NCBI GenBank assembly: GCA_012840015.1
Contig: DUMF01000013.1
Location: 1 to 55,694, forward strand
Direction of reading: 5' to 3'
DNA length: 55,694 nucleotides
Source of the DNA: Bacillota bacterium
Lineage (GTDB): Bacteria; Bacillota; Sulfobacillia; DUMF01
Part shown: piece by piece, positions 1-55,694 of the stretch
How positions within the stretch are numbered: position 1 is the stretch's first letter
How the letters are laid out: each line of letters begins with the position of its first letter
Program-made: the position numbers and the translations under genes
The notes under the pieces: model-generated
Told to the model about the DNA's origin: nothing
The model's input: only the letters and a program-made list of their open reading frames with translations
The model's database searches: none

Positions 1-899
1 AGCGTTTGAAGTGCAGTGATTGCAGTCACGTAGTCAGTCTCGTTATACGCCTGGTCCAGCTTCCGCTTCACCCATGATCGCGCATTCTCAGGCAGGTGCT
101 CAAGCACGTTGCGCACTTTGTGAACCTGGCATCGCTGCACCACCGCACAGCCGCTGCGAGGGCTTTGGAACCGTCGATCACTACCAGCAATGGCTTGTCT
201 GCTCTCAAGCCCCTGTCAACCAAATCTTAAAGCAGCGACTTGCATACAACCGAGTTTTCTGTTGCTCCCTCCCAAAGCCCCAGGATGTTCTTTTGTCCAC
301 CCATGTCTAAACCCATGGCTGCCACTATACTGTGCCCGGCCACTGCAATGCCGTCTATGAACAGCGCCACCAGATTCAACCCGCCAATCGGCTTACTCAT
401 GAGCTCCGCAAGCACCTTACGGGTGGCTTGAATGAAGCGGTGCTGATGGTGCTCTTTGAGGTGCCAAAGTGGTTTATGCCTTCTCACACGGGTTCTAGCC
501 CGCACCTGTATCGCCTGCCAGGAAAGCCCGTGTAGCATGCGCTCCATGGCAGCTTGGGTCTGTAGCTTTGCATCGCGGAAGGCCTCATACGTTTCCAGGT
601 GCACTTCCCGGCCATCCCGCGTGCGCACCCGCGGCCGCTTCACGACAGCCTTCCGTCCTCCCAGCGCAACTGACCGCTTCTCAAAGCCATGCCGTGCCAT
701 GCCGTACAGCGATTCGCCTAGGGTTATGCCTGCCCTTGGTTCCTACAATTTGGTCCACTTCCCCTTCCATCATTTGCTGCACGAGTTGAAGCCCTACTGT
801 CACGGCCATTGCTAGCACACCTTCTTTGATGCTACCCATAAGCTGCTCAAGGCTCATGCCTATCCGGTCAGCGACTACTTCGAGCAAGGTAGTTCCCAC
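1..899 (-). pseudogene. IS256-family (mutator-type) transposase, decayed and cut by the window edge
   Basis: Three reading frames on the minus strand together give an IS256-like transposase. The N-terminal part lies at about 899-681 (motif EGEVDQIVG), the middle at 700-227 (VKRPRVRTRDGREV, LETYEAFRDA) and the C-terminal part below 226 (VVIDGSKAL, then QRCQVHKVRNVLEHLPE). The first break is a tandem 10-bp duplication (CGGCATGGCA/CGGCATGGCT, near 684-705) that shifts the frame. An in-frame TAA follows near 226-228, and a second frameshift lies near 155-165. The gene continues past base 1, so its 3' end is not visible. It cannot make a full transposase. Family assignment rests on these motifs only and is fairly secure. 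Confidence 0.85.
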
Positions 900-1088
900 G
901 GTGCTCTGCTCGGATGGCGGTTACCTCCTTTTCGTTTATGCACCCCCGTTATATCACGGGGATTTAAGGGACTGCCACCTTCAAATTCCGCGATTTACGG
1001 GACATGCCCTTACGTGTCACAAGACAATGATATTGTCACCCTGTAACGGGACGGAGAAAATGTCACCATGGCGAGGGGAGACATTTTC

Positions 1089-1377
1089 TTGAACCGTAAG
1101 GAAGCACGCAGGGTTTATGGCATGGAACAAATGCTGGAAGGAAACCTAACGATCAAGCAGGCGGCAGAAATGTTTGAGCTCAGCGAGCGGCAGGTAAACT
1201 GTTGAAGGAGGGGATGAAGGAAGATCTCAACCCCAGAAGAGGCCAACGCTTCTGAAGTTCGTGGAAAGATTCAATCAGCGCTTTGCCGTGCAGCCAGCGG
1301 ATCCCAATCCAGCCCACTTGCTAAAACCGCCCGACGAAATGCGGCGCAACGCCATTACCTTTAGAGAGACTCGCTAG
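1089..1377 (+). pseudogene. ISNCY-type transposase remnant (N- and C-terminal ends only)
   Basis: A TTG at 1089 opens a frame reading NRKEARRVYGMEQMLEG and then IKQAAEMFELSERQV, the typical N-terminal helix-turn-helix of ISNCY transposases. The frame is lost near 1200. From about 1258 another frame reads FVERFNQRFAVQPADPNPAH and ends in TAG at 1375-1377, which resembles the C-terminal tail of the same family. The DDE core, roughly 1 kb, is missing, so this is a deletion relic rather than a point-mutated gene. Family identification is from recalled motifs and is moderately sure. Confidence 0.7.
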
Positions 1378-1605
1378 TCTCCAACGATTCTCTAATCACT
1401 TTTCATAGCTCAAAGTATCGTTTGGTGATGGCGAAGGCAGAATCGTAGGCTTAGCGCCCTGGGCCAAAGTTACGGTTTTGACCCGAAACGGTCACAAACC
1501 TTCCCCAGACCACCCGTGGCTTGGCTTCTCGCTGCGTAAACCAGATTTGGACCCTATATGCAGACAAACACTTAGACCTCTTCGCAGCCATTAATTCGTG
1601 GAAAT

Positions 1606-1635
1606 ACGGGGGCAGTTAACACTCACTGCCCCCGT
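1606..1635. terminator. Perfect 11-bp hairpin inside the IS relic
   Basis: The stem ACGGGGGCAGT at 1606-1616 pairs perfectly with 1625-1635 around an 8-base loop. It lies downstream of serA (minus strand) and could stop or protect that transcript. There is no strong T-run on either side, so termination is an inference. Confidence 0.4.
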
Positions 1636-1673
1636 CACATAACTAACTGGAAGGCGACATTTTCACTGTCTCA

Positions 1674-3251
1674 TCAAAAATTAACCACCTTGACGGAAAT
1701 TACGTTTGGCGTCCGGGCGATTTCATCTATCGCCTGTTTATCTGCGGGCATGTCGATGCCCAGTACCATGATGGCGTCGCCGCCAACAACCTTCCGGCCC
1801 ACTTGCATGCCGGATATGTTTATGTCCCGTGAACCCAGTATCGTACCGATCTTCCCGATCACGCCCGGTCTGTCCACGTGATCAATCAGCAGCATGTGGT
1901 CTGCGAACGGAGCGTCCAGCACGTAACCGTCTATCCTGACAAGCCTTGGCTCATTCTTCCCCAGCAAAGTGCCGGCGAGGTATTGCGAACCTTCACTCGA
2001 TTCCACCCAGACTTCCAGCAGGCTGGTGTAGGATCCAGTAGGAGGCTGCAGGGTTTCGGAAACGTGGATGCCACGTTCCCTGGCCACGATTGGGGCGTTG
2101 ACTGCGTTCACTGAGTCCTGAAGAGCGGATCGAAGGAAACCTTTCAACACCGCGCTGGTCAAAGGACCCATTTCCGTTGTGCCGAGATCTGCAGAGAATA
2201 CCACGTTTATGCGGCGAATCTGTCCTCGAAGCAGCTGGGCATGCATTTTGCCGAGCTTTTCCGCAAGTGGGACGTAGGGCGTGAGCAGCGTGAGAGCCTG
2301 CGCTGAGACGCGGGGCAAGTTTACCGCGTCACGTACGAGCTCCCCGCGCAGCACGGCCAACACGCTTTCCACAACTGAAATCGCTACATTTATCTGCGCT
2401 TCCTCTGTAGAGGCGCCGAGGTGAGGGGTAACTATCACCTTCGGCAAGGAGAGCAGCGGGTTGGTGGGCTCTACGGGCTCGTGCTCGAAGACGTCCAGCG
2501 CTGCACCTGCTACTTTGCCGCGTACTATCGCATCGGCGAGTGCTGCCTCGTTTACGATGCCCCCTCGCGCGCAGTTTACGATCCGGACTCCCGGCTTCAT
2601 CAACTCTATTTCGTCGGGCCCAATGAGGTTTCTGGAATCGTCAGTCAACGGCGTATGCACCGTGATGAAATCTGAGCGTTTTAACAGCTCCTCCAGACTG
2701 ACCATTTGGACTCCCAGACGTTCTGCCTTCTCGTGGCTGACGAACGGGTCGTGGGCGAGTACGTGCATCTCGAGCCCCCTGGCGATCCTCGCTACTTCGA
2801 AACCCACGCGGCCCAAACCGATTATGCCTAGAGTCTTATCGTGAAGCTCAACTCCCAGAAATTTGCTCCTGGTCCACTCTCCACGCCTGACTGAAGCGTC
2901 TGCCTGCGGAATATTTCGGCAGAGTGCCATCATCATCGCTACGGTATGTTCGGCAGCAGCAAGCGTGTTCCCAGAGGGAGCGTTGACAACCACGATGCCC
3001 AGGCGGGTGGCGGCCTCCACGTCGATATTGTCTACCCCGACCCCTGCCCGGCCAACCACCTTCAAAGATCGCCCAGCCTCCAGCACTTTCTGAGTGACCT
3101 TGGTCTCACTCCTCACGATCAATGCATCATACGATCTGATCTTTTCCACGAGCTCCGACTCTTTCAGTTTTGTAGCTACATCCACCTGGGCACTTTGACG
3201 CAACCTTTCGATGCCTTGCTCAGAGATCGGATCGGCCACCAATATTCTCAT
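1674..3251 (-). CDS. serA: D-3-phosphoglycerate dehydrogenase
   Basis: This enzyme oxidises 3-phosphoglycerate to 3-phosphohydroxypyruvate, the first step of serine synthesis, in the cytoplasm. The 525-residue length matches the long form of the family. A substrate-binding part surrounds a Rossmann NAD domain (GLGRVG at 145-150, catalytic histidine in the TPHLGAST motif). An intervening domain follows, and the C-terminus is an ACT domain (from about residue 453, DHVDRPGVIGKIG), which usually gives feedback control by serine. Its start overlaps the end of the upstream aminotransferase by 4 bp (3248-3251), so the two are translationally coupled and share the T-box leader. An IS relic abuts its stop codon. 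Confidence 0.97.
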   Translation of the reverse strand: MRILVADPISEQGIERLRQSAQVDVATKLKESELVEKIRSYDALIVRSETKVTQKVLEAGRSLKVVGRAGVGVDNIDVEAATRLGIVVVNAPSGNTLAAAEHTVAMMMALCRNIPQADASVRRGEWTRSKFLGVELHDKTLGIIGLGRVGFEVARIARGLEMHVLAHDPFVSHEKAERLGVQMVSLEELLKRSDFITVHTPLTDDSRNLIGPDEIELMKPGVRIVNCARGGIVNEAALADAIVRGKVAGAALDVFEHEPVEPTNPLLSLPKVIVTPHLGASTEEAQINVAISVVESVLAVLRGELVRDAVNLPRVSAQALTLLTPYVPLAEKLGKMHAQLLRGQIRRINVVFSADLGTTEMGPLTSAVLKGFLRSALQDSVNAVNAPIVARERGIHVSETLQPPTGSYTSLLEVWVESSEGSQYLAGTLLGKNEPRLVRIDGYVLDAPFADHMLLIDHVDRPGVIGKIGTILGSRDINISGMQVGRKVVGGDAIMVLGIDMPADKQAIDEIARTPNVISVKVVNF

Positions 3252-4405
3252 TTCGCAGTTCCCTCCCCGGTGACGGCATGCTCCACAGCTTCCGCAGCGC
3301 TACCCAATCTAACGGGACAACCTAGGTCGTGCAACGCCATTTCCACTGCAGCTACGGCAACGAGCACGTCGCTCCATGACACGTAGCCGATATGCCCTAT
3401 TCGGAAGATCTTGTCCGTCAAATGGCCCTGGCCACCAGCCAGCACTACACCGAATTTCTGACGTACCGCAGATATGATCGTTTTTGAGGCCAATCCTCCC
3501 GGCGCCTTGACAGCCGTAACGCTTGGCGAAGCTACCTCTTCCGGCGCTAGCACTTCCAGTCCAATGGCTCTCATAGCTTGCCTGACTCCTCTCGCCAGGA
3601 CGGCGTGCCTCCGGTACACCCTTTCCAGACCTTCTTCTTCGATTAGTTTCAAGGCGGCTTCCAATCCTAGCACAAGGGATACCGCTGGCGTGTATGGGGT
3701 CTGGGGTCTCGGCTTGTCAAAGAACTTTTTGGCGAGCCGGAAGTCCCAATAATATCTTCCGGTACTCACTTCCGAACTCTTTTTCATGGCTCGCTCGTTT
3801 ACGGAAAGGACAGCCAGCCCGGGTGGCACCATCAGGGCCTTCTGTGAAGCGGTAACAACTACGTCCAGGCCCCACTCGTCCTGTGCGATCGGGGTAGCTC
3901 CCAACGAGCTCACCGCATCGACGACCACCAGCACTTGTTCGGGTATCGCCTGACGAATTCTCTTGACCTCATTTAGGACGCCTGTGGAAGTCTCGTTATG
4001 TGTGAGAAAGCAGCATTTGACCCCGTGGTGGGTGTCGAAGAAACGCTTCACGGTAGAGGGGTCTGCTGGAGCGCCCCACGGGAATTCGATGCGATGAACT
4101 GCAGCCCCGTGTGCTTCTAGTATCTGGGCGAACCTATCACCGAAAGCGCCCACGGTAATCACGGCTACTTCTTCTCCGGGGCTAACGAGATTTACTGCGG
4201 CGGCCTCCATGGCCCCAGTGCCAGAGCCGGGAAATATCAATATGTCTGCTTTGGTGTTTAGCAGGCATTTGAGCGAACTGATCACTTTGCCGAGGGCCTC
4301 TTCGAATTCGGCCCCACGATGGTTGATCATGGGAACGCTCATTGCCTGGAAAACTTGAGGTGGTACTTGAGTCGGTCCTGGGATCATCAACAAGCCCTTT
4401 CTCAT
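3248..4405 (-). CDS. Class V aminotransferase of the alanine/serine-glyoxylate family, probably serving serine synthesis
   Basis: This is a PLP-dependent, 385-residue aminotransferase. It starts MRKGLLMIPGPTQVPP, and the PLP lysine lies in TASQKALMVPPG. I chose ATG 4405 because GGGAG precedes it at good spacing; an upstream in-frame extension would run into the T-box terminator. Family members are usually named alanine-glyoxylate or serine-glyoxylate aminotransferase. Here it overlaps serA by 4 bp and sits behind an apparently serine-responsive T-box, so it most likely supplies the phosphoserine (or serine) transamination step. No separate serC or serB is in the window. The exact amino donor and acceptor cannot be told from sequence. 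Confidence 0.88.
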   Translation of the reverse strand: MRKGLLMIPGPTQVPPQVFQAMSVPMINHRGAEFEEALGKVISSLKCLLNTKADILIFPGSGTGAMEAAAVNLVSPGEEVAVITVGAFGDRFAQILEAHGAAVHRIEFPWGAPADPSTVKRFFDTHHGVKCCFLTHNETSTGVLNEVKRIRQAIPEQVLVVVDAVSSLGATPIAQDEWGLDVVVTASQKALMVPPGLAVLSVNERAMKKSSEVSTGRYYWDFRLAKKFFDKPRPQTPYTPAVSLVLGLEAALKLIEEEGLERVYRRHAVLARGVRQAMRAIGLEVLAPEEVASPSVTAVKAPGGLASKTIISAVRQKFGVVLAGGQGHLTDKIFRIGHIGYVSWSDVLVAVAAVEMALHDLGCPVRLGSAAEAVEHAVTGEGTAK

Positions 4406-4431
4406 ACGTGTTACTCCCTTCTCACGATACT

Positions 4432-4645
4432 GAAAAACAAAGCCCCCCGACCAGCCAGGGGCGGGGGGCCGCGGTGCCACCCTGATTCAGTCACTACGGA
4501 CTCTCTTTCGCTTTAACGGGCGACCGTTCGCTTAGCCAGCAGAAGCTGTTTTCGCGATGACCTCCGAGGTGGAAACACTCGCCTCTCGTGCCGGTTCTCA
4601 CCCTTCCCGGCTCTCTTGGACGGAGATGCGAGAGATTCCTCTTCA
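4432..4645 (-). promoter_or_regulatory. T-box leader riboswitch, apparent serine (UCC) specifier
   Basis: On the minus strand the canonical T-box sequence AGGGTGGCACCGCGG lies at 4483-4469. It overlaps a strong terminator whose GCCCCCCG and CGGGGGGC arms (4468-4442) precede a T-rich run. Upstream are stem I elements, including AGAGAGCCGGG and GTGAGAACCGG. On the 3' side of stem I, TCC at 4573-4571 is followed by A, fitting a serine specifier codon. Uncharged tRNA(Ser) should stabilise the antiterminator and switch on the aminotransferase-serA operon. A possible promoter, TTGCTA-17 bp-TACTAA, lies at about 4679-4651. T-box identity is firm; the specifier is inferred by position. Confidence 0.92.
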
Positions 4646-4711
4646 TTGGGTTAGTATTGTTTTAGTACTAATATAGCAAAGTGTAGCATGGATAGCTATA
4701 ATTGACTACCT

Positions 4712-5587
4712 CTAACCTTTTAAAAGATTACCAAGTGGCCAGTCGTGCTTACCCTGGTACAGCGCCCTGACGACTTCCTGCTCTGTGAGCATGCCTTTCT
4801 GCTGAAACCTGCGATCGCACACTATCACGATGTGGTAGGCGTCGGGTTGGAAGCTCGCCACTAAGGTTCGGACGGTTACGCTCTCGAGGGCCATGATTTG
4901 CTTGACGGGCAACTGGCCCTTAGATGCGAGCTTACGAGTTTTAGCTATGGTACCTTCCAATGCGACCAGATTCATCAACTCCTTGATGGCTCTCGTGTTG
5001 CTTGCCAGAAAAAGGGCGAAGGCGAGCGAAAGCGGTAAGAGCTTGCCCCGTACTGCTGAGACCAAACCTACGAGAAATGTACTGAAGAGAATAAGCGTGC
5101 GCAGCTTCAGCACGGACATCGTTGCATCGCGGTACCCCATTCGCGCGGAAAGGAACGCCCGGTACACTCTTCCTCCGTCCAGAGGCAGCACCGGGATGAG
5201 GTTGAATAGGGCCATGGAGAGGTTCAGATCGAGAAAGAAGCTCAAGGCCGACCCTGAAAGAAGTAAATGCTTCTGAACCGCTATGCCAGCGGCTAAGAAG
5301 AGCAGGTTGTTTAGAGGGCCTGCCAGCGCAACGCTCATTTCGACCAAGGGATCGAGCTCGATGGGGTAAGGGATGTTCATCACTCCACCGAAAGGAGTGA
5401 GTTCAAAATAATCAATTTCCAGCCCGTAGCCTCTCGCTACCAGCAAGTGAGCGAGCTCATGCGTGGTGAGAACCAGTATAGTCATGATCACTAACCGCCC
5501 GCGGCCCGTCGCCGCAAGCGCGATGGCCGCGCAAAGCCACAGAGGGCTGACGCGGATTGAAACGCCGAAAAAGCTGGGTAGCTTCAC
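4712..5587 (-). CDS. spoIVFB: SpoIVFB-like site-2 intramembrane metalloprotease (M50)
   Basis: This 291-residue polytopic membrane protease has HELAH (HExxH zinc motif) in an early membrane helix. The second motif is PVLPLDGGRVYRA, which supplies the aspartate ligand. The C-terminal 70 residues (from about VKQIMALESVTV) look like a partial CBS-type regulatory domain, as in SpoIVFB. In Bacillus this enzyme cleaves pro-sigma-K in the outer forespore membrane. Its start overlaps the upstream spoIVFA-like gene by 4 bp, the same order as the spoIVF operon. Substrate here is inferred from family and context; sigK is not in the window. Confidence 0.9.
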   Translation of the reverse strand: MKLPSFFGVSIRVSPLWLCAAIALAATGRGRLVIMTILVLTTHELAHLLVARGYGLEIDYFELTPFGGVMNIPYPIELDPLVEMSVALAGPLNNLLFLAAGIAVQKHLLLSGSALSFFLDLNLSMALFNLIPVLPLDGGRVYRAFLSARMGYRDATMSVLKLRTLILFSTFLVGLVSAVRGKLLPLSLAFALFLASNTRAIKELMNLVALEGTIAKTRKLASKGQLPVKQIMALESVTVRTLVASFQPDAYHIVIVCDRRFQQKGMLTEQEVVRALYQGKHDWPLGNLLKG

Positions 5588-6306
5588 TTGCTGGGCAATA
5601 CCGCCAATGGATCGACCTGTTGGCCGTCTTTCTTTACTTCGAAGTGTAGGTGGGGAGCCGTAGCATCACCGGTCTGGCCCACCTTGGCTACTACCTCACC
5701 GCGCTTCACCGAGCCGCCCGGTTTGACTAGGATTTCGGAGCAATGTGCGTAGACGCTCTGCCAGCCTGAGCCGTGGTCTATCTCTAACATTTTCCCGTAG
5801 GAAGGACTTTCCCGAACGATTATTACGGTACCGTCAGCGACGGACTTTATCGGGGTGCCCATCTCTGCAGAGATATCTATGCCTTCGTGGAGACGTTGTC
5901 CCTTTTCTGTTGGTGCCACTCGCCACCCAAACACAGAAGTCACCGCTCCATCCACGGGCCAGGACATTTCAACCAGGGTCCCTCTGGGGACTCTTGGGGG
6001 CGTATTCCAGAAGCGCGCGAGCGCATCGGGGTTGACTACATCTTTCAAGACAGTGAGCACTTTGGTGTTCCTCAAGTCCGCCGCAAAATCGTAATCTTGA
6101 GTGAATACGGCTTTTACCCATGCCATTGCCCATTGGGTAACACCGAATTGCATGGAGTTCAGAGAAACTATCAGAAGTAAAGCGAAAAAGCTTATAAGGA
6201 ATTGACGCAATAACCTATTGTCGGCGAGCATACGGAAATACCTGGTATCATTCTTGAGCATACGGCGGAGCCTTGACTTCGTTGCCCTGGACATCCTCAG
6301 CTTCAT
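5584..6306 (-). CDS. spoIVFA: SpoIVFA-like membrane protein with M23 (LytM) domain
   Basis: One membrane helix (LLRQFLISFFALLLIVSLNSM) is followed by an extracytoplasmic LytM domain near the C-terminus. The domain keeps the zinc ligands of active M23 peptidases (HEGID and HLHFE motifs). In the spoIVF operon this protein anchors and inhibits SpoIVFB; here it overlaps the M50 gene by 4 bp. I chose ATG 6306 (240 residues) because GGGGGTG lies just upstream. An in-frame ATG at 6402 (272 residues) has no clear ribosome site and would leave only 46 bp before the divergent pdaB-like gene. Whether the LytM domain is catalytic or only structural cannot be judged. Confidence 0.85.
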   Translation of the reverse strand: MKLRMSRATKSRLRRMLKNDTRYFRMLADNRLLRQFLISFFALLLIVSLNSMQFGVTQWAMAWVKAVFTQDYDFAADLRNTKVLTVLKDVVNPDALARFWNTPPRVPRGTLVEMSWPVDGAVTSVFGWRVAPTEKGQRLHEGIDISAEMGTPIKSVADGTVIIVRESPSYGKMLEIDHGSGWQSVYAHCSEILVKPGGSVKRGEVVAKVGQTGDATAPHLHFEVKKDGQQVDPLAVLPSK

Positions 6307-6448
6307 GCCCCAACACCCCCGCGGGTTTGCAAGCTCCTGCGTCTCTACATTTATACTGACAAGCTCAGGAAGATATGCCGGGACGCGCTTCCTTCCTGTC
6401 ATAAACTGCTGAGTTCACCGTAGGATTCTACAAAGGAGGGATACATGA

Positions 6449-7255
6449 ATGAAGGTTTCTTTTGGGCTGCATAGATTGGCGAAGCCCCGCAGGTTCCTTT
6501 TGCCCCTTTTGGTCATAATTGCGGTTGCAGGTGGCCTTTACGCTTGGAGGTCACCGCGCATTGAAAGGCCCGTTGTGGAAGCCATGGTCGTGTCTCCGCC
6601 CTCCAGTGAGATGCCGGTATTCTACATAAAGACGAGAGATAAGAAAGTTGCGCTAACATTTGACATCAGCTGGGGCACCAAAACGTTGCCCCTCGTGCTC
6701 CAAGTGCTGAGAAACGCTAACCAGCGTGCGACTTTCTTCGTTTCAAGCCCCTGGGTGGAAATGCACCCTGAGCTCGCGCGGGAGATAGTAGCGGCCGGCC
6801 ACGAAATCGCCAGTCACGGTGAAAAGCACGTAAACCTTAGCACGCTCGGCAAAGCTCAGGTGATAGAGAACATCGCGACTGCCGGTAAAGTCATCGAAGA
6901 GAAACTCGGGGTCAAGACGAAGTACCTACGACCACCGAACGGCGATTACGACGATGTGGTGATAAGCGCCGCCAAAGAACTGGGCTACGAGACGGTAATC
7001 TGGGCGGTGGATTCTCTCGACTGGAAGAACCCGGGCGTCCAGTTCATGGTGGATCGCGTGAAGAAACTCGTCTTTCCTGGAGCGATCCTGTTGTTCCACG
7101 CCAGTGACTCCGCCAAACAAACACACCTCGCGCTGCCACTGGTGCTCGAACAGTTGAGAAAAGACGGATACCAGCTGCTCACACTGGGAGAACTCTGGAC
7201 TGCGGGCCAGCCCGGCCGTGACGACCCCAGAGGGAAACCGCGAATGCCACAGTGA
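6449..7255 (+). CDS. pdaB: Polysaccharide deacetylase, PdaB/YbaN sporulation type
   Basis: This 268-residue protein has an N-terminal signal anchor (residues about 14-34) and a NodB-type deacetylase domain. Motif 1 is TFDISWG (catalytic aspartate), the metal motif is SHGEKH, and RPPNGDYD and LLFHASD follow, with the late LTLGELW motif. PdaB-type enzymes act on spore peptidoglycan, and the WG after TFDIS is typical of that subgroup. AAAGGAGGG at 6433-6440 fits ATG 6449; an ATG four bases earlier is out of frame and soon stops. It is divergent from spoIVFA/B, and a strong terminator follows, so it is probably monocistronic and expressed in sporulation. Confidence 0.88.
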   Translation: MKVSFGLHRLAKPRRFLLPLLVIIAVAGGLYAWRSPRIERPVVEAMVVSPPSSEMPVFYIKTRDKKVALTFDISWGTKTLPLVLQVLRNANQRATFFVSSPWVEMHPELAREIVAAGHEIASHGEKHVNLSTLGKAQVIENIATAGKVIEEKLGVKTKYLRPPNGDYDDVVISAAKELGYETVIWAVDSLDWKNPGVQFMVDRVKKLVFPGAILLFHASDSAKQTHLALPLVLEQLRKDGYQLLTLGELWTAGQPGRDDPRGKPRMPQ

Positions 7256-7280
7256 CCGAATAGAATCGTGGATAGGCGGG

Positions 7281-7308
7281 CGGCCTCGAACGGAGGCCGG
7301 CTTTTTTT
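7281..7308 (+). terminator. Rho-independent terminator after the pdaB-like gene
   Basis: CGGCCTC at 7281-7287 pairs with GAGGCCG at 7293-7299 over a 5-base loop and is followed by seven T residues (7302-7308). Confidence 0.9.
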
Positions 7309-7371
7309 CTTATCCACCTAACCATGCACAGCTGTTCCATGGACTCCTTCCCGGATTCATCCTCAATGTCT

Positions 7372-7421
7372 CGGTGCTTAACGAGGCGCTAGGCCTGCTA
7401 CCTGCGAGAACGTAAGCACCG
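7372..7421. repeat. Inverted repeat in the 335-bp gap before gerA
   Basis: CGGTGCTTA at 7372-7380 is perfectly repeated inverted at 7413-7421 (TAAGCACCG), 32 bases apart. It could be a hairpin or a paired operator for the ger operon. The rest of 7309-7590 shows no gene. I could not recognise a forespore sigma-G promoter with confidence. Confidence 0.45.
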
Positions 7422-7590
7422 GAGGCGGCACCTCATCCCCCTAATGGAGCGCGCAATCCCTTTCCAACTAATAGCGTAGCACCCTTTGATAGAGTCTCTG
7501 AGCTACGGTTAAAGTAGCGCTCAACGGCGAATGAAATCCCTCCTGGCACAGGCAGAATAGTACCAGAGCTGTAGGAGAGGGGGTGCCGAG

Positions 7591-9372
7591 GTGGGCTGGT
7601 GGGGAAAAATCTTAGATTGGTTTAACCAGGAACCCGCGATGCCATTTTCGCTCGACCCAGAAGTTCCTCCCATAAAGGTTAAGGGCAAGGGGGCTACCGG
7701 GAGTTACTCCCCAGGGGCACAAGAGGAGGCGGGGACAACCGGTGAGAGCGAGCAAGGCAGCAGCAAGCCGGGTATTCTCCAGAAGGTCGGCAGCTTTTTC
7801 TCCCGGAAAGGAAAGGGAGACGAGGGGGCGCGTGGACCTGCCCCCGAAGAGCCCTCTGTGGCACCGGACCTGGATAAAAATTTGCTGACAGTGCGCCGAA
7901 TACTCCACACTGACCGGAACTCAGACGTGATCATCCGGGAGTTCCTTCTTCCCGTGGGAAAGGGGATCCGGGCAGCGTTCGTCTTCATTGACGGCATGGT
8001 AAACTTGAGGGCCGTAAACGCGGACATACTGCGCCCTCTTCTGGATCCCGATTTCGCGGCTCGTTTAGCCCGTGGCCTAGCAGCAGGCAATGTAGAGAAG
8101 CTGTTCCCTGCGGCAGCAACCACGTTGCACGACTCGATGCGAAAAGTTGTAACGGAAACGTTGATGGGGAACCTGGCCCTGTTCGTGGATGGCCTGGGCA
8201 AAGCACTGGTCGTGGATGTAAAGGGCTGGGAGAAGCGTCCGATCAGCGAACCCGTCACAGAACGAGTGGTAATCGGGCCTCATGAGGCTTTCGCAGAAAC
8301 GCTTAAGGTCAACATCACCATGTTGAGGCGAATACTGAGAACGCCCGACCTAATATGCGAGCTTCTGGAGGTAGGCAAAGTAACCCACACCCAAGTGGCG
8401 ATATTCCATATAGAGCACATAACCAATCCCAGGCTGGTCAACGAAGTTAAGCGCAGGATATCCAGCATCAAAGCGAGCTACGTGGCGGAGAGCGCAATTC
8501 TCGACCAACTGATTGACGTGCCGCGGTTCTGGATGGTCCCCCACGCAGTTTTGACAGAACGGCCTGACAGGTTCGCCGGAGCAGTGGCAGAAGGATACGT
8601 GGGCATCATGGTGGACCATTCGCCTTTTGGGCTGGTAGTTCCCATAACCATCGCTGATTTCTTCTCCTCTGCGGAAGACATTTACCTGAGGCCTCCCGCA
8701 CCCACCTTCTTGAAACTCATCAGAGCCAGTGGCATGCTCGCCACGCTGATCCTCCCAGGATTGTATATCGCAGCCGTGACCTTCCACCACGAAATGATCC
8801 CGAGCGTGCTGTTGCAGGCCATCGCGGCGTCGAAAGAAGGGGTCCCCACGCCTACGCCGCTGGCGGTGTTCGCCGGCGAATTGGGCTTCGACTTCATCAG
8901 AGAAGCGGGAGTGAGAGTCCCGTCTCCAGTAGGCCCAACCATAGGCATAGTCGGGGCACTGCTCATAGGTGACGCGGCGGTGAGAGCTTCTCTGCTGGCC
9001 CCCGTGACCGTTATAATCATCGCTGTCACCGCGGTGGCTTCGTTCACGATTCCCAACCAGGATGTGGCCACTCTTGTGCGGATATTCAAGTACGTGTTCA
9101 TCGTGGCCGGCTCAACCTTTGGGATACTCGGTATAGGACTGTTGCTCTACGTGGTGGGAGTGTATCTCTGCTCGCTTCGCAGCTTCGGCGTACCAATAGT
9201 CGCGCCTGTGATCGCAGGAGGCCCATCGGCCCGGGATGTTGTGGCCAGGCGCGCAGTCTGGAAGATGGAACATCGTCCCCGGTTTCTCAGACCCGAAGGT
9301 ATTCGCAGGCAGCCCCCCGTATCCCGCACATGGACCCTGGCTAGACCATTAAGACCGTGCAAGAGGAAATGA
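7591..9372 (+). CDS. gerA: Spore germination receptor subunit A (GerA/GerKA family)
   Basis: The 593-residue protein has a low-complexity hydrophilic N-terminus (to about residue 95). A GerA N-terminal domain follows (RRILHTDRNSDVIIREFLL, later IEHITNPRLVNEVKRRI), then membrane helices in the last 200 residues (for example LILPGLYIAAVTFHHEMIP and VGPTIGIVGALLIGDAAV). A-subunits sit in the inner spore membrane and form oligomers that respond to germinants together with B and C subunits. GTG 7591 is preceded by purine-rich AGAGGGGG. gerB starts 4 bp after the stop. The germinant cannot be predicted. Confidence 0.95.
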   Translation: MGWWGKILDWFNQEPAMPFSLDPEVPPIKVKGKGATGSYSPGAQEEAGTTGESEQGSSKPGILQKVGSFFSRKGKGDEGARGPAPEEPSVAPDLDKNLLTVRRILHTDRNSDVIIREFLLPVGKGIRAAFVFIDGMVNLRAVNADILRPLLDPDFAARLARGLAAGNVEKLFPAAATTLHDSMRKVVTETLMGNLALFVDGLGKALVVDVKGWEKRPISEPVTERVVIGPHEAFAETLKVNITMLRRILRTPDLICELLEVGKVTHTQVAIFHIEHITNPRLVNEVKRRISSIKASYVAESAILDQLIDVPRFWMVPHAVLTERPDRFAGAVAEGYVGIMVDHSPFGLVVPITIADFFSSAEDIYLRPPAPTFLKLIRASGMLATLILPGLYIAAVTFHHEMIPSVLLQAIAASKEGVPTPTPLAVFAGELGFDFIREAGVRVPSPVGPTIGIVGALLIGDAAVRASLLAPVTVIIIAVTAVASFTIPNQDVATLVRIFKYVFIVAGSTFGILGIGLLLYVVGVYLCSLRSFGVPIVAPVIAGGPSARDVVARRAVWKMEHRPRFLRPEGIRRQPPVSRTWTLARPLRPCKRK

Positions 9373-9376
9373 GGCC

Positions 9377-10477
9377 ATGTCACCTTCCACTCATAATCTT
9401 GGCTATACAGAGACGGTGGCGCTCCTAGCGGCTTATACGGGCAGTAAGGTCTTCACTTCCTGTCCATCGCAGCTTGTGTACCTGTCCAGCACTTCCGCTT
9501 GGATCACTGCTATGCTTTCCGTAATCCCTGCAGCACTGGGTGTTATCGCGATCTATCGCTTCGTGGACCGGTTCGATGGCATCACCTTTCAACGGTGCGT
9601 GGAACTCACCATAGGGAAACCGTTGGGCAAAATGGTCGGACTGGGGTTCCTCTCGCTCATCCTCGGCATGGACGCCATCGCCCTGAGGGAATTTTCGGCG
9701 GGGTTCAAGTCCGCAATACTTCCCGAGACGCCGCTGAACGCCATCATCGTGCTTGGGGAGGCCGTTACTGCATACACCGCGACGCTTGGCCTCGAGCCTC
9801 TAGGCCGCTTCATCGCAATAGCCTTTTTGCCACTGTCTATCCTTCTTCTCGCCATCGTCTTCGGAGCCTTCCACATGGAGCTTAGCATAGCAGAGCTCTT
9901 CCCCCTTTGGGGCACTGGCGCAGAGCACACCGTGTTAGGTTCCGTCCAATGCTCGTCCTTGTACGCGGACATTTTCGCTTTCGCTCTGCTAGTGCCGTAT
10001 GTGAGAGAAGAAAAAGCGGGTCAGCGATTGCACGCGGGATTAGTATCTCTCGGCCTTTCTGGCCTGGCAATGGCCATCGCAATAGCGGTAGGTATGATGT
10101 CCTTCACTGCCCCGACCCTTGCACAAATGCTTTTCCCTGTATTGCAGCTGGCCAGGCTATTCCTTTCCGGGATCTTCCTCGAGAGGATCGAGGCAATCTT
10201 CGTGTTCGCGTGGCTCTTCTTTGGGTCAATCAAAGTCGCCTTTGGCCACTGGCTCGCGGCGTCGCTCGCCGCGGACATCATCGGGGTGAAACGATGGACA
10301 GCGTTCGTGTGGCCTTCCGCCGTAATTACGTACTTTCTGGCCATACAGCCAGAGAATCTTACAGATTTGTTCGTATTTCAGGTGACTGTCTTACGGTCGG
10401 TAGGCTGGCTCGTAGCATACGTGCTCCCAGCAGTACTGCTGGGCATAGCAGGTCTGAGAGGGATCGGCTCAAAATGA
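9377..10477 (+). CDS. gerB: Spore germination receptor subunit B (GerB family)
   Basis: This 366-residue integral membrane protein has about ten predicted helices and belongs to the GerAB amino-acid-permease-like family. An early segment (YTETVALLAAYTGSKVFTSCPS) and a helix ending FSAGFKSAILPETPL fit the family, and the length is typical. B-subunits bind the germinant in the inner spore membrane. It lies between gerA (4-bp gap) and gerC (4-bp ATGA overlap), so the three are co-transcribed and translationally coupled. Confidence 0.93.
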   Translation: MSPSTHNLGYTETVALLAAYTGSKVFTSCPSQLVYLSSTSAWITAMLSVIPAALGVIAIYRFVDRFDGITFQRCVELTIGKPLGKMVGLGFLSLILGMDAIALREFSAGFKSAILPETPLNAIIVLGEAVTAYTATLGLEPLGRFIAIAFLPLSILLLAIVFGAFHMELSIAELFPLWGTGAEHTVLGSVQCSSLYADIFAFALLVPYVREEKAGQRLHAGLVSLGLSGLAMAIAIAVGMMSFTAPTLAQMLFPVLQLARLFLSGIFLERIEAIFVFAWLFFGSIKVAFGHWLAASLAADIIGVKRWTAFVWPSAVITYFLAIQPENLTDLFVFQVTVLRSVGWLVAYVLPAVLLGIAGLRGIGSK

Positions 10478-11730
10478 GGAAGCCTCTGGCATGTACTGTG
10501 ATCTTCGTCTTCTGCACCAGCACCGTAAGCCTATGCGGCTGCTGGGGGCGACTGGAGCTTCAGGATACCGCTTTCGTAGTCCTCATGGGATTAGATGCCG
10601 TCCAGAGTTCTTCCGGTGAACCGCTACCTACGAGCGAGGCGGGTCTGGAGGTCACCCAAGCTATAGCCATATCCCGCGCCTTGCCGAGTGGCAGGGACGG
10701 GGGTGGCGGTCGGGGGCCCGCACCCATGGTGGTGTTACCCATGGTTGCGCCAAACCTGACTGTGGCGGGTGAGTCCATTGAGGAGTCCGTGAGCAGACGT
10801 GTCAGGACGACCCACGTCGAAGCCTTGATAGTAGGTGAGGCCCTGGCACGGCAGGGGCTCGAGGACGTGCTCGACCAGACTTTGAGATACAGCAACCTGA
10901 GACATACGATTCACGTGATCATAGCAGAAGGGAGCGCGCGAGAGCTGATAACGAGCCTGGCCCCATCCATAGAAGTGGGCCCATGGACGGAAGCGAGGAA
11001 AGCCGTTCAAAGCATTCAGGGACGAGTGTCTAACCAACTACACCTGCATGACCTGCTCGTGTCCAGTTCTTCCAAGTCGAAAGACGCTATGCTGCCAATG
11101 ATGCGCACGTGGCAGGAGATAGCGGTGGGCGGCGGCGAAAGCGCCGCAAGGCCCGGACGGGGTCCGGCAATCACCGGGGTAGCCGTGTTCAAGGACGCCA
11201 CGATGGTCGGAAAGCTTGATGAGGTAGAAGCGGCCCATGCCCTCATGCTGCACGGTAGCTTCCGACGCGCTTTCATGTCGTACCCTCTCTCCGCCTCAGC
11301 TGACGACGGCGTCTTGAGTAACCGCAATCTTGTGGGCATTGAATGGGACTCAGTAAAGGCACAAAAAAGGGTGACCATGATCGGAGAAAGGGCTGCTATA
11401 AACGTAAACCTGGATATGGAAGGGGGTGTCATGGAGGCAAGAGGAGATGTGGACCTCACTTCTCCCGAGGGAGTAAGACGGCTCGAACGGCAGGTGGCAC
11501 AAAGCGTTCGTTTCCATTGCCAGAGAGTGGTGGAAAAGGTGCAGCGGGAAATGGCAGGCGCCGACATATTTTACTTCGGGGACGTCCTGCGAACCACGTT
11601 CAAGACATGGGACGAGTGGGAGAAGTTCGACTGGCCTAAACGGTTCCAGGAAGCCGTTGTGACGATAAACGTCACGGTTCATCTTCGGCGCCCTGGCTTG
11701 ACACTGCAGAATCCGTGGAAACTCCATTAG
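10474..11730 (+). CDS. gerC: Spore germination receptor subunit C (GerC lipoprotein)
   Basis: The start is ATG 10474, inside the gerB stop (ATGA), giving 418 residues. The N-terminus is a lipoprotein signal with cysteine 23 in LCGC followed by WGRLELQD, the usual GerC pattern (CW-x-R-x-E). The rest is a GerAC-type three-domain protein; the C-terminal part (VEKVQREMAGADIFYFGDVLR) matches the conserved end of the family. A longer upstream in-frame extension overlaps gerB and is not real. The protein should be lipid-anchored on the outside of the inner spore membrane and complete the receptor with GerA and GerB. Confidence 0.94.
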   Translation: MRKPLACTVIFVFCTSTVSLCGCWGRLELQDTAFVVLMGLDAVQSSSGEPLPTSEAGLEVTQAIAISRALPSGRDGGGGRGPAPMVVLPMVAPNLTVAGESIEESVSRRVRTTHVEALIVGEALARQGLEDVLDQTLRYSNLRHTIHVIIAEGSARELITSLAPSIEVGPWTEARKAVQSIQGRVSNQLHLHDLLVSSSSKSKDAMLPMMRTWQEIAVGGGESAARPGRGPAITGVAVFKDATMVGKLDEVEAAHALMLHGSFRRAFMSYPLSASADDGVLSNRNLVGIEWDSVKAQKRVTMIGERAAINVNLDMEGGVMEARGDVDLTSPEGVRRLERQVAQSVRFHCQRVVEKVQREMAGADIFYFGDVLRTTFKTWDEWEKFDWPKRFQEAVVTINVTVHLRRPGLTLQNPWKLH

Positions 11731-11883
11731 TCTAACCTTGCAGCGGCTTGAGTGTGGAGAAGGCTAGCCTACTCGAGGTGCCCGAAAACCTCCGTACACA
11801 TGCTATCAGCTCGATAAGTGTGAGTACAACCCGTATGCCCCTCTCGCAGCTCGTGTATAATTCTTTGTGAACGGGGGGCGAGC

Positions 11884-13707
11884 ATGATACTTACAGACCA
11901 GATAGAAGCACTTCTACCCCACGTATCCACACCTGGGAGGTACACAGGTGGGGAGCTGAATTCCGTGGTCAAACGGCCCGAAGATGTGAGCGTGAGGTTT
12001 GCCCTCGCCTTTCCGGACGTCTACGAGGTTGGCATGTCGCATCTGGGGAGCCACATCCTTTACAAGGTGCTCAATGACATTCCCGATGTGGCTTGCGAGA
12101 GAGTATATGCACCATGGGTGGACATGGAGACGCTGATGCGCCAAAACGGGGTGCCGCTTTTTTCGTTGGAGACAAGGACTCCGGTGCGCGAATTCGATAT
12201 ACTCGGATTCTCCCTCGAGTACGAGTTGAGTTACACGAACGTGCTCAACATGCTTCAGCTTGCAGGGATTCCCTTGAGAAGTTCTGAACGGGGGGAGAGC
12301 GACCTCCTCGTGGTAGCCGGCGGGCCGTGCGTCTTCAATCCCGAGCCTATGGCTCCATTCATCGATGCATTCGTGATCGGGGAGGCAGAGGAGGCGGTAG
12401 TCGAACTCGTTCGGGTCTACCGAGAATGGAAGGGCCACAGAAGGGAATTGCTGGAAAGACTTGCCGGGATAACCGGTGTGTATGTTCCTTCATTTTACGA
12501 TGCCTGCTACGATGGAGAGCGCTACCTTGGACTGAAGCGGATAGATTCTGCTGTGCCGCCTAAGATCAGGAAGCGCGTTTTGCGCCGGCTAGAAGGAGCG
12601 CCCTATCCCGTACGCCCTATCGTGCCTTTCATAAACATCGTGCACGACCGGGCGGTGCTGGAGCTTTTTAGGGGGTGTACGAGAGGCTGTCGATTCTGTC
12701 AGGCAGGCACTATTTACCGCCCGGTAAGGGAGAGAGAGCTTGAAAGCCTAGCGCAGATGGCGAGAGAGCTCATCTCAAATACGGGTTATAACGAGATCTC
12801 CTTGGCTTCTCTTTCCAGTGCGGACTACCCGCGTATCCAGGAGCTCATGGAAAGGCTTTCGGACGAGCTGATTGGCACGGGTGTCGGGTTATCGTTGCCT
12901 TCCTTGCGTGTGGATACGTTCTCTGTAGAGCTTGCAAAAGAGGTAGAGAAGGTGCGAAAGAGTACCTTCACTTTTGCACCCGAGGCGGGTACAGACAGGC
13001 TCCGCCGCGTGATAAACAAGGGTATCACCCACGATCAAATCCTCGAAGCGTGCCGGGCGGCGTTCGAGGCTGGTTGGGACGGGCTCAAGCTTTATTTCAT
13101 GATCGGGCTGCCCACGGAGACTGACCAGGACATCGAAGGGATCGCCGAACTCGCGCGGGAGGTGAAGAAAGAATACGGTCGTTCCGGGACTTCGAGGCGT
13201 TCCCTAAAGCTACATGTGAGCGTCTCTAACTTCGTGCCCAAGCCCCATACACCCTTCCAGTGGGAAGCCCAAGATAGCATGGAAGAACTTCAGCGTAAGC
13301 AAAAGTTCTTGGCGAAATGGCTCAGGCCTCTGGGTGTAAAACTGTCCACGCACGACGTTCGCACTTCCTTCCTCGAAGCGGTCTTTGCCCGTGGTGACAG
13401 GCGTCTCGCTCAGGTGCTTGAAAAGGCTTGGCAGTACGGGGCACATTTCGATGCCTGGAGAGAGCAGTTGAACTTTGATGCCTGGCGGCGGGCATTCGAG
13501 CATACGGGAATCGAACCGCGCTTTTACGCTACGAGAGCGAGGGACGAGAACGAAGTCCTTCCATGGGATCATATCGATGCGGGTGTTACCAAAGCCTTTC
13601 TTTGGAAAGAACGGCTTAAGGCTCTCGCGGCTGAGACTACTCCCGATTGTCGTTTTGGACCCTGCCAGTTCTGCGGCGTGTGCAGTAGTGAGGTGTACTC
13701 TGGGTGA
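11884..13707 (+). CDS. B12-binding-type radical SAM protein, TIGR03960 family
   Basis: This 607-residue protein has an N-terminal cobalamin-binding-like domain (residues about 30-180, including VAGGPCVFNPEP). A radical SAM core follows with FRGCTRGCRFCQAG, which provides the CxxxCxxC cluster ligands. The C-terminus has another cysteine cluster (CRFGPCQFCGVC). It overlaps the next gene by 4 bp and heads a TIGR03960-TIGR03936-RNase E/G series that is recurrent in Clostridia. Its substrate is unknown; the RNA-processing neighbour hints at an RNA or ribosome target. A TATAAT at 11856-11861 is a possible -10 element. Confidence 0.9.
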   Translation: MILTDQIEALLPHVSTPGRYTGGELNSVVKRPEDVSVRFALAFPDVYEVGMSHLGSHILYKVLNDIPDVACERVYAPWVDMETLMRQNGVPLFSLETRTPVREFDILGFSLEYELSYTNVLNMLQLAGIPLRSSERGESDLLVVAGGPCVFNPEPMAPFIDAFVIGEAEEAVVELVRVYREWKGHRRELLERLAGITGVYVPSFYDACYDGERYLGLKRIDSAVPPKIRKRVLRRLEGAPYPVRPIVPFINIVHDRAVLELFRGCTRGCRFCQAGTIYRPVRERELESLAQMARELISNTGYNEISLASLSSADYPRIQELMERLSDELIGTGVGLSLPSLRVDTFSVELAKEVEKVRKSTFTFAPEAGTDRLRRVINKGITHDQILEACRAAFEAGWDGLKLYFMIGLPTETDQDIEGIAELAREVKKEYGRSGTSRRSLKLHVSVSNFVPKPHTPFQWEAQDSMEELQRKQKFLAKWLRPLGVKLSTHDVRTSFLEAVFARGDRRLAQVLEKAWQYGAHFDAWREQLNFDAWRRAFEHTGIEPRFYATRARDENEVLPWDHIDAGVTKAFLWKERLKALAAETTPDCRFGPCQFCGVCSSEVYSG

Positions 13708-14360
13708 TACTCAGGTTGTGCTTGTCAAAAGAGGGGCCTGCCAGGTTCATTTCCCATCTGGACTATTCTCGCGCCATCGAAAGGGCACTGAGGAGAGCTC
13801 AGATTCCGGTACAGTTCACCGAGGGTTTCAACCCGAGGATGAAGCTATCATTCGCAGATGCGTTGCCGGTGGGTATGGTGAGCCGGGCGGAATGGCTGGA
13901 CGTGCATTTAAAAGCCAGTGTAGATCCAGCGGAAGCGAAGCGGCGTCTCGGTGCCAGTTTGCCCGCGGGGGTTCGGGTGCTCGAGCTTTTCGTCATACCC
14001 GACAACTTGCCGCCACTGACTTCTCTGCTCGAGGCCGTCACCTATGAGGCTACTGTCAGGCTTCGGGATTGCCCGGATCATGGTAAGCTGATTCAACACT
14101 TCTTGAGACAGGAGGAAATCCGAGTAGAAAGGCCTTCACGCGGAGTGATCGATGTGAAAGGCTCACTGCTGGACTTGAGAGGAGAAGTGAGAGACGGAAA
14201 GTTGATCGTGTACATGACTACTTCTGGCGAGAAGACGGTCAGGCCGGAGCCGGTGATCAGAGCGTTAGACGATTTCGGCGGAAGCTGGCTCGATCTTGAC
14301 TCCCTGAGAGTCGAGAAGACCGGGATGGTCTTCCGGGGCTCCAGCCTGACGGGGGGATGA
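13704..14360 (+). CDS. Radical SAM-associated protein, TIGR03936/DUF2344 family
   Basis: The 218-residue protein has the family's conserved start (LRLCLSKEGPARFISHLD, then IPVQFTEGFNPRMKLSFADALPVG). GTG 13704 overlaps the TIGR03960 stop and the end overlaps the RNase E/G region, so it is translationally coupled on both sides. In other genomes the domain is sometimes fused to the radical SAM protein encoded just upstream, implying a partnership. No enzymatic motif of its own is visible and its function is unknown. Confidence 0.88.
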   Translation: MILRLCLSKEGPARFISHLDYSRAIERALRRAQIPVQFTEGFNPRMKLSFADALPVGMVSRAEWLDVHLKASVDPAEAKRRLGASLPAGVRVLELFVIPDNLPPLTSLLEAVTYEATVRLRDCPDHGKLIQHFLRQEEIRVERPSRGVIDVKGSLLDLRGEVRDGKLIVYMTTSGEKTVRPEPVIRALDDFGGSWLDLDSLRVEKTGMVFRGSSLTGG

Positions 14361-14362
14361 GC

Positions 14363-16063
14363 GTGAAGAAGCAAATCTTGGTGTCCGTAGACTTGGATGA
14401 GACGCGCGTCGCGTTGCTCGAAGACGGGGTACTGGTTGAGTTTTACATTGAAAGGCCTGCGCGGCAACGGATCGTCGGGAATATCTATAAGGGGCGTGTA
14501 GAAAACGTGCTCCCCGGGATGCAAGCAGCATTCGTGGATATAGGCCTTGAGAAAAACGCCTTCCTTTACGTGGGTGATGCTCTGCCGTCGAGGATAGCGG
14601 GAGATGAGGTGGAAATAGACGGGGAGATACGCCCGCGGGATATAACAGACGTCGTCCGGCCGGGCCAGAGCATAATGGTGCAAGTGGTTAAAGAAGGTGT
14701 AGGGAGCAAGGGGGCACGAGTAAGCACTCACTTTACCCTCCCTGGGCGGTATCTGGTACTGATGCCAACAGTGGACTACGTCGGGGTTTCGAGACGGATA
14801 GAGGACAGCGCAGAACGGAGTAGGCTCAGGCAGGTCGCTGAGAAGCTGGACCGAAAAGGGCTGGGTCTTATCGTTCGCACTGCGGCGGAGGGCAAGAGCG
14901 AATCAGAGCTTGAAGGGGACCTGAAATTCCTGCTGAAACTGTGGACCAGCGTCCAGAACCGTACCAGAAACCTGAATGCCCCGGGCCTCTTGTACAGTGA
15001 TCCGGGGCTCCTTTACCGCGTGGTGCGGGATATGCTTGGGCCGGATGTGGAAGAAGTGTGGGTGGATTCAGTAAAGGAGTACGACCGCTTGCTTGAACTG
15101 GCGGAGCTGCTTTCCCCTGATCTCAAACAGCGCATCCGACTTTTTACAGGGCGGGGGATTTCCTTATTTGAGTCTTACGACGTCGAAAACGAAATAGAGC
15201 GCGCTTTGCGACGCAAGGTATGGCTCAAAAACGGGGGATACATAGTAATTGACAGGTGCGAGGCTCTCACCGCTATAGACGTCAATACCGGGAGGTTTGT
15301 AGGCAGCACCAGCTTATCGGATACCGTTTACGAGACAAACATGGAGGCGGCGGTGGAGATAGCCAGGCAGATCCGCCTCAGGGATATAGGCGGCATAATC
15401 ATCGTTGACTTCATCGATATGGATAAACCCGAACAGAGGCAGGCTGTGCTCGACGCCCTTAAGCAGAGACTTCGGCTGGATCGCACTCCCACTACGGTCA
15501 CCGGTTTTACAGAACTGGGCTTACTCCAGATCACCAGAAAAAAGGTTGGATTAGAGCTGTCAGCAGTGATGGAGCAGCCATGTCCATACTGCGGTGGGAC
15601 CGGTATGGTGTTATCCGATGCTACAGTGGCGTCCAAGATAAGACGCGAGATCGTCAAAATACTGTCCCACTCCGCCAGCGAGGCCATACTGGTTGAGGTG
15701 CACCCGTCTGTGGCATCCTTGCTGATTGGCCCCAACGGGGCGAACTTGAGGGAGTTGGAGAAGATGGTGGGAAAGACCATCTTTATTAGAGGTTCAGAGA
15801 ACGCTCATGTGGAGGATTTGAACATCAAGGCCTTGGGTGCCAAGGAGGAAGTTGAGCGACGTGCTTTACCTGTGCACGAAGGGGAAATCCTGACTGTGAA
15901 GATCGAAGGGCAGCACTCTGCTAATCAGTCTGACGGTATAGCCAGGCTGGAGGGGTACGTGGTTGATGTAGAAGGCGCTGGGCATATGGTGGGGATGTCC
16001 GTGGAAGTCGAGATAACGAGGGTGTACCGCACTTACGCCAAAGCCCGATTGTTTGAGAGGTGA
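14363..16063 (+). CDS. rng: Ribonuclease E/G family endoribonuclease with C-terminal TRAM domain
   Basis: This 5'-end-sensing endoribonuclease, about 566 residues, acts in rRNA maturation and mRNA decay. An S1-like domain opens the protein (IVGNIYKGRVENVLPGMQAAFVDIG). The catalytic DNase-I-like part contains TAIDVNTGRF and IIIVDFIDMD. The zinc-link CPYCGGTGMV lies near residue 410. The last 60 residues (IARLEGYVVDVEGAGHMVG) look like a TRAM RNA-binding domain, not standard for RNase G. GTG 14363 sits six bases after GGGGGG (14351-14356). An ATG at 14357 overlaps the previous stop but leaves no room for a ribosome site; either is possible. Confidence 0.93.
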   Translation: MKKQILVSVDLDETRVALLEDGVLVEFYIERPARQRIVGNIYKGRVENVLPGMQAAFVDIGLEKNAFLYVGDALPSRIAGDEVEIDGEIRPRDITDVVRPGQSIMVQVVKEGVGSKGARVSTHFTLPGRYLVLMPTVDYVGVSRRIEDSAERSRLRQVAEKLDRKGLGLIVRTAAEGKSESELEGDLKFLLKLWTSVQNRTRNLNAPGLLYSDPGLLYRVVRDMLGPDVEEVWVDSVKEYDRLLELAELLSPDLKQRIRLFTGRGISLFESYDVENEIERALRRKVWLKNGGYIVIDRCEALTAIDVNTGRFVGSTSLSDTVYETNMEAAVEIARQIRLRDIGGIIIVDFIDMDKPEQRQAVLDALKQRLRLDRTPTTVTGFTELGLLQITRKKVGLELSAVMEQPCPYCGGTGMVLSDATVASKIRREIVKILSHSASEAILVEVHPSVASLLIGPNGANLRELEKMVGKTIFIRGSENAHVEDLNIKALGAKEEVERRALPVHEGEILTVKIEGQHSANQSDGIARLEGYVVDVEGAGHMVGMSVEVEITRVYRTYAKARLFER

Positions 16064-16067
16064 GCTT

Positions 16068-16451
16068 ATGTCTACTAAGGCACTTATGCCTGGTTTTCGG
16101 GTTTGGCTCAAATACGGCGATGTGGTGATAGGGGAAGGTCTATATGAACTCCTCGAGGGTATCGGCGCGAGCGGTTCTATCTCTCAGGCTGCGGCGAGGA
16201 TGAAGATGTCATACCGCCAAGCATGGGACAAAATACGCAGGACAGAGAAAAGGATCGGAGTGTGCCTGATATCCGCAAAGGCAGGGGGACGCATGGGAGG
16301 AGGTACTCATTTGACCCCGGAAGGGGAGGATCTCCTGCGGCGATATGGTCGGTTCCGGTCCGAAGTGGCTGCTTCGGTCAATCAGTCATTTCAAAAGAAC
16401 TTTCACGATATGAGCTTGTGGGGGGATCCGCCAACTTCCGCGCAAGGTTGA
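16068..16451 (+). CDS. ModE-like winged-helix regulator lacking a molybdate-binding domain
   Basis: This 127-residue protein matches the N-terminal DNA-binding domain of ModE (LLEGIGASGSISQAAARMKMSYRQAWDKI, then THLTPEGEDLL). The C-terminal TOBE/MOP molybdate-binding repeats are absent, so it is a stand-alone domain of the ModE type. ATG 16068 was chosen, with GAGAGGTGAG just upstream; an in-frame TTG at 16053 is the alternative. It begins 4 bp after the RNase E/G gene. Its last 74 bases overlap antiparallel with the 3' end of the sigma-54 activator. It may control molybdenum or tungsten genes elsewhere. Confidence 0.82.
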   Translation: MSTKALMPGFRVWLKYGDVVIGEGLYELLEGIGASGSISQAAARMKMSYRQAWDKIRRTEKRIGVCLISAKAGGRMGGGTHLTPEGEDLLRRYGRFRSEVAASVNQSFQKNFHDMSLWGDPPTSAQG

Positions 16452-18417
16452 TTCCTTCATCAGTCAAGATTATCCCACTGCGGCCTCTTTTGACCGTGAC
16501 ATAACCTTTCTGGGCGAGCAGCCGGACCTGGCTCCGAATCTGGCTTTCCCCGAGCCTCAGCCCGCCAGCGCCTGCCAGCGCTGCGATCGAACGTCTGCCC
16601 ACGCTTTTTCCTTCCTGTGCCAGCTGGTATGCCAGCCTGAGAACCTGTAGGCCCTGCTTAGACACGCCTCCATGCAGAACCCGCTTTTCGCCTGAGGTCA
16701 CGTAATCGGGTAGGCTGGAAAGAGTGATTTCCCCCTGGCTCATGGACAGCATATACTCTACACAATTTTCGAGCTCCCTGACATTACCAGGCCAACTATA
16801 CCTTTTCATGGCCTCGAGGACCTCATTCGGGATCTCTCTTTCGTCGCCCTTTTCTTTCATCAATTGTGCCACGATTAGAGGCAGGTCTTCGATGCGTTCT
16901 GCCAGGGTGGGAAGTGTTAACGGCAATACACTCACGCGATAATACAGGTCTTCTCTGAAGGCGCCTTTCTCCACCAGCGCGCGGAGGTCTTTGTTCGAGG
17001 CTGAAATGATCCTTACGTCCACCGGAACGAGCCTCGTGCCTCCCAAGCGAAGCACTTCTTTTTCTTGCAGAACGCGTAATAACCTGGCCTGTAGCCGCAA
17101 GGGGATATCCGCGATCTCATCGAGAAAAAGGGTTCCGCGATGCGCCTGCTCGAAAAGGCCTGGCTTGCCGCCCTTCTTGGCACCGGTGAAAGCTCCTTCT
17201 TCGTAACCGAACAGCTCGCTTTCCAAAAGGGTATCAGGCATGGCAGCGCAGTTGATCGCAACGAAGGGATAAGGCGCTCGCCTGGAAGCGTTGTGAATTG
17301 CCTGTGCAAATAACTCTTTCCCAGTCCCGCTTTCTCCATAGATGAGTATAGGGCTGTCTCGGAGTGCGATGTTCTTGGCCAGGTTTACGGCGCGCGTTAT
17401 GGCCGCACTGCGACCGATTATATCTTTGAAGGTGTACCTGGCAACGTAGCCTGTCTTTTTCATCTCCCTCCTGACCAGGGCATCGAGCTCTTCGATGTCT
17501 TGCGTCTTCCTCAAAGTAAGAACGCCTATGCCTTTCCCCCACGCTTTACTCAACACGAAGCTTTTCCCGTCGATATTGCAAACACTTTCAGTGAACGGCT
17601 GCTGGGGATGAAAGGGCTTTACTGGAAGGATATCGCTGACGCTACGACCCACATACTGCCAGGCCTTTTTGTTGAGTGTCTTTTCAGCTTCCCTGTTGAG
17701 AAGCCTTATCCTGCCGCAGTCGTCGAAAGCTATGACACCTTCGTGTACCATGTCCAATACGAGTTCCAATTCCTTCCTCGTGTCGGCGAGGTTACCGAGG
17801 ACGGTAGCAAGCCCAGGGCTGCACGGTACCGTGTCCCTTAGGTGCTCTGCGATGGAATGGCTAAGTTCCGTGTCCGGAATGCTGAATCTGCTCGCGATAT
17901 CCAGAAGCGTGCTGGCATCTACTACCCTGTCGCCTATGTTCAAGACTTGCGTAACAGACGGTGGTACGTAATCCGGCTCGTTTGGAGTAAGAGCTAGGTC
18001 GAGATCTGGTACGGCGGAACCCGGATACACTGGCACTAGATCGATGTGCCTGGCACCCAATTCGTAGAGCAGCGCGATTGTCTCGAATGCCGCTTCTCTA
18101 TCGTTATTTACCAGCATCGCCCTTGTACGGGAAGGCAAGGCCATTACCTTTTCCCATGCAGTGCGTCTCAATGTGCGTCGCACGGGGATGATGGAGGTAG
18201 GCTGATCTACGAGATTGGCTACCCGGCTGGCCCATTCCTGACCGGGTACAAGTACTAAATCTCCCTTGATTCGGGGGGCGCTTTCTATTTCCAGTGGGTA
18301 AAGCACGAAGCGGAAGTGACCCCGTAAAAAAGATAGAAGCTGCCTTTGAAGAGTGTGTGCTGTCTTGACTGTACGCGTTACTATACATATTGTGGGTTTA
18401 ACAGTCGATTCGCTCAT
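16378..18417 (-). CDS. Sigma-54-dependent transcriptional activator with novel N-terminal sensor and winged-helix C-terminus
   Basis: This is an AAA+ enhancer-binding protein of about 680 residues. Residues 10-205 form an unassigned N-terminal domain (ARHIDLVPVYPG near 123-134). Residues 215-305 look like a PAS domain. The AAA+ domain spans about 333-565, with Walker A GESGTGKE at 362-369, the sigma-54 contact loop GAFTGA at 409-414 and Walker B LFLDE at 431-435. The C-terminus is a winged-helix-like segment (SQIRSQVRLLAQKGYVTVKRG), not the usual Fis-type helix-turn-helix. It would drive RpoN promoters on an unknown signal. ATG 18417 is preceded directly by a promoter-like -10. Confidence 0.92.
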   Translation of the reverse strand: MSESTVKPTICIVTRTVKTAHTLQRQLLSFLRGHFRFVLYPLEIESAPRIKGDLVLVPGQEWASRVANLVDQPTSIIPVRRTLRRTAWEKVMALPSRTRAMLVNNDREAAFETIALLYELGARHIDLVPVYPGSAVPDLDLALTPNEPDYVPPSVTQVLNIGDRVVDASTLLDIASRFSIPDTELSHSIAEHLRDTVPCSPGLATVLGNLADTRKELELVLDMVHEGVIAFDDCGRIRLLNREAEKTLNKKAWQYVGRSVSDILPVKPFHPQQPFTESVCNIDGKSFVLSKAWGKGIGVLTLRKTQDIEELDALVRREMKKTGYVARYTFKDIIGRSAAITRAVNLAKNIALRDSPILIYGESGTGKELFAQAIHNASRRAPYPFVAINCAAMPDTLLESELFGYEEGAFTGAKKGGKPGLFEQAHRGTLFLDEIADIPLRLQARLLRVLQEKEVLRLGGTRLVPVDVRIISASNKDLRALVEKGAFREDLYYRVSVLPLTLPTLAERIEDLPLIVAQLMKEKGDEREIPNEVLEAMKRYSWPGNVRELENCVEYMLSMSQGEITLSSLPDYVTSGEKRVLHGGVSKQGLQVLRLAYQLAQEGKSVGRRSIAALAGAGGLRLGESQIRSQVRLLAQKGYVTVKRGRSGIILTDEGINLARKLADPPTSSYRESSFEMTD

Positions 18418-18425
18418 CAATTCAG

Positions 18426-18454
18426 AGTATACAACGTCGTGAGCAGGGGGTAAA
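18426..18454 (-). promoter_or_regulatory. Candidate promoter giving a leaderless or nearly leaderless mRNA
   Basis: On the minus strand, TTTACC (18454-18449) and TATACT (18431-18426) are 17 bp apart. The start codon ATG 18417 is only eight bases past the -10, where transcription itself should begin. No Shine-Dalgarno sequence is visible. Confidence 0.5.
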
Positions 18455-18461
18455 CATAAAA

Positions 18462-18483
18462 CGAGGGGTTGCTACCCCCCTCG
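18462..18483 (-). terminator. Terminator after the DUF1540 gene
   Basis: On the minus strand, CGAGGGG (18483-18477) pairs with CCCCTCG (18468-18462) and runs into TTTTATG. It ends the DUF1540 transcript before the sigma-54 activator's promoter. Confidence 0.75.
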
Positions 18484-18491
18484 CAGTGAAA

Positions 18492-18698
18492 CTACTCGTT
18501 GTTCTTTGGCTTCATCGTGCGGCAGCACGTTTGACTCGACGTCCTTGCGCGCGCGGCACTCTCGCTACCGATTTCACCTACCTCCATATATGGGCTGCCT
18601 GTGGTGTTATCATCCACCTCGATTTCCTTGGCGCTGCAACCGTTCCCCGATGTCCAATACTCGCAAGACGATATGGTGCACTTGACGTCCTTTGGCAA
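18492..18698 (-). CDS. DUF1540 small cysteine-rich protein
   Basis: This 68-residue protein has the DUF1540 cysteine pattern: KCTISSCEYW, then GCSAKEIEV, and a second pair in SSQTCCRTM near the C-terminus. The spaced cysteines suggest metal binding, probably zinc. TTG 18698 lies five bases after a strong GGAGGTGA and is preferred over upstream in-frame TTG/GTG codons that overlap that site. The family is widespread in spore-forming Firmicutes with no established function. A paralogue lies at 48915-49208. Confidence 0.85.
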   Translation of the reverse strand: MPKDVKCTISSCEYWTSGNGCSAKEIEVDDNTTGSPYMEVGEIGSESAARARTSSQTCCRTMKPKNNE

Positions 18699-18818
18699 GA
18701 CAGTCACCTCCAAGCATAGTTTTGGGAAACTGCTGTGGCTTTTATTCTCCAGTCACACCGGAACCCCACTTACCATAGGATGTTAACAGATGCTTTGCAG
18801 TAGAAGGGGGTTCTATCC

Positions 18819-19127
18819 GTGGAAGAAAAGATGGATATCGATTTCCCCGATATGCCATTCGAAGGGTCGAGAACCTTCGTGGAACGCCTCCGAATGTCAT
18901 TGCGGCAGCCAGTTACGGTCTACGTAATGTCAGTGCATCCAGGCATGTCGGGAGTACCCGGTGGTGGCATTGGGATGGGTGGCGGCACCCTTTTGATTCA
19001 AGGCATGTTGGTTTTCGTAGGGGCTGACTATATTGACGTACACGTTACCGGGGCCACTGGAACCGTTCGCCAGGTATTAATACCCATAGGCGCCATCGGA
19101 GCAATCATTCCTGCTACTGTGATGTGA
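18819..19127 (+). CDS. Small protein with LSm/DUF2642-like pattern, possibly spore-associated
   Basis: This 102-residue protein is not firmly recognised. The N-terminus is acidic (DIDFPDMPFEG). A glycine-methionine-rich stretch follows (PGGGIGMGGG), then a beta-rich end reading VFVGADYIDVHVTGATG and VLIPIGAIGAI. The spacing of G, DYI and IPI-x-x-I resembles small beta-barrel (DUF2642-like) proteins of spore coats; this is inference. GTG 18819 follows AAGGGGG at suitable distance. It stands alone, divergent from the DUF1540 gene, and a clear terminator follows. Confidence 0.6.
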   Translation: MEEKMDIDFPDMPFEGSRTFVERLRMSLRQPVTVYVMSVHPGMSGVPGGGIGMGGGTLLIQGMLVFVGADYIDVHVTGATGTVRQVLIPIGAIGAIIPATVM

Positions 19128-19205
19128 GCCCTGAGGAGTGGGCTTATCGCATAGCGCAATCTACCCTACTATGGGGGCTTCCTTCAGCTAGACCCGGCTG
19201 GATTT

Positions 19206-19229
19206 GGGCGGCAACAATGCCGCCCCTTT
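19206..19229 (+). terminator. Rho-independent terminator after the 102-residue gene
   Basis: GGGCGGCA (19206-19213) pairs perfectly with TGCCGCCC (19218-19225) over loop ACAA, followed by CTTTCTCTT. Confidence 0.8.
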
Positions 19230-19326
19230 CTCTTCACAAACTATTCAGCGTATAACTGGCGGGTTCGCCACACATGAAGAAGATGCCCTAAGGTTGGTAG
19301 GTTGAGATGATGGGCGGTGGCTACAG

Positions 19327-19704
19327 GTGGTACGGAGGCAGTTTACGCGGGAACAGAAGCTGCAGATCGTGAGGGAAGTGCTCGAGACCGGGAGTGCTTC
19401 GATGGTGGCGCGGAGGCACGATATCAGAGACAGTATTGTAAGCCGCTGGGTGCGGAAGTTCAAGGAGTTGGGCGAAGGAGCATTTGATAATGCAAGGCGT
19501 GGTGTAGAGGGCCGGGAACCGGCGGAGTACAGGGCACTTGCTACTGAGAATGAGCGGCTGAAGAGGTTGTTAGGCGAAAAAGACCTGGAGATCGCCATTC
19601 TCAGGGATTTGGTAAAAAAACGGAGCACTATTACTACCGGCGGTTACACAAGTCTAAGCAAGAAAGGAAGCACTGCGGAAGCGATGAACAGGTCAAGGGA
19701 ATGA
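19327..19704 (+). pseudogene. IS3-family OrfA (helix-turn-helix part of the transposase)
   Basis: The protein reads as an IS3 OrfA: FTREQKLQIVREVLETG, then SMVARRHDIRDSIVSRWVRKF, followed by a coiled-coil leucine zipper (ENERLKRLLGEKDLEIAIL). OrfA itself is mostly intact. It normally joins OrfB by programmed frameshifting near its end. With OrfB destroyed it can only make the DNA-binding part, and it might act as an inhibitor of related elements. Confidence 0.8.
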
Positions 19705-19766
19705 CTTTGTGAGTTGATCGAGGGCGAGGGGTACGCGTACGGCTACCCGAGACTTACGATTGCTTG

Positions 19767-20334
19767 AAGGGCGGAGTAAGATTTTCAAGCGTGGACATCC
19801 CGGCTTGCGACACATTCTGTACCTTGCGGCTTTGGTAGCGGTGGCGAAGAATGAAGATTTTAGGGCGTTGTATCGGGGTCTAACGACGCGGTAGCTTAAT
19901 CTGCTCAAGGGTAAGCTGGCGCTGGTTGCGGTGGGCGGCAAGATGGTACGGATCATGTCATGTTCGCGCTGGTCAAATCCGGGGAGGGATACTCTGCTGA
20001 CAAGGTTCTCCGGTAGCCCGCACATGAGGTAGTAATGAAGGTGGCTGCCTAAATAAGTACCCTGACAAACAAGTCTTGGGCGGGGGATGCCAGTCGCCTC
20101 CAAATTATGGTGCCAGAAAACTGTGCGACCGTGTGCTTGAATAGCTGACCCCTCTCCCGCTTCCAGTAGACAGGACGAAGCAATGTAGGACCCGGATTGG
20201 ACCGAGGGAGACATGATAGGGTTGTCGGAGGCAAAACCTGGCGGAGATCCGTCTAGGACGCAAGACAGGGTGAGGAGAAGTGAAAAACGGAGGCAGATAG
20301 AGTAAGACGGGGGAATCAGTCAAAAGTCTGGAAT
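19767..20334 (+). mobile_element. IS110-family remnant inserted in IS3 OrfB
   Basis: In one frame from about 19784 the sequence reads FKRGHPGLRHILYLAALVAV, then NEDFRALYRGL, a stop codon, and KLALVAVGGKMVRIM. This is the conserved C-terminal tail of IS110/IS116/IS902 transposases. It is followed by about 300 non-coding bases as expected for an IS110 end. The transposase N-terminus with its DEDD catalytic domain is missing. The OrfB frame resumes at 20335, which sets the right boundary closely. Confidence 0.7.
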
Positions 20335-20963
20335 AGGAGGAGATACGGCCTGGTAATCAACAAGAAAAAGGTTTACAGGCTGTGCAAGGAACTACGGCTG
20401 TTGAGGCTACAGCGAAAGATAAGACGTAAATACCCAAAGAGATTGGCAAGGAACCGAGAAGTGACCGGGCCGAACCAGTTGTGGCAGGCAGACGCGAAAT
20501 ATGGCTACATACATGGAGAAAGGTGGTTCTTCTTTGTGTTGTCGTCATTGAATGTGTGTGACCGGTCGGTGGTCTACAGTGACGTAGGGCTTTCGGCGAC
20601 TGCGGAGGACGCAGCCGCAGCATTAGGGCATGCCCTGTGGAACAGACAATTGAGCGGGAATGTGGCAAAGCCGGTGTTGAGGACGGATAACGGGCCACAG
20701 TTCATAGCCGGCGTATTCGAGGCTGCGTGCGAGCACTACGGCGTCGAGCATGAGAGGATACCGTGTTTCATCGAATACTTGAGGATGAATGCCTGGCTGG
20801 GCAGGAGTTCGAAACGTTCACGGAAGCGTACCGGACTGTAGCAGAGTTCGCGGAATTCTACAATAAGAGGCGGATACACTCGAGCATCAATTATATGGCA
20901 CCCGAGAAGTTCCAAAAAGCATTCCAGGCTAACCGTGCGAGACTACTACCAATCAGGGTGTAA
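20335..20963 (+). pseudogene. IS3-family OrfB catalytic domain, frameshifted
   Basis: This contains the DDE integrase core of IS3: NQLWQADAKYGYIHG (first aspartate), VLRTDNGPQF (second aspartate) and HRILEDECLAG (glutamate). Between the second and third catalytic residues the frame changes near 20760-20770. The last part (VAEFAEFYNKRRIHSSINYM) is in a different frame from the first. The N-terminal part of OrfB is separated by the IS110 insertion. Confidence 0.85.
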
Positions 20964-21040
20964 TGCCCAAAATTCGGGGGCTAATCCGCACAGTGAATGG
21001 CGAGTTTGCTTAGAATGAATTATAATAATGACAGTATCGT

Positions 21041-21117
21041 GCGCTCGTAGCTCAACTGGACAGAGCGTTGGCCTCCGGAGCCAAAGGCTGCGCGTTCGAT
21101 TCGCGCCGAGCGCACCA
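21041..21117 (+). tRNA. tRNA-Arg (anticodon CCG)
   Basis: The acceptor stem GCGCTCG pairs with CGAGCGC. The anticodon stem TTGGC/GCCAA encloses loop CTCCGGA with anticodon CCG, which reads CGG arginine codons. The T-arm is GCGCG-TTCGATT-CGCGC. The 3' CCA is encoded at 21115-21117. A TATAAT at 21021-21026 is a likely -10. The gene lies just after the IS3 element and before argG. Confidence 0.95.
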
Positions 21118-21166
21118 TTTTTTTGTCTTTTTCACACTCCTCATGCACATCCCTTCTGCCTTTCCA

Positions 21167-21195
21167 TTGAATAGTTTGCAATTGGACTGTATAAT
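21167..21195 (+). promoter_or_regulatory. Promoter of argGH
   Basis: TTGAAT (21167-21172) and TATAAT (21190-21195) are separated by 17 bp, 37 bp before the argG start codon. No arginine-repressor operator could be recognised with confidence. Confidence 0.7.
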
Positions 21196-21232
21196 TATGA
21201 GGCAGGAAGGATTGAGCCGAGGAGGAGTAGGG

Positions 21233-22432
21233 ATGAAAAAAGTAGTTCTGGCTTATTCGGGCGGATTGGATACGTCGGTTGCTATAAAATGGCTTCAGGA
21301 AAAGTATGATTCTGAGGTTATCTGCCTCACGGCTGACGTGGGTCAGAACAAGGATATGGAATTTATCAGGAACAAGGCGATCAAGGTGGGGGCCATAAAG
21401 GCATTTGTTATGGACTTGAAGGAGGAGTTCGCGGAGAAGTATGTGCTTCCAGCCTTGAAAGCCAACGCTCTGTACGAAGGAGTGTACATGCTTTCTGCGG
21501 CTCTATCGCGACCTCTAATCTGCAAGAAGCTAGTAGAAGTAGCCCACCAGGAAGGAGCCTGGGCGGTGGCTCACGGATGCACCGGCAAGGGGAACGATCA
21601 GGTACGTTTCGACGTATCTGTTTCTGCACTGGATCCTACAATCAAAGTGATAGCTCCGGTGCGAGAGTGGCCGATGTCTCGTGATGAGGAAATCGATTAT
21701 GCACGGGAGCACGATATCCCGATCCCCGTAGGAAAACAAAATCCGTACAGCATTGATCAGAACCTTTGGGGCAGAAGCATTGAATGCGGTGTGCTCGAGG
21801 ACGCATGGGTCGAACCACCTGAGGACGTCTTTGAATGGACAGTGTCCCCTGAAAAAGCTCCCGATAAGCCCGACTACCTGGAAATCACTTTTGAAAACGG
21901 TAAGCCGGTAGCCCTCAACGGGGAAAACCTGTCGATGGCCCAACTTGTAGCAAGTCTGAACAAGCTTGCGGGGCTTCACGGCGTTGGAAGGGTCGACCAC
22001 GTTGAGAATCGTCTCGTGGGCATCAAATCGAGGGAGATATACGAAGGGCCTGCAGCAACTGTTCTAATCACAGCCCATAAAGACCTGGAATTCCTTACAC
22101 TGCCCAGGGAACTATGCCACTACAAGGCCCAATTCGTGGATGCCAAATACGCCGAGCTGGCTTATTTCGGGCTGTGGTTCTCGCCGCTGCGTGAGGCGCT
22201 CGATGCATTCATAGACAGCACCCAAAAGTACGTAAACGGGACAGTCAGGGTAAAATTGCATAAGGGGCAGTGCACTGTTGTCGGGCGTAAGTCGTCCAAC
22301 AGCATGTACGTTTTGGATTTGGCCACTTACGATAGGGCAGATAAGTTCGATCACAAGGCATCTAAGGGATTTATAGACATTTGGGGGCTTCCTACAAAGG
22401 TTTTTGCAAGTATAAACGGCAATAAAAACTAA
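21233..22432 (+). CDS. argG: Argininosuccinate synthase
   Basis: This enzyme joins citrulline and aspartate with ATP to form argininosuccinate. The 399-residue length is typical. The N-terminus has the ATP pyrophosphatase P-loop ([11 protein letters not shown]). The motif [14 protein letters not shown] binds the citrulline and aspartate substrates. ATG 21233 is preceded by GAGGAGGAG; upstream in-frame codons run through the promoter and tRNA and are not coding. argH follows after 26 bp in the same direction. argF is encoded at 30669-31601 on the other strand, so the last three arginine steps are all in this window. Confidence 0.97.
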
Positions 22433-22458
22433 TACCGGGTCAGACGGGGGGCTGTTCG

Positions 22459-23862
22459 GTGAAAAAAGCCTGGGGAGGGCGGTTTGCTGCAGAAACCGAT
22501 GCGCGCGCCGAAAAGTTTACCGCGTCCATCGGCTTCGACAAGAGGCTGTTTCGCGAGGACATCGAAGGAAGCAAAGCTCACGCGATGATGCTGGGGCGTA
22601 GCGGCATTATCTCTCCTGAAGAAGCGGCACAAATCGTGCAGGGCTTGGACGAGATCAAGCAGGAAATCAGTGACGGTACTTTCGTGCCCGATGCGTCCGC
22701 CGAAGATATCCATCTCAACATTGAGCAAAGGCTCATAGCGAAGATCGGGAAGACAGGCGCCAAACTGCATACGGCCAGGAGCCGAAACGACCAGATTGCG
22801 TTGGATGAGCATTTGTTCGTACTGTCGGCGGTGTTAGAAATCAGGAAAGCCATACTCGCTCTGAGAGAGGTCCTCGTCAACAGAGCCGAAGAGAATCTAG
22901 GCGTCATAATGCCAGGCTACACCCACCTTCAGCGTGCACAACCCGTCCTTCTCTCTCATCACTTAATGGCCTACTTCCATATGCTGACGCGGGACGATGA
23001 AAGGTTCAAAGAGGCGGGGCGCCGGGCAGACATGTCGCCGCTCGGCGCTGCCGCACTGGCCGGTACCACGTACCCCATCGATCGTTCGTGGGTTGCGACG
23101 AAACTCGGGCTATCGCGCGTGTATGAAAACAGCATGGACGCTGTGTCCGACCGCGATTTCATAATGGAGTTCCTCGCTGCAGCGAGCATTTGTATGATCC
23201 ATCTGAGCAGGCTTGGTGAGGAACTGGTGCTGTGGTCGTCGGAAGAATTCGGTTTCGTGGAGATGGACGATTCCTTTGCCACCGGTTCGAGCATAATGCC
23301 GCAAAAGAAAAACCCAGATGTGGCTGAATTGATCAGGGGGAAGAGCGGAAGGGTGATAGGCGATTTGGTTTCCTTGCTGGTGACGATGAAGGGGTTGCCG
23401 CTAGCCTATCACTCAGACATGCAGGAGGACAAAGAGAGGCTCTTCGATGGATTCGATACCCTGCGAGCCTGCCTCCAGGTGGCTGCTGGCATGCTCCAGA
23501 CATTGAAGTTTAAGCCTGAGCGGATGAAAGAGGCCTTGAAGCGCGATTATTCGAACGCCACGGAAGTGGCGGACTATCTGGTTAGTAGAGGCATGCCTTT
23601 CAGAGAAGCGCACGAAGTAACGGGGAAGATGGTCAGGTATTGCCTGGAGAAGCGAATGCCCATTGGGGACTTGAGTTTGGACGAGCTAAGACGGTTCTCC
23701 CCTCTCTTTGACGACGATATATATGGGCTGCTCACACCTGAAGCCTGCGTGGCCAGAAGAAACACACTCGGCGGCACGGCCCCGGAACAGGTCCGGGAGC
23801 AGATCCGTACCGCCAAGGAACTACTTTCTCAGACGCGCAGCGAACTGCTCCAGGATGTCTGA
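22459..23862 (+). CDS. argH: Argininosuccinate lyase
   Basis: This enzyme splits argininosuccinate into arginine and fumarate. The 467 residues match the family. The N-terminus WGGRFAAETDARAEKFTAS, the HTARSRNDQI motif, the TH in GYTHLQRAQP and the superfamily signature GSSIMPQKKNP are all present. GTG 22459 is preceded by a G-rich ribosome site. It is co-transcribed with argG. Its last 42 bases overlap antiparallel with the end of the cyclic-2,3-diphosphoglycerate-synthetase-like gene, with no terminator between. Confidence 0.97.
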   Translation: MKKAWGGRFAAETDARAEKFTASIGFDKRLFREDIEGSKAHAMMLGRSGIISPEEAAQIVQGLDEIKQEISDGTFVPDASAEDIHLNIEQRLIAKIGKTGAKLHTARSRNDQIALDEHLFVLSAVLEIRKAILALREVLVNRAEENLGVIMPGYTHLQRAQPVLLSHHLMAYFHMLTRDDERFKEAGRRADMSPLGAAALAGTTYPIDRSWVATKLGLSRVYENSMDAVSDRDFIMEFLAAASICMIHLSRLGEELVLWSSEEFGFVEMDDSFATGSSIMPQKKNPDVAELIRGKSGRVIGDLVSLLVTMKGLPLAYHSDMQEDKERLFDGFDTLRACLQVAAGMLQTLKFKPERMKEALKRDYSNATEVADYLVSRGMPFREAHEVTGKMVRYCLEKRMPIGDLSLDELRRFSPLFDDDIYGLLTPEACVARRNTLGGTAPEQVREQIRTAKELLSQTRSELLQDV

Positions 23863-25146
23863 GAGTGTGGGGCGACCGATTTCCTGCAGTTCATAGCTCA
23901 CGCGTACGGCTTCTTTATTCAACTGGGTGATCCGGCGCAAATCTATGGGTGTGGCGATAACGACGAGTTCGGCATCAGAAGCGTTGATGGTCAGTTCTAG
24001 CTCCTTAACTTGCGATTGGCCATATCCCATGGCGGGGAGCAGTGTCCCGATTCTAGGGTATTTCTTGAATGTGTCTTTGAGGCTTCCCACTGCGAAAGGA
24101 CGAGGGTCTACTAGCGCTGCGGCCCCATGCTTTTTGGCCGCGATTACCCCGGCACCGTATTTCATTTCTCCGTGAGTGAGCGTTGGTCCATCTTCGATGA
24201 CGAGCACTCTCTTCCCGCGTATGAGTTCCGGGTGATCTACAGAGATGGGCGAAGCCGCTTCCACCACTTGTGCCTTAGGGTTGGCCAGTTCTATGTTCCT
24301 CCTCACTATCTGCCGCCCTCGTTCGGAGGCGGTCTCCACCTTGTTGATTACCACTACGTCTGCCATCCGAAGATTAGTCTCGCCTGGGTGGTATGAGATT
24401 TCGTTGCCCGGACGGTGTGGATCCACCACAGTTATGTGAAGATCGGGCTTATAGAACGGTATATCGTTGTTTCCGCCATCCCACAACACGATGTCGCCTT
24501 CGGCTTCCGCTTCAGACAAAATCCTGGCATAGTCTATACCTGAATAAACCGTCGTTCCTGCCCTGATGTGCGGCTCATACTCCTCACGTTCTTCGATGGT
24601 GGTCTGGTACTTGTCCAGGTCTTCGTATTTCGTAAATCGCTGGCACACCTGCTTCTCCAGCTCTCCGTAAGGCATCGGGTGCCTCACCACTACAGGGTTG
24701 AGACCGAGGTTCCGCAGGATGGAGGCTACCCTTCGTGTCGTCTGGCTTTTGCCTGCACCGGTGCGTACTGCACACACCGCTATGACGGGTTTCTTGGACT
24801 TGAGCATGGTGGACCTGGGCCCCATCAGTCTGAAATCCGCTCCCAGAGAAAGGACGAACGAGGCTTTGTGCATGACGTATTCGTGGGGTACGTCGCTATA
24901 CGCGAATACTACTTGATCGACTGCCTCGCGTTTTACGATCTCAGGCAAGTCCTCTTCGGGCAGAATAGGTATTCCATTCGGATAAAGCTTACCTGCTAGA
25001 GCAGGGGGGTATGTCCGGCCGTAGATGTTCGGGATCTGAGTAGCCGTGAAAGCCACCACCCTGTAATCAGGGTTGTCGCGAAAAGACACATTGAAATTGT
25101 GAAAATCCCTGCCTGCAGCTCCCATTATCACTACTTTGGTGGGCAT
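23821..25146 (-). CDS. Cyclic 2,3-diphosphoglycerate synthetase-like GTPase
   Basis: This 441-residue protein starts with a Rossmann-like half (VVIMGAAGRDFHNF) and carries a P-loop near residue 130 (RTGAGKSQTT). The GTPase-like motif VVINKVETA lies in the second half. The family is named after archaeal enzymes that close 2,3-diphosphoglycerate into the cyclic thermoprotectant, but most bacterial members are untested. GGAGGTG precedes ATG 25146. It lies 36 bp downstream of the glycosyltransferase gene, probably in one transcript, suggesting a role tied to a sugar or phosphoglycerate product. Substrate identity is uncertain. Confidence 0.8.
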   Translation of the reverse strand: MPTKVVIMGAAGRDFHNFNVSFRDNPDYRVVAFTATQIPNIYGRTYPPALAGKLYPNGIPILPEEDLPEIVKREAVDQVVFAYSDVPHEYVMHKASFVLSLGADFRLMGPRSTMLKSKKPVIAVCAVRTGAGKSQTTRRVASILRNLGLNPVVVRHPMPYGELEKQVCQRFTKYEDLDKYQTTIEEREEYEPHIRAGTTVYSGIDYARILSEAEAEGDIVLWDGGNNDIPFYKPDLHITVVDPHRPGNEISYHPGETNLRMADVVVINKVETASERGRQIVRRNIELANPKAQVVEAASPISVDHPELIRGKRVLVIEDGPTLTHGEMKYGAGVIAAKKHGAAALVDPRPFAVGSLKDTFKKYPRIGTLLPAMGYGQSQVKELELTINASDAELVVIATPIDLRRITQLNKEAVRVSYELQEIGRPTLSDILEQFAARLRK

Positions 25147-25182
25147 GTATACACCTCCTTGGCATACTAACCTACCGCTAAC

Positions 25183-27141
25183 TCACTCGGGTGTTCGTGG
25201 GGTTTTGGTCCATTCCTTCGGTTCCCTTTTCAATTTCTTCAAAAGGAGCGCGGACGAATACGGAACCGGGAAAAGGAAAGCCGCCAAGGGCAAGAGGGAC
25301 AATTGCAGCAGTACCATGAGCTGCCCCAACAAACCCTCGGGTTGGCTGCTGTTATCTAGATACTTGCGATAACGGAAATAGGCGTACATGGTAAAGCCAA
25401 AGTAAACTGCGCTGAAAAAGCTCAACAGCCACCTGACGTTGTTTGACACCACGTAGGGGTCGATCATTCTATTCCACCACAGTATCATCACCGTTGGCGG
25501 CACGAATGTGGCCGACTGGTATAAAGTCCATTCTAATTGGCCCTTGATGAAAAGCTCCTTGAGCATTCGGTGCCTTTTTGCTGCTTCCCAACTATCATCG
25601 TTACGTATTTTGTCCATTACCTGAAGGTGACCCGTCCCCCAGCGCAGACGCTGGTAGAAGAAGGCCTTAACCGTGGGCGGCGTCTGCTCGCTCGAATAGT
25701 ACGGCAAATATTCTGGCCATGCATCGAAAGCCAAGTAGGCTCGAGTACCGAACTCCAGGTCCTCGGTCAGGGCGCGAGAGTCGAACCCTCCCATTAGCTC
25801 GAGCATCGCTCGATCTACATAAAGGTTTGTACCTCCCACGAAAGGCAAGCGCCTGAATAGAGCAGGTAAGTACCAGTCGTGAGCAATGGCCTGGTATAAC
25901 GACGCTATCTTGCAGAACGGACTCATCTGGTAGAAGTTGCGGACCTGAAATACCGGCCCCTGGAGTATTTTCACCTTTTCCCCGTCCATGAGCCTTCTGT
26001 ACGCCACGTAGAGCAAAACATCAGGATCCGGACGGGATTCTGCGTCGTAGAACCCGCAGATTTCTGCGTCAGGGCTTATTAATCTCATCCCCCAGTTCAA
26101 AGCGCGTCCCTTGGTAGACGGGACTTCGTGCCCAGTGAGCTGTCCAGGATAGGAACCATCGAAATCGAATGGCACAGCAGTATGCTTTAGCTTAGGACAG
26201 GACGGGTCGGTTTGGAATTGCTCTGCCAGCCCCTCGACGATTTCCTGGGTCGTCGGGAAGCACCTGTTGAAGACTTCTTCTACGAAAGCGGCGAGTTTTT
26301 TACGCCGAGCCATTGAAGCCACGCTCGAAAGTAGGCGGTCAGTGATAGCTTGAGTGAGTGTATGTAACACTTCTCTGGTTTCCTGATGGCTAGCTTTGGC
26401 CGTATACCGCAACATTCGGTTCACGATCTTACCGTTGAGGTCATCCCTCAGGCGACAGATAGAGGTTACCACCGGCATTGCCAAGCTAAGGTAAAGAGGG
26501 TAGACCTGCCGCACCACGCCCGCGCTGAACCGGTGCTTGAAGAAATGCTCAATAGTTCTGCGATTCAATGCACCGTTCGACTTGAGTAACTCCAGGGCGA
26601 GTTCATAAACCACTCCTTCGTGCACTTGCTCCGGGGCTTTATCCAGGCCTGTGGCTTCTAATAGCTGTTCGCGAAACCTTGGGGACTTGCCAAGCTCGTT
26701 TAGGCATACGGCCGAAAGTACGGCCACCGAAAGGGCACGTACTTTGGGCTTAAGCTGTCCCTGCCTGTTTTGTCCTGCAAGCAGGTTTACCGTTTCTGCT
26801 ACAAGCTCAGGTTTTTCCGCATCCCTCGCAGCCTGCTCTTTTTGGTCTGTGACCACGATCAACTCGTATCGATCTTTGGGATAGTTCATTTGTGAAAGGT
26901 GCCGGACGGTCTTCTCGATTACCTCAGCCTCATTCCGTGCAGGAACCATCACTGAAATAAAAGGAACTTCTCGGCCTAAGTCGGCTGCCATTCGACGGAT
27001 CTTTTCTATGTCGAGCTTCGGTTTTCGCCTCCAAAAGTTTTTATCTGCGAAGTGCTTCCACACAAAGAAGCGCATGAATAGCAGGAAGAAAAGCACATAC
27101 ACTGCCACCGCACAAAGGTACAGTATTTGTGGCATGCTCAT
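25183..27141 (-). CDS. Membrane GT2 glycosyltransferase with large helical insertion
   Basis: This 652-residue protein has an N-terminal membrane helix (5-27) and three or four more after residue 540. GT-A motifs are present but spread out: PFISVMVPARNEAEV at 60-74, VTD at 97-99, TKGRALNWG at 343-351, DAE at 366-368, TED at 459-461 and QRLRW at 497-501. Between 125 and 320 lies an extra mostly helical region of about 200 residues, where normal GT2 enzymes have 30-40. The motifs suggest a processive, cellulose-synthase-like transferase making a glycan or glycolipid. GGAGGTGA precedes ATG 27141. It is divergent from the flippase operon. Confidence 0.85.
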   Translation of the reverse strand: MSMPQILYLCAVAVYVLFFLLFMRFFVWKHFADKNFWRRKPKLDIEKIRRMAADLGREVPFISVMVPARNEAEVIEKTVRHLSQMNYPKDRYELIVVTDQKEQAARDAEKPELVAETVNLLAGQNRQGQLKPKVRALSVAVLSAVCLNELGKSPRFREQLLEATGLDKAPEQVHEGVVYELALELLKSNGALNRRTIEHFFKHRFSAGVVRQVYPLYLSLAMPVVTSICRLRDDLNGKIVNRMLRYTAKASHQETREVLHTLTQAITDRLLSSVASMARRKKLAAFVEEVFNRCFPTTQEIVEGLAEQFQTDPSCPKLKHTAVPFDFDGSYPGQLTGHEVPSTKGRALNWGMRLISPDAEICGFYDAESRPDPDVLLYVAYRRLMDGEKVKILQGPVFQVRNFYQMSPFCKIASLYQAIAHDWYLPALFRRLPFVGGTNLYVDRAMLELMGGFDSRALTEDLEFGTRAYLAFDAWPEYLPYYSSEQTPPTVKAFFYQRLRWGTGHLQVMDKIRNDDSWEAAKRHRMLKELFIKGQLEWTLYQSATFVPPTVMILWWNRMIDPYVVSNNVRWLLSFFSAVYFGFTMYAYFRYRKYLDNSSQPEGLLGQLMVLLQLSLLPLAAFLFPVPYSSALLLKKLKREPKEWTKTPRTPE

Positions 27142-27271
27142 TCAGGTCACCTCCAACCTATATAGATTCGGTGGTCGATATCCGTTTTTGTACCATGTGG
27201 TAATGAAAGGGCGGTGGCGTGGTATACCAAGCGTAGTTTTCTACTCCAGAACGGATTTATTCCACAGCGAA

Positions 27272-27299
27272 TTGACATGCTTTTGAGCCAAACTATAAG
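27272..27299 (+). promoter_or_regulatory. Promoter of the flippase-GCS2-psd-HAD operon
   Basis: A consensus -35 TTGACA (27272-27277) and TATAAG (27294-27299) are 16 bp apart. Transcription should begin near 27306, only a few bases before ATG 27310, so the mRNA would be nearly leaderless. The alternative start ATG 27277 overlaps the -35 and is unlikely. Confidence 0.65.
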
Positions 27300-27309
27300 A
27301 TCTAGTGAG

Positions 27310-28311
27310 ATGAATCGGGGCAGCCAGATAAGCAAATACAAAATAATTGCGGGCACAGTGGCAGCGATAGGCATTACCCTTTTTGCTTTTTGGATGGTTT
27401 ACAGGCAGATACCGGATAAGAGTCGCTTGCAGGAACTACTCGCTCGCGTGAACTGGTTCTATGTAACTCTGGCGTTATTGCTTACTTCGGCCTCGTGGGT
27501 TGCGGACACAGCAAGGTTGTGGGTAATATGCCGTTCCATAGGTTATAGGCCGCGCTTCCTTCGACTGCTTGCGGGAATACTCGCAGGTAACTTCTTGACC
27601 TTAAGCACTCCTTTTTTAGCCGGTGGCGCGCCGGCGGTGGTTTATGCGTTGTATTTAGAAGGTTTAAGCTGGGCAGATGCTACTGCTACCCTCTTAGTGG
27701 GTGGCTTAGCTTCACAATTGGCTTTGGGTTCGTGTGCGTTTGCGGCGTTGAATGGGCTGCTTAGCTTGGCCGTTCCGCCTAAGTGGATTGGCCCCTTTGT
27801 GTTGTTCATACCTGGATATATCGTTTTCATGACTTCCCTGGCGCTGCTGGCCTATTTCTACGATCGCTATGAATATCGGGCAAAAGCCCTTTTGAGAAAG
27901 CTGCCTAGAAGCAGTTCGGTGATGAAATGGCTACGTGACTTAAACACCAGTTTTAGAAGAATCCTAGGCCCGAACAAACCGGCTTTCGCTGTGGCTTTCT
28001 TATTTGGAATAGTGTATTTCCTTCTGTTTTTTGCCGTGGCGCCTGTCTGCCTTCAGGCTTTGGGGATAAGGCGAACCTGGTGGAAGATAATGGCACTCCA
28101 GGCTTTAATACATACAGTGGCTGGCATAACTCCGACACCGGGGGGGTCTGGTACTTCGGAGTTAGGCGTATTCTACCTGTTTAACAGAGTGCTGGCACCG
28201 AGCGTGATCGGGGCATACCTGCTGTTGTGGCGAGGGGTAACGTTCTTCTTCAATCTGGCGATGGGGCTAATCGGGCTGCTGTTTCTGGTGAGCTGGGGAG
28301 CCTGGCGATAA
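27310..28311 (+). CDS. Flippase-like integral membrane protein (UPF0104 / LPG synthase transmembrane family)
   Basis: About 333 residues with roughly eight membrane helices. The pattern SWVADTARLWVICRSIGY, then STPFLAGGAPAVVYAL and the late GGSGTSELGVFYLF, matches the membrane domain of lysylphosphatidylglycerol synthases and the stand-alone UPF0104 family. There is no aminoacyl-transferase domain, so it is probably a lipid or lipid-linked sugar translocase. It heads an operon with the GCS2-type ligase (12-bp gap) and the decarboxylase. Substrate unknown. Confidence 0.82.
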   Translation: MNRGSQISKYKIIAGTVAAIGITLFAFWMVYRQIPDKSRLQELLARVNWFYVTLALLLTSASWVADTARLWVICRSIGYRPRFLRLLAGILAGNFLTLSTPFLAGGAPAVVYALYLEGLSWADATATLLVGGLASQLALGSCAFAALNGLLSLAVPPKWIGPFVLFIPGYIVFMTSLALLAYFYDRYEYRAKALLRKLPRSSSVMKWLRDLNTSFRRILGPNKPAFAVAFLFGIVYFLLFFAVAPVCLQALGIRRTWWKIMALQALIHTVAGITPTPGGSGTSELGVFYLFNRVLAPSVIGAYLLLWRGVTFFFNLAMGLIGLLFLVSWGAWR

Positions 28312-28323
28312 GGTGGGTAAAAG

Positions 28324-29355
28324 ATGGTGGATTTCGGGATAGAAGAAGAGGTATATATCACCGAACCAGACCGCCCTTCATTACGCTCCCTGTATTTCAT
28401 GTCAAGGTTGTTGTGGAGCAATCCTGCGTTCTGGTATGTACATAGTGACTCTAACTTTACCCGTGGCAAAGACATCAGGTTGGGGGTCATGGGCCCGGTG
28501 GAGGTTTCCACCAGGAGAGCATCTGGCGCCAGCAAAGCGATCGAAGAGCTCAGGAAGGTACGGCAGAGCTTGTGCAGGTACGTGGACGGGGGGTTGCTTG
28601 TCCCTTTGGGACAGCTCGCCAACGTGGACGCACCTACTCTAACATCCGGTATGCATGTGCACGTGGGCGGAGTGGCCGACCTGGATAGAGTCTACGATAA
28701 TATAGCGTACTTTTTGCCCTTGCTGATGCTCATTACCGCGAATTCACCCTCTCGGGTGGACGGCCTTAAAGTGAAGTCATACCGAATATTACGAAGCTAC
28801 GCCATAGGTCCGATCCGCGATGATAGGTTTTACAGGTTTCAAGACATCATCATTTCTCGCCGGCTGGGGACCGTGGAGGTGCGGATTTTCGACCCTATCT
28901 GGGATACTGCGAGGATAGAGCTGCTGCTCGAATGCCTGGAGGCCTTGGCCACTACGCCGCGTCATTTCGTTGTAGACCGATATACGTACCAGCAACTTAG
29001 GTACAAAGCGGCAGTTTCGGGATACGGGGCCGATCTGGTTCATCTGTACGAGGAACTAACTCAGGTGATTTCCATACCAGAGGCTATCTTCACACGCATA
29101 CCAGCGGACGATACGGCTCAGTTATTCGAGGAGCGTGGGGTGGTCGGGGCATATGCCTCGATAGATTTCGCTTATCGTACTTCCCAGAGCCCGTGGGAGT
29201 ACTGCCCCGGTCAGGCACCGTTGCCTCCAGTGGGTCAGGATAGCAGGCGGTTGCTGGAGCAGGCTTTGGGGCTTATCTGCTACTATGCCGTGAGAGCCCC
29301 TTATAAACTGGGAAAGGCGTGGTTGGAATGGCACAAGTCACCAAGAGTGTCTTGA
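28324..29355 (+). CDS. Carboxylate-amine ligase of the GCS2 (YbdK-like) family
   Basis: This 343-residue ATP-grasp-like ligase belongs to the glutamate-cysteine ligase type 2 family. The N-terminal GIEEEVYI motif provides metal- and ATP-binding acids. MGPVEVSTRRASGA, TSGMHVHVG and GTVEVRIFDPIWD are the later conserved blocks. Such enzymes join a carboxylate to an amine with ATP; YbdK has weak glutamate-cysteine ligase activity, but most substrates are unknown. It overlaps the decarboxylase gene by 28 bp, so the two products are made together, suggesting the ligase may build or modify an amine-bearing head group. Confidence 0.8.
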   Translation: MVDFGIEEEVYITEPDRPSLRSLYFMSRLLWSNPAFWYVHSDSNFTRGKDIRLGVMGPVEVSTRRASGASKAIEELRKVRQSLCRYVDGGLLVPLGQLANVDAPTLTSGMHVHVGGVADLDRVYDNIAYFLPLLMLITANSPSRVDGLKVKSYRILRSYAIGPIRDDRFYRFQDIIISRRLGTVEVRIFDPIWDTARIELLLECLEALATTPRHFVVDRYTYQQLRYKAAVSGYGADLVHLYEELTQVISIPEAIFTRIPADDTAQLFEERGVVGAYASIDFAYRTSQSPWEYCPGQAPLPPVGQDSRRLLEQALGLICYYAVRAPYKLGKAWLEWHKSPRVS

Positions 29356-30062
29356 CCGTACTTATTTTCCTTGCTACCTGCTGGGCTGCCACTTTGTGGT
29401 ATCTGAGGAGGGTTTGGTTTTACAGGGATCCGAAGAGGACGCCTCCTGATAACCCCCGAGCGATTCTCGCCCCCGCTGACGGTATCGTAGTATACGTAAA
29501 GCGTTTCTCGGGTGGGAAAGTGGAGTCTAACAAGAACAGGGAGCGCATCCCACTATCGGAGATTACCAAGTGCTCGTGGGGCGAGTGGGGGGAAGGCTGG
29601 CTCTTGGGGATTTACATGTCGCCCCTGGACGTACATTTCAACTATGCTCCGATATCGGGGGAAGTGGTTAAGATAGTCCACACTCCGGCCAAGTTGAATC
29701 TGCCCATGGTAGATTTGTGGGAGTACGTGAAATTGACCTATCTGCGGAAAGTAGTCGATCTGTTTTCACACAGATTCAGGTTGCAAAATGAACGTAATAC
29801 CATATTCCTTTCGGGTCAGGGCATTACGCTGGCGATGGTGGAGATAGCCGACAAGTTCGTGAACAAGATACGCTGTTTCGTAAAAGAAGGGCAGCACGTG
29901 ACCATGGGAGAAAAGATGTCTTTCATAGAAAGAGGTTCGCAGGTGGATCTAGTGATCCCTGCAGATAACGTCAGGATGACCGTGAAAACCGGTGACCGGG
30001 TGGTGGGTGGTGAGACGATTGTCGCGATATCGGAAGCGGATGTTGAAAGGAATTCTACTTGA
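29328..30062 (+). CDS. psd: Phosphatidylserine decarboxylase-like proenzyme
   Basis: This 244-residue protein has an N-terminal membrane helix (about 6-25) and a PSD domain of the short, archaeal-like type: FYRDPKR, APADGIVVYV, IYMSPLDVHFNYAPISGEV. In place of the usual LGST cleavage site is RGSQVDLV near residue 205, where self-cleavage before the serine would give the pyruvoyl group. It would turn phosphatidylserine, or a similar lipid, into its amine. No phosphatidylserine synthase gene is in the window. ATG 29328 lies inside the previous gene (28-bp overlap). Confidence 0.87.
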   Translation: MAQVTKSVLTVLIFLATCWAATLWYLRRVWFYRDPKRTPPDNPRAILAPADGIVVYVKRFSGGKVESNKNRERIPLSEITKCSWGEWGEGWLLGIYMSPLDVHFNYAPISGEVVKIVHTPAKLNLPMVDLWEYVKLTYLRKVVDLFSHRFRLQNERNTIFLSGQGITLAMVEIADKFVNKIRCFVKEGQHVTMGEKMSFIERGSQVDLVIPADNVRMTVKTGDRVVGGETIVAISEADVERNST

Positions 30063-30672
30063 TTTCGACGGTACGATTGCGGACACCCGGCATTCCATCG
30101 AGGAGTCGTTGAAGTACACTGTAGAGAGATGCCTGGGACGCGAACTTTCACCCGAGGAAATAAAACAATACATGGGTATTCCGCTTGCAGATACCATGCG
30201 AGCACTCTCACCATCAAACTGGGGACGTCTGGTCGAAGTGTATCTCTCGCATAATCTCTCGAACTTCGCTGCCCAGGCTCGCCTTTTCCCCGGTACGATA
30301 GAGACGCTCAGGTGTTTCAAGCGACACCGGATCTCCATGGGGCTCGTGAGTTCTAAGCGTCGCCTATCTATCCAGACCGCCCTGGATCTCTTTGGTATCG
30401 GCGGTTTCTTCGATGTGACGATATGTGCCGAAGATGTGCAGAGGCACAAACCGGACCCGGAAGGAGTGCTTTTGGCTCTCGACGCTTTGGGGTTGAAACC
30501 ATACGAAGCAGCCATGGTCGGAGACAGCCCGTATGACGTTCTTGCAGGACGGGCGGCGGGTACGGTAACCGTGGCTGCTATGTGGGGCATGTTCGACCCG
30601 GGCCTGGTGCTTAGGGCCAGGCCCGATATGGTTTGCTCCGACATAGCGGAATTACAGGAACTAATAACCTAA
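30040..30672 (+). CDS. HAD-superfamily phosphatase (PpaX/Gph-like)
   Basis: This 210-residue HAD hydrolase has LLDFDGTIADT (nucleophile aspartate), SSKRR as motif II, the lysine in RHKPDPEG and MVGDSPYDVLAG as the late metal motif. An alpha-helical cap lies at about 16-80. The closest types are pyrophosphatase PpaX and phosphoglycolate phosphatase, but the substrate cannot be assigned. ATG 30040 overlaps the decarboxylase by 23 bp, placing it last in the operon. Its stop codon interlocks with the argF stop on the opposite strand (4-bp overlap, 30669-30672). Confidence 0.85.
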   Translation: MLKGILLDFDGTIADTRHSIEESLKYTVERCLGRELSPEEIKQYMGIPLADTMRALSPSNWGRLVEVYLSHNLSNFAAQARLFPGTIETLRCFKRHRISMGLVSSKRRLSIQTALDLFGIGGFFDVTICAEDVQRHKPDPEGVLLALDALGLKPYEAAMVGDSPYDVLAGRAAGTVTVAAMWGMFDPGLVLRARPDMVCSDIAELQELIT

Positions 30673-31601
30673 AGCAGGAGAGCCATTATCGCTTTGTGAG
30701 CATGGAGCCTGTTCTCGGCTTCGTCGAAGACCGCTGACTGCTTGCTGTCCATGACTTCGTCAGTGACTTCTTCTCCCCGGTGTGCCGGGAGACAATGCAT
30801 GAAAATAGCACCCCTGTTTGCGGCGCTCATCAACTTACGGTTTACCTGATACTGTTTCAGCGCTTCCGCCCGTTTGGCGTGCTCGGTTTCTTGCCCCATG
30901 CTGGCCCACACATCGGTATAAACCACGTCCGCTCCCGCTACTGCCTCAAACGGATCTCTGTACAACTCGATGCTGGCACCAGTTTCAACCGCATCCTCAC
31001 GTGCCTGCCGTACGATTTCGGGTAGAGGGTCATACCCTTCTGGGCAAGCGAGTGCCATCTTTATGCCACATTTGGCTGAGGCGAACATCAGGGAGTGTGC
31101 CACGTTGTTGCCGTCCCCAATATAGGCCAGCTTGACACCTTTGAGTCCGCCCATTTTCTCCTCGATTGTCATGACATCGGCGAGCGCCTGGGTGGGGTGT
31201 AATAGGTCGGTCAGACCGTTTATCACCGGTACACTGGCGTATTTGGCTAGATCGGTCACGTCCTGGTGAGCGAAGGTCCTAATCAGGATGCCATCAACAT
31301 AGCGGGATAACACCTGCGCAGTGTCGCCGATGGTTTCACCTCTCCGAAGCTGCAACTCGCCTGCGCTGAGGTAAAGTGCTTGCCCGCCGAGCTGCATCAT
31401 ACCCACCTCAAAGGAAATCCTCGTCCTCGTCGAAGGCTTGTGAAATATCATTGCCAGAGCTTTGCCCGCGAGTGGCCTGAAGTCTGCTCCAGCGAGTCTC
31501 AGCCTCTTCAGGTAGTGCGCCATGTCAAGCAGTTCTCGAAACTCTTCGACTGTGAAGTCGTGGATGGATATATAGTCCCTTCCCTTCAGGTTGACAGCCA
31601 T
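30669..31601 (-). CDS. argF: Ornithine carbamoyltransferase
   Basis: This 310-residue enzyme forms citrulline from ornithine and carbamoyl phosphate. STRTR binds carbamoyl phosphate, and DVWASMGQE and FMHCLPAHRGEEV bind ornithine and mark it as an OTCase rather than aspartate carbamoyltransferase. ATG 31601 follows GGGAGGGATC; an in-frame start at 31628 overlaps the upstream gene and lacks a ribosome site. It is the last gene of the apparent amidase-AmmeMemoRadiSam-argF transcript, 16 bp after the radical SAM gene, and is separated from argGH. Confidence 0.96.
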   Translation of the reverse strand: MAVNLKGRDYISIHDFTVEEFRELLDMAHYLKRLRLAGADFRPLAGKALAMIFHKPSTRTRISFEVGMMQLGGQALYLSAGELQLRRGETIGDTAQVLSRYVDGILIRTFAHQDVTDLAKYASVPVINGLTDLLHPTQALADVMTIEEKMGGLKGVKLAYIGDGNNVAHSLMFASAKCGIKMALACPEGYDPLPEIVRQAREDAVETGASIELYRDPFEAVAGADVVYTDVWASMGQETEHAKRAEALKQYQVNRKLMSAANRGAIFMHCLPAHRGEEVTDEVMDSKQSAVFDEAENRLHAHKAIMALLL

Positions 31602-31617
31602 GACCGATCCCTCCCAT

Positions 31618-32643
31618 TTAAGTCTCAATGGGTTCTCCCGTCAGGAATATCTCGTAGCCGCAACGAGGGCAGAGCCGTCCCTTCAGTGCGGAAGAAACTA
31701 CTGAGAACCCGCTTCTCGTTATAACCTTAAACCCGCACTTAGGGCAATAGGTATCGTCCAAACCGGGTTGGTTCACGTTCCCTACGTAAACGTACCGTAG
31801 GAATTGCCTCGCTATTTCCCGTAGACGGATCAGCGTGGATACTGGCGTAGGGGGTAAATTCATCCTGTTAGCCGGGAAGTAGCGGCTTAAGTGCAGAGGT
31901 ATGTCAGGGTCCAGCGCTGCAATCCAACCTGCAAGGGCTTTCATTTCTTCGTCGGAATCGTTTAAACCCGGGAGCACCAGCGTGGTAAGTTCGACGTGTA
32001 CGCGCGCCTGGCTGAGGGTCTGTATGGTGGAAAGCACTCCCTCCAGCTCACCGTGACACAGCTTTTTATAATATTCAGGGTTGAAAGCCTTTAGGTCCAC
32101 GTTTGCGGCATCTATCACCTGGATCAATGACCTTACGGCATCATGACTCACGTAACCATTTGTTACCAGCACATTACACAAGCCGGATGCCCTGGCCAGC
32201 TTGGCTGTATCCATCACGTATTCGTACCATACCAGCGGCTCCGAATATGTGTATGCTAGGCCGACACAGCTCCGGTGCTCTCGGCTTTGTTCCAGGGCGA
32301 TCTGTACGAGCTGCTGGGGAGGCACGTACGTGCCTCCGGCGTCCCTTTGGGCAATTGACCAGTTCTGGCAGAATTCACAAGAAAAGTTACAGCCGTAGGT
32401 GCCGACGCTGAGTACCGTCGAGCCGGGGTAGAAATGGTACAGCGGCTTCTTCTCGATGGGGTCCAGCGCGATCGAGGTGACTAGCCCATAGCTCCGCGAT
32501 ATCAATGTTCCGCCGCGATTTTCTCGCCCTCTACAGAAACCACGCGCACCAGCCTGGATTACGCAGGAGCGAGGACAAAGTAAGCACTTTACCTTGTTAT
32601 CGCCCAGGCGTTCCCAAAACCTGGCTTCAACAGGTTCACTCAT
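31618..32643 (-). CDS. amrS: AmmeMemoRadiSam system radical SAM enzyme
   Basis: This 341-residue radical SAM protein has an extra N-terminal cysteine cluster (CLLCPRSC, then GFCRGREN). The radical SAM cluster ligands are CNFSCEFCQNW, as in the PflA-like branch. Two zinc-knuckle pairs lie at the C-terminus (YCPKCGF and LCPRCGY). Its partner proteins, Memo-like and AMMECR1, are encoded as one chain immediately upstream, with an 8-bp overlap. The reaction of this widespread three-part system is not established. A zinc-ribbon tail suggests a nucleic acid or protein target; that is inference. Confidence 0.92.
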   Translation of the reverse strand: MSEPVEARFWERLGDNKVKCLLCPRSCVIQAGARGFCRGRENRGGTLISRSYGLVTSIALDPIEKKPLYHFYPGSTVLSVGTYGCNFSCEFCQNWSIAQRDAGGTYVPPQQLVQIALEQSREHRSCVGLAYTYSEPLVWYEYVMDTAKLARASGLCNVLVTNGYVSHDAVRSLIQVIDAANVDLKAFNPEYYKKLCHGELEGVLSTIQTLSQARVHVELTTLVLPGLNDSDEEMKALAGWIAALDPDIPLHLSRYFPANRMNLPPTPVSTLIRLREIARQFLRYVYVGNVNQPGLDDTYCPKCGFKVITRSGFSVVSSALKGRLCPRCGYEIFLTGEPIET

Positions 32644-33967
32644 ACCTCGTCACTGTGAAGCGGAAGAGCTCCACATCGCTGTCATCAGGGTGGATGCCTG
32701 CTTTCAGTTTCGCAATGCGCAACTGTTCCTTCACGCTATTGACGCCGGGTAAATCAGGCAGCAGCACGCCGGACCTATGGCCTTTTTTAACCAGGACTCC
32801 ATACCTACAAGGATCCAGCTGCGATACGGAGCTAACTGGCTCCATGGGTGAAAGTACATCCACCTTGAACTCGAGTTCCGGGAGCTCACTTAAGCTAATC
32901 GGTTCGAAGCGGGGATCATCGATACCTGCAGATACAGCATTTTGAATGATTTCTTCAGCTACGTTGTCCTTGGTAGGAGCTATGGTGCCTATGCACCCCC
33001 GAAGTTCGCCATGACTATGTATGGATACGAAGGCACCAGCTCTGTGACGAAGTTCTTCCGGAAGGTTTTTGGGACATTCGAGGTATTCTCCAGTTCGCAG
33101 GTAGTGCTCGAGACTCCTTTTTGCGAGTTCTACCGCGAAGGAGGTCTTCAGGGCGGAAATTCTGCAGAAGAATACCGCGTACCCGACCCCGAAAGGCCCC
33201 TCATAGGAAATCAGTTCGGGCAGTGCCTGATAGCGTCCCAAAACTCCCATGAGCACGCAGATAGGTCTAAGGCCGCACTCGCCCGCCCTGTCTGCGAGAT
33301 GGAGGTCGATATTGACGATAGCTGCTTCATCCAGGCATTTGAGCGCCTGTGTCATGAGCTGGTCGAATTGTGCTCCTGCTGGGTCGTAGCCGGCGGGAGC
33401 CTCGGGCAGTAAACGATGGGACAAATCGCCGCTTGCCACGAAGCCTACTTTTTTGCCGCGCTGCTTCTCGACTACCTGAGATAACACTTGCCCAAAGCGG
33501 TATTGTTTCTTGAGGTCAAATAGTGAGATGGATATCACCACGAGATTTCCGCGATATCCTGCTTCATACATGTAATAGAGGGGTACCATCACTCCATGAT
33601 CCAGGGGTACTGGATCGTTGAACACCACGCACTCTATTCCGCTTGCTACCGAGGCATCACGAATTTTCTTAGCCAGATCGGTGTCGTTCGGCAATTGGAT
33701 GCGTACCTCGGGGGCACGGAACTGGCGCATATCGCCCGAAAGCACGGGTGCACCCTGAATTAGATAGGCGTCTCTGGCCACCGGACCGTGAGGAGTCATG
33801 ACTATCAAAGTGTCCGGAGCCAGCGCAGCAACTTTCTCCCCAAGCTTTTTCAGACCCTCAATTGTCGCACTGGCAGCTGCTTCTTCCCCCTTGCCCACAG
33901 AGGGTATGACGATTGGGGGGTGCGGGGAAAGAGCGCCGAAAACCAGCCTTGTGTCACCTTTGGCCAT
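32636..33967 (-). CDS. AmmeMemoRadiSam protein B-A fusion (Memo-like dioxygenase fold plus AMMECR1)
   Basis: This 443-residue two-domain protein has an N-terminal half with the LigB/Memo class III dioxygenase fold (LSPHPPIVIPSVG, TPHGPVARDAYL, ASGDLSHRL). From about residue 265 it is an AMMECR1 domain (HSHGELRGCIGTI, DDPRFEPISLSELPELEF). In many genomes the two are separate genes; here they are fused and overlap the radical SAM gene. ATG 33967 follows AGGGGGTGAG at proper spacing, with GTG 33973 two codons earlier as alternative. The fusion supports physical assembly of the three activities. Confidence 0.92.
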   Translation of the reverse strand: MAKGDTRLVFGALSPHPPIVIPSVGKGEEAAASATIEGLKKLGEKVAALAPDTLIVMTPHGPVARDAYLIQGAPVLSGDMRQFRAPEVRIQLPNDTDLAKKIRDASVASGIECVVFNDPVPLDHGVMVPLYYMYEAGYRGNLVVISISLFDLKKQYRFGQVLSQVVEKQRGKKVGFVASGDLSHRLLPEAPAGYDPAGAQFDQLMTQALKCLDEAAIVNIDLHLADRAGECGLRPICVLMGVLGRYQALPELISYEGPFGVGYAVFFCRISALKTSFAVELAKRSLEHYLRTGEYLECPKNLPEELRHRAGAFVSIHSHGELRGCIGTIAPTKDNVAEEIIQNAVSAGIDDPRFEPISLSELPELEFKVDVLSPMEPVSSVSQLDPCRYGVLVKKGHRSGVLLPDLPGVNSVKEQLRIAKLKAGIHPDDSDVELFRFTVTRYE

Positions 33968-34011
33968 GATCACTCACCCCCTGGGATCTCGTGGTATTGT
34001 GCCCAACCCGG

Positions 34012-36093
34012 TCACTGGAAAAACTTCTGCAAGCCCGTTGCTAAACCTTCTGCTGCTCTTTGAACAGTGTCAGGCGCTCTAAGCAATGCTTCCTCGGTTG
34101 GGTTGCTGATGAACAGCACCTCAGCGATGACGCACGGTACGCCGCTTTCCCTTGGAATGTAGAGGTTGGAGAGCCTGGCGCCCTTGTTCTCGCTGCCGAG
34201 TTTCGAGCTGAGTTCGTCGGCCAATATCCGAGCCAAAACCGAACTTACCGAAGTGTTCGGGGTATTCTTGGCCAGGTAAACGGAAGTGCCGCGTACTGAC
34301 CTGTCCACGTTCGCGTTGTTGTGGACGGATACCATGCAGTCTGCCTGGATATTGCCTGCCATGGCCGCTCTGGATTCCAAGTCCATCTCGCTATCGGAAG
34401 TGCGCGTCATGTACACCTGTGCACCCATAGCTTCGAGCACCGACTTGAGACGCATGGCGATCTGTAAGTTCACGTCTTTTTCATAGAGACCGGTAGGTCC
34501 TACGGCACCTGGGTCGGGCCCACCGTGCCCTGCATCTATCAATATTTTCTTGCCGGCCAGCCCCGGGCCCACCAATTCGAACTGTAGTCCACCCGGTATT
34601 TGACGGGCAATGTATCTCGGCCCGACCGTGGACCTGAGGTCGATGTTCAGATTCGAAGAGGATGCCACGTATACGCTAGTGGCCAGTCTCCCTTTGAACG
34701 ACTGTGTGCTGCCGGTGTAATTTGCCCCCGGAGCCGTTATGGACACTGCATGTCTCGATTCATTCCATTCTACGGTCGGGCTCAGGTACCCGCGGGCTTG
34801 GATGAACAATACATCCCTGTCGCTTCTAGATGAAAGCGTGACTCCGGTGATATCAGTGCTCACCCGAAATACCAGGCGGTTTGGAGTGCGTTCTACCAAT
34901 TCGATTTTAGGCCACATCTTAGTTCCCAGCCATATTCCGTTCCTGTTGAGGCTCAGGGTGGTTAGGTCATAAGCATTCACGTCGAGAAGAGCATCTCTAC
35001 CTGCCCCATCGCTTAGAAACACCCCGGCTCCGGTTCCTGATGGAGATATGAAGGGGACGGCTCTAGACAGATCACCCTCGACCGTGAGAGTTTTGAGATG
35101 AGGCGTGCTCGCCTCGAGGCGTACCTTAGCGATAGCCGGAGTGGAATACGGCACAGTCAGGTATGATGCTACCCAGGCAGTGTTCCCGTTTGGTGTGGAT
35201 ACCTTCAACCATCCCGCGCTGACGGATAGCACTTTCACCACTGTACCACCCTGTAACCTTCCTACGACCTTATACTGCGTGCCCGGGCCAGACCTCAAAT
35301 TGCACGTGGATTTCGCCTTTCTCATAGGGAGTTGCTGGATTTCCCATACATCGGTTTCGAGACGATAGTTCACAGATTGCGGAAAAGCGACGCGATTATA
35401 GAGCTTAACGTCATTCGCATCGATCCAGCCCCTTTTGCCCGATGCAGTTCTTACCAGCAACCAGCCTTGCTGAGAGCCCTCGTACTTGAGAATCGAACCA
35501 GCTCGAACGCTGGTGACCACGCCCGAAAAGTCCGCCGGGGAAAACCTCAAAGACGAATCTACCAGTGCCAGCGCTTCCCTGGCGACGTTCGATGTCTTGA
35601 GCCATTGTTCGTTTAGGGTTTGAAGCTTAACGAGGTCCTCCGCTATCCAGGCGTGACCGCCGCCCTGGGTTTGAATCATGACCCAACCGGTCCTCTTCGC
35701 GATGGCTACAAAAGATTGCGACCTGTTTGCACGCCCGACGATACTGGTTGAGGTAGAAGGTCCGGAACGAAGATTCGCCCTCGAGGCGGTTACCACCGCG
35801 AGGGTAGGTTGCAGGTCGAGCCTGAATTCGACTAAGGATGTATGTATCCAGGCTTCCTTGCCAGCATATCTTACCTTGGCCCATTCACGTTCTTGAGTTA
35901 TGAGCTCGAGGGATTGGCCTGCCCGGACGGTACCGGCTATAGGGAAAGAAGTGCCAGGCCCGGCGCGAAGGTTTGCCTGGTCGGCTATTACTGTGACGGT
36001 TCCGTACTGAGCTGCTGCTACGCTTCCTCCCAAGAATAGGAAGCTCAGCAAAACAGCAAGACCAACTATGCAGGATTTCTTTACGTTTACCAA
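34012..36093 (-). CDS. N-acetylmuramoyl-L-alanine amidase with SH3 repeats
   Basis: This secreted cell-wall hydrolase has about 693 residues. A signal peptide ends near AAAQ. Four SH3b-type repeats follow, each with an NLRSGPGT-like motif (the third degenerate), then an AMIN-like region and an Ami_3 amidase domain from about residue 514 of the longest reading. Zinc ligands are in AGHGGPDPG, LYEKD and SVHNN, and the catalytic glutamate in AEVLF. TTG 36093 has GGAG eight bases upstream. GTG 36102 would abut that site. It starts the operon that continues with the AmmeMemoRadiSam genes. Confidence 0.92.
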   Translation of the reverse strand: MVNVKKSCIVGLAVLLSFLFLGGSVAAAQYGTVTVIADQANLRAGPGTSFPIAGTVRAGQSLELITQEREWAKVRYAGKEAWIHTSLVEFRLDLQPTLAVVTASRANLRSGPSTSTSIVGRANRSQSFVAIAKRTGWVMIQTQGGGHAWIAEDLVKLQTLNEQWLKTSNVAREALALVDSSLRFSPADFSGVVTSVRAGSILKYEGSQQGWLLVRTASGKRGWIDANDVKLYNRVAFPQSVNYRLETDVWEIQQLPMRKAKSTCNLRSGPGTQYKVVGRLQGGTVVKVLSVSAGWLKVSTPNGNTAWVASYLTVPYSTPAIAKVRLEASTPHLKTLTVEGDLSRAVPFISPSGTGAGVFLSDGAGRDALLDVNAYDLTTLSLNRNGIWLGTKMWPKIELVERTPNRLVFRVSTDITGVTLSSRSDRDVLFIQARGYLSPTVEWNESRHAVSITAPGANYTGSTQSFKGRLATSVYVASSSNLNIDLRSTVGPRYIARQIPGGLQFELVGPGLAGKKILIDAGHGGPDPGAVGPTGLYEKDVNLQIAMRLKSVLEAMGAQVYMTRTSDSEMDLESRAAMAGNIQADCMVSVHNNANVDRSVRGTSVYLAKNTPNTSVSSVLARILADELSSKLGSENKGARLSNLYIPRESGVPCVIAEVLFISNPTEEALLRAPDTVQRAAEGLATGLQKFFQ

Positions 36094-36222
36094 AGCGGTC
36101 ACTCCAATCGACTCTCTCTTACTAGGTGACGATTTTCGTCGAAGCTTGTTCTCACTCCTCCTTACAGTGCGGTTACAATATAAAAACGGGGAATGTAGGA
36201 CCTATTTCACCAGCTTATCGGC

Positions 36223-36254
36223 CTTTATCTGATATTTGGAGGAGTTATAATAAC
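36223..36254 (+). promoter_or_regulatory. Candidate promoter with overlapping palindrome before the P-loop/Asp23 gene
   Basis: TTTATC (36224-36229) and TATAAT (36246-36251) are 16 bp apart. The -10 lies inside the perfect palindrome GTTATAATAAC (36244-36254), which might be an operator. Confidence 0.45.
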
Positions 36255-36291
36255 CATCGAGAAGTCCCTAAAAGGGGTTGAGTGTTGCGTC

Positions 36292-37128
36292 GTGGAAGTC
36301 ATTGCTCTGGTGGGTCGGAGTGGAACAGGTAAGAGTTATAGAGCTTCCATAGTCGCAAACAGGTGGCAGGCAGACTTGATCATCGACGACGGTCTCCTGA
36401 TAAAAGACTCCAAAATCGTGGCCGGTACGTCTGCCAAAAAAGAACCAACAAAACTCAAGGCGGTGCGAAGGGCTCTGTTCTGGGAACCGGGGGATGCCTT
36501 GGCGGCCAGGGCTAAGATCAGGGAACTTCAACCCGAACGGATTTTAGTGCTGGGTACTTCACAAAAGATGATCGAACGCATCACCGAATCGCTGAACCTG
36601 CCATCCCCGAGCAAATATGTAAACATAAGGGAAGTATCTTCCCCGGAGGACATTAAACGAGCTTTGCGGATCCGCAAAGAACAAGGCAAACACGTGATTC
36701 CAGCAGCTACTCTCGAGGTCAAGAAAACCTTTTCCGGCTACCTTGTCGACCCTCTCAGGTTTTTCATTCGCCCGCGCGGAGGATTGGACGGGTATGTTGT
36801 CGAAAAGTCAATAGTGAGACCCACGTACAGTTCCTTCGGTCGGTTTTATATTGCAGATTCCGTGATCATGACGATCGTACTGCACGAGGCGGCTTCCGTG
36901 CCTGGAGTAGAGGCGGCTACTAAGGCGTTGGTGGAAACAAAGCCTGAAGGAGTGGTAATAAGTATTGATGTCGTCCTGCGATACGGGGTAAGTTGTTTCG
37001 ACGTTATGAAAGAGGTGCAAAAGAGGGTTGCTTTCATGGTCGATTATCTTACGGCTTTATACGTGATTTCTGTGAACGTACGGGCAAAGTCAGTTAGTTG
37101 TGCTGCGCGAGGGGATGCTCAGCCATGA
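36292..37128 (+). CDS. P-loop NTPase fused to an Asp23/Gls24 domain
   Basis: This 278-residue protein has an N-terminal NTPase-like half with Walker A GRSGTGKS at about 8-15. The linker contains KTFSGYLVDPLRFF. The C-terminal half (from about residue 180) reads FYIADSVIMTIVLHEAAS and ends VRAKSV, the Asp23/Gls24 envelope-stress pattern. Asp23-domain proteins associate with the cell envelope in Firmicutes; a coupled NTPase is unusual and its role is not known. GTG 36292 is preceded by AAAAGGGG at a long distance. The stop overlaps the rpoN start by 4 bp (ATGA), so it is coupled to sigma-54 synthesis. Confidence 0.75.
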   Translation: MEVIALVGRSGTGKSYRASIVANRWQADLIIDDGLLIKDSKIVAGTSAKKEPTKLKAVRRALFWEPGDALAARAKIRELQPERILVLGTSQKMIERITESLNLPSPSKYVNIREVSSPEDIKRALRIRKEQGKHVIPAATLEVKKTFSGYLVDPLRFFIRPRGGLDGYVVEKSIVRPTYSSFGRFYIADSVIMTIVLHEAASVPGVEAATKALVETKPEGVVISIDVVLRYGVSCFDVMKEVQKRVAFMVDYLTALYVISVNVRAKSVSCAARGDAQP

Positions 37129-38501
37129 AGATGTCCTTCGGGCTGAATCTACAACAGACCCAGAAACTCATCATGACTCCCGAGTTGCGCCAGTCCATTA
37201 TGGTTCTGCAACTCAATGCCCTCGAGCTGTCTCAGTATATTCGGCAAGAAGTGCTTGAAAATCCATTGCTGGAGTTAAAAGAGCCTGTGGACGAGGGTTT
37301 GAGCACGGAAAGTGGTCAGGAGAGCGAGCAGTTCGACTGGGAGAAGTTTGATTGGGAAGCTCACTTCAACAAGACGTCTCTTCCGGTACGCGAGGCATAT
37401 GAAGCTCCCCAGATAGAGAGTTTCACGACGAAAACTCCTACGTTGGAAGAGGCTCTGCTGAGTCAACTCAGACTGGTATGCACCACAGACGAAGAATATC
37501 AGATCGGTAGATTCCTAATCGGTAATATCGACGACAACGGTTACCTGCGTTGCGACGTAGCCGAGGTCTCCGAGAGGCTACATGTACCGGTAGAGCAGGT
37601 GGAAGAAGTCATACAAATAATCCAAACCTTAGAACCAGTAGGCGTGGGTGCAAGGGACCTCAAGGAATGCTTGCTGATCCAGCTTGACTACCTCGGAATT
37701 GAGGATCCTGTGGTAAGGCGCGTCGTCGAATCACATTTGAAACAACTTGCGGAAGGCAAGTATCAGAAGATAGCCGCCGCTTTAGGAGTGAGCGTGCAGG
37801 AAGTACAGAAAGCGGCCGACTTGATAAGGACACTGGATCCCAAACCAGGCCGAAGATTCGCTGGCTCAGACGAGATGATATATGTGATTCCTGACGTCAT
37901 CGTGGAAAAAGTAGACGGTGATTACGTAGTACTCGTCAATGACTCTTACTTGCCTCGTTTGGGCATCAGCGCCTTCTACAAGGGTATGCTACAGCGGAGC
38001 ACGGACGAGGCCACACGTACTTTCCTCAAAAACCGGCTCGACTCTGCATTGTGGCTGCTGAGGAGCATTGAGCAGCGCCGCCTGACGATGTACAAGGTGG
38101 CTCAGTGCATAGTGGACATGCAGCGGGAATTTTTGGAATTTGGCGTTAAGCACCTGAAACCCATGACCCTCAAGCAGGTGGCCCAATATGTGAACGTGCA
38201 CGAGTCTACAGTAAGCCGGGCGATAAACAACAAATACATGCAGACTCCGCGAGGCACTTTTAGCATGAAGTTCTTCTTCGGGAGCGGAGTTGAAGGCAGT
38301 GGCGGGGATTCAGTCTCAGCGAAAGCGGTGATGCGGATCATCCAGGATGCCATCAAGGGAGAAGATTGCTCCAAACCTTACACCGATAAGCAGTTGCAGG
38401 AGCTACTCCTGCGCAGGGGTTTACAAATATCGAGGAGAACAGTTACAAAATATAGGGAAGAGCTAGGTATACAAAGCTCAAGCCGGAGAAGGCGATACTG
38501 A
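37125..38501 (+). CDS. rpoN: RNA polymerase sigma-54 factor
   Basis: This 458-residue sigma factor has glutamine-rich region I, which contacts activators (FGLNLQQTQKLIMTPELRQ). The core-binding domain occupies the middle. The C-terminus has the helix-turn-helix (TLKQVAQYVNVHESTVSRA) and the RpoN box, here SRRTVTKYRE, that reads the -24 element. It needs AAA+ activators such as the one at 16378-18417. ATG 37125 overlaps the upstream stop. A hairpin separates it from gap. Confidence 0.96.
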   Translation: MKMSFGLNLQQTQKLIMTPELRQSIMVLQLNALELSQYIRQEVLENPLLELKEPVDEGLSTESGQESEQFDWEKFDWEAHFNKTSLPVREAYEAPQIESFTTKTPTLEEALLSQLRLVCTTDEEYQIGRFLIGNIDDNGYLRCDVAEVSERLHVPVEQVEEVIQIIQTLEPVGVGARDLKECLLIQLDYLGIEDPVVRRVVESHLKQLAEGKYQKIAAALGVSVQEVQKAADLIRTLDPKPGRRFAGSDEMIYVIPDVIVEKVDGDYVVLVNDSYLPRLGISAFYKGMLQRSTDEATRTFLKNRLDSALWLLRSIEQRRLTMYKVAQCIVDMQREFLEFGVKHLKPMTLKQVAQYVNVHESTVSRAINNKYMQTPRGTFSMKFFFGSGVEGSGGDSVSAKAVMRIIQDAIKGEDCSKPYTDKQLQELLLRRGLQISRRTVTKYREELGIQSSSRRRRY

Positions 38502-38509
38502 TACCCAAC

Positions 38510-38540
38510 CGACCCCATCAGGCTAAGCCTCATGGGGTCG
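38510..38540 (+). terminator. Hairpin between rpoN and gap
   Basis: CGACCCCAT (38510-38518) pairs with ATGGGGTCG (38532-38540), with AGGCT/AGCCT extending the stem. Only TTTT lies beyond, ten bases later, so it may act as a partial terminator or RNA-stability element rather than a full stop. Confidence 0.6.
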
Positions 38541-38569
38541 GATTATGACTTTTGAAAGGAGCTGTGCTA

Positions 38570-39586
38570 ATGAGTATAAGAGTCGGAATAAACGGGTTTG
38601 GAGCTATCGGCAAAAGGTTCTTCCGGATAGCTGCGGCGAGCAACCAAGTAGAAGTGGTGGCGGTGAACGACCTTGCAGACCCGAAGACCCTGGCTCACCT
38701 GCTGAAATATGACTCCACTTACGGCTTGCTGAACGCAAAAGTGGAGGTCAAGGACGGCTCTATAGTGGTAGATGGTAAGCCCATCAAGGTATTTTCGCAG
38801 CGGGAGCCTGCTTCCATACCCTGGGCGGAGTGTGGAGTACAGGTAGTGGTTGAATCGACGGGCAAGTTCACGGAGGCGGAGAAGGCTGCCCAGCATATGA
38901 AAGCCTCCACAGTGAAAAAGGTCATCATTTCAGCTCCGGCTAAGGGAGAAGACATCACCATAGTGCTCGGCGTGAACCATGACCAGTATGACCCGTCCAA
39001 ACACCACGTAATCTCGAACGCTTCATGCACCACCAACTGTCTTGCCCCGGTGGCAAAGGTACTTCACGACAACTTCAAGATCGTTAAGGCCTTGATGACT
39101 ACATGCCACGCGTACACCAACGATCAGGTGGTCCTTGACTTCCCGCACAAGGATCTCAGGAGAGCTCGAGCTGCCGGCCTGTCCATAATTCCGACCACGA
39201 CGGGCGCAGCCCGTGCTGTAGGCAAGGTATTGCCCGATCTGAATGGTAAAATTAACGGGCATGCCCTGAGGGTTCCCGTTCCTGCCGTCTCCATCGTGGA
39301 CCTGGTGGCTGAGGTTTCCAGGGACGTCGAAGCGGATGAGGTAAACCAGGCATTCAAAAAAGCCGCCAGTACATATCTCGATGGCATCCTCCGCGTGAGC
39401 ACTGAACCGCTCGTCTCTGTAGATTTCAAGGGCGACAGCCACTCCGCCATAGTGGACGCTCCTTCTACCATGGTGACGGGAGGACGCCTAGTCAAGGTAT
39501 TCGCCTGGTACGATAACGAGTGGGGCTACTGCAATAGGTTGGTGGATCTCGTCGCGTTCATTGGCGAGAAAGAGGGATGGGCATGA
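38570..39586 (+). CDS. gap: Glyceraldehyde-3-phosphate dehydrogenase (NAD type)
   Basis: This 338-residue glycolytic enzyme interconverts glyceraldehyde 3-phosphate and 1,3-bisphosphoglycerate. [11 protein letters not shown] begins the Rossmann fold, and NDLADP supplies the aspartate that favours NAD over [16 protein letters not shown] holds the active cysteine, and WYDNEWGY is near the C-terminus. ATG 38570 follows AAAGGAG. The stop overlaps the pgk start by 4 bp. The genes run gap-pgk-tpiA, with no cggR upstream and no gpm or eno downstream. Confidence 0.97.
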
Positions 39587-40761
39587 GCGGTAAGAAAAGC
39601 GTGAAGGACGTAGATGTATCGGGCAAACGAGTTCTGCTAAGGGTAGACTTCAACACGCCGATTAGTCCAGCGGGCGAAGTGGCCGACGACACCAAGATCC
39701 GCGAAAGTCTGCCCACGATCAACTATCTGATCTCTAAGGGCGCAAAGGTGTTGGTGATGTCGCACCTCGGCCGGCCCAAAGGAAAGCAAGACCCAAAGTT
39801 AAGCCTTGCTCCTGCAGCTCGCAGGTTGGAAGCGTTGCTGGGTCGCCCGGTGCGAATGCTTCCCGATTGCATTGGGCCGGAAGTAGAGAAGGCTGTGGAA
39901 TCAATGAAGCCTGGAGATCTAGTGTTGCTGGAGAATCTCAGGTTCCATGCTGGAGAAGAAGCGAATGACTCTTCTTTCGCGAGGCAACTGGCTTCGCTGG
40001 GGGACATTTTCGTAAACGATGCTTTCGGCACGGCGCACAGAGCCCATGCCTCCACAGCAGGTATAGCAAGATATCTGCCTGCTGTGATGGGCTTCCTGAT
40101 GGCCAAGGAGGTGGAAGTGCTTTCTAGGCTTCTATCCAATCCAGGCAGACCGTTTGTGGCAGTGCTCGGCGGTGCCAAGATCAGCGACAAGATAGGGCTT
40201 GTCAGGAACCTGGCTACTCTTGCAGACGTAGTGCTGACCGGAGGGGGTATCGCTAATACTCTTTTGGTAGCGAGCGGTTATGGTTTGGGCCGGTCTATCG
40301 TGGACAAGGAAAGCTTGGGCGAAGCTAAGCAAATGCTGACGGCTGCCGGGCAGGGGAAAATCCAGCTCCCGGTTGACCTGGTAGCTGCGCGTGCGGTGGA
40401 TTCCCCAGAAGGGGTAAACGTCCAGGTTTCCAAGTTCCCGGCTGATATGATGGCTCTAGATATCGGTCGGGAAACGTGCTTACGTTACGCGAAGGAAATC
40501 GGCAAAGCTGCGACCGTATTCTGGAACGGCCCTATGGGAGTAGTAGAATCGGATGCGTTTGCGGCAGGCACACTTTCCGTCGCGAGAGCCATAGCAGAAT
40601 GTAAGGGCATAACCGTTGTAGGCGGAGGCGACTCGGTAGGCGCCTTGGAGAAAGCAGGTGTCACAGGGAAGATAACTCATGTATCTACCGGTGGAGGGGC
40701 ATCGCTGGAATTCATCGAAGGCAGGGAGCTTCCGGGCATTGCCTGTCTACTGGATAGATGA
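39583..40761 (+). CDS. pgk: Phosphoglycerate kinase
   Basis: This 392-residue, two-domain kinase transfers phosphate from 1,3-bisphosphoglycerate to ADP. The N-terminal substrate motif [10 protein letters not shown] and the basic SHLGRPKGK are present. [11 protein letters not shown] and the C-terminal nucleotide motif [15 protein letters not shown] are present, and [10 protein letters not shown] closes the active site. ATG 39583 gives an ATGA overlap with gap; ATG 39577 two codons earlier is the alternative. Co-transcribed with gap and tpiA. Confidence 0.97.
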
Positions 40762-40782
40762 TAGATGAAGGTGGGGAAACCG

Positions 40783-41538
40783 TTGAGACAGCCGATAATT
40801 GCAGCGAATTGGAAGATGAACATGGACCTTAAGAGCAGCCGTGAGTATGTCCTGAAGCTGAAGGGGCTCTGTTCGCCGCAAAAGGAACTGGTTCTGATCT
40901 GCCCGCCGTTCACGATGTTGCATTTGGTAGGCCAACTCCTTGCCGGTAGCCCGTTTGTTCTCGGCGGTCAAGACGTATTCTGGCAGGAGTCTGGCAGCTA
41001 TACTGGAGAAATCTCTCCGACTATGCTGAGGGAAGTTGGCTGCCAGTGGGTAATAGTGGGCCACTCTGAGCGTCGGAGAATACTGCATGAAACAGACGAG
41101 ATGATTTCAAAAAAGGTGGAGGCGGCGCTCAAGAATGGCTTGAGAGTGATCGTTTGCGTAGGGGAGACTCTGGAAGAGAGAGACCGAGGAGAGGGGCCTG
41201 CTAGATTGCGCACGCAGGTAGAGGCGGCTTTGGCCCTCCTGGGGCCGGAGAGGTCGGTGGACGTGGTTGTGGCATATGAGCCAGTCTGGGCGATTGGGAC
41301 AGGGAAAGCCGCAAGCGTCGAAGACGCCGTTGCGGCAGCCCGATTAATCAGGGAGACAATAGCTGCCAAATGGGGGAGCGAACCGGCGGAGTCGGTTAGG
41401 GTGCTTTACGGTGGCAGCGTGAACCCTACAAATGCTGCCGGATTTGCACGGGCCAGAGATATAGATGGGACACTGGTTGGAGGCGCCAGCCTGAACCCCT
41501 CTGAGTTCAGCCGGATAGTGCAGGCCTGGCAGGGTTAA
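40783..41538 (+). CDS. tpiA: Triosephosphate isomerase
   Basis: This 251-residue TIM-barrel enzyme interconverts dihydroxyacetone phosphate and glyceraldehyde 3-phosphate. The catalytic lysine is in AANWKMN, the histidine in VGHSERR and the glutamate in AYEPVWAIGTGK. YGGSVNP and the GTLVGGASL phosphate motif are intact. TTG 40783 gives the family's usual start (MRQPIIAANWKMN) with GGTGGGG upstream; ATG 40765, six codons earlier, is possible. A GC-rich hairpin follows the stop. Confidence 0.96.
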   Translation: MRQPIIAANWKMNMDLKSSREYVLKLKGLCSPQKELVLICPPFTMLHLVGQLLAGSPFVLGGQDVFWQESGSYTGEISPTMLREVGCQWVIVGHSERRRILHETDEMISKKVEAALKNGLRVIVCVGETLEERDRGEGPARLRTQVEAALALLGPERSVDVVVAYEPVWAIGTGKAASVEDAVAAARLIRETIAAKWGSEPAESVRVLYGGSVNPTNAAGFARARDIDGTLVGGASLNPSEFSRIVQAWQG

Positions 41539-41540
41539 AA

Positions 41541-41563
41541 GGTGGGGGCCGCAAGGCCCCACC
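41541..41563 (+). terminator. GC-rich hairpin after tpiA
   Basis: GGTGGGGGCC (41541-41550) pairs with GGCCCCACC (41555-41563) around GCAA with one bulged G. No T-run follows. Confidence 0.6.
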
Positions 41564-41591
41564 AAAATGTCGCAGCTCATGCCTCGTAGAA

Positions 41592-41620
41592 TTGAGTTAG
41601 GTTTAGCGGTATGCTAGAAT
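41592..41620 (+). promoter_or_regulatory. Promoter of secG-hppA
   Basis: TTGAGT (41592-41597) and TAGAAT (41615-41620) are 17 bp apart, about 37 bp before the secG start. Confidence 0.6.
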
Positions 41621-41656
41621 TTGTAATGTCGTTATGGCAAAGGAGGTGCGGCTTTT

Positions 41657-41884
41657 TTGCTCCACGCAGTAATCATGATCATTCATTTTGTAATTGCCGT
41701 AGGGTTGGTTGTAGCCGTATTGCTCCAACCAGAAAAAGGTGAAGGACTTGGAGTCATAGGTGGAGGTACGACTGGCTTTGCCGGCAAGAGAAAAGCTACC
41801 GAAGCTATGCTTGCAAGGGTTACTACCGGGCTTGCGGCGGCATTTATTGTTACGTCAGTCGTTCTAACATTTATAGTCGGCTAA
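41657..41884 (+). CDS. secG: Preprotein translocase subunit SecG
   Basis: This 75-residue protein has two membrane helices (about 3-20 and 53-73) joined by the conserved loop LLQPEKGEGLG-x-I-GGG. It is the small stimulating subunit of the SecYEG export channel. TTG 41657 follows AAAGGAGGTG. It lies 14 bp upstream of hppA, apparently in one transcript separate from tpiA. Confidence 0.93.
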   Translation: MLHAVIMIIHFVIAVGLVVAVLLQPEKGEGLGVIGGGTTGFAGKRKATEAMLARVTTGLAAAFIVTSVVLTFIVG

Positions 41885-41898
41885 GGGGGTCTAACTAA

Positions 41899-44007
41899 AT
41901 GGCTGAGTCGCTGATGATTCTTGCTCCGGCGGCGGGTATCGCCGGCTTACTTTTTGCTCTGTACCTTGCCAGGTCTGTGCTCAAGTACGATGAAGGTACG
42001 GACGAGATGAAGAGAATCGCCGAGGCGATACGAGAAGGAGCGAGCGCCTACCTTGCCCGTCAATATAAGGGTGTGGCGATTTTCTTTGCAATCATGTTCG
42101 TGGTCCTATTGGCCTTGGCGATTGCGGGGTATTTGGTGTTTTTCGTACCCGTAGCTTTCCTCACAGGCGGGTTTTTTTCCGGCCTTGCGGGATACATTGG
42201 AATGAATATGGCAACCCGAGCTTCCTCGAGAACCGCGAGGGCTGCTCAATCCAGCCTTAACCAGGGGCTGCGCGTTGCTTTCTCCAGCGGCGCGGTTATG
42301 GGGCTAGTGGTAGTCAGCCTTGGGCTGTTACACTTGGGTGTTTGGTATTACATACTGAATTGGTACTATCAGGCACTCGAGCCCGCTGCAAGGATATCCA
42401 ACATTACGAGCGCCATGCTGACGTTCGGTATGGGCGCAAGCTCCATGGCGCTCTTCGCCAGAGTGGGTGGCGGCATCTTCACTAAGGCGGCGGACGTCGG
42501 CTCGGATCTCGTAGGCAAGGTTGAAGCTGGGATCCCAGAAGACGATCCGCGAAATGCGGGTGTGATTGCGGATAACGTGGGAGACAACGTGGGCGATGTA
42601 GCCGGGATGGGCGCCGATCTCTTCGAGTCTTATGTGGGTTCAATAGTGGCCACGGCTGCGTTGGCGGTATCCGCAGGATTTGGGGTTCCAGGTGTGGCTA
42701 CCCCAATGGTACTCGCGGCAGTAGGTATACTAGCAGCCATTGTGGGCACGTTCTTCGTACGCTCGGGCGAACAGGCCGAGCAATCCGCTCTGTTGGGCGC
42801 ACTTCGCCGAGGCGTGTACACTGCCAGTATTATCATCGCAGTGGCAGCATTCTTCTTGGTCAGAAGTTTTCTCGGCTCGGAAAACATGGGCATCTATTGG
42901 TCGATCTTGGCTGGACTGGTTGCCGGAAACGTAATTGGTTTAACTACGGAGTACTACACTTCTTCGAGCTATGGGCCTACTCGAGCACTGGCGAAAACGG
43001 CGCTGACGGGCCCTGCCACTGTGATAATTGGCGGTCTTTCGGTGGGTATGCTCTCGACTGCTTTACCCGTGGTCATAGTTGGAGCAGTAGTACTGCTTAG
43101 CTTCTTCCTCTCCGGTGGAGCTACCAACTACGATTTAGGACTTTATGGCGTGGGCATATCGGCGGTTGGCATGCTCAGCACGCTCGGGATTACTCTGGCG
43201 ACAGACGCTTATGGTCCGGTGGCCGATAACGCGGGCGGCATCGCAGAGATGAGCCATCTCGATCCAGAAGTCAGGAAGCGCACAGATGCCCTGGATGCGC
43301 TGGGCAACACCACTGCGGCTACTGGCAAGGGCTTTGCAATCGGATCGGCTGCTCTGACAGCGCTTTCGTTAATAGCAGCCTATAGGGATCAGCTGGTTTC
43401 CATCGCTCAGAAGAGCGGAATGAAGCTGGTCCTGGACTTTAGCGTATTGAACCCGAAGCTGCTTGTGGGTCTGTTCCTGGGCGGTATGCTTCCTTTTGTG
43501 TTCTGCGCCCTCACGATGAGCGCAGTTGGGCGAGCCGCACAGAGCATCGTCGAGGAAGTACGTAGGCAATTCCGCGAGATCAAGGGACTGATGGAAGGAC
43601 TGGCACGTCCAGACTACGCCAGGTGCGTGGACATTTGTACCAGAGCTGCACAGAGGGAAATGGTCGCACCTGCATTGCTCGCGATAATCGTGCCGCTGCT
43701 CGTAGGGTTCCTCTTGAACGTCGAAGCGGTAGCAGGTTTGCTCACGGGGGCCACCGTTACTGGCTTTGTTCTGGCTGTAATGATGGCGAATTCCGGTGGA
43801 GCGTGGGATAACGCTAAGAAGTACATCGAAGAGGGCAATTACGGAGGTAAACGATCGGATCCGCATAAGGCAGCCGTGGTGGGCGATACGGTGGGAGACC
43901 CGTTCAAGGATACGTCGGGACCGTCGTTAAACATTCTGATAAAGTTGCTTTCTATGGTGTCAGTTGTATTTGCCTCCTTCTTGTTGCAGAATGCGTTGAT
44001 GAAGTGA
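41899..44007 (+). CDS. hppA: Membrane-bound ion-translocating pyrophosphatase (apparently K+-dependent)
   Basis: This 702-residue protein with about 16 membrane helices couples pyrophosphate hydrolysis to H+ (or Na+) export. DVGSDLVGKVEAGIPEDDPRN and DNVGDNVGDVAGMGADLFE are the substrate- and magnesium-binding loops, and DNAGGIAEM and VGDTVGDPFKDTSGP the later ones. In the motif GNTTAATGKGFAIG the fifth position is alanine. K+-independent enzymes carry lysine there, so this one should need potassium. Whether it pumps protons or sodium cannot be settled by eye. The two-gene arrangement with secG ends before the smpB promoter. Confidence 0.96.
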   Translation: MAESLMILAPAAGIAGLLFALYLARSVLKYDEGTDEMKRIAEAIREGASAYLARQYKGVAIFFAIMFVVLLALAIAGYLVFFVPVAFLTGGFFSGLAGYIGMNMATRASSRTARAAQSSLNQGLRVAFSSGAVMGLVVVSLGLLHLGVWYYILNWYYQALEPAARISNITSAMLTFGMGASSMALFARVGGGIFTKAADVGSDLVGKVEAGIPEDDPRNAGVIADNVGDNVGDVAGMGADLFESYVGSIVATAALAVSAGFGVPGVATPMVLAAVGILAAIVGTFFVRSGEQAEQSALLGALRRGVYTASIIIAVAAFFLVRSFLGSENMGIYWSILAGLVAGNVIGLTTEYYTSSSYGPTRALAKTALTGPATVIIGGLSVGMLSTALPVVIVGAVVLLSFFLSGGATNYDLGLYGVGISAVGMLSTLGITLATDAYGPVADNAGGIAEMSHLDPEVRKRTDALDALGNTTAATGKGFAIGSAALTALSLIAAYRDQLVSIAQKSGMKLVLDFSVLNPKLLVGLFLGGMLPFVFCALTMSAVGRAAQSIVEEVRRQFREIKGLMEGLARPDYARCVDICTRAAQREMVAPALLAIIVPLLVGFLLNVEAVAGLLTGATVTGFVLAVMMANSGGAWDNAKKYIEEGNYGGKRSDPHKAAVVGDTVGDPFKDTSGPSLNILIKLLSMVSVVFASFLLQNALMK

Positions 44008-44027
44008 TCGAGGTCGATTATAAGCAG

Positions 44028-44056
44028 TTGACAGCTGCCTTGTAGAGCCGTAAAAT
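44028..44056 (+). promoter_or_regulatory. Promoter of smpB-ssrA
   Basis: Consensus TTGACA (44028-44033) and TAAAAT (44051-44056) are separated by exactly 17 bp, 25 bp before the smpB start. Confidence 0.75.
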
Positions 44057-44081
44057 TAAGCTTACCCAATGAGGCAGGCAG

Positions 44082-44537
44082 ATGGAAAAGATCAAGATAG
44101 TGACAGAAAATCGTAAGGCGCGTCATGATTATTTCGTCGAGGATACCATAGAGGCTGGCATAGCCTTAGTAGGTAGCGAAGTCAAGTCACTCCGACTTGG
44201 GCGCGCGAACTTGAAGGATAGTTATGCGGAGATCAAGGGCCGCGAAGTATTTTTGAGGGGTATGCACATAGCGCCTTACGAGTACAGCAACAGGTTCAAT
44301 CACGACCCGCTCAGGGCGCGCAAGTTGCTGCTCCATAAACACGAGATACTTAAGCTTGCCTCGAAGGTAAGGGAGCGTGGCTACACGCTGGTACCCTTGA
44401 AGGTGTACTTCAAGCGGGGAATTGCGAAAGTAGAGCTAGCGTTGGCGAAAGGCAAAAAAAGCTTTGATCGCCGAGCGGACATCGCCGAAAGGGATGCCAA
44501 GAGAGCGATCGAAAGGGCCATAAAGGCCAAACGGTAG
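44082..44537 (+). CDS. smpB: SsrA-binding protein SmpB
   Basis: This 151-residue tmRNA partner brings tmRNA to stalled ribosomes for trans-translation. The conserved blocks are [34 protein letters not shown] and the C-terminal [19 protein letters not shown], whose basic tail occupies the empty mRNA channel. The stop TAG (44535-44537) is followed two bases later by the first base of the tmRNA gene. The RNA must therefore be cut out of, or initiated separately from, the smpB transcript. Confidence 0.97.
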
Positions 44538-44538
44538 T

Positions 44539-44888
44539 GGGGGCGAGTTAGGCTCGACGGGGGTGTGAGGTGCTGGAGCTGCGAACCGAGCCCCGCAACT
44601 CGTAAATCTGCGGGAAAGAACAACTGCCAACAACGAATACGCTCTAGCTGCTTAATTAACGCGGCTACGCCCTCCGGAACTTTTCTCACGGGTGCCGGGC
44701 AGGGTGTCACAGCAGTGAGATACTTCGCCAGGAGTGTCTCGTAATGGCGGGGGAAACTTGCGAGACTGGCTGCCCGAGAGAGTGTCGGTTCTCGACTTGG
44801 GCGGCGAGAAAAGAATAACCGACTATGTTCGTAGAGGCTCTTGCAGCTGCACTTTCGGACCGCGGTGCAAATCCGCGCGCCTCCACCA
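44539..44888 (+). ncRNA. ssrA: Transfer-messenger RNA
   Basis: The tRNA-like ends pair as GGGGGCG (44539-44545) with CGCCTCC (44878-44884), followed by A and encoded CCA (44886-44888). The 5' part reads CTCGACGGGGGTG, as in other tmRNAs. The tag reading frame is at about 44626-44655 and ends in YALAA before TAA; it reads ANNEYALAA if resumption is at the GCC codon 44626. The T-loop is TGCAAAT instead of the usual TTCRANT. Pseudoknot-like GC segments follow the tag. The molecule rescues stalled ribosomes and marks the unfinished protein for proteolysis. Confidence 0.95.
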
Positions 44889-44897
44889 TATGAATCC

Positions 44898-44952
44898 TGG
44901 TATAATCTTCCCTGATGACCTTCTTCAGGTGGCGTCAGGGAATCGCTTTTTT
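44898..44952 (+). promoter_or_regulatory. Extended -10 promoter immediately after ssrA, overlapping a terminator hairpin
   Basis: TGGTATAAT (44898-44906) is an extended -10 element. Right after it, CCCTGA (44910-44915) pairs with TCAGGG (44935-44940), with ACCT/AGGT inside, and is followed by a run of six or more T (44947-44952). The hairpin fits a tmRNA terminator, while the -10 could start the DUF2179 mRNA inside that same hairpin. Confidence 0.55.
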
Positions 44953-44971
44953 ATGAGGGTGGTGTGGCACC

Positions 44972-45496
44972 ATGTTGCTGGAATACCTATTTATCTTCTG
45001 CGCCAGGGTGTGTGATGTCTCTCTCGCCACCGTAAGACTACTCATGGTCGTGCGCGGCAAAAGGCTGCAGGCTGCGATGATCGGTTTCGTTGAGGTGACG
45101 ATCTTCATACTAGCGTTGCAACGAGTGATGTCGAATCTCAGCGACCCGTTCAAGCTTGTGGCTTACGCTCTTGGCTTCGCTACAGGCAATTACACCGGGA
45201 GCCTCATCGAAGAGAAGATGGCTTTAGGGATTCAGACGGTCTTGGTCATCCTGAAGCAAGGTTGCGCTGAGGCAGTTGCCACTGTTTTGCGTTCGGCTGG
45301 TTACGGGGTGACCTCTCTGGAAGGGAAAGGGAAAGAGGGCACGAGAGAGATACTAATGGTGACTGCGCAGAGGAAAAGGCTGGGGCGCCTTGTGGATACT
45401 CTAAGAGAGGCGGATCCCGAAGCATTCATCACAATCTTGGACGCCCGTAGTGCGCTGGGAGGGTACGTACCCGCCGCGAGGGTTCAAGTCAAGTGA
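44972..45496 (+). CDS. DUF2179/UPF0316 membrane protein
   Basis: This 174-residue protein has three N-terminal membrane helices (FIFCARVCDVSLATVRLLMV, then FVEVTIFILALQ and KLVAYALGFATGNYTGSLIE). The C-terminal DUF2179 domain begins near residue 85 (LGIQTVLVILKQGCAEAVAT). This matches the UPF0316 (YebE-type) family of unknown function. The DUF2179 domain is shared with proteins involved in nucleotide sensing and transport. rph begins 14 bp downstream, so it may be the first gene of the rph-rdgB-yfcE transcript. Confidence 0.88.
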   Translation: MLLEYLFIFCARVCDVSLATVRLLMVVRGKRLQAAMIGFVEVTIFILALQRVMSNLSDPFKLVAYALGFATGNYTGSLIEEKMALGIQTVLVILKQGCAEAVATVLRSAGYGVTSLEGKGKEGTREILMVTAQRKRLGRLVDTLREADPEAFITILDARSALGGYVPAARVQVK

Positions 45497-45510
45497 AAGG
45501 AGTATTTTGA

Positions 45511-46260
45511 ATGCGCTGTGACGGTAGATCAAACGATCAGCTCAGGCAAGCTAGAATCATACCCGGATACTTGAAATTCCCTCTTGGGTCGGCGTTGATC
45601 GAGACAGGTAATACTACCGTAATTTGTTCTGCTTGCGTCGAGGAGCGCGTACCGCCATTCCTAAAGGGGACCGGGCAGGGTTGGATCTCTGCGGAGTATG
45701 GCATGATACCTGGCGCGACACCGGAAAGAAACCAGCGGGAAGCCTCGAGAGGTAAACAATCTGGCAGGACTATGGAGATACAGCGGCTCATCGGGCGAGG
45801 GCTGCGTGCGGTGGTTGACCTCAACGCCCTAGGCGAAAGGACGATATGGGTGGATTGCGACGTCATCCAGGCAGACGGCGGGACTCGCACGGCTTCGATC
45901 ACGGGGGCCTTCGTAGCATTGGCCCAGGCGCTGAACCGACTTAGGGCGGAGGGAGTTCTGCCAAAGCTCCCTGTGACGGATTTCGTAGCTGCCGTTAGTG
46001 TGGGCGAAGTGGGTTCCGAATTGATGTTGGACCTATGTTACGAGGAGGATTCGCGCGCTGAAGTAGACATGAATGTGGTTATGACGGGTTCTAAGAAGCT
46101 GGTGGAAGTGCAGGCGACGGGTGAAGGCGGCCCCTTTTCTAGAGAGGAGTTTCTCCAGCTTTTGGCACTGGCGGAGAAAGGGATCGCCGAGCTGATACAG
46201 TTACAGAGGAGCGTTTTGGGACCAGTTGGAGCAGAGATTTCCGCTAACACGTGGAAGTAG
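45511..46260 (+). CDS. rph: Ribonuclease PH
   Basis: This 249-residue phosphorolytic 3'-exoribonuclease trims tRNA 3' ends and works as a hexamer. The start [16 protein letters not shown], the [14 protein letters not shown] motif and the basic patch around [22 protein letters not shown] are conserved. [10 protein letters not shown] and [17 protein letters not shown] hold the phosphate- and metal-binding residues. ATG 45511 follows AAAGGAG. It is followed by rdgB with a gap of one base or an overlap, depending on the rdgB start. Confidence 0.96.
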
Positions 46261-46261
46261 G

Positions 46262-46846
46262 GTGGTTTTAGCCACGAAAAATCGCGACAAGTTGGAAGAG
46301 TTCCGGCGGCTACTCCCGGAACTCGACATTATTTCGCTCGATGCATACCCCTGGGTGGAATTGCCCCCGGAGGGTGATAGGAGCTTTCGCGAGAACGCTC
46401 TGTCGAAAGCGAGAGCTTGCATGCGAGCTACCGGGATGGCCTCGCTGGCGGACGATTCGGGGCTTGTTGTGGATGCTCTCGGTGGGGCTCCAGGAGTGAT
46501 GAGCGCACGATATTCAGGACAGGACGCTTCGGATGCAGACAACCTGCGATTGTTGCTGCGGAACCTTTCCGAGGTGGAGCCCTCTCACAGGTCGGCACGG
46601 TTCGTATGCGTCCTTGCCCTCGTAGCTCCTGAGGGCGAATGGGTCTTCGAGGGAGTGTGCGAAGGTGAAATAGCCCTCAAACCGGCTGGGTCCAATGGGT
46701 TCGGCTACGATCCCGTGTTCATTCCTCGCGGTTCCAGCCGCACCTTTGCGGAGATGTGCCCACGCGAGAAGGATATATACAGTCACAGAGCTAGGGCGGC
46801 TTTCAAGCTGAAACTGGCCATGACTTGTGGTGGTGGTCTATGCTAA
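46262..46846 (+). CDS. rdgB: XTP/dITP pyrophosphatase (Ham1/RdgB)
   Basis: This 194-residue enzyme hydrolyses non-canonical purine triphosphates (dITP, XTP) and keeps them out of nucleic acids. The N-terminus VLATKNRDKLEEF, the SLADDSGLVVDALGGAPGV motif and GSNGFGYDPVF are diagnostic, and the late RAAFKLKL is the usual SHR-x-KAF region variant (SHRARAAF). GTG 46262 matches the family start; an in-frame ATG at 46226 would overlap rph by 35 bp. It overlaps the next gene by 7 bp. Confidence 0.94.
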   Translation: MVLATKNRDKLEEFRRLLPELDIISLDAYPWVELPPEGDRSFRENALSKARACMRATGMASLADDSGLVVDALGGAPGVMSARYSGQDASDADNLRLLLRNLSEVEPSHRSARFVCVLALVAPEGEWVFEGVCEGEIALKPAGSNGFGYDPVFIPRGSSRTFAEMCPREKDIYSHRARAAFKLKLAMTCGGGLC

Positions 46847-47316
46847 TCGGTGTGATCAGCGATTCACACGGGAAAGTAAGCGCAATCGATGCTGCCGTTA
46901 GAGCTCTGGAAGGAGCGTCGGTTTACATCCATGCCGGTGACTATTACTGCGACGGAAAGCTTACCGCGAGGCTCTCTGGAGTAACTTGCTACGCAGTAAG
47001 CGGCAACTGCGACTTCGGGCCGCGCGGCCCCATGGAGCTCATGATTGAACTCGATGGAAAGAAAATTTACGTAGTTCACGGGCACCTACACTCGGTAAAG
47101 CGTGGCCTCGACTTGTTGGTCAAGACTGCGGCTCAAAAAGGGGCTGACATTGTCGTTTTCGGACACACGCACGTACCTGTGGTGGCATGGAGTGGGAACA
47201 CTCTATTGTTCAACCCCGGCAGTGTGAGCCTGGGACGAAGCGATTTGGGTAATACCTGCGGGTCTCTCGAAATAAAAGGCGGCCAAGTGGCACCACGCAT
47301 AATCCGAATAGAATAA
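46840..47316 (+). CDS. MJ0936/YfcE-type metallophosphodiesterase
   Basis: This 158-residue calcineurin-like phosphoesterase has the metal ligands in series: ISDSHG, HAGDYYCD, SGNCD, VHGHLHS and FGHTHVP. The last block is FNPGSVSLGR. Small members of this family hydrolyse phosphodiesters such as bis-p-nitrophenyl phosphate; the cell substrate is unknown. It commonly follows rph and rdgB in Clostridia, and here overlaps rdgB by 7 bp. ATG 46840 was chosen because the in-frame extension lies inside rdgB. A hairpin follows the stop. Confidence 0.92.
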   Translation: MLIGVISDSHGKVSAIDAAVRALEGASVYIHAGDYYCDGKLTARLSGVTCYAVSGNCDFGPRGPMELMIELDGKKIYVVHGHLHSVKRGLDLLVKTAAQKGADIVVFGHTHVPVVAWSGNTLLFNPGSVSLGRSDLGNTCGSLEIKGGQVAPRIIRIE

Positions 47317-47317
47317 G

Positions 47318-47340
47318 CCGCGCACTCAGAAGGTGCGCGG
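47318..47340. terminator. Hairpin between convergent genes
   Basis: CCGCGCAC (47318-47325) pairs perfectly with GTGCGCGG (47333-47340). It lies between the yfcE-type gene and the DUF2680 gene and may serve both, although T-runs are poor. Confidence 0.55.
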
Positions 47341-47362
47341 CCGTCGAGCGAGCTCTGTGGGC

Positions 47363-47716
47363 TTACAGCCCCTTACCAAGGCCAAGACCGCAACCAGATC
47401 TTTGTCCACACCCTCTGGCTCTGCCTTGCTTTTCGAGACCCCACGGGCAGTTCTGAAGCATGTCGGGATGGTCCTCGAGGTACTTCACTCTTGCATCGAT
47501 CCTTGCCTTGATTTCTTCACCCTGTTGGGCAGTGATTCGACCGTACGCAACCAATTTGTCGACCATTTGCTTGTGCAACTCCGCTATTTGCTTGTGAATC
47601 GCCAGCAACTCATTGATCTGATCCTGGCTAGACGTAGTAGCAGCCAGAACGGGTACCGCCACAGCTGCTACCGAGGCTGCTACCAAAAGTCCAACAGCCA
47701 GATGCCTTAGCTTCAT
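47363..47716 (-). CDS. Secreted DUF2680-type protein
   Basis: This 117-residue protein has a signal peptide (KLRHLAVGLLVAASVAAVAV, cleavage near LAA). The mature part has a helical region rich in Q, K and E (INELLAIHKQIAELHKQMVD, then ITAQQGEEIKARIDAR), the DUF2680 pattern. The C-terminus is glycine- and cysteine-rich (CPWGLEKQ and GCGQRSGCGLG). AAGGAGG precedes ATG 47716. The family is common in Clostridia and of unknown function. The two groups of cysteines could bind metal outside the cell. Confidence 0.8.
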   Translation of the reverse strand: MKLRHLAVGLLVAASVAAVAVPVLAATTSSQDQINELLAIHKQIAELHKQMVDKLVAYGRITAQQGEEIKARIDARVKYLEDHPDMLQNCPWGLEKQGRARGCGQRSGCGLGLGKGL

Positions 47717-47800
47717 ATTTCTAACCTCCTTGTGAACTTTTTCTGGTATGATTCTGTGTTACGACGCTTAAGCGAATATGAGGTTGAAATAAGAAAGCTA

Positions 47801-48685
47801 TCATCTTGAAGGGCGTGCTTGCTCCTTGGCCTCGTATAATCGGGCATCTGCCACCTGAAGCAGGCGAGTGGGCGTATCGCCATCCGTAGGCCAACTGGCG
47901 AAACCTGCAGAGAGGCCGATATTCAAGCCGAGGTCTGCGCCGATCTGTTTTACCGTTTGTTTGAGGCGTTCAGCTATTCGTGCTGCATCCTCTATCGTAC
48001 CCGTTACCAATACGGCGAATTCGTCCCCGCCGTATCTGGCCACGATATCTTCCGCCCGCAGTGCCCGAGTCATAGCGGTGCTCAACTTCTTCAATACCTC
48101 ATCTCCGCCCAGGTGTCCTATGGTGTCATTTACGTCCTTAAACCCGTCCAAATCGGCGAGAATGACACAAAACGGCGTACCTCTTGCCCTGAGGTAATCT
48201 ACGCCTTCCAGCATGGAGCGCCTGTTCAACAGGCCCGTCAGTGGATCACGTTTGGCCAGGTAGGCCAGCTCTTCCTGCTGGCTGGCGACGCTCTTCACTA
48301 ACGCAATGGTGGAGCCGGTAAGGGTCCACATTATTCCGATTATGGTGAGCACAGTGGGGAGTCCGGACCCAACCAAAAACAATATAAAGCTGTTCAACGA
48401 AGCAGAAACTAAAGCGAAAGTCGGGCCCGATCGCAAGCCGTATAAAAGGGGTGCCATGAGAAAAACGAGGAGAAAGGGGCTGGACGGACCACCTGTTAGT
48501 AAAACGAGACTGAAATTGTACGCTAGCTCCATGACGAGGTAAGCCATTTCCGCGTTTGCTCTGTACCTGGGGGGTAAGTACATCCCTACGACATCGATAC
48601 TTATCACCGCTAAACTTAACAGGAGGATGCTCCACCGAACCAAGGGCAAAACTGCTATGAGGGTGACCCAAGCTATTGCTGCCAC
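47801..48685 (-). CDS. Membrane diguanylate cyclase (GGDEF)
   Basis: This 294-residue protein has about five membrane helices in the first 130 residues. A GGDEF domain follows (DPLTGLLNRRSM, LADLDGFKDVNDTIGH). The active site YGGDEF is intact, and five residues before it is RAED, a canonical RxxD inhibitory site for c-di-GMP feedback. It should make cyclic-di-GMP at the membrane. GTG 48685 is the first start visible; the open frame continues upstream without a good start or ribosome site, so the true N-terminus is uncertain. No phosphodiesterase partner is nearby. Confidence 0.92.
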   Translation of the reverse strand: MAAIAWVTLIAVLPLVRWSILLLSLAVISIDVVGMYLPPRYRANAEMAYLVMELAYNFSLVLLTGGPSSPFLLVFLMAPLLYGLRSGPTFALVSASLNSFILFLVGSGLPTVLTIIGIMWTLTGSTIALVKSVASQQEELAYLAKRDPLTGLLNRRSMLEGVDYLRARGTPFCVILADLDGFKDVNDTIGHLGGDEVLKKLSTAMTRALRAEDIVARYGGDEFAVLVTGTIEDAARIAERLKQTVKQIGADLGLNIGLSAGFASWPTDGDTPTRLLQVADARLYEAKEQARPSR

Positions 48686-48914
48686 CCTGAACCAGCCTAT
48701 CGCCTTCCATGCCTTACTGGATGGTGTATGGGGGACGATCGACTTCCCCTCCCCATAATAGAATTCCCTGCAAATTCCTTCTATCCTGCATGCTTCTAGC
48801 CAGGATTTCGGAATCCCGCCGCGCTTGTGCCATGTGAGGTATAGGTACGGCCCAGCAAGGGGAATCTACACGCAGTAGGTTCAGAGCGGGCGTCAAATCC
48901 AGGGGAGGTGCAGC

Positions 48915-49208
48915 ATGACTAGAGTCAGGTGTACGGTGGATAGCTGTGATTACTGGGGAGAGGGCCAGCGTTGTACGGCGGAGGAAATCTGGGTTAAAGT
49001 GAACGCCACTAGGGTGGGCAGCGCGTTCAACGAGTTCGCGGAGGAGTTGGGAAAGGCACGAGGAGAGGTAGGACCGCTGGGAGATATGACTGCGTCCTCA
49101 TCGGGGGAGACGTGTTGCGATACGATGCGCCCTCGGCGGCATGAGAGAACTCAGGGTGGCGAGCGGCACGGTAACGATTGCGGATGTGCGCGCTGCAGGC
49201 CGAGCTAA
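48915..49208 (+). CDS. DUF1540 small cysteine-rich protein, paralogue
   Basis: This 97-residue protein has the same cysteine layout as the 18492-18698 protein: RCTVDSCDYW, RCTAEEIWV and GETCCDTMRP. It adds a longer central linker and a histidine- and cysteine-containing tail (HGNDCGCARC) that might bind another metal. GGGGAGGTG precedes ATG 48915. It lies just upstream of the Fur-family regulator on the same strand, with the regulator's operator between. Confidence 0.83.
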   Translation: MTRVRCTVDSCDYWGEGQRCTAEEIWVKVNATRVGSAFNEFAEELGKARGEVGPLGDMTASSSGETCCDTMRPRRHERTQGGERHGNDCGCARCRPS

Positions 49209-49269
49209 GGGACCCAACTGAGCGTGACCCCGGCTGTATTTGCTGCGGGAAAATCACTCAAAAACCTTC

Positions 49270-49306
49270 TTGACAAATTATCTATAAACAGCAGATAATC
49301 ATTATC
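49270..49306 (+). promoter_or_regulatory. Fur/PerR-type operator overlapping the regulator's own promoter
   Basis: TTGACA (49270-49275) and GATAAT (49294-49299) are 18 bp apart. The -10 lies within the perfect palindrome GATAATCATTATC (49294-49306), the core of Fur-family operators. Binding would block this promoter, implying autoregulation. Confidence 0.75.
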
Positions 49307-49335
49307 AGAAGCAAAACGTTATTGAAAAGAGCGGG

Positions 49336-49767
49336 ATGGCGTTGAAGGATAAAGACGTAGCGCAAATCTTGCGTGATAAGGGACTTCGCGTGACACCACA
49401 AAGAATCGCCATCTATGAGTGCCTGGCGGGGACCACTGCTCACCCCACGGCCGAAACGGTATACCAGCAGTTGCACAGTAAGTATCCTTCAATGAGCCTT
49501 AATACGGTATATAAGACTTTGCTTGTTTTGGAGGCTGCAGGCCTAATACAGCGCTTCACTACCGCAGATAGCGTATTTCGCTACGACGCCAATCCGGCTG
49601 AACATGTACATGCCGTTTGCCTCAAGTGCGGTCGTGTGAGCGACGTCCCGGGTGATTTCGGAGAGGAATTGGAGAGATTGAGAGCCAAAGCGGTTGGGAA
49701 CAGTGATTACAATATCCGATACAGCACCCTCCTGGTCTACGGCTTGTGTCCTGAGTGTAAACGATAG
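49336..49767 (+). CDS. perR: Fur-family metalloregulator, PerR-like
   Basis: This 143-residue repressor has an N-terminal winged helix (KGLRVTPQRIAIYECL, SLNTVYKTLLVLEAAGLI). The C-terminal dimerisation domain has the HVHAVC metal ligands and the structural zinc pairs CLKCG and CPECK. It resembles PerR, which senses peroxide through iron-catalysed histidine oxidation, but Fur and Zur cannot be ruled out. A palindrome overlaps its promoter and a similar one precedes rubrerythrin, so it probably controls both itself and rubrerythrin. Confidence 0.88.
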   Translation: MALKDKDVAQILRDKGLRVTPQRIAIYECLAGTTAHPTAETVYQQLHSKYPSMSLNTVYKTLLVLEAAGLIQRFTTADSVFRYDANPAEHVHAVCLKCGRVSDVPGDFGEELERLRAKAVGNSDYNIRYSTLLVYGLCPECKR

Positions 49768-49794
49768 GCGGCAAGTCTTTTTTGCAAATAAATA

Positions 49795-49816
49795 GTAATC
49801 ATTATCTGGTGATAAT
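49795..49816 (+). promoter_or_regulatory. Second Fur/PerR-type operator, before rubrerythrin
   Basis: GTAATCATTATC (49795-49806) matches 11 of the 13 bases of the upstream operator (aligned from 49794). GATAAT (49811-49816) right after it is a possible -10, in an extended context TGGTGATAAT. Confidence 0.6.
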
Positions 49817-49890
49817 AAAGGGGGTGATCGGTTCAATCTGCCTGCTGACGAGCGTCCACAAAAGTAAATTTTCACAAGGAGGGTCACATA

Positions 49891-50310
49891 ATGGAATTGA
49901 TCAATGAGGTCAAACTGGGCGTGACAAAGGGTACCGAACTTGAGGAAGCCGTGGCAAAGAACTTGAGCGGGGAAAACTCGGAAGTTGGGTTATATCTGGC
50001 GATGGCACGCCAGGCGGAGAGGGAAGGCTATCCGGAGGTGGCGCTAGCGTTAGAGCGAATAGCCTGGGAAGAAGCCTGGCATGCGTCGCACTTTGCGGAA
50101 CTAAATGGGGTCATAGGAACGACGAGAGAAAACCTTGAGAAAATGCTGGCGGGAGAGGTGGCGGCCAACAAGGGAAAGAAAGAAGCGGCTGCCAGGGCAA
50201 AAAGTGCTAACATAGACCCGGCACACGACTTTTTCGATGAGTCCTCCAGGGATGAGGGAAGGCATGCACGCATACTGCAGGGCTTGCTGAAGCGGTATTT
50301 TGGAGCCTGA
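49891..50310 (+). CDS. rbr: Rubrerythrin-like ferritin-fold protein without rubredoxin domain
   Basis: This 139-residue four-helix di-iron protein has the ligands in the two usual ExxH motifs: [13 protein letters not shown] and [11 protein letters not shown], with ENSEVGLYL before. The C-terminal rubredoxin-like FeS4 domain of full rubrerythrin is missing, as in the short class. It probably reduces peroxide using electrons from another protein. It is preceded by a Fur/PerR-type site and strong AAGGAGG. A hairpin and then a group II intron relic follow. Confidence 0.9.
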
Positions 50311-50321
50311 CGGGTAGAAGG

Positions 50322-50357
50322 CATGAAGGTGCGGTGACCTACACCTGCACCTTCATG
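50322..50357 (+). terminator. Hairpin after rubrerythrin, split from its T-run by an intron
   Basis: CATGAAGGTGC (50322-50332) pairs perfectly with GCACCTTCATG (50347-50357). Only TT follows before intron-like sequence begins. A run of T (51215-51218) stands directly after the intron's 3' end and could be the displaced end of this terminator. Confidence 0.65.
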
Positions 50358-51215
50358 TTCGCCCAACATGCCTGCTGAGCCAATGGGTTGAAGGGAACCC
50401 CTGTCACCTGACCAGCGAGAAGACAATCCGTAGGTACGGGAGCCGCCGGTAACGGCGGGGTTTGAAGGAAGCCGAAGGAAGAGCATGGAAGTAGCGCAAG
50501 CGAACCGAGGTGGGCTCTCGAAGTGGGTAACCTTGCATAGAGTGGGAAAGCCCTAAAGCTGGGTAACCTGGGGAGTCAGGACGGACGGGTTCATGCTCAG
50601 GCAGGCAGGCTTAACTGGGGAAGCGCTGTATCATCCGAGTTAACTTGGTAAGGTCAAACAAGCCGAGAGGCAACGGAGAGAAGACGTGGTGCAGGGTGGC
50701 AGATGAGTCCGTTCCGCAATAGTGAGAAACCTTCAGCCAGTGAAAGCCGGCGACGGTTTGGGGGAAACTGGGGGGACAGCCCCCAGGAGGTGCTGACTCA
50801 AAGGAGCCCTGGTCCGCTAAGGCAGATTATTGGAGCTGAGCGGGGGAGATGCATGCCTGAGAGCTAAAGAGGCCGCATGAACTCGAAAAAGGAACTGCCA
50901 CCATGCGAGGAGGAGACGTAAGGAGTACAGCGAGATGAAGGAGTCAAGATGAAGTACTAGAGCTTAATCAACAAAGTATACCGTATTGAAAACCTAAAAG
51001 AGTCGTACGACGCCGTCAAGGCGAACAATGGCGCTGCCGGGGTGGAGGGGCAAAGCGTACAAGCCTTTGGCGAGAACCTTGAAGGTAAAACTACCAGACT
51101 TCGTCTTGAACAAATCAAATGAGTGGGGTTGGCCAGGAGCCGTGTACGAGCTCGTACCCACGGTTCTGTGAGTAGGACAGCGCCATACTAATCACCTAGC
51201 GCTGTCCTGCTCGAT
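50357..51215 (+). mobile_element. Group II intron (class C-like) relic with deleted reverse transcriptase
   Basis: The 5' end GTTCGCCCAACATG resembles the GTGCGCCC start of class C introns. Domain V is recognisable: GAGCCGTG (51137-51144, with the AGC triad) pairs with CACGGTTC (51159-51166), but its apical loop is shortened. Domain VI is a long hairpin, 51170-51183 with 51199-51212, enclosing CTAATCACC. The 3' end is near CTCGAT (51215). The span is about 860 bases where a full intron has about 1.9 kb, because most of the reverse transcriptase is gone. It cannot move by itself; splicing is doubtful because domain V is altered. Confidence 0.75.
50949..51122 (+). pseudogene. N-terminal remnant of the intron-encoded reverse transcriptase
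   Basis: From ATG 50949 the frame reads MKY, a TAG stop, then LINKVYRIENLKESYDAVKA and GAAGVEGQSVQAFGENL, the conserved N-terminus of group II intron reverse transcriptases. It ends at TGA 51120-51122. The catalytic palm with YADD, the maturase and the endonuclease are all deleted. Confidence 0.8.
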
Positions 51216-51317
51216 TTTCCATCGGGGCCGGCCCTGGAAGGCCCGGAGCCAGCGCGAATCGCTACCATGCTGTCTGATTGTGTTACTTCTGCCCACGGGA
51301 TGTGGTGTGATTAGCCT

Positions 51318-52670
51318 TCAACGCGATAGCGCTTTGGCGATGACACCGATATCCTCTACACGTTCGAGCTGCTTTACGTTGGTCAGAATCTTTTCTACTT
51401 GATCGGCGTTCAGGTAACCCTGCGTGAGTTGCCGGAACTTCGCCTCGATTTCGTGAGGCTTAAGCGGATTTTCCGGGTCGCCTTTTCTGTAGAAGTTCTC
51501 CGCACTCAGACAGGTTCCATCCTGCAGGAACAGTTCTACCCGGGCCGGTCTGCACGAAGGGAACAGCGAATCGAATTTCGGGTCTACGACCAATTCTACT
51601 TTCGAGGCTAGAGCTTGCACCACGGGATCTGCGACGGTTTGGTCGGTAAAACGGCTGGGATCGATTCTACCGTATACCAAGGCAGTCGCTACGCAGAACG
51701 GCGCGCTGAACTTGGCTTCAAAAGGAGTCTTGGGTGCTGGGTTCGAGATGAGCCCCTTTGCTTCGGAATAGGTGCTTATCCTGATGGATTTGACCTCTTC
51801 AGGAGATATGTTTCTCGACTCCCGTATACTCATGATTGCATCTATGGGCGAATGGGTATGCCCACAAGACGGGTAAAGCTTAAAGTTACTTTCTCTAATC
51901 TTATATGATTTCCCGAGCTCTCGGGTTAGAGCCTCAAGATTAGGATTTGTCGAAGTGGCAAGGCAGAATCCCTTCTTGCCTTCAAAGATACGATGAGGGC
52001 CGGTAAACCCCTTCCCGGCCAACATTGCGGCCAACATCCCATTAAAACATGCCTTTGCAGGATGTAACACCTTGGTCATCGCCTTGTCCTCAAGGAACTG
52101 CCACAACCCCGCAGCCTGCGTGCCAGCGTTGCCAAGCGAGTCGGCGATGGCATTCGGCGGAAGGCCAAGTATTTTGGCAGAAGCGGCCGCTGCGCCAAAT
52201 GTGCCCGCGGTACCAGTGGTGTGCCACTTCGAATAGTGGGCTTTCCCCACACTTTCTCCTGCTCTCAGTGCTAGTTCGTATCCGGCTACCACGGCTTCGA
52301 TGAGGTCTTTGCCGCTTACGTGGTTCTGTTCTCCCAGCGCGAATGCAGCCGGGATGGTGACCACAGCCCCGTGAATTATCGCCCACTTATGACCATCATC
52401 CATTTCGGCAGCGTGTGAAAGCGCGGCGTTCGCAAAGGCAGCCCACAGTGGTGAGATCTTGCGCGCATGGCCAACAACGGTGGCGTTAGCGTTCGATGGC
52501 TGTTCCAGGGCTACCTGAACCAGTATCTCAGCTGCTCTGTCTCCGATTCCGGCTACTGCGCAGCCTATCCAGTCCAGCACGCACGCCTTGGCCTTTTCCA
52601 CCACGTCACTAGGCAGCTTCTCGAAATCGCATTGGTAAACGAATTGGGCGAGCTCTTCCGCAATGGTCAT
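51318..52670 (-). CDS. MmgE/PrpD family protein
   Basis: This 450-residue protein belongs to the 2-methylcitrate dehydratase / cis-aconitate decarboxylase fold family. LDWIGCAVAG, the DDGHKWAIIHGAVVTIPAAFALGE segment, GTFGAAAASAKILGL and the later YPSCGHTHSPID are family blocks. These enzymes dehydrate or decarboxylate tricarboxylic acids; other members act on unusual carboxylates. The start overlaps the lyase gene stop by 4 bp. Together with the lyase and TctC gene it suggests uptake and breakdown of a carboxylic acid whose identity is not known. Confidence 0.88.
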   Translation of the reverse strand: MTIAEELAQFVYQCDFEKLPSDVVEKAKACVLDWIGCAVAGIGDRAAEILVQVALEQPSNANATVVGHARKISPLWAAFANAALSHAAEMDDGHKWAIIHGAVVTIPAAFALGEQNHVSGKDLIEAVVAGYELALRAGESVGKAHYSKWHTTGTAGTFGAAAASAKILGLPPNAIADSLGNAGTQAAGLWQFLEDKAMTKVLHPAKACFNGMLAAMLAGKGFTGPHRIFEGKKGFCLATSTNPNLEALTRELGKSYKIRESNFKLYPSCGHTHSPIDAIMSIRESRNISPEEVKSIRISTYSEAKGLISNPAPKTPFEAKFSAPFCVATALVYGRIDPSRFTDQTVADPVVQALASKVELVVDPKFDSLFPSCRPARVELFLQDGTCLSAENFYRKGDPENPLKPHEIEAKFRQLTQGYLNADQVEKILTNVKQLERVEDIGVIAKALSR

Positions 52671-54028
52671 TCTGCACCTGTCCCTTCACACGCCTTTACC
52701 ACTCGAAGCGCGATGTCCTTCGAAAGGCCAAGGTAGTTAAGCGGGTCCAGGGCCTGATCGATTTCTTCCTTGGAAAGCACGCCTGAGGTTCTCGGGTCTT
52801 TGAGGAGCACCTCCCTCAGAGGAAGACCTTTTTCGAATGAATACATGCTGAGTTCGTAAACGACCTCGTGCGCTCGTTGCTTGCCGGTCTTCTCAGCGAG
52901 CTTGAACATGACGGGTTCTGACAGCAGAAGTCCTTTGAGGAGATGCAGGTTCTCCAGCATCTTCTTGGGCTTCACAGTGAGGTTTGAGACCAGCGTGTTT
53001 GACAGTCGCACGGCGCAGCCAGCGTAGAGACATGATTCCGGTATCAGTACCCACTCCGTACGCCACTGCGACCCATCGCGTTCGTGTTCCTGTTCCATGG
53101 CTTGCATCATTACCGCAGCGTTGCCGCGGACCAATTTGGCCAGACTTACGATGCATTCCGACATGCCGGGATTTCTTTTGTGGGGCATGGTACTGCTGCC
53201 CACTTTGCCTGCCGTAAAACCTTCTTCGACCTCATCTACCTCGGTGGTCTGTAGGTTGAACACTTCGTTGGCTATCTTACCGCACGTGGATGCGATCAGG
53301 GCCAGGATATTGAGGAACTCGGCGAATCGGTCGCGTGAGGCATGCCAGCATATGTTGGGGACTCCCAGCCCAAGCTGCTCCATGACGCGTTTTTCGATCT
53401 CAGGTCCAATAGGTCCGAACGATGCATAGGTGCCTACGGCCCCAGATAGATTCCCAACCAGAAGCCTGTGTTCACTCTCCTTGAGCCGTTCGATGTGGCG
53501 CGTGACTTCGTCGAGCCATACAGCTGCCTTATAGCCGAACGTTATTGGTAAAGCTTGTTGGCCGTGAGTTCGGCCAGCCATGGGCGTCTCTGCGTATTTT
53601 CGTACCGTCTCGCTCAAGGTCTGCTTGAATCCTTCGAGATCCTTGAGGATAATCGCCCGGGCCTCTTTGACCTGTAGCATCATAGCCGTATCTCTTATGT
53701 CCTGAGTGGTTGCACCGTAGTGTATGTACTGCCCCCAATCTCCTTCGCACGCTTTTTCGAGGGAGCGAAGCAGCGGTACAAGGCTGTGGCCTGTCTTTCG
53801 AATGCCGTTGCGCACTTCCTCGAGAGAGATGAACTCCAGTTTTGCTTTCCGGCAGATCTCCTCGGCGGCTTCCTTAGGAATGATCCCAAGCGATGCTTCC
53901 GCTCGGGCCAGAGCCGCTTCTACGTCGAGGAGTTTTTGAACGTTGTTTTTCTCGTCCCAAACCTCCCTCATGTCGTCCGTAGAAACGACGTGTCCGAAAA
54001 GATAAGAATCGATCATGTGTGCACTCAT
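52667..54028 (-). CDS. Fumarase/adenylosuccinate lyase superfamily enzyme, non-purine context
   Basis: The 453 residues carry superfamily signatures: HYGATTQDIRDTAMM, AGRTHGQQALPITFG and GSSTMPHKRNP. Purine PurB is normally about 430 residues and sits with other pur genes; here the neighbours are MmgE/PrpD and a tricarboxylate-binding protein. Related enzymes eliminate fumarate, or act as carboxy-muconate cycloisomerases. It most likely adds or removes a group on a succinate-like acid. AGGAGG precedes ATG 54028. A 4-bp overlap links it to the downstream MmgE/PrpD gene. Confidence 0.85.
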   Translation of the reverse strand: MSAHMIDSYLFGHVVSTDDMREVWDEKNNVQKLLDVEAALARAEASLGIIPKEAAEEICRKAKLEFISLEEVRNGIRKTGHSLVPLLRSLEKACEGDWGQYIHYGATTQDIRDTAMMLQVKEARAIILKDLEGFKQTLSETVRKYAETPMAGRTHGQQALPITFGYKAAVWLDEVTRHIERLKESEHRLLVGNLSGAVGTYASFGPIGPEIEKRVMEQLGLGVPNICWHASRDRFAEFLNILALIASTCGKIANEVFNLQTTEVDEVEEGFTAGKVGSSTMPHKRNPGMSECIVSLAKLVRGNAAVMMQAMEQEHERDGSQWRTEWVLIPESCLYAGCAVRLSNTLVSNLTVKPKKMLENLHLLKGLLLSEPVMFKLAEKTGKQRAHEVVYELSMYSFEKGLPLREVLLKDPRTSGVLSKEEIDQALDPLNYLGLSKDIALRVVKACEGTGAE

Positions 54029-54057
54029 TAAATCCGCCTCCTACTTGGTGTGTAAGC

Positions 54058-55003
54058 TCACTTAGCCATGTTAAGCGACGCCAAGATTTGCTTATTGTTC
54101 TCGAAATCCTGTTGTATGAACTTTGCCGAACTCCTTGGGTCCCTGATACATGAGGGGGAACCCGGATTGCCCGAACTTTGCCTGTACATCTTTACTTTCC
54201 AGAGCCTTCTTGAACGCCTGATGAAGCCTCTCTATGATTTCTGGTGAGGTGCCTTTGGGCGCGGCGATTCCACGCCAAGCTCCGTATACCAAATCGATAC
54301 CCTTTTCTTTGAAAGTGGGTATATCGGGGAAACGTGGGTCTCTTTTTTCAGACATGACTCCCAAAATACGTACTTTACCCTGGTCAACCATGCTCCTGAA
54401 TTCTCCCCAAGCGCTCAGCCCGCAAACTGCGTGACCACCCGCGATCATGGGTGCCTGCTCCGTACCGCCTTGCGTATGTACATATTTAAACTTCATTCCG
54501 GTTTTCTGTTCGAGGAGCAAAGCTGCAATGTGGTGAGAAGTAGAATGCCCAGACGTAGCATGTAGTATCGGTTCTTTCTTACCGTGCTCAATCAGTTGTT
54601 CGAGTGTTTGGAAAGGCGAACCTGAGTAAACTGGCATTACTTCGGGGTCAAAACAATAGAGGATGATCGGTTCGAACGAATCTACTTTGAAGTCTACTTG
54701 CTTCGTGAGGGTGTTCGTGACAACCGACGATGTCATAGCCAGCAGCGTATAACCGTCCGGCTTGGCGCGTGCAACATAACTTTGACCTTCTACAGCTCCA
54801 CCCCCTGCCTTGTTGACTACCACGATTTTTTGACCGAGGGTTTTCTCTGCTTCGCCCGAGAGGATCCGAATAGTGGTGTCGACTGCCCCTCCTGGAGCGA
54901 ATGGTACTATCATTTCGATGGACTTCTTCGGGTACTGGTTCGCAGTTCCCCCCGAGCAACCGGTGAGGACGAGAACGCCGACAACCGTGACGCCTTCATT
55001 CAA
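54058..55003 (-). pseudogene. TctC-type (tripartite tricarboxylate) solute-binding lipoprotein, frameshifted near the C-terminus
   Basis: The N-terminus is a lipoprotein signal (VVGVLVLTGCSGG). The mature part has TctC blocks: KSIEMIVPFAPGGAVDTTIR, VNKAGGGAVEGQSYVA, DGYTLLAMT and PKGTSPEIIERL. TTG 55003 follows GGAGGTGA. The main frame ends at 54092 in a poor tail (KVHTTGFREQ), but from about 54121 the next frame reads FIQQDFENNKQILASLNMAK and stops at 54058, the expected C-terminus. One extra base there explains both. It may be a real mutation or a sequencing error. No tctA or tctB is visible. The binding protein should deliver a carboxylate for the two downstream enzymes. Confidence 0.8.
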
Positions 55004-55495
55004 CGGTTCACCTCCACGAAGCATGCCCCGTTAACTGGGCGGTGGCTTTTCTTGCCGGCAGGGAGGCAGAATGTAAGCTTCCCAGCGTTTCAGAACTCGC
55101 GGGACCGGCAGCCTTTTTCATTATTGCCCTCGGGCTGGCGTTACTGTGGGAACCGCTGGAAGCCGTTCCATCTGTGTTTCTGACTGCAGTGGGAGAACGA
55201 GATCTTGGAACGGTATTCCTGGAAGTGCTCACTGACCACAGCTGTAGCCTTCGCACCCTTTACTTGGTTTGAGAGGTGATGGTGCTTGGATATCCTGGGG
55301 TTCTTGGTTCAAGGTTTTCGGGTGGCCGCTAGCCCGACTTTCGCACTCTGACCACAGTTTTGGGCCTTTTTTGCCCCTTTTTGGAACCGCAAACCCTTGA
55401 GAGTTCTAGGGGTCATATTCGAAATGACCAATTTAGTGACGACTGGTGTAGATAGTGGGTATTCGGTAGGCTCCGTGGTGTGTTAGCATAGTGGC
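55004..55495. other. Region without a supported gene
   Basis: A plus-strand open frame at 55042-55272 contains a hydrophobic stretch (GPAAFFIIALGLALLW) but has no recognisable family, start signal or neighbour. The decamer CTGACCACAG occurs twice (near 55233 and 55347), and the second copy is close to where the left end of the following insertion sequence is expected. Confidence 0.4.
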
Positions 55496-55694
55496 ATGTA
55501 CATCCGCAAAACAGTCCGCAAGACCAAAGACGGCAAGGAGTACATCAACTACCTCCTGGTGGAATGTGTCTCGACTCCGAAGGGACCCAGGCAGCGCACA
55601 ATCTGCTCTCTTGGACCACTGGCCCCTGGTCCTGCCGAAGAATGGTATGCGCTTGCCAAAAAGCTCGAATCTGCACTCTCCAGCCAGCTTTCCA
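55496..55694 (+). CDS. IS1634-type transposase, N-terminal fragment (cut by window end)
   Basis: ATG 55496 opens a frame of 66 codons to the window end. The start MYIRKTVRKTKDGKEYINYL, then PRQRTICSLGPL, is typical of IS1634/IS4-like transposases. The DDE core lies beyond the window, so intactness cannot be judged. Confidence 0.8.
   Translation, partial: MYIRKTVRKTKDGKEYINYLLVECVSTPKGPRQRTICSLGPLAPGPAEEWYALAKKLESALSSQLS

Follow-up and report, generated by a model that had tools for sequence, protein, structure and literature searches.

The gene directly upstream of rpoN in the window (the whole 55,694-nt stretch of Bacillota DNA analysed here) encodes a protein of two domains, a P-loop domain and an Asp23 domain. 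The fusion is stable, its nucleotide-site residues are invariant across homologues, and the gene persists in genomes in which rpoN is not detectable. We propose, at what we judge to be an even chance, that the protein is a housekeeping-type, NTP-controlled Asp23-type scaffold. Asp23 proteins occur widely, and little of their biochemistry has been worked out. With a stable Asp23 domain and an invariant nucleotide site in one chain, the role of the Asp23 domain becomes directly testable through K14 or D32/D33. The features of the region are as follows.

36292 to 37128, plus strand: NTPase-Asp23 fusion gene, an ORF of 278 aa with a GTG start; the start matches that of most homologues
36292 to 36684, plus strand: N-terminal P-loop domain, residues 1-131, predicted to be kinase-like from the AF2 model and Foldseek
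36313 to 36336, plus strand: Walker A motif GRSGTGKS, residues 8-15; K14 and S15 are invariant in 136/136 homologues
36385 to 36390, plus strand: D32-D33 after the second strand of the domain, invariant in 136/136, a candidate Mg2+ or substrate pair
36685 to 36846, plus strand: conserved linker, residues 132-185 (GKHVIP... and EKS.VRPT...); H134 and P137 are invariant in 136/136
36829 to 37101, plus strand: Asp23 domain, residues about 180-270, from PF03780 (1.5e-9) and alignment with the genome's own canonical Asp23
37125 to 37128, plus strand: ATGA overlap of the fusion-gene stop (TGA, 37126-37128) and the rpoN start (ATG at 37125)
37125 to 38501, plus strand: rpoN, sigma-54 factor of 458 aa (TIGR02395, 5.7e-136)
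38509 to 38541, plus strand: strong hairpin in the rpoN-gap intergenic stretch, with 10 + 4 pairs, a centroid energy of -26 kcal/mol and no long T run
38570 to 39586, plus strand: gap, first gene of gap-pgk-tpi, an ORF for which the ATG at 38570 was chosen by hand; from its sequence we take it to be glyceraldehyde-3-phosphate dehydrogenase

The original prediction, made from the DNA letters, had joined a P-loop and an Asp23 domain in one ORF and had noted that its stop overlaps the rpoN start. Both observations are confirmed, the former by the Walker A motif at residues 8-15 with PF03780 (1.5e-9) C-terminal to it, and the latter as ATGA in the window.

By sequence comparison, the C-terminal half is a true but shortened Asp23 domain. 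A profile check of this half, set beforehand as a possible refutation, placed it above the curated cut-off of the Pfam Asp23 model (PF03780, 1.5e-9, 38.7 bits versus 28), and the same model matches 70 of the 71 aligned family members at E ≤ 0.01. A BLASTP comparison with the genome's own canonical Asp23 (L184) gave E 2e-9 and 32/108 identical residues, with an 18-column gap in a loop. The canonical middle loop is incomplete, with ~18-20 residues missing in the three family members aligned. The C-terminal domain is that of a homologue of the Asp23 family (PF03780; S. aureus Asp23, B. subtilis YqhY and YloU), from which the fusion protein differs by an added N-terminal P-loop domain and conserved linker and by the loss of ~18 loop residues. 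AF2 models the Asp23 part with confidence (pLDDT block means of 89-98 over 191-270). In VIA, cation-diffusion transporters have a C-terminal domain like the modelled C-domain (MamM 6g5e, Z 12.0, rmsd 1.8, 79 aligned), and the matches listed for the whole model by Foldseek and VIA come mainly from the C-terminal domains of MamM and further metal transporters, aligned over 180-273. This likeness shows a common small fold and gives no indication of function.

PF03780 has four matches in the window's genome, of which the fusion gene is one, and canonical Asp23 genes coexist with it. The remaining Asp23-bearing proteins are small, at 140, 115 and 187 aa. A small stand-alone protein is customary for Asp23, though no strict requirement, and the fusion protein departs from it. 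The canonical gene (140 aa) adjoins the 187-aa Asp23-bearing protein and a further ORF (L184:893-2383); we take the 187-aa neighbour to resemble AmaP and the further ORF to be SpoIIIAG-like. S. aureus Asp23 is reported to be membrane-bound, and B. subtilis YqhY has been linked to ACCase control (PMC5437119, which deals with YqhY and YloU). For the fusion protein, the idea of envelope sensing would come solely from the Asp23 name.

No Pfam or NCBIfam model matches the NTPase half above cut-off, but the residues of its motif do not vary among the homologues. The best matches of the N-terminal piece, all below cut-off, were nickel_nikD (0.0011), AAA (0.0026), AAA_22 (0.0035) and ABC_tran (0.0073). 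A sequence search of solved structures returned weak P-loop matches and was otherwise at chance level. The AF2 model of the full-length protein, built from 71 sequences, has a mean pLDDT of 83.1, with both domains confident and the linker low, and residues 1-133 modelled alone reach 93.9. In Foldseek, the top match of the N-domain was gluconate kinase (1ko1_B, E 2.7e-3, TMq 0.56), followed mostly by nucleotide kinases, with nothing at E under 0.001. The best VIA score was Z 6.5 (Clp1, rmsd 3.8, 124 aligned; adenylate kinases tied), which is below the tool's trusted level. The models thus fit a minimal kinase-like P-loop domain, and the match is not strong. With P-loop kinases of the gluconate and adenylate kinase type the N-domain shares the Walker A motif, the overall arrangement as modelled and the acidic residues after strand 2, but it is smaller and has no sequence match above cut-off. 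The Walker B acid often sits after a strand such as 83-88, which in the N-domain is followed by no acidic residue (LGTS), and NTP hydrolysis is uncertain for this reason.

RapZ/YvcJ, a P-loop protein of about 280 aa with an N-terminal Walker A motif, is encoded near rpoN in Proteobacteria. The C-terminal half of the fusion protein differs from it in being Asp23. PF03668, presumably the Pfam model of RapZ/YvcJ, is absent among Pfam matches at E up to 10, and we rejected this identity. Sigma-54 activators (PF00158) have a P-loop and a sigma-54 context in common with the fusion protein. This identity was also rejected, as PF00158 is absent among its Pfam matches at E up to 10. PF00158 matches the genome at 13 places, 11 of which score strongly, and the fusion gene is none of them. 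One sigma-54 activator is encoded in the window, at 16378-18420 on the minus strand (PF00158, 2.3e-69).

Thirteen residues are identical in 136/136 homologues: K14, S15, D32, D33, G34, K49, A61, S90, M93, A124, R128, H134 and P137. These homologues (24 from named genomes, 52 from the class and 60 from the wide set) were drawn from 143 loci, leaving out five at which the gene was lost in ORF selection and two truncated copies; tblastn finds the gene in 143/143. An alignment of 71 rows, made from the window plus 70 loci out of 88 (those omitted include five duplicate contigs and two truncated copies, the rest being left out by choice), has 23 invariant columns, of which 16 fall in residues 1-131, six in the linker and one in the Asp23 domain. 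The predicted nucleotide dependence is plausible, as K14 and S15 of Walker A and the pair D32-D33 are invariant. The linker 132-185 is highly conserved and largely of low AlphaFold confidence, with pLDDT under 50 at 135-156 and 171-185. Judging from the model, it may be ordered solely with nucleotide or a partner.

The fusion is not peculiar to the window's genome, and the family is widespread and of Clostridia type. Of 61 class genomes, 60 carry a homologue; this count includes the window's own gene, and the others are 41-59% identical to it; the G020 homologue is split over two adjacent matches. The family profile (E ≤ 1e-20) finds the gene in 127 of 299 phylum genomes, again including the window's own, and all but one of the 127 have a single match. 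The scan of named genomes gave 29 loci, and every record was titled as Bacillota, Firmicutes, Clostridia or a member of one of these. When the N-domain alone was used as query, 69 of 149 genomes had a match. All 68 strong matches lie in frames of at least 269 aa; the 69th (G076) is weak, covering 30 residues in a 44-aa frame. The fusion therefore seems to be an old and stable one. A Monoglobus pectinilyticus relative, WP_158648977.1 (37% identical), is named ‘Asp23/Gls24 family envelope stress response protein’, and caution is needed as this database name covers solely the Asp23 half. The family is seemingly unstudied. No NTPase-Asp23 fusion was described in the titles and abstracts listed from an open-licence library.

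How might such a protein work? Under the scaffold reading, the minimal kinase-like P-loop domain would use Walker A and D32-D33 to bind a nucleotide, either ATP or a different NTP. Occupancy of the site could then be relayed through the conserved linker 132-185 to the Asp23 domain as a switch, with or without turnover. The Asp23 domain, which by analogy probably acts as an oligomer, would serve in assembly or in contact with a putative partner. Taken together, a nucleotide site that is strictly conserved, a linker that is also conserved and a fusion that is stable argue for either an NTP-controlled scaffold or a small kinase held by Asp23.

Does the protein act on sigma-54? The original prediction was of a nucleotide-dependent envelope sensor tied to sigma-54 output. 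Such a sensor would set that output by translational coupling and protein contact, a role we regard as very unlikely. In the window the identity of RpoN is clear (Pfam Sigma54_CBD 5.5e-65, Sigma54_DBD 1.6e-58), and the ATGA overlap speaks for coupling. The neighbourhood is also real inside the class: among the 60 class genomes with the fusion gene, 38 have rpoN, and in 26 of these 38, window included, it is found downstream, sharing contig and strand with the fusion gene and no more than about 12 kb away. For 12 of the 26 (window included) the estimated spacing is below 220 nt, and an rpoN fragment right after the fusion gene at a contig end in G017 (L090) raises the class genomes with rpoN just downstream to 13 of 60. 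In the remaining class genomes with both genes, rpoN is far off on the other strand (G031) or on other contigs (11 genomes, G017 among them, at distances that are unresolvable in drafts). However, the gene is kept where rpoN is not detectable, in 22 of the 60 class genomes and in 26 of the 127 phylum genomes, which counts against a tie to sigma-54 output. Nor is the overlap a shared trait, as tblastn estimates gaps of about 11-136 nt, and overlap in none, for 12 adjacent relatives. By tblastn, the window's RpoN is found in 23/59 class loci but in 0/24 named and 0/60 wide loci, where 58 of the 60 wide loci are outside the window's class (G185 and G239 are inside) and the 24 named loci are taken irrespective of class. 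Across the phylum sample, 101 genomes have both genes, 26 the fusion gene only, 97 rpoN only and 75 neither. This correlated presence (Fisher p 2.6e-5, uncorrected for kinship) favours coupling, but of the 79 of these 101 genomes in which rpoN positions were compared, 15 have both genes on one contig, where no pair but that of the window is close and the genes of the remaining 14 are separated by at least 124 kb. Within eight genes in 54 class loci, gap is nearby more often (33) than rpoN (22). After these surveys, we rejected sigma-54 coupling as the function.

A rival to the scaffold reading is a true phosphotransferase, either a small-molecule or a protein kinase, for which the Asp23 half would act as an anchor or dimerisation module and D32-D33, K49 and R128 or H134 would be candidates for the active site. 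We consider this rather improbable. The nearest folds belong to gluconate kinase, adenylate kinase and further nucleotide kinases, AAA_33 and IPT match 18 and 8 of the 71 family members, respectively, at E ≤ 0.01, and there are several invariant polar residues besides Walker A; yet the domain has merely ~131 residues, its fold scores are weak, and a substrate-binding or LID module was not identified. The weak matches to known NTPase models could be read as the mark of a relic, with the Asp23 half alone functional, but this is barely credible given that K14, S15, D32 and D33 are kept in 136/136 and that most invariant columns lie in the NTPase half. An unlikely alternative of a different kind is that the protein works with the replication-initiation genes, a DnaD-like protein and a DnaC/DnaI-type helicase loader. 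In 15 of the 24 named loci YtxC is encoded upstream, no more than two genes away, and a DnaD-like gene is encoded within four genes in 15 of the 60 wide loci, spanning 14 families. On the other hand, the DnaD cluster occurs in 0/54 class loci, redox or carbon-metabolism genes are the neighbours at other loci, and a gene order inherited in common could account for the DnaD neighbourhood. Possible rather than probable, in our estimate, is an undescribed family of nucleotide-gated Asp23 proteins whose kinase-like domain would read or use an NTP or metabolite and switch the Asp23 scaffold via the strictly conserved linker. Many Clostridia-type bacteria, a large share of them, would then have it as a core regulator or enzyme, perhaps with a link to helicase loading where dnaD-like genes adjoin it, in 14 families.

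Adjacency to rpoN is a local gene-order habit and no clue to function, and a single rpoN neighbourhood is a poor guide to function. The gene stretch with rpoN often includes gap and pgk, and a Na/Pi-PhoU gene or phoB-phoR sometimes intervenes between the fusion gene and gap or rpoN. Five class genomes (G004, G029, G042, G059 and G185) have the fusion gene followed directly by gap and no detectable rpoN. In the window, the fusion gene is probably co-transcribed with rpoN as a gene-order passenger. The hairpin between rpoN and gap may mark the transcript end for the two genes or serve in gap regulation. The 86-nt stretch that contains it has a folding z of -1.86, and it is absent from the terminator-scan output; promoter and terminator scans gave counts not above those in shuffles, and Rfam returned nothing at the gathering threshold over 35900-39000.

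No single neighbour is common to all lineages surveyed, and YtxC, DnaD/DnaC and the other non-rpoN neighbours are leads, with counts given without a background rate. Genes were called by the longest or best-conserved ORF, so small neighbour genes may be wrong. YtxC presumably adjoins dnaI in Bacillus. A sporulation link, suggested by YtxC, was rejected, as SpoIIR (PF09551) is without association (104/23/141/31, p 1.0). A DnaC/IstB-like gene lies within eight genes in 14 of the 60 wide loci. The DnaD-like gene is downstream on the same strand in four of its 15 loci, upstream and divergent in ten, and downstream on the other strand in one. At L140, L167, L170 and L173, from other classes or families, the fusion gene is followed after 3-11 nt by the DnaD-like and then the DnaC-like gene. 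In C. difficile, according to PMC5204125, the DnaD-like CD3653 adjoins the loader CD3654; PMC12548448 is cited beside PMC5437119 and PMC5204125. In Monoglobus the fusion gene sits beside Rex and a DNA glycosylase, and at some other loci beside NADH/Fe-S subunits. Elsewhere in the window, at 31618-33973 on the minus strand, a LigB (MEMO-like) domain fused to AMMECR1 is followed by a radical SAM protein, a set that we take to be AmmeMemoRadiSam.
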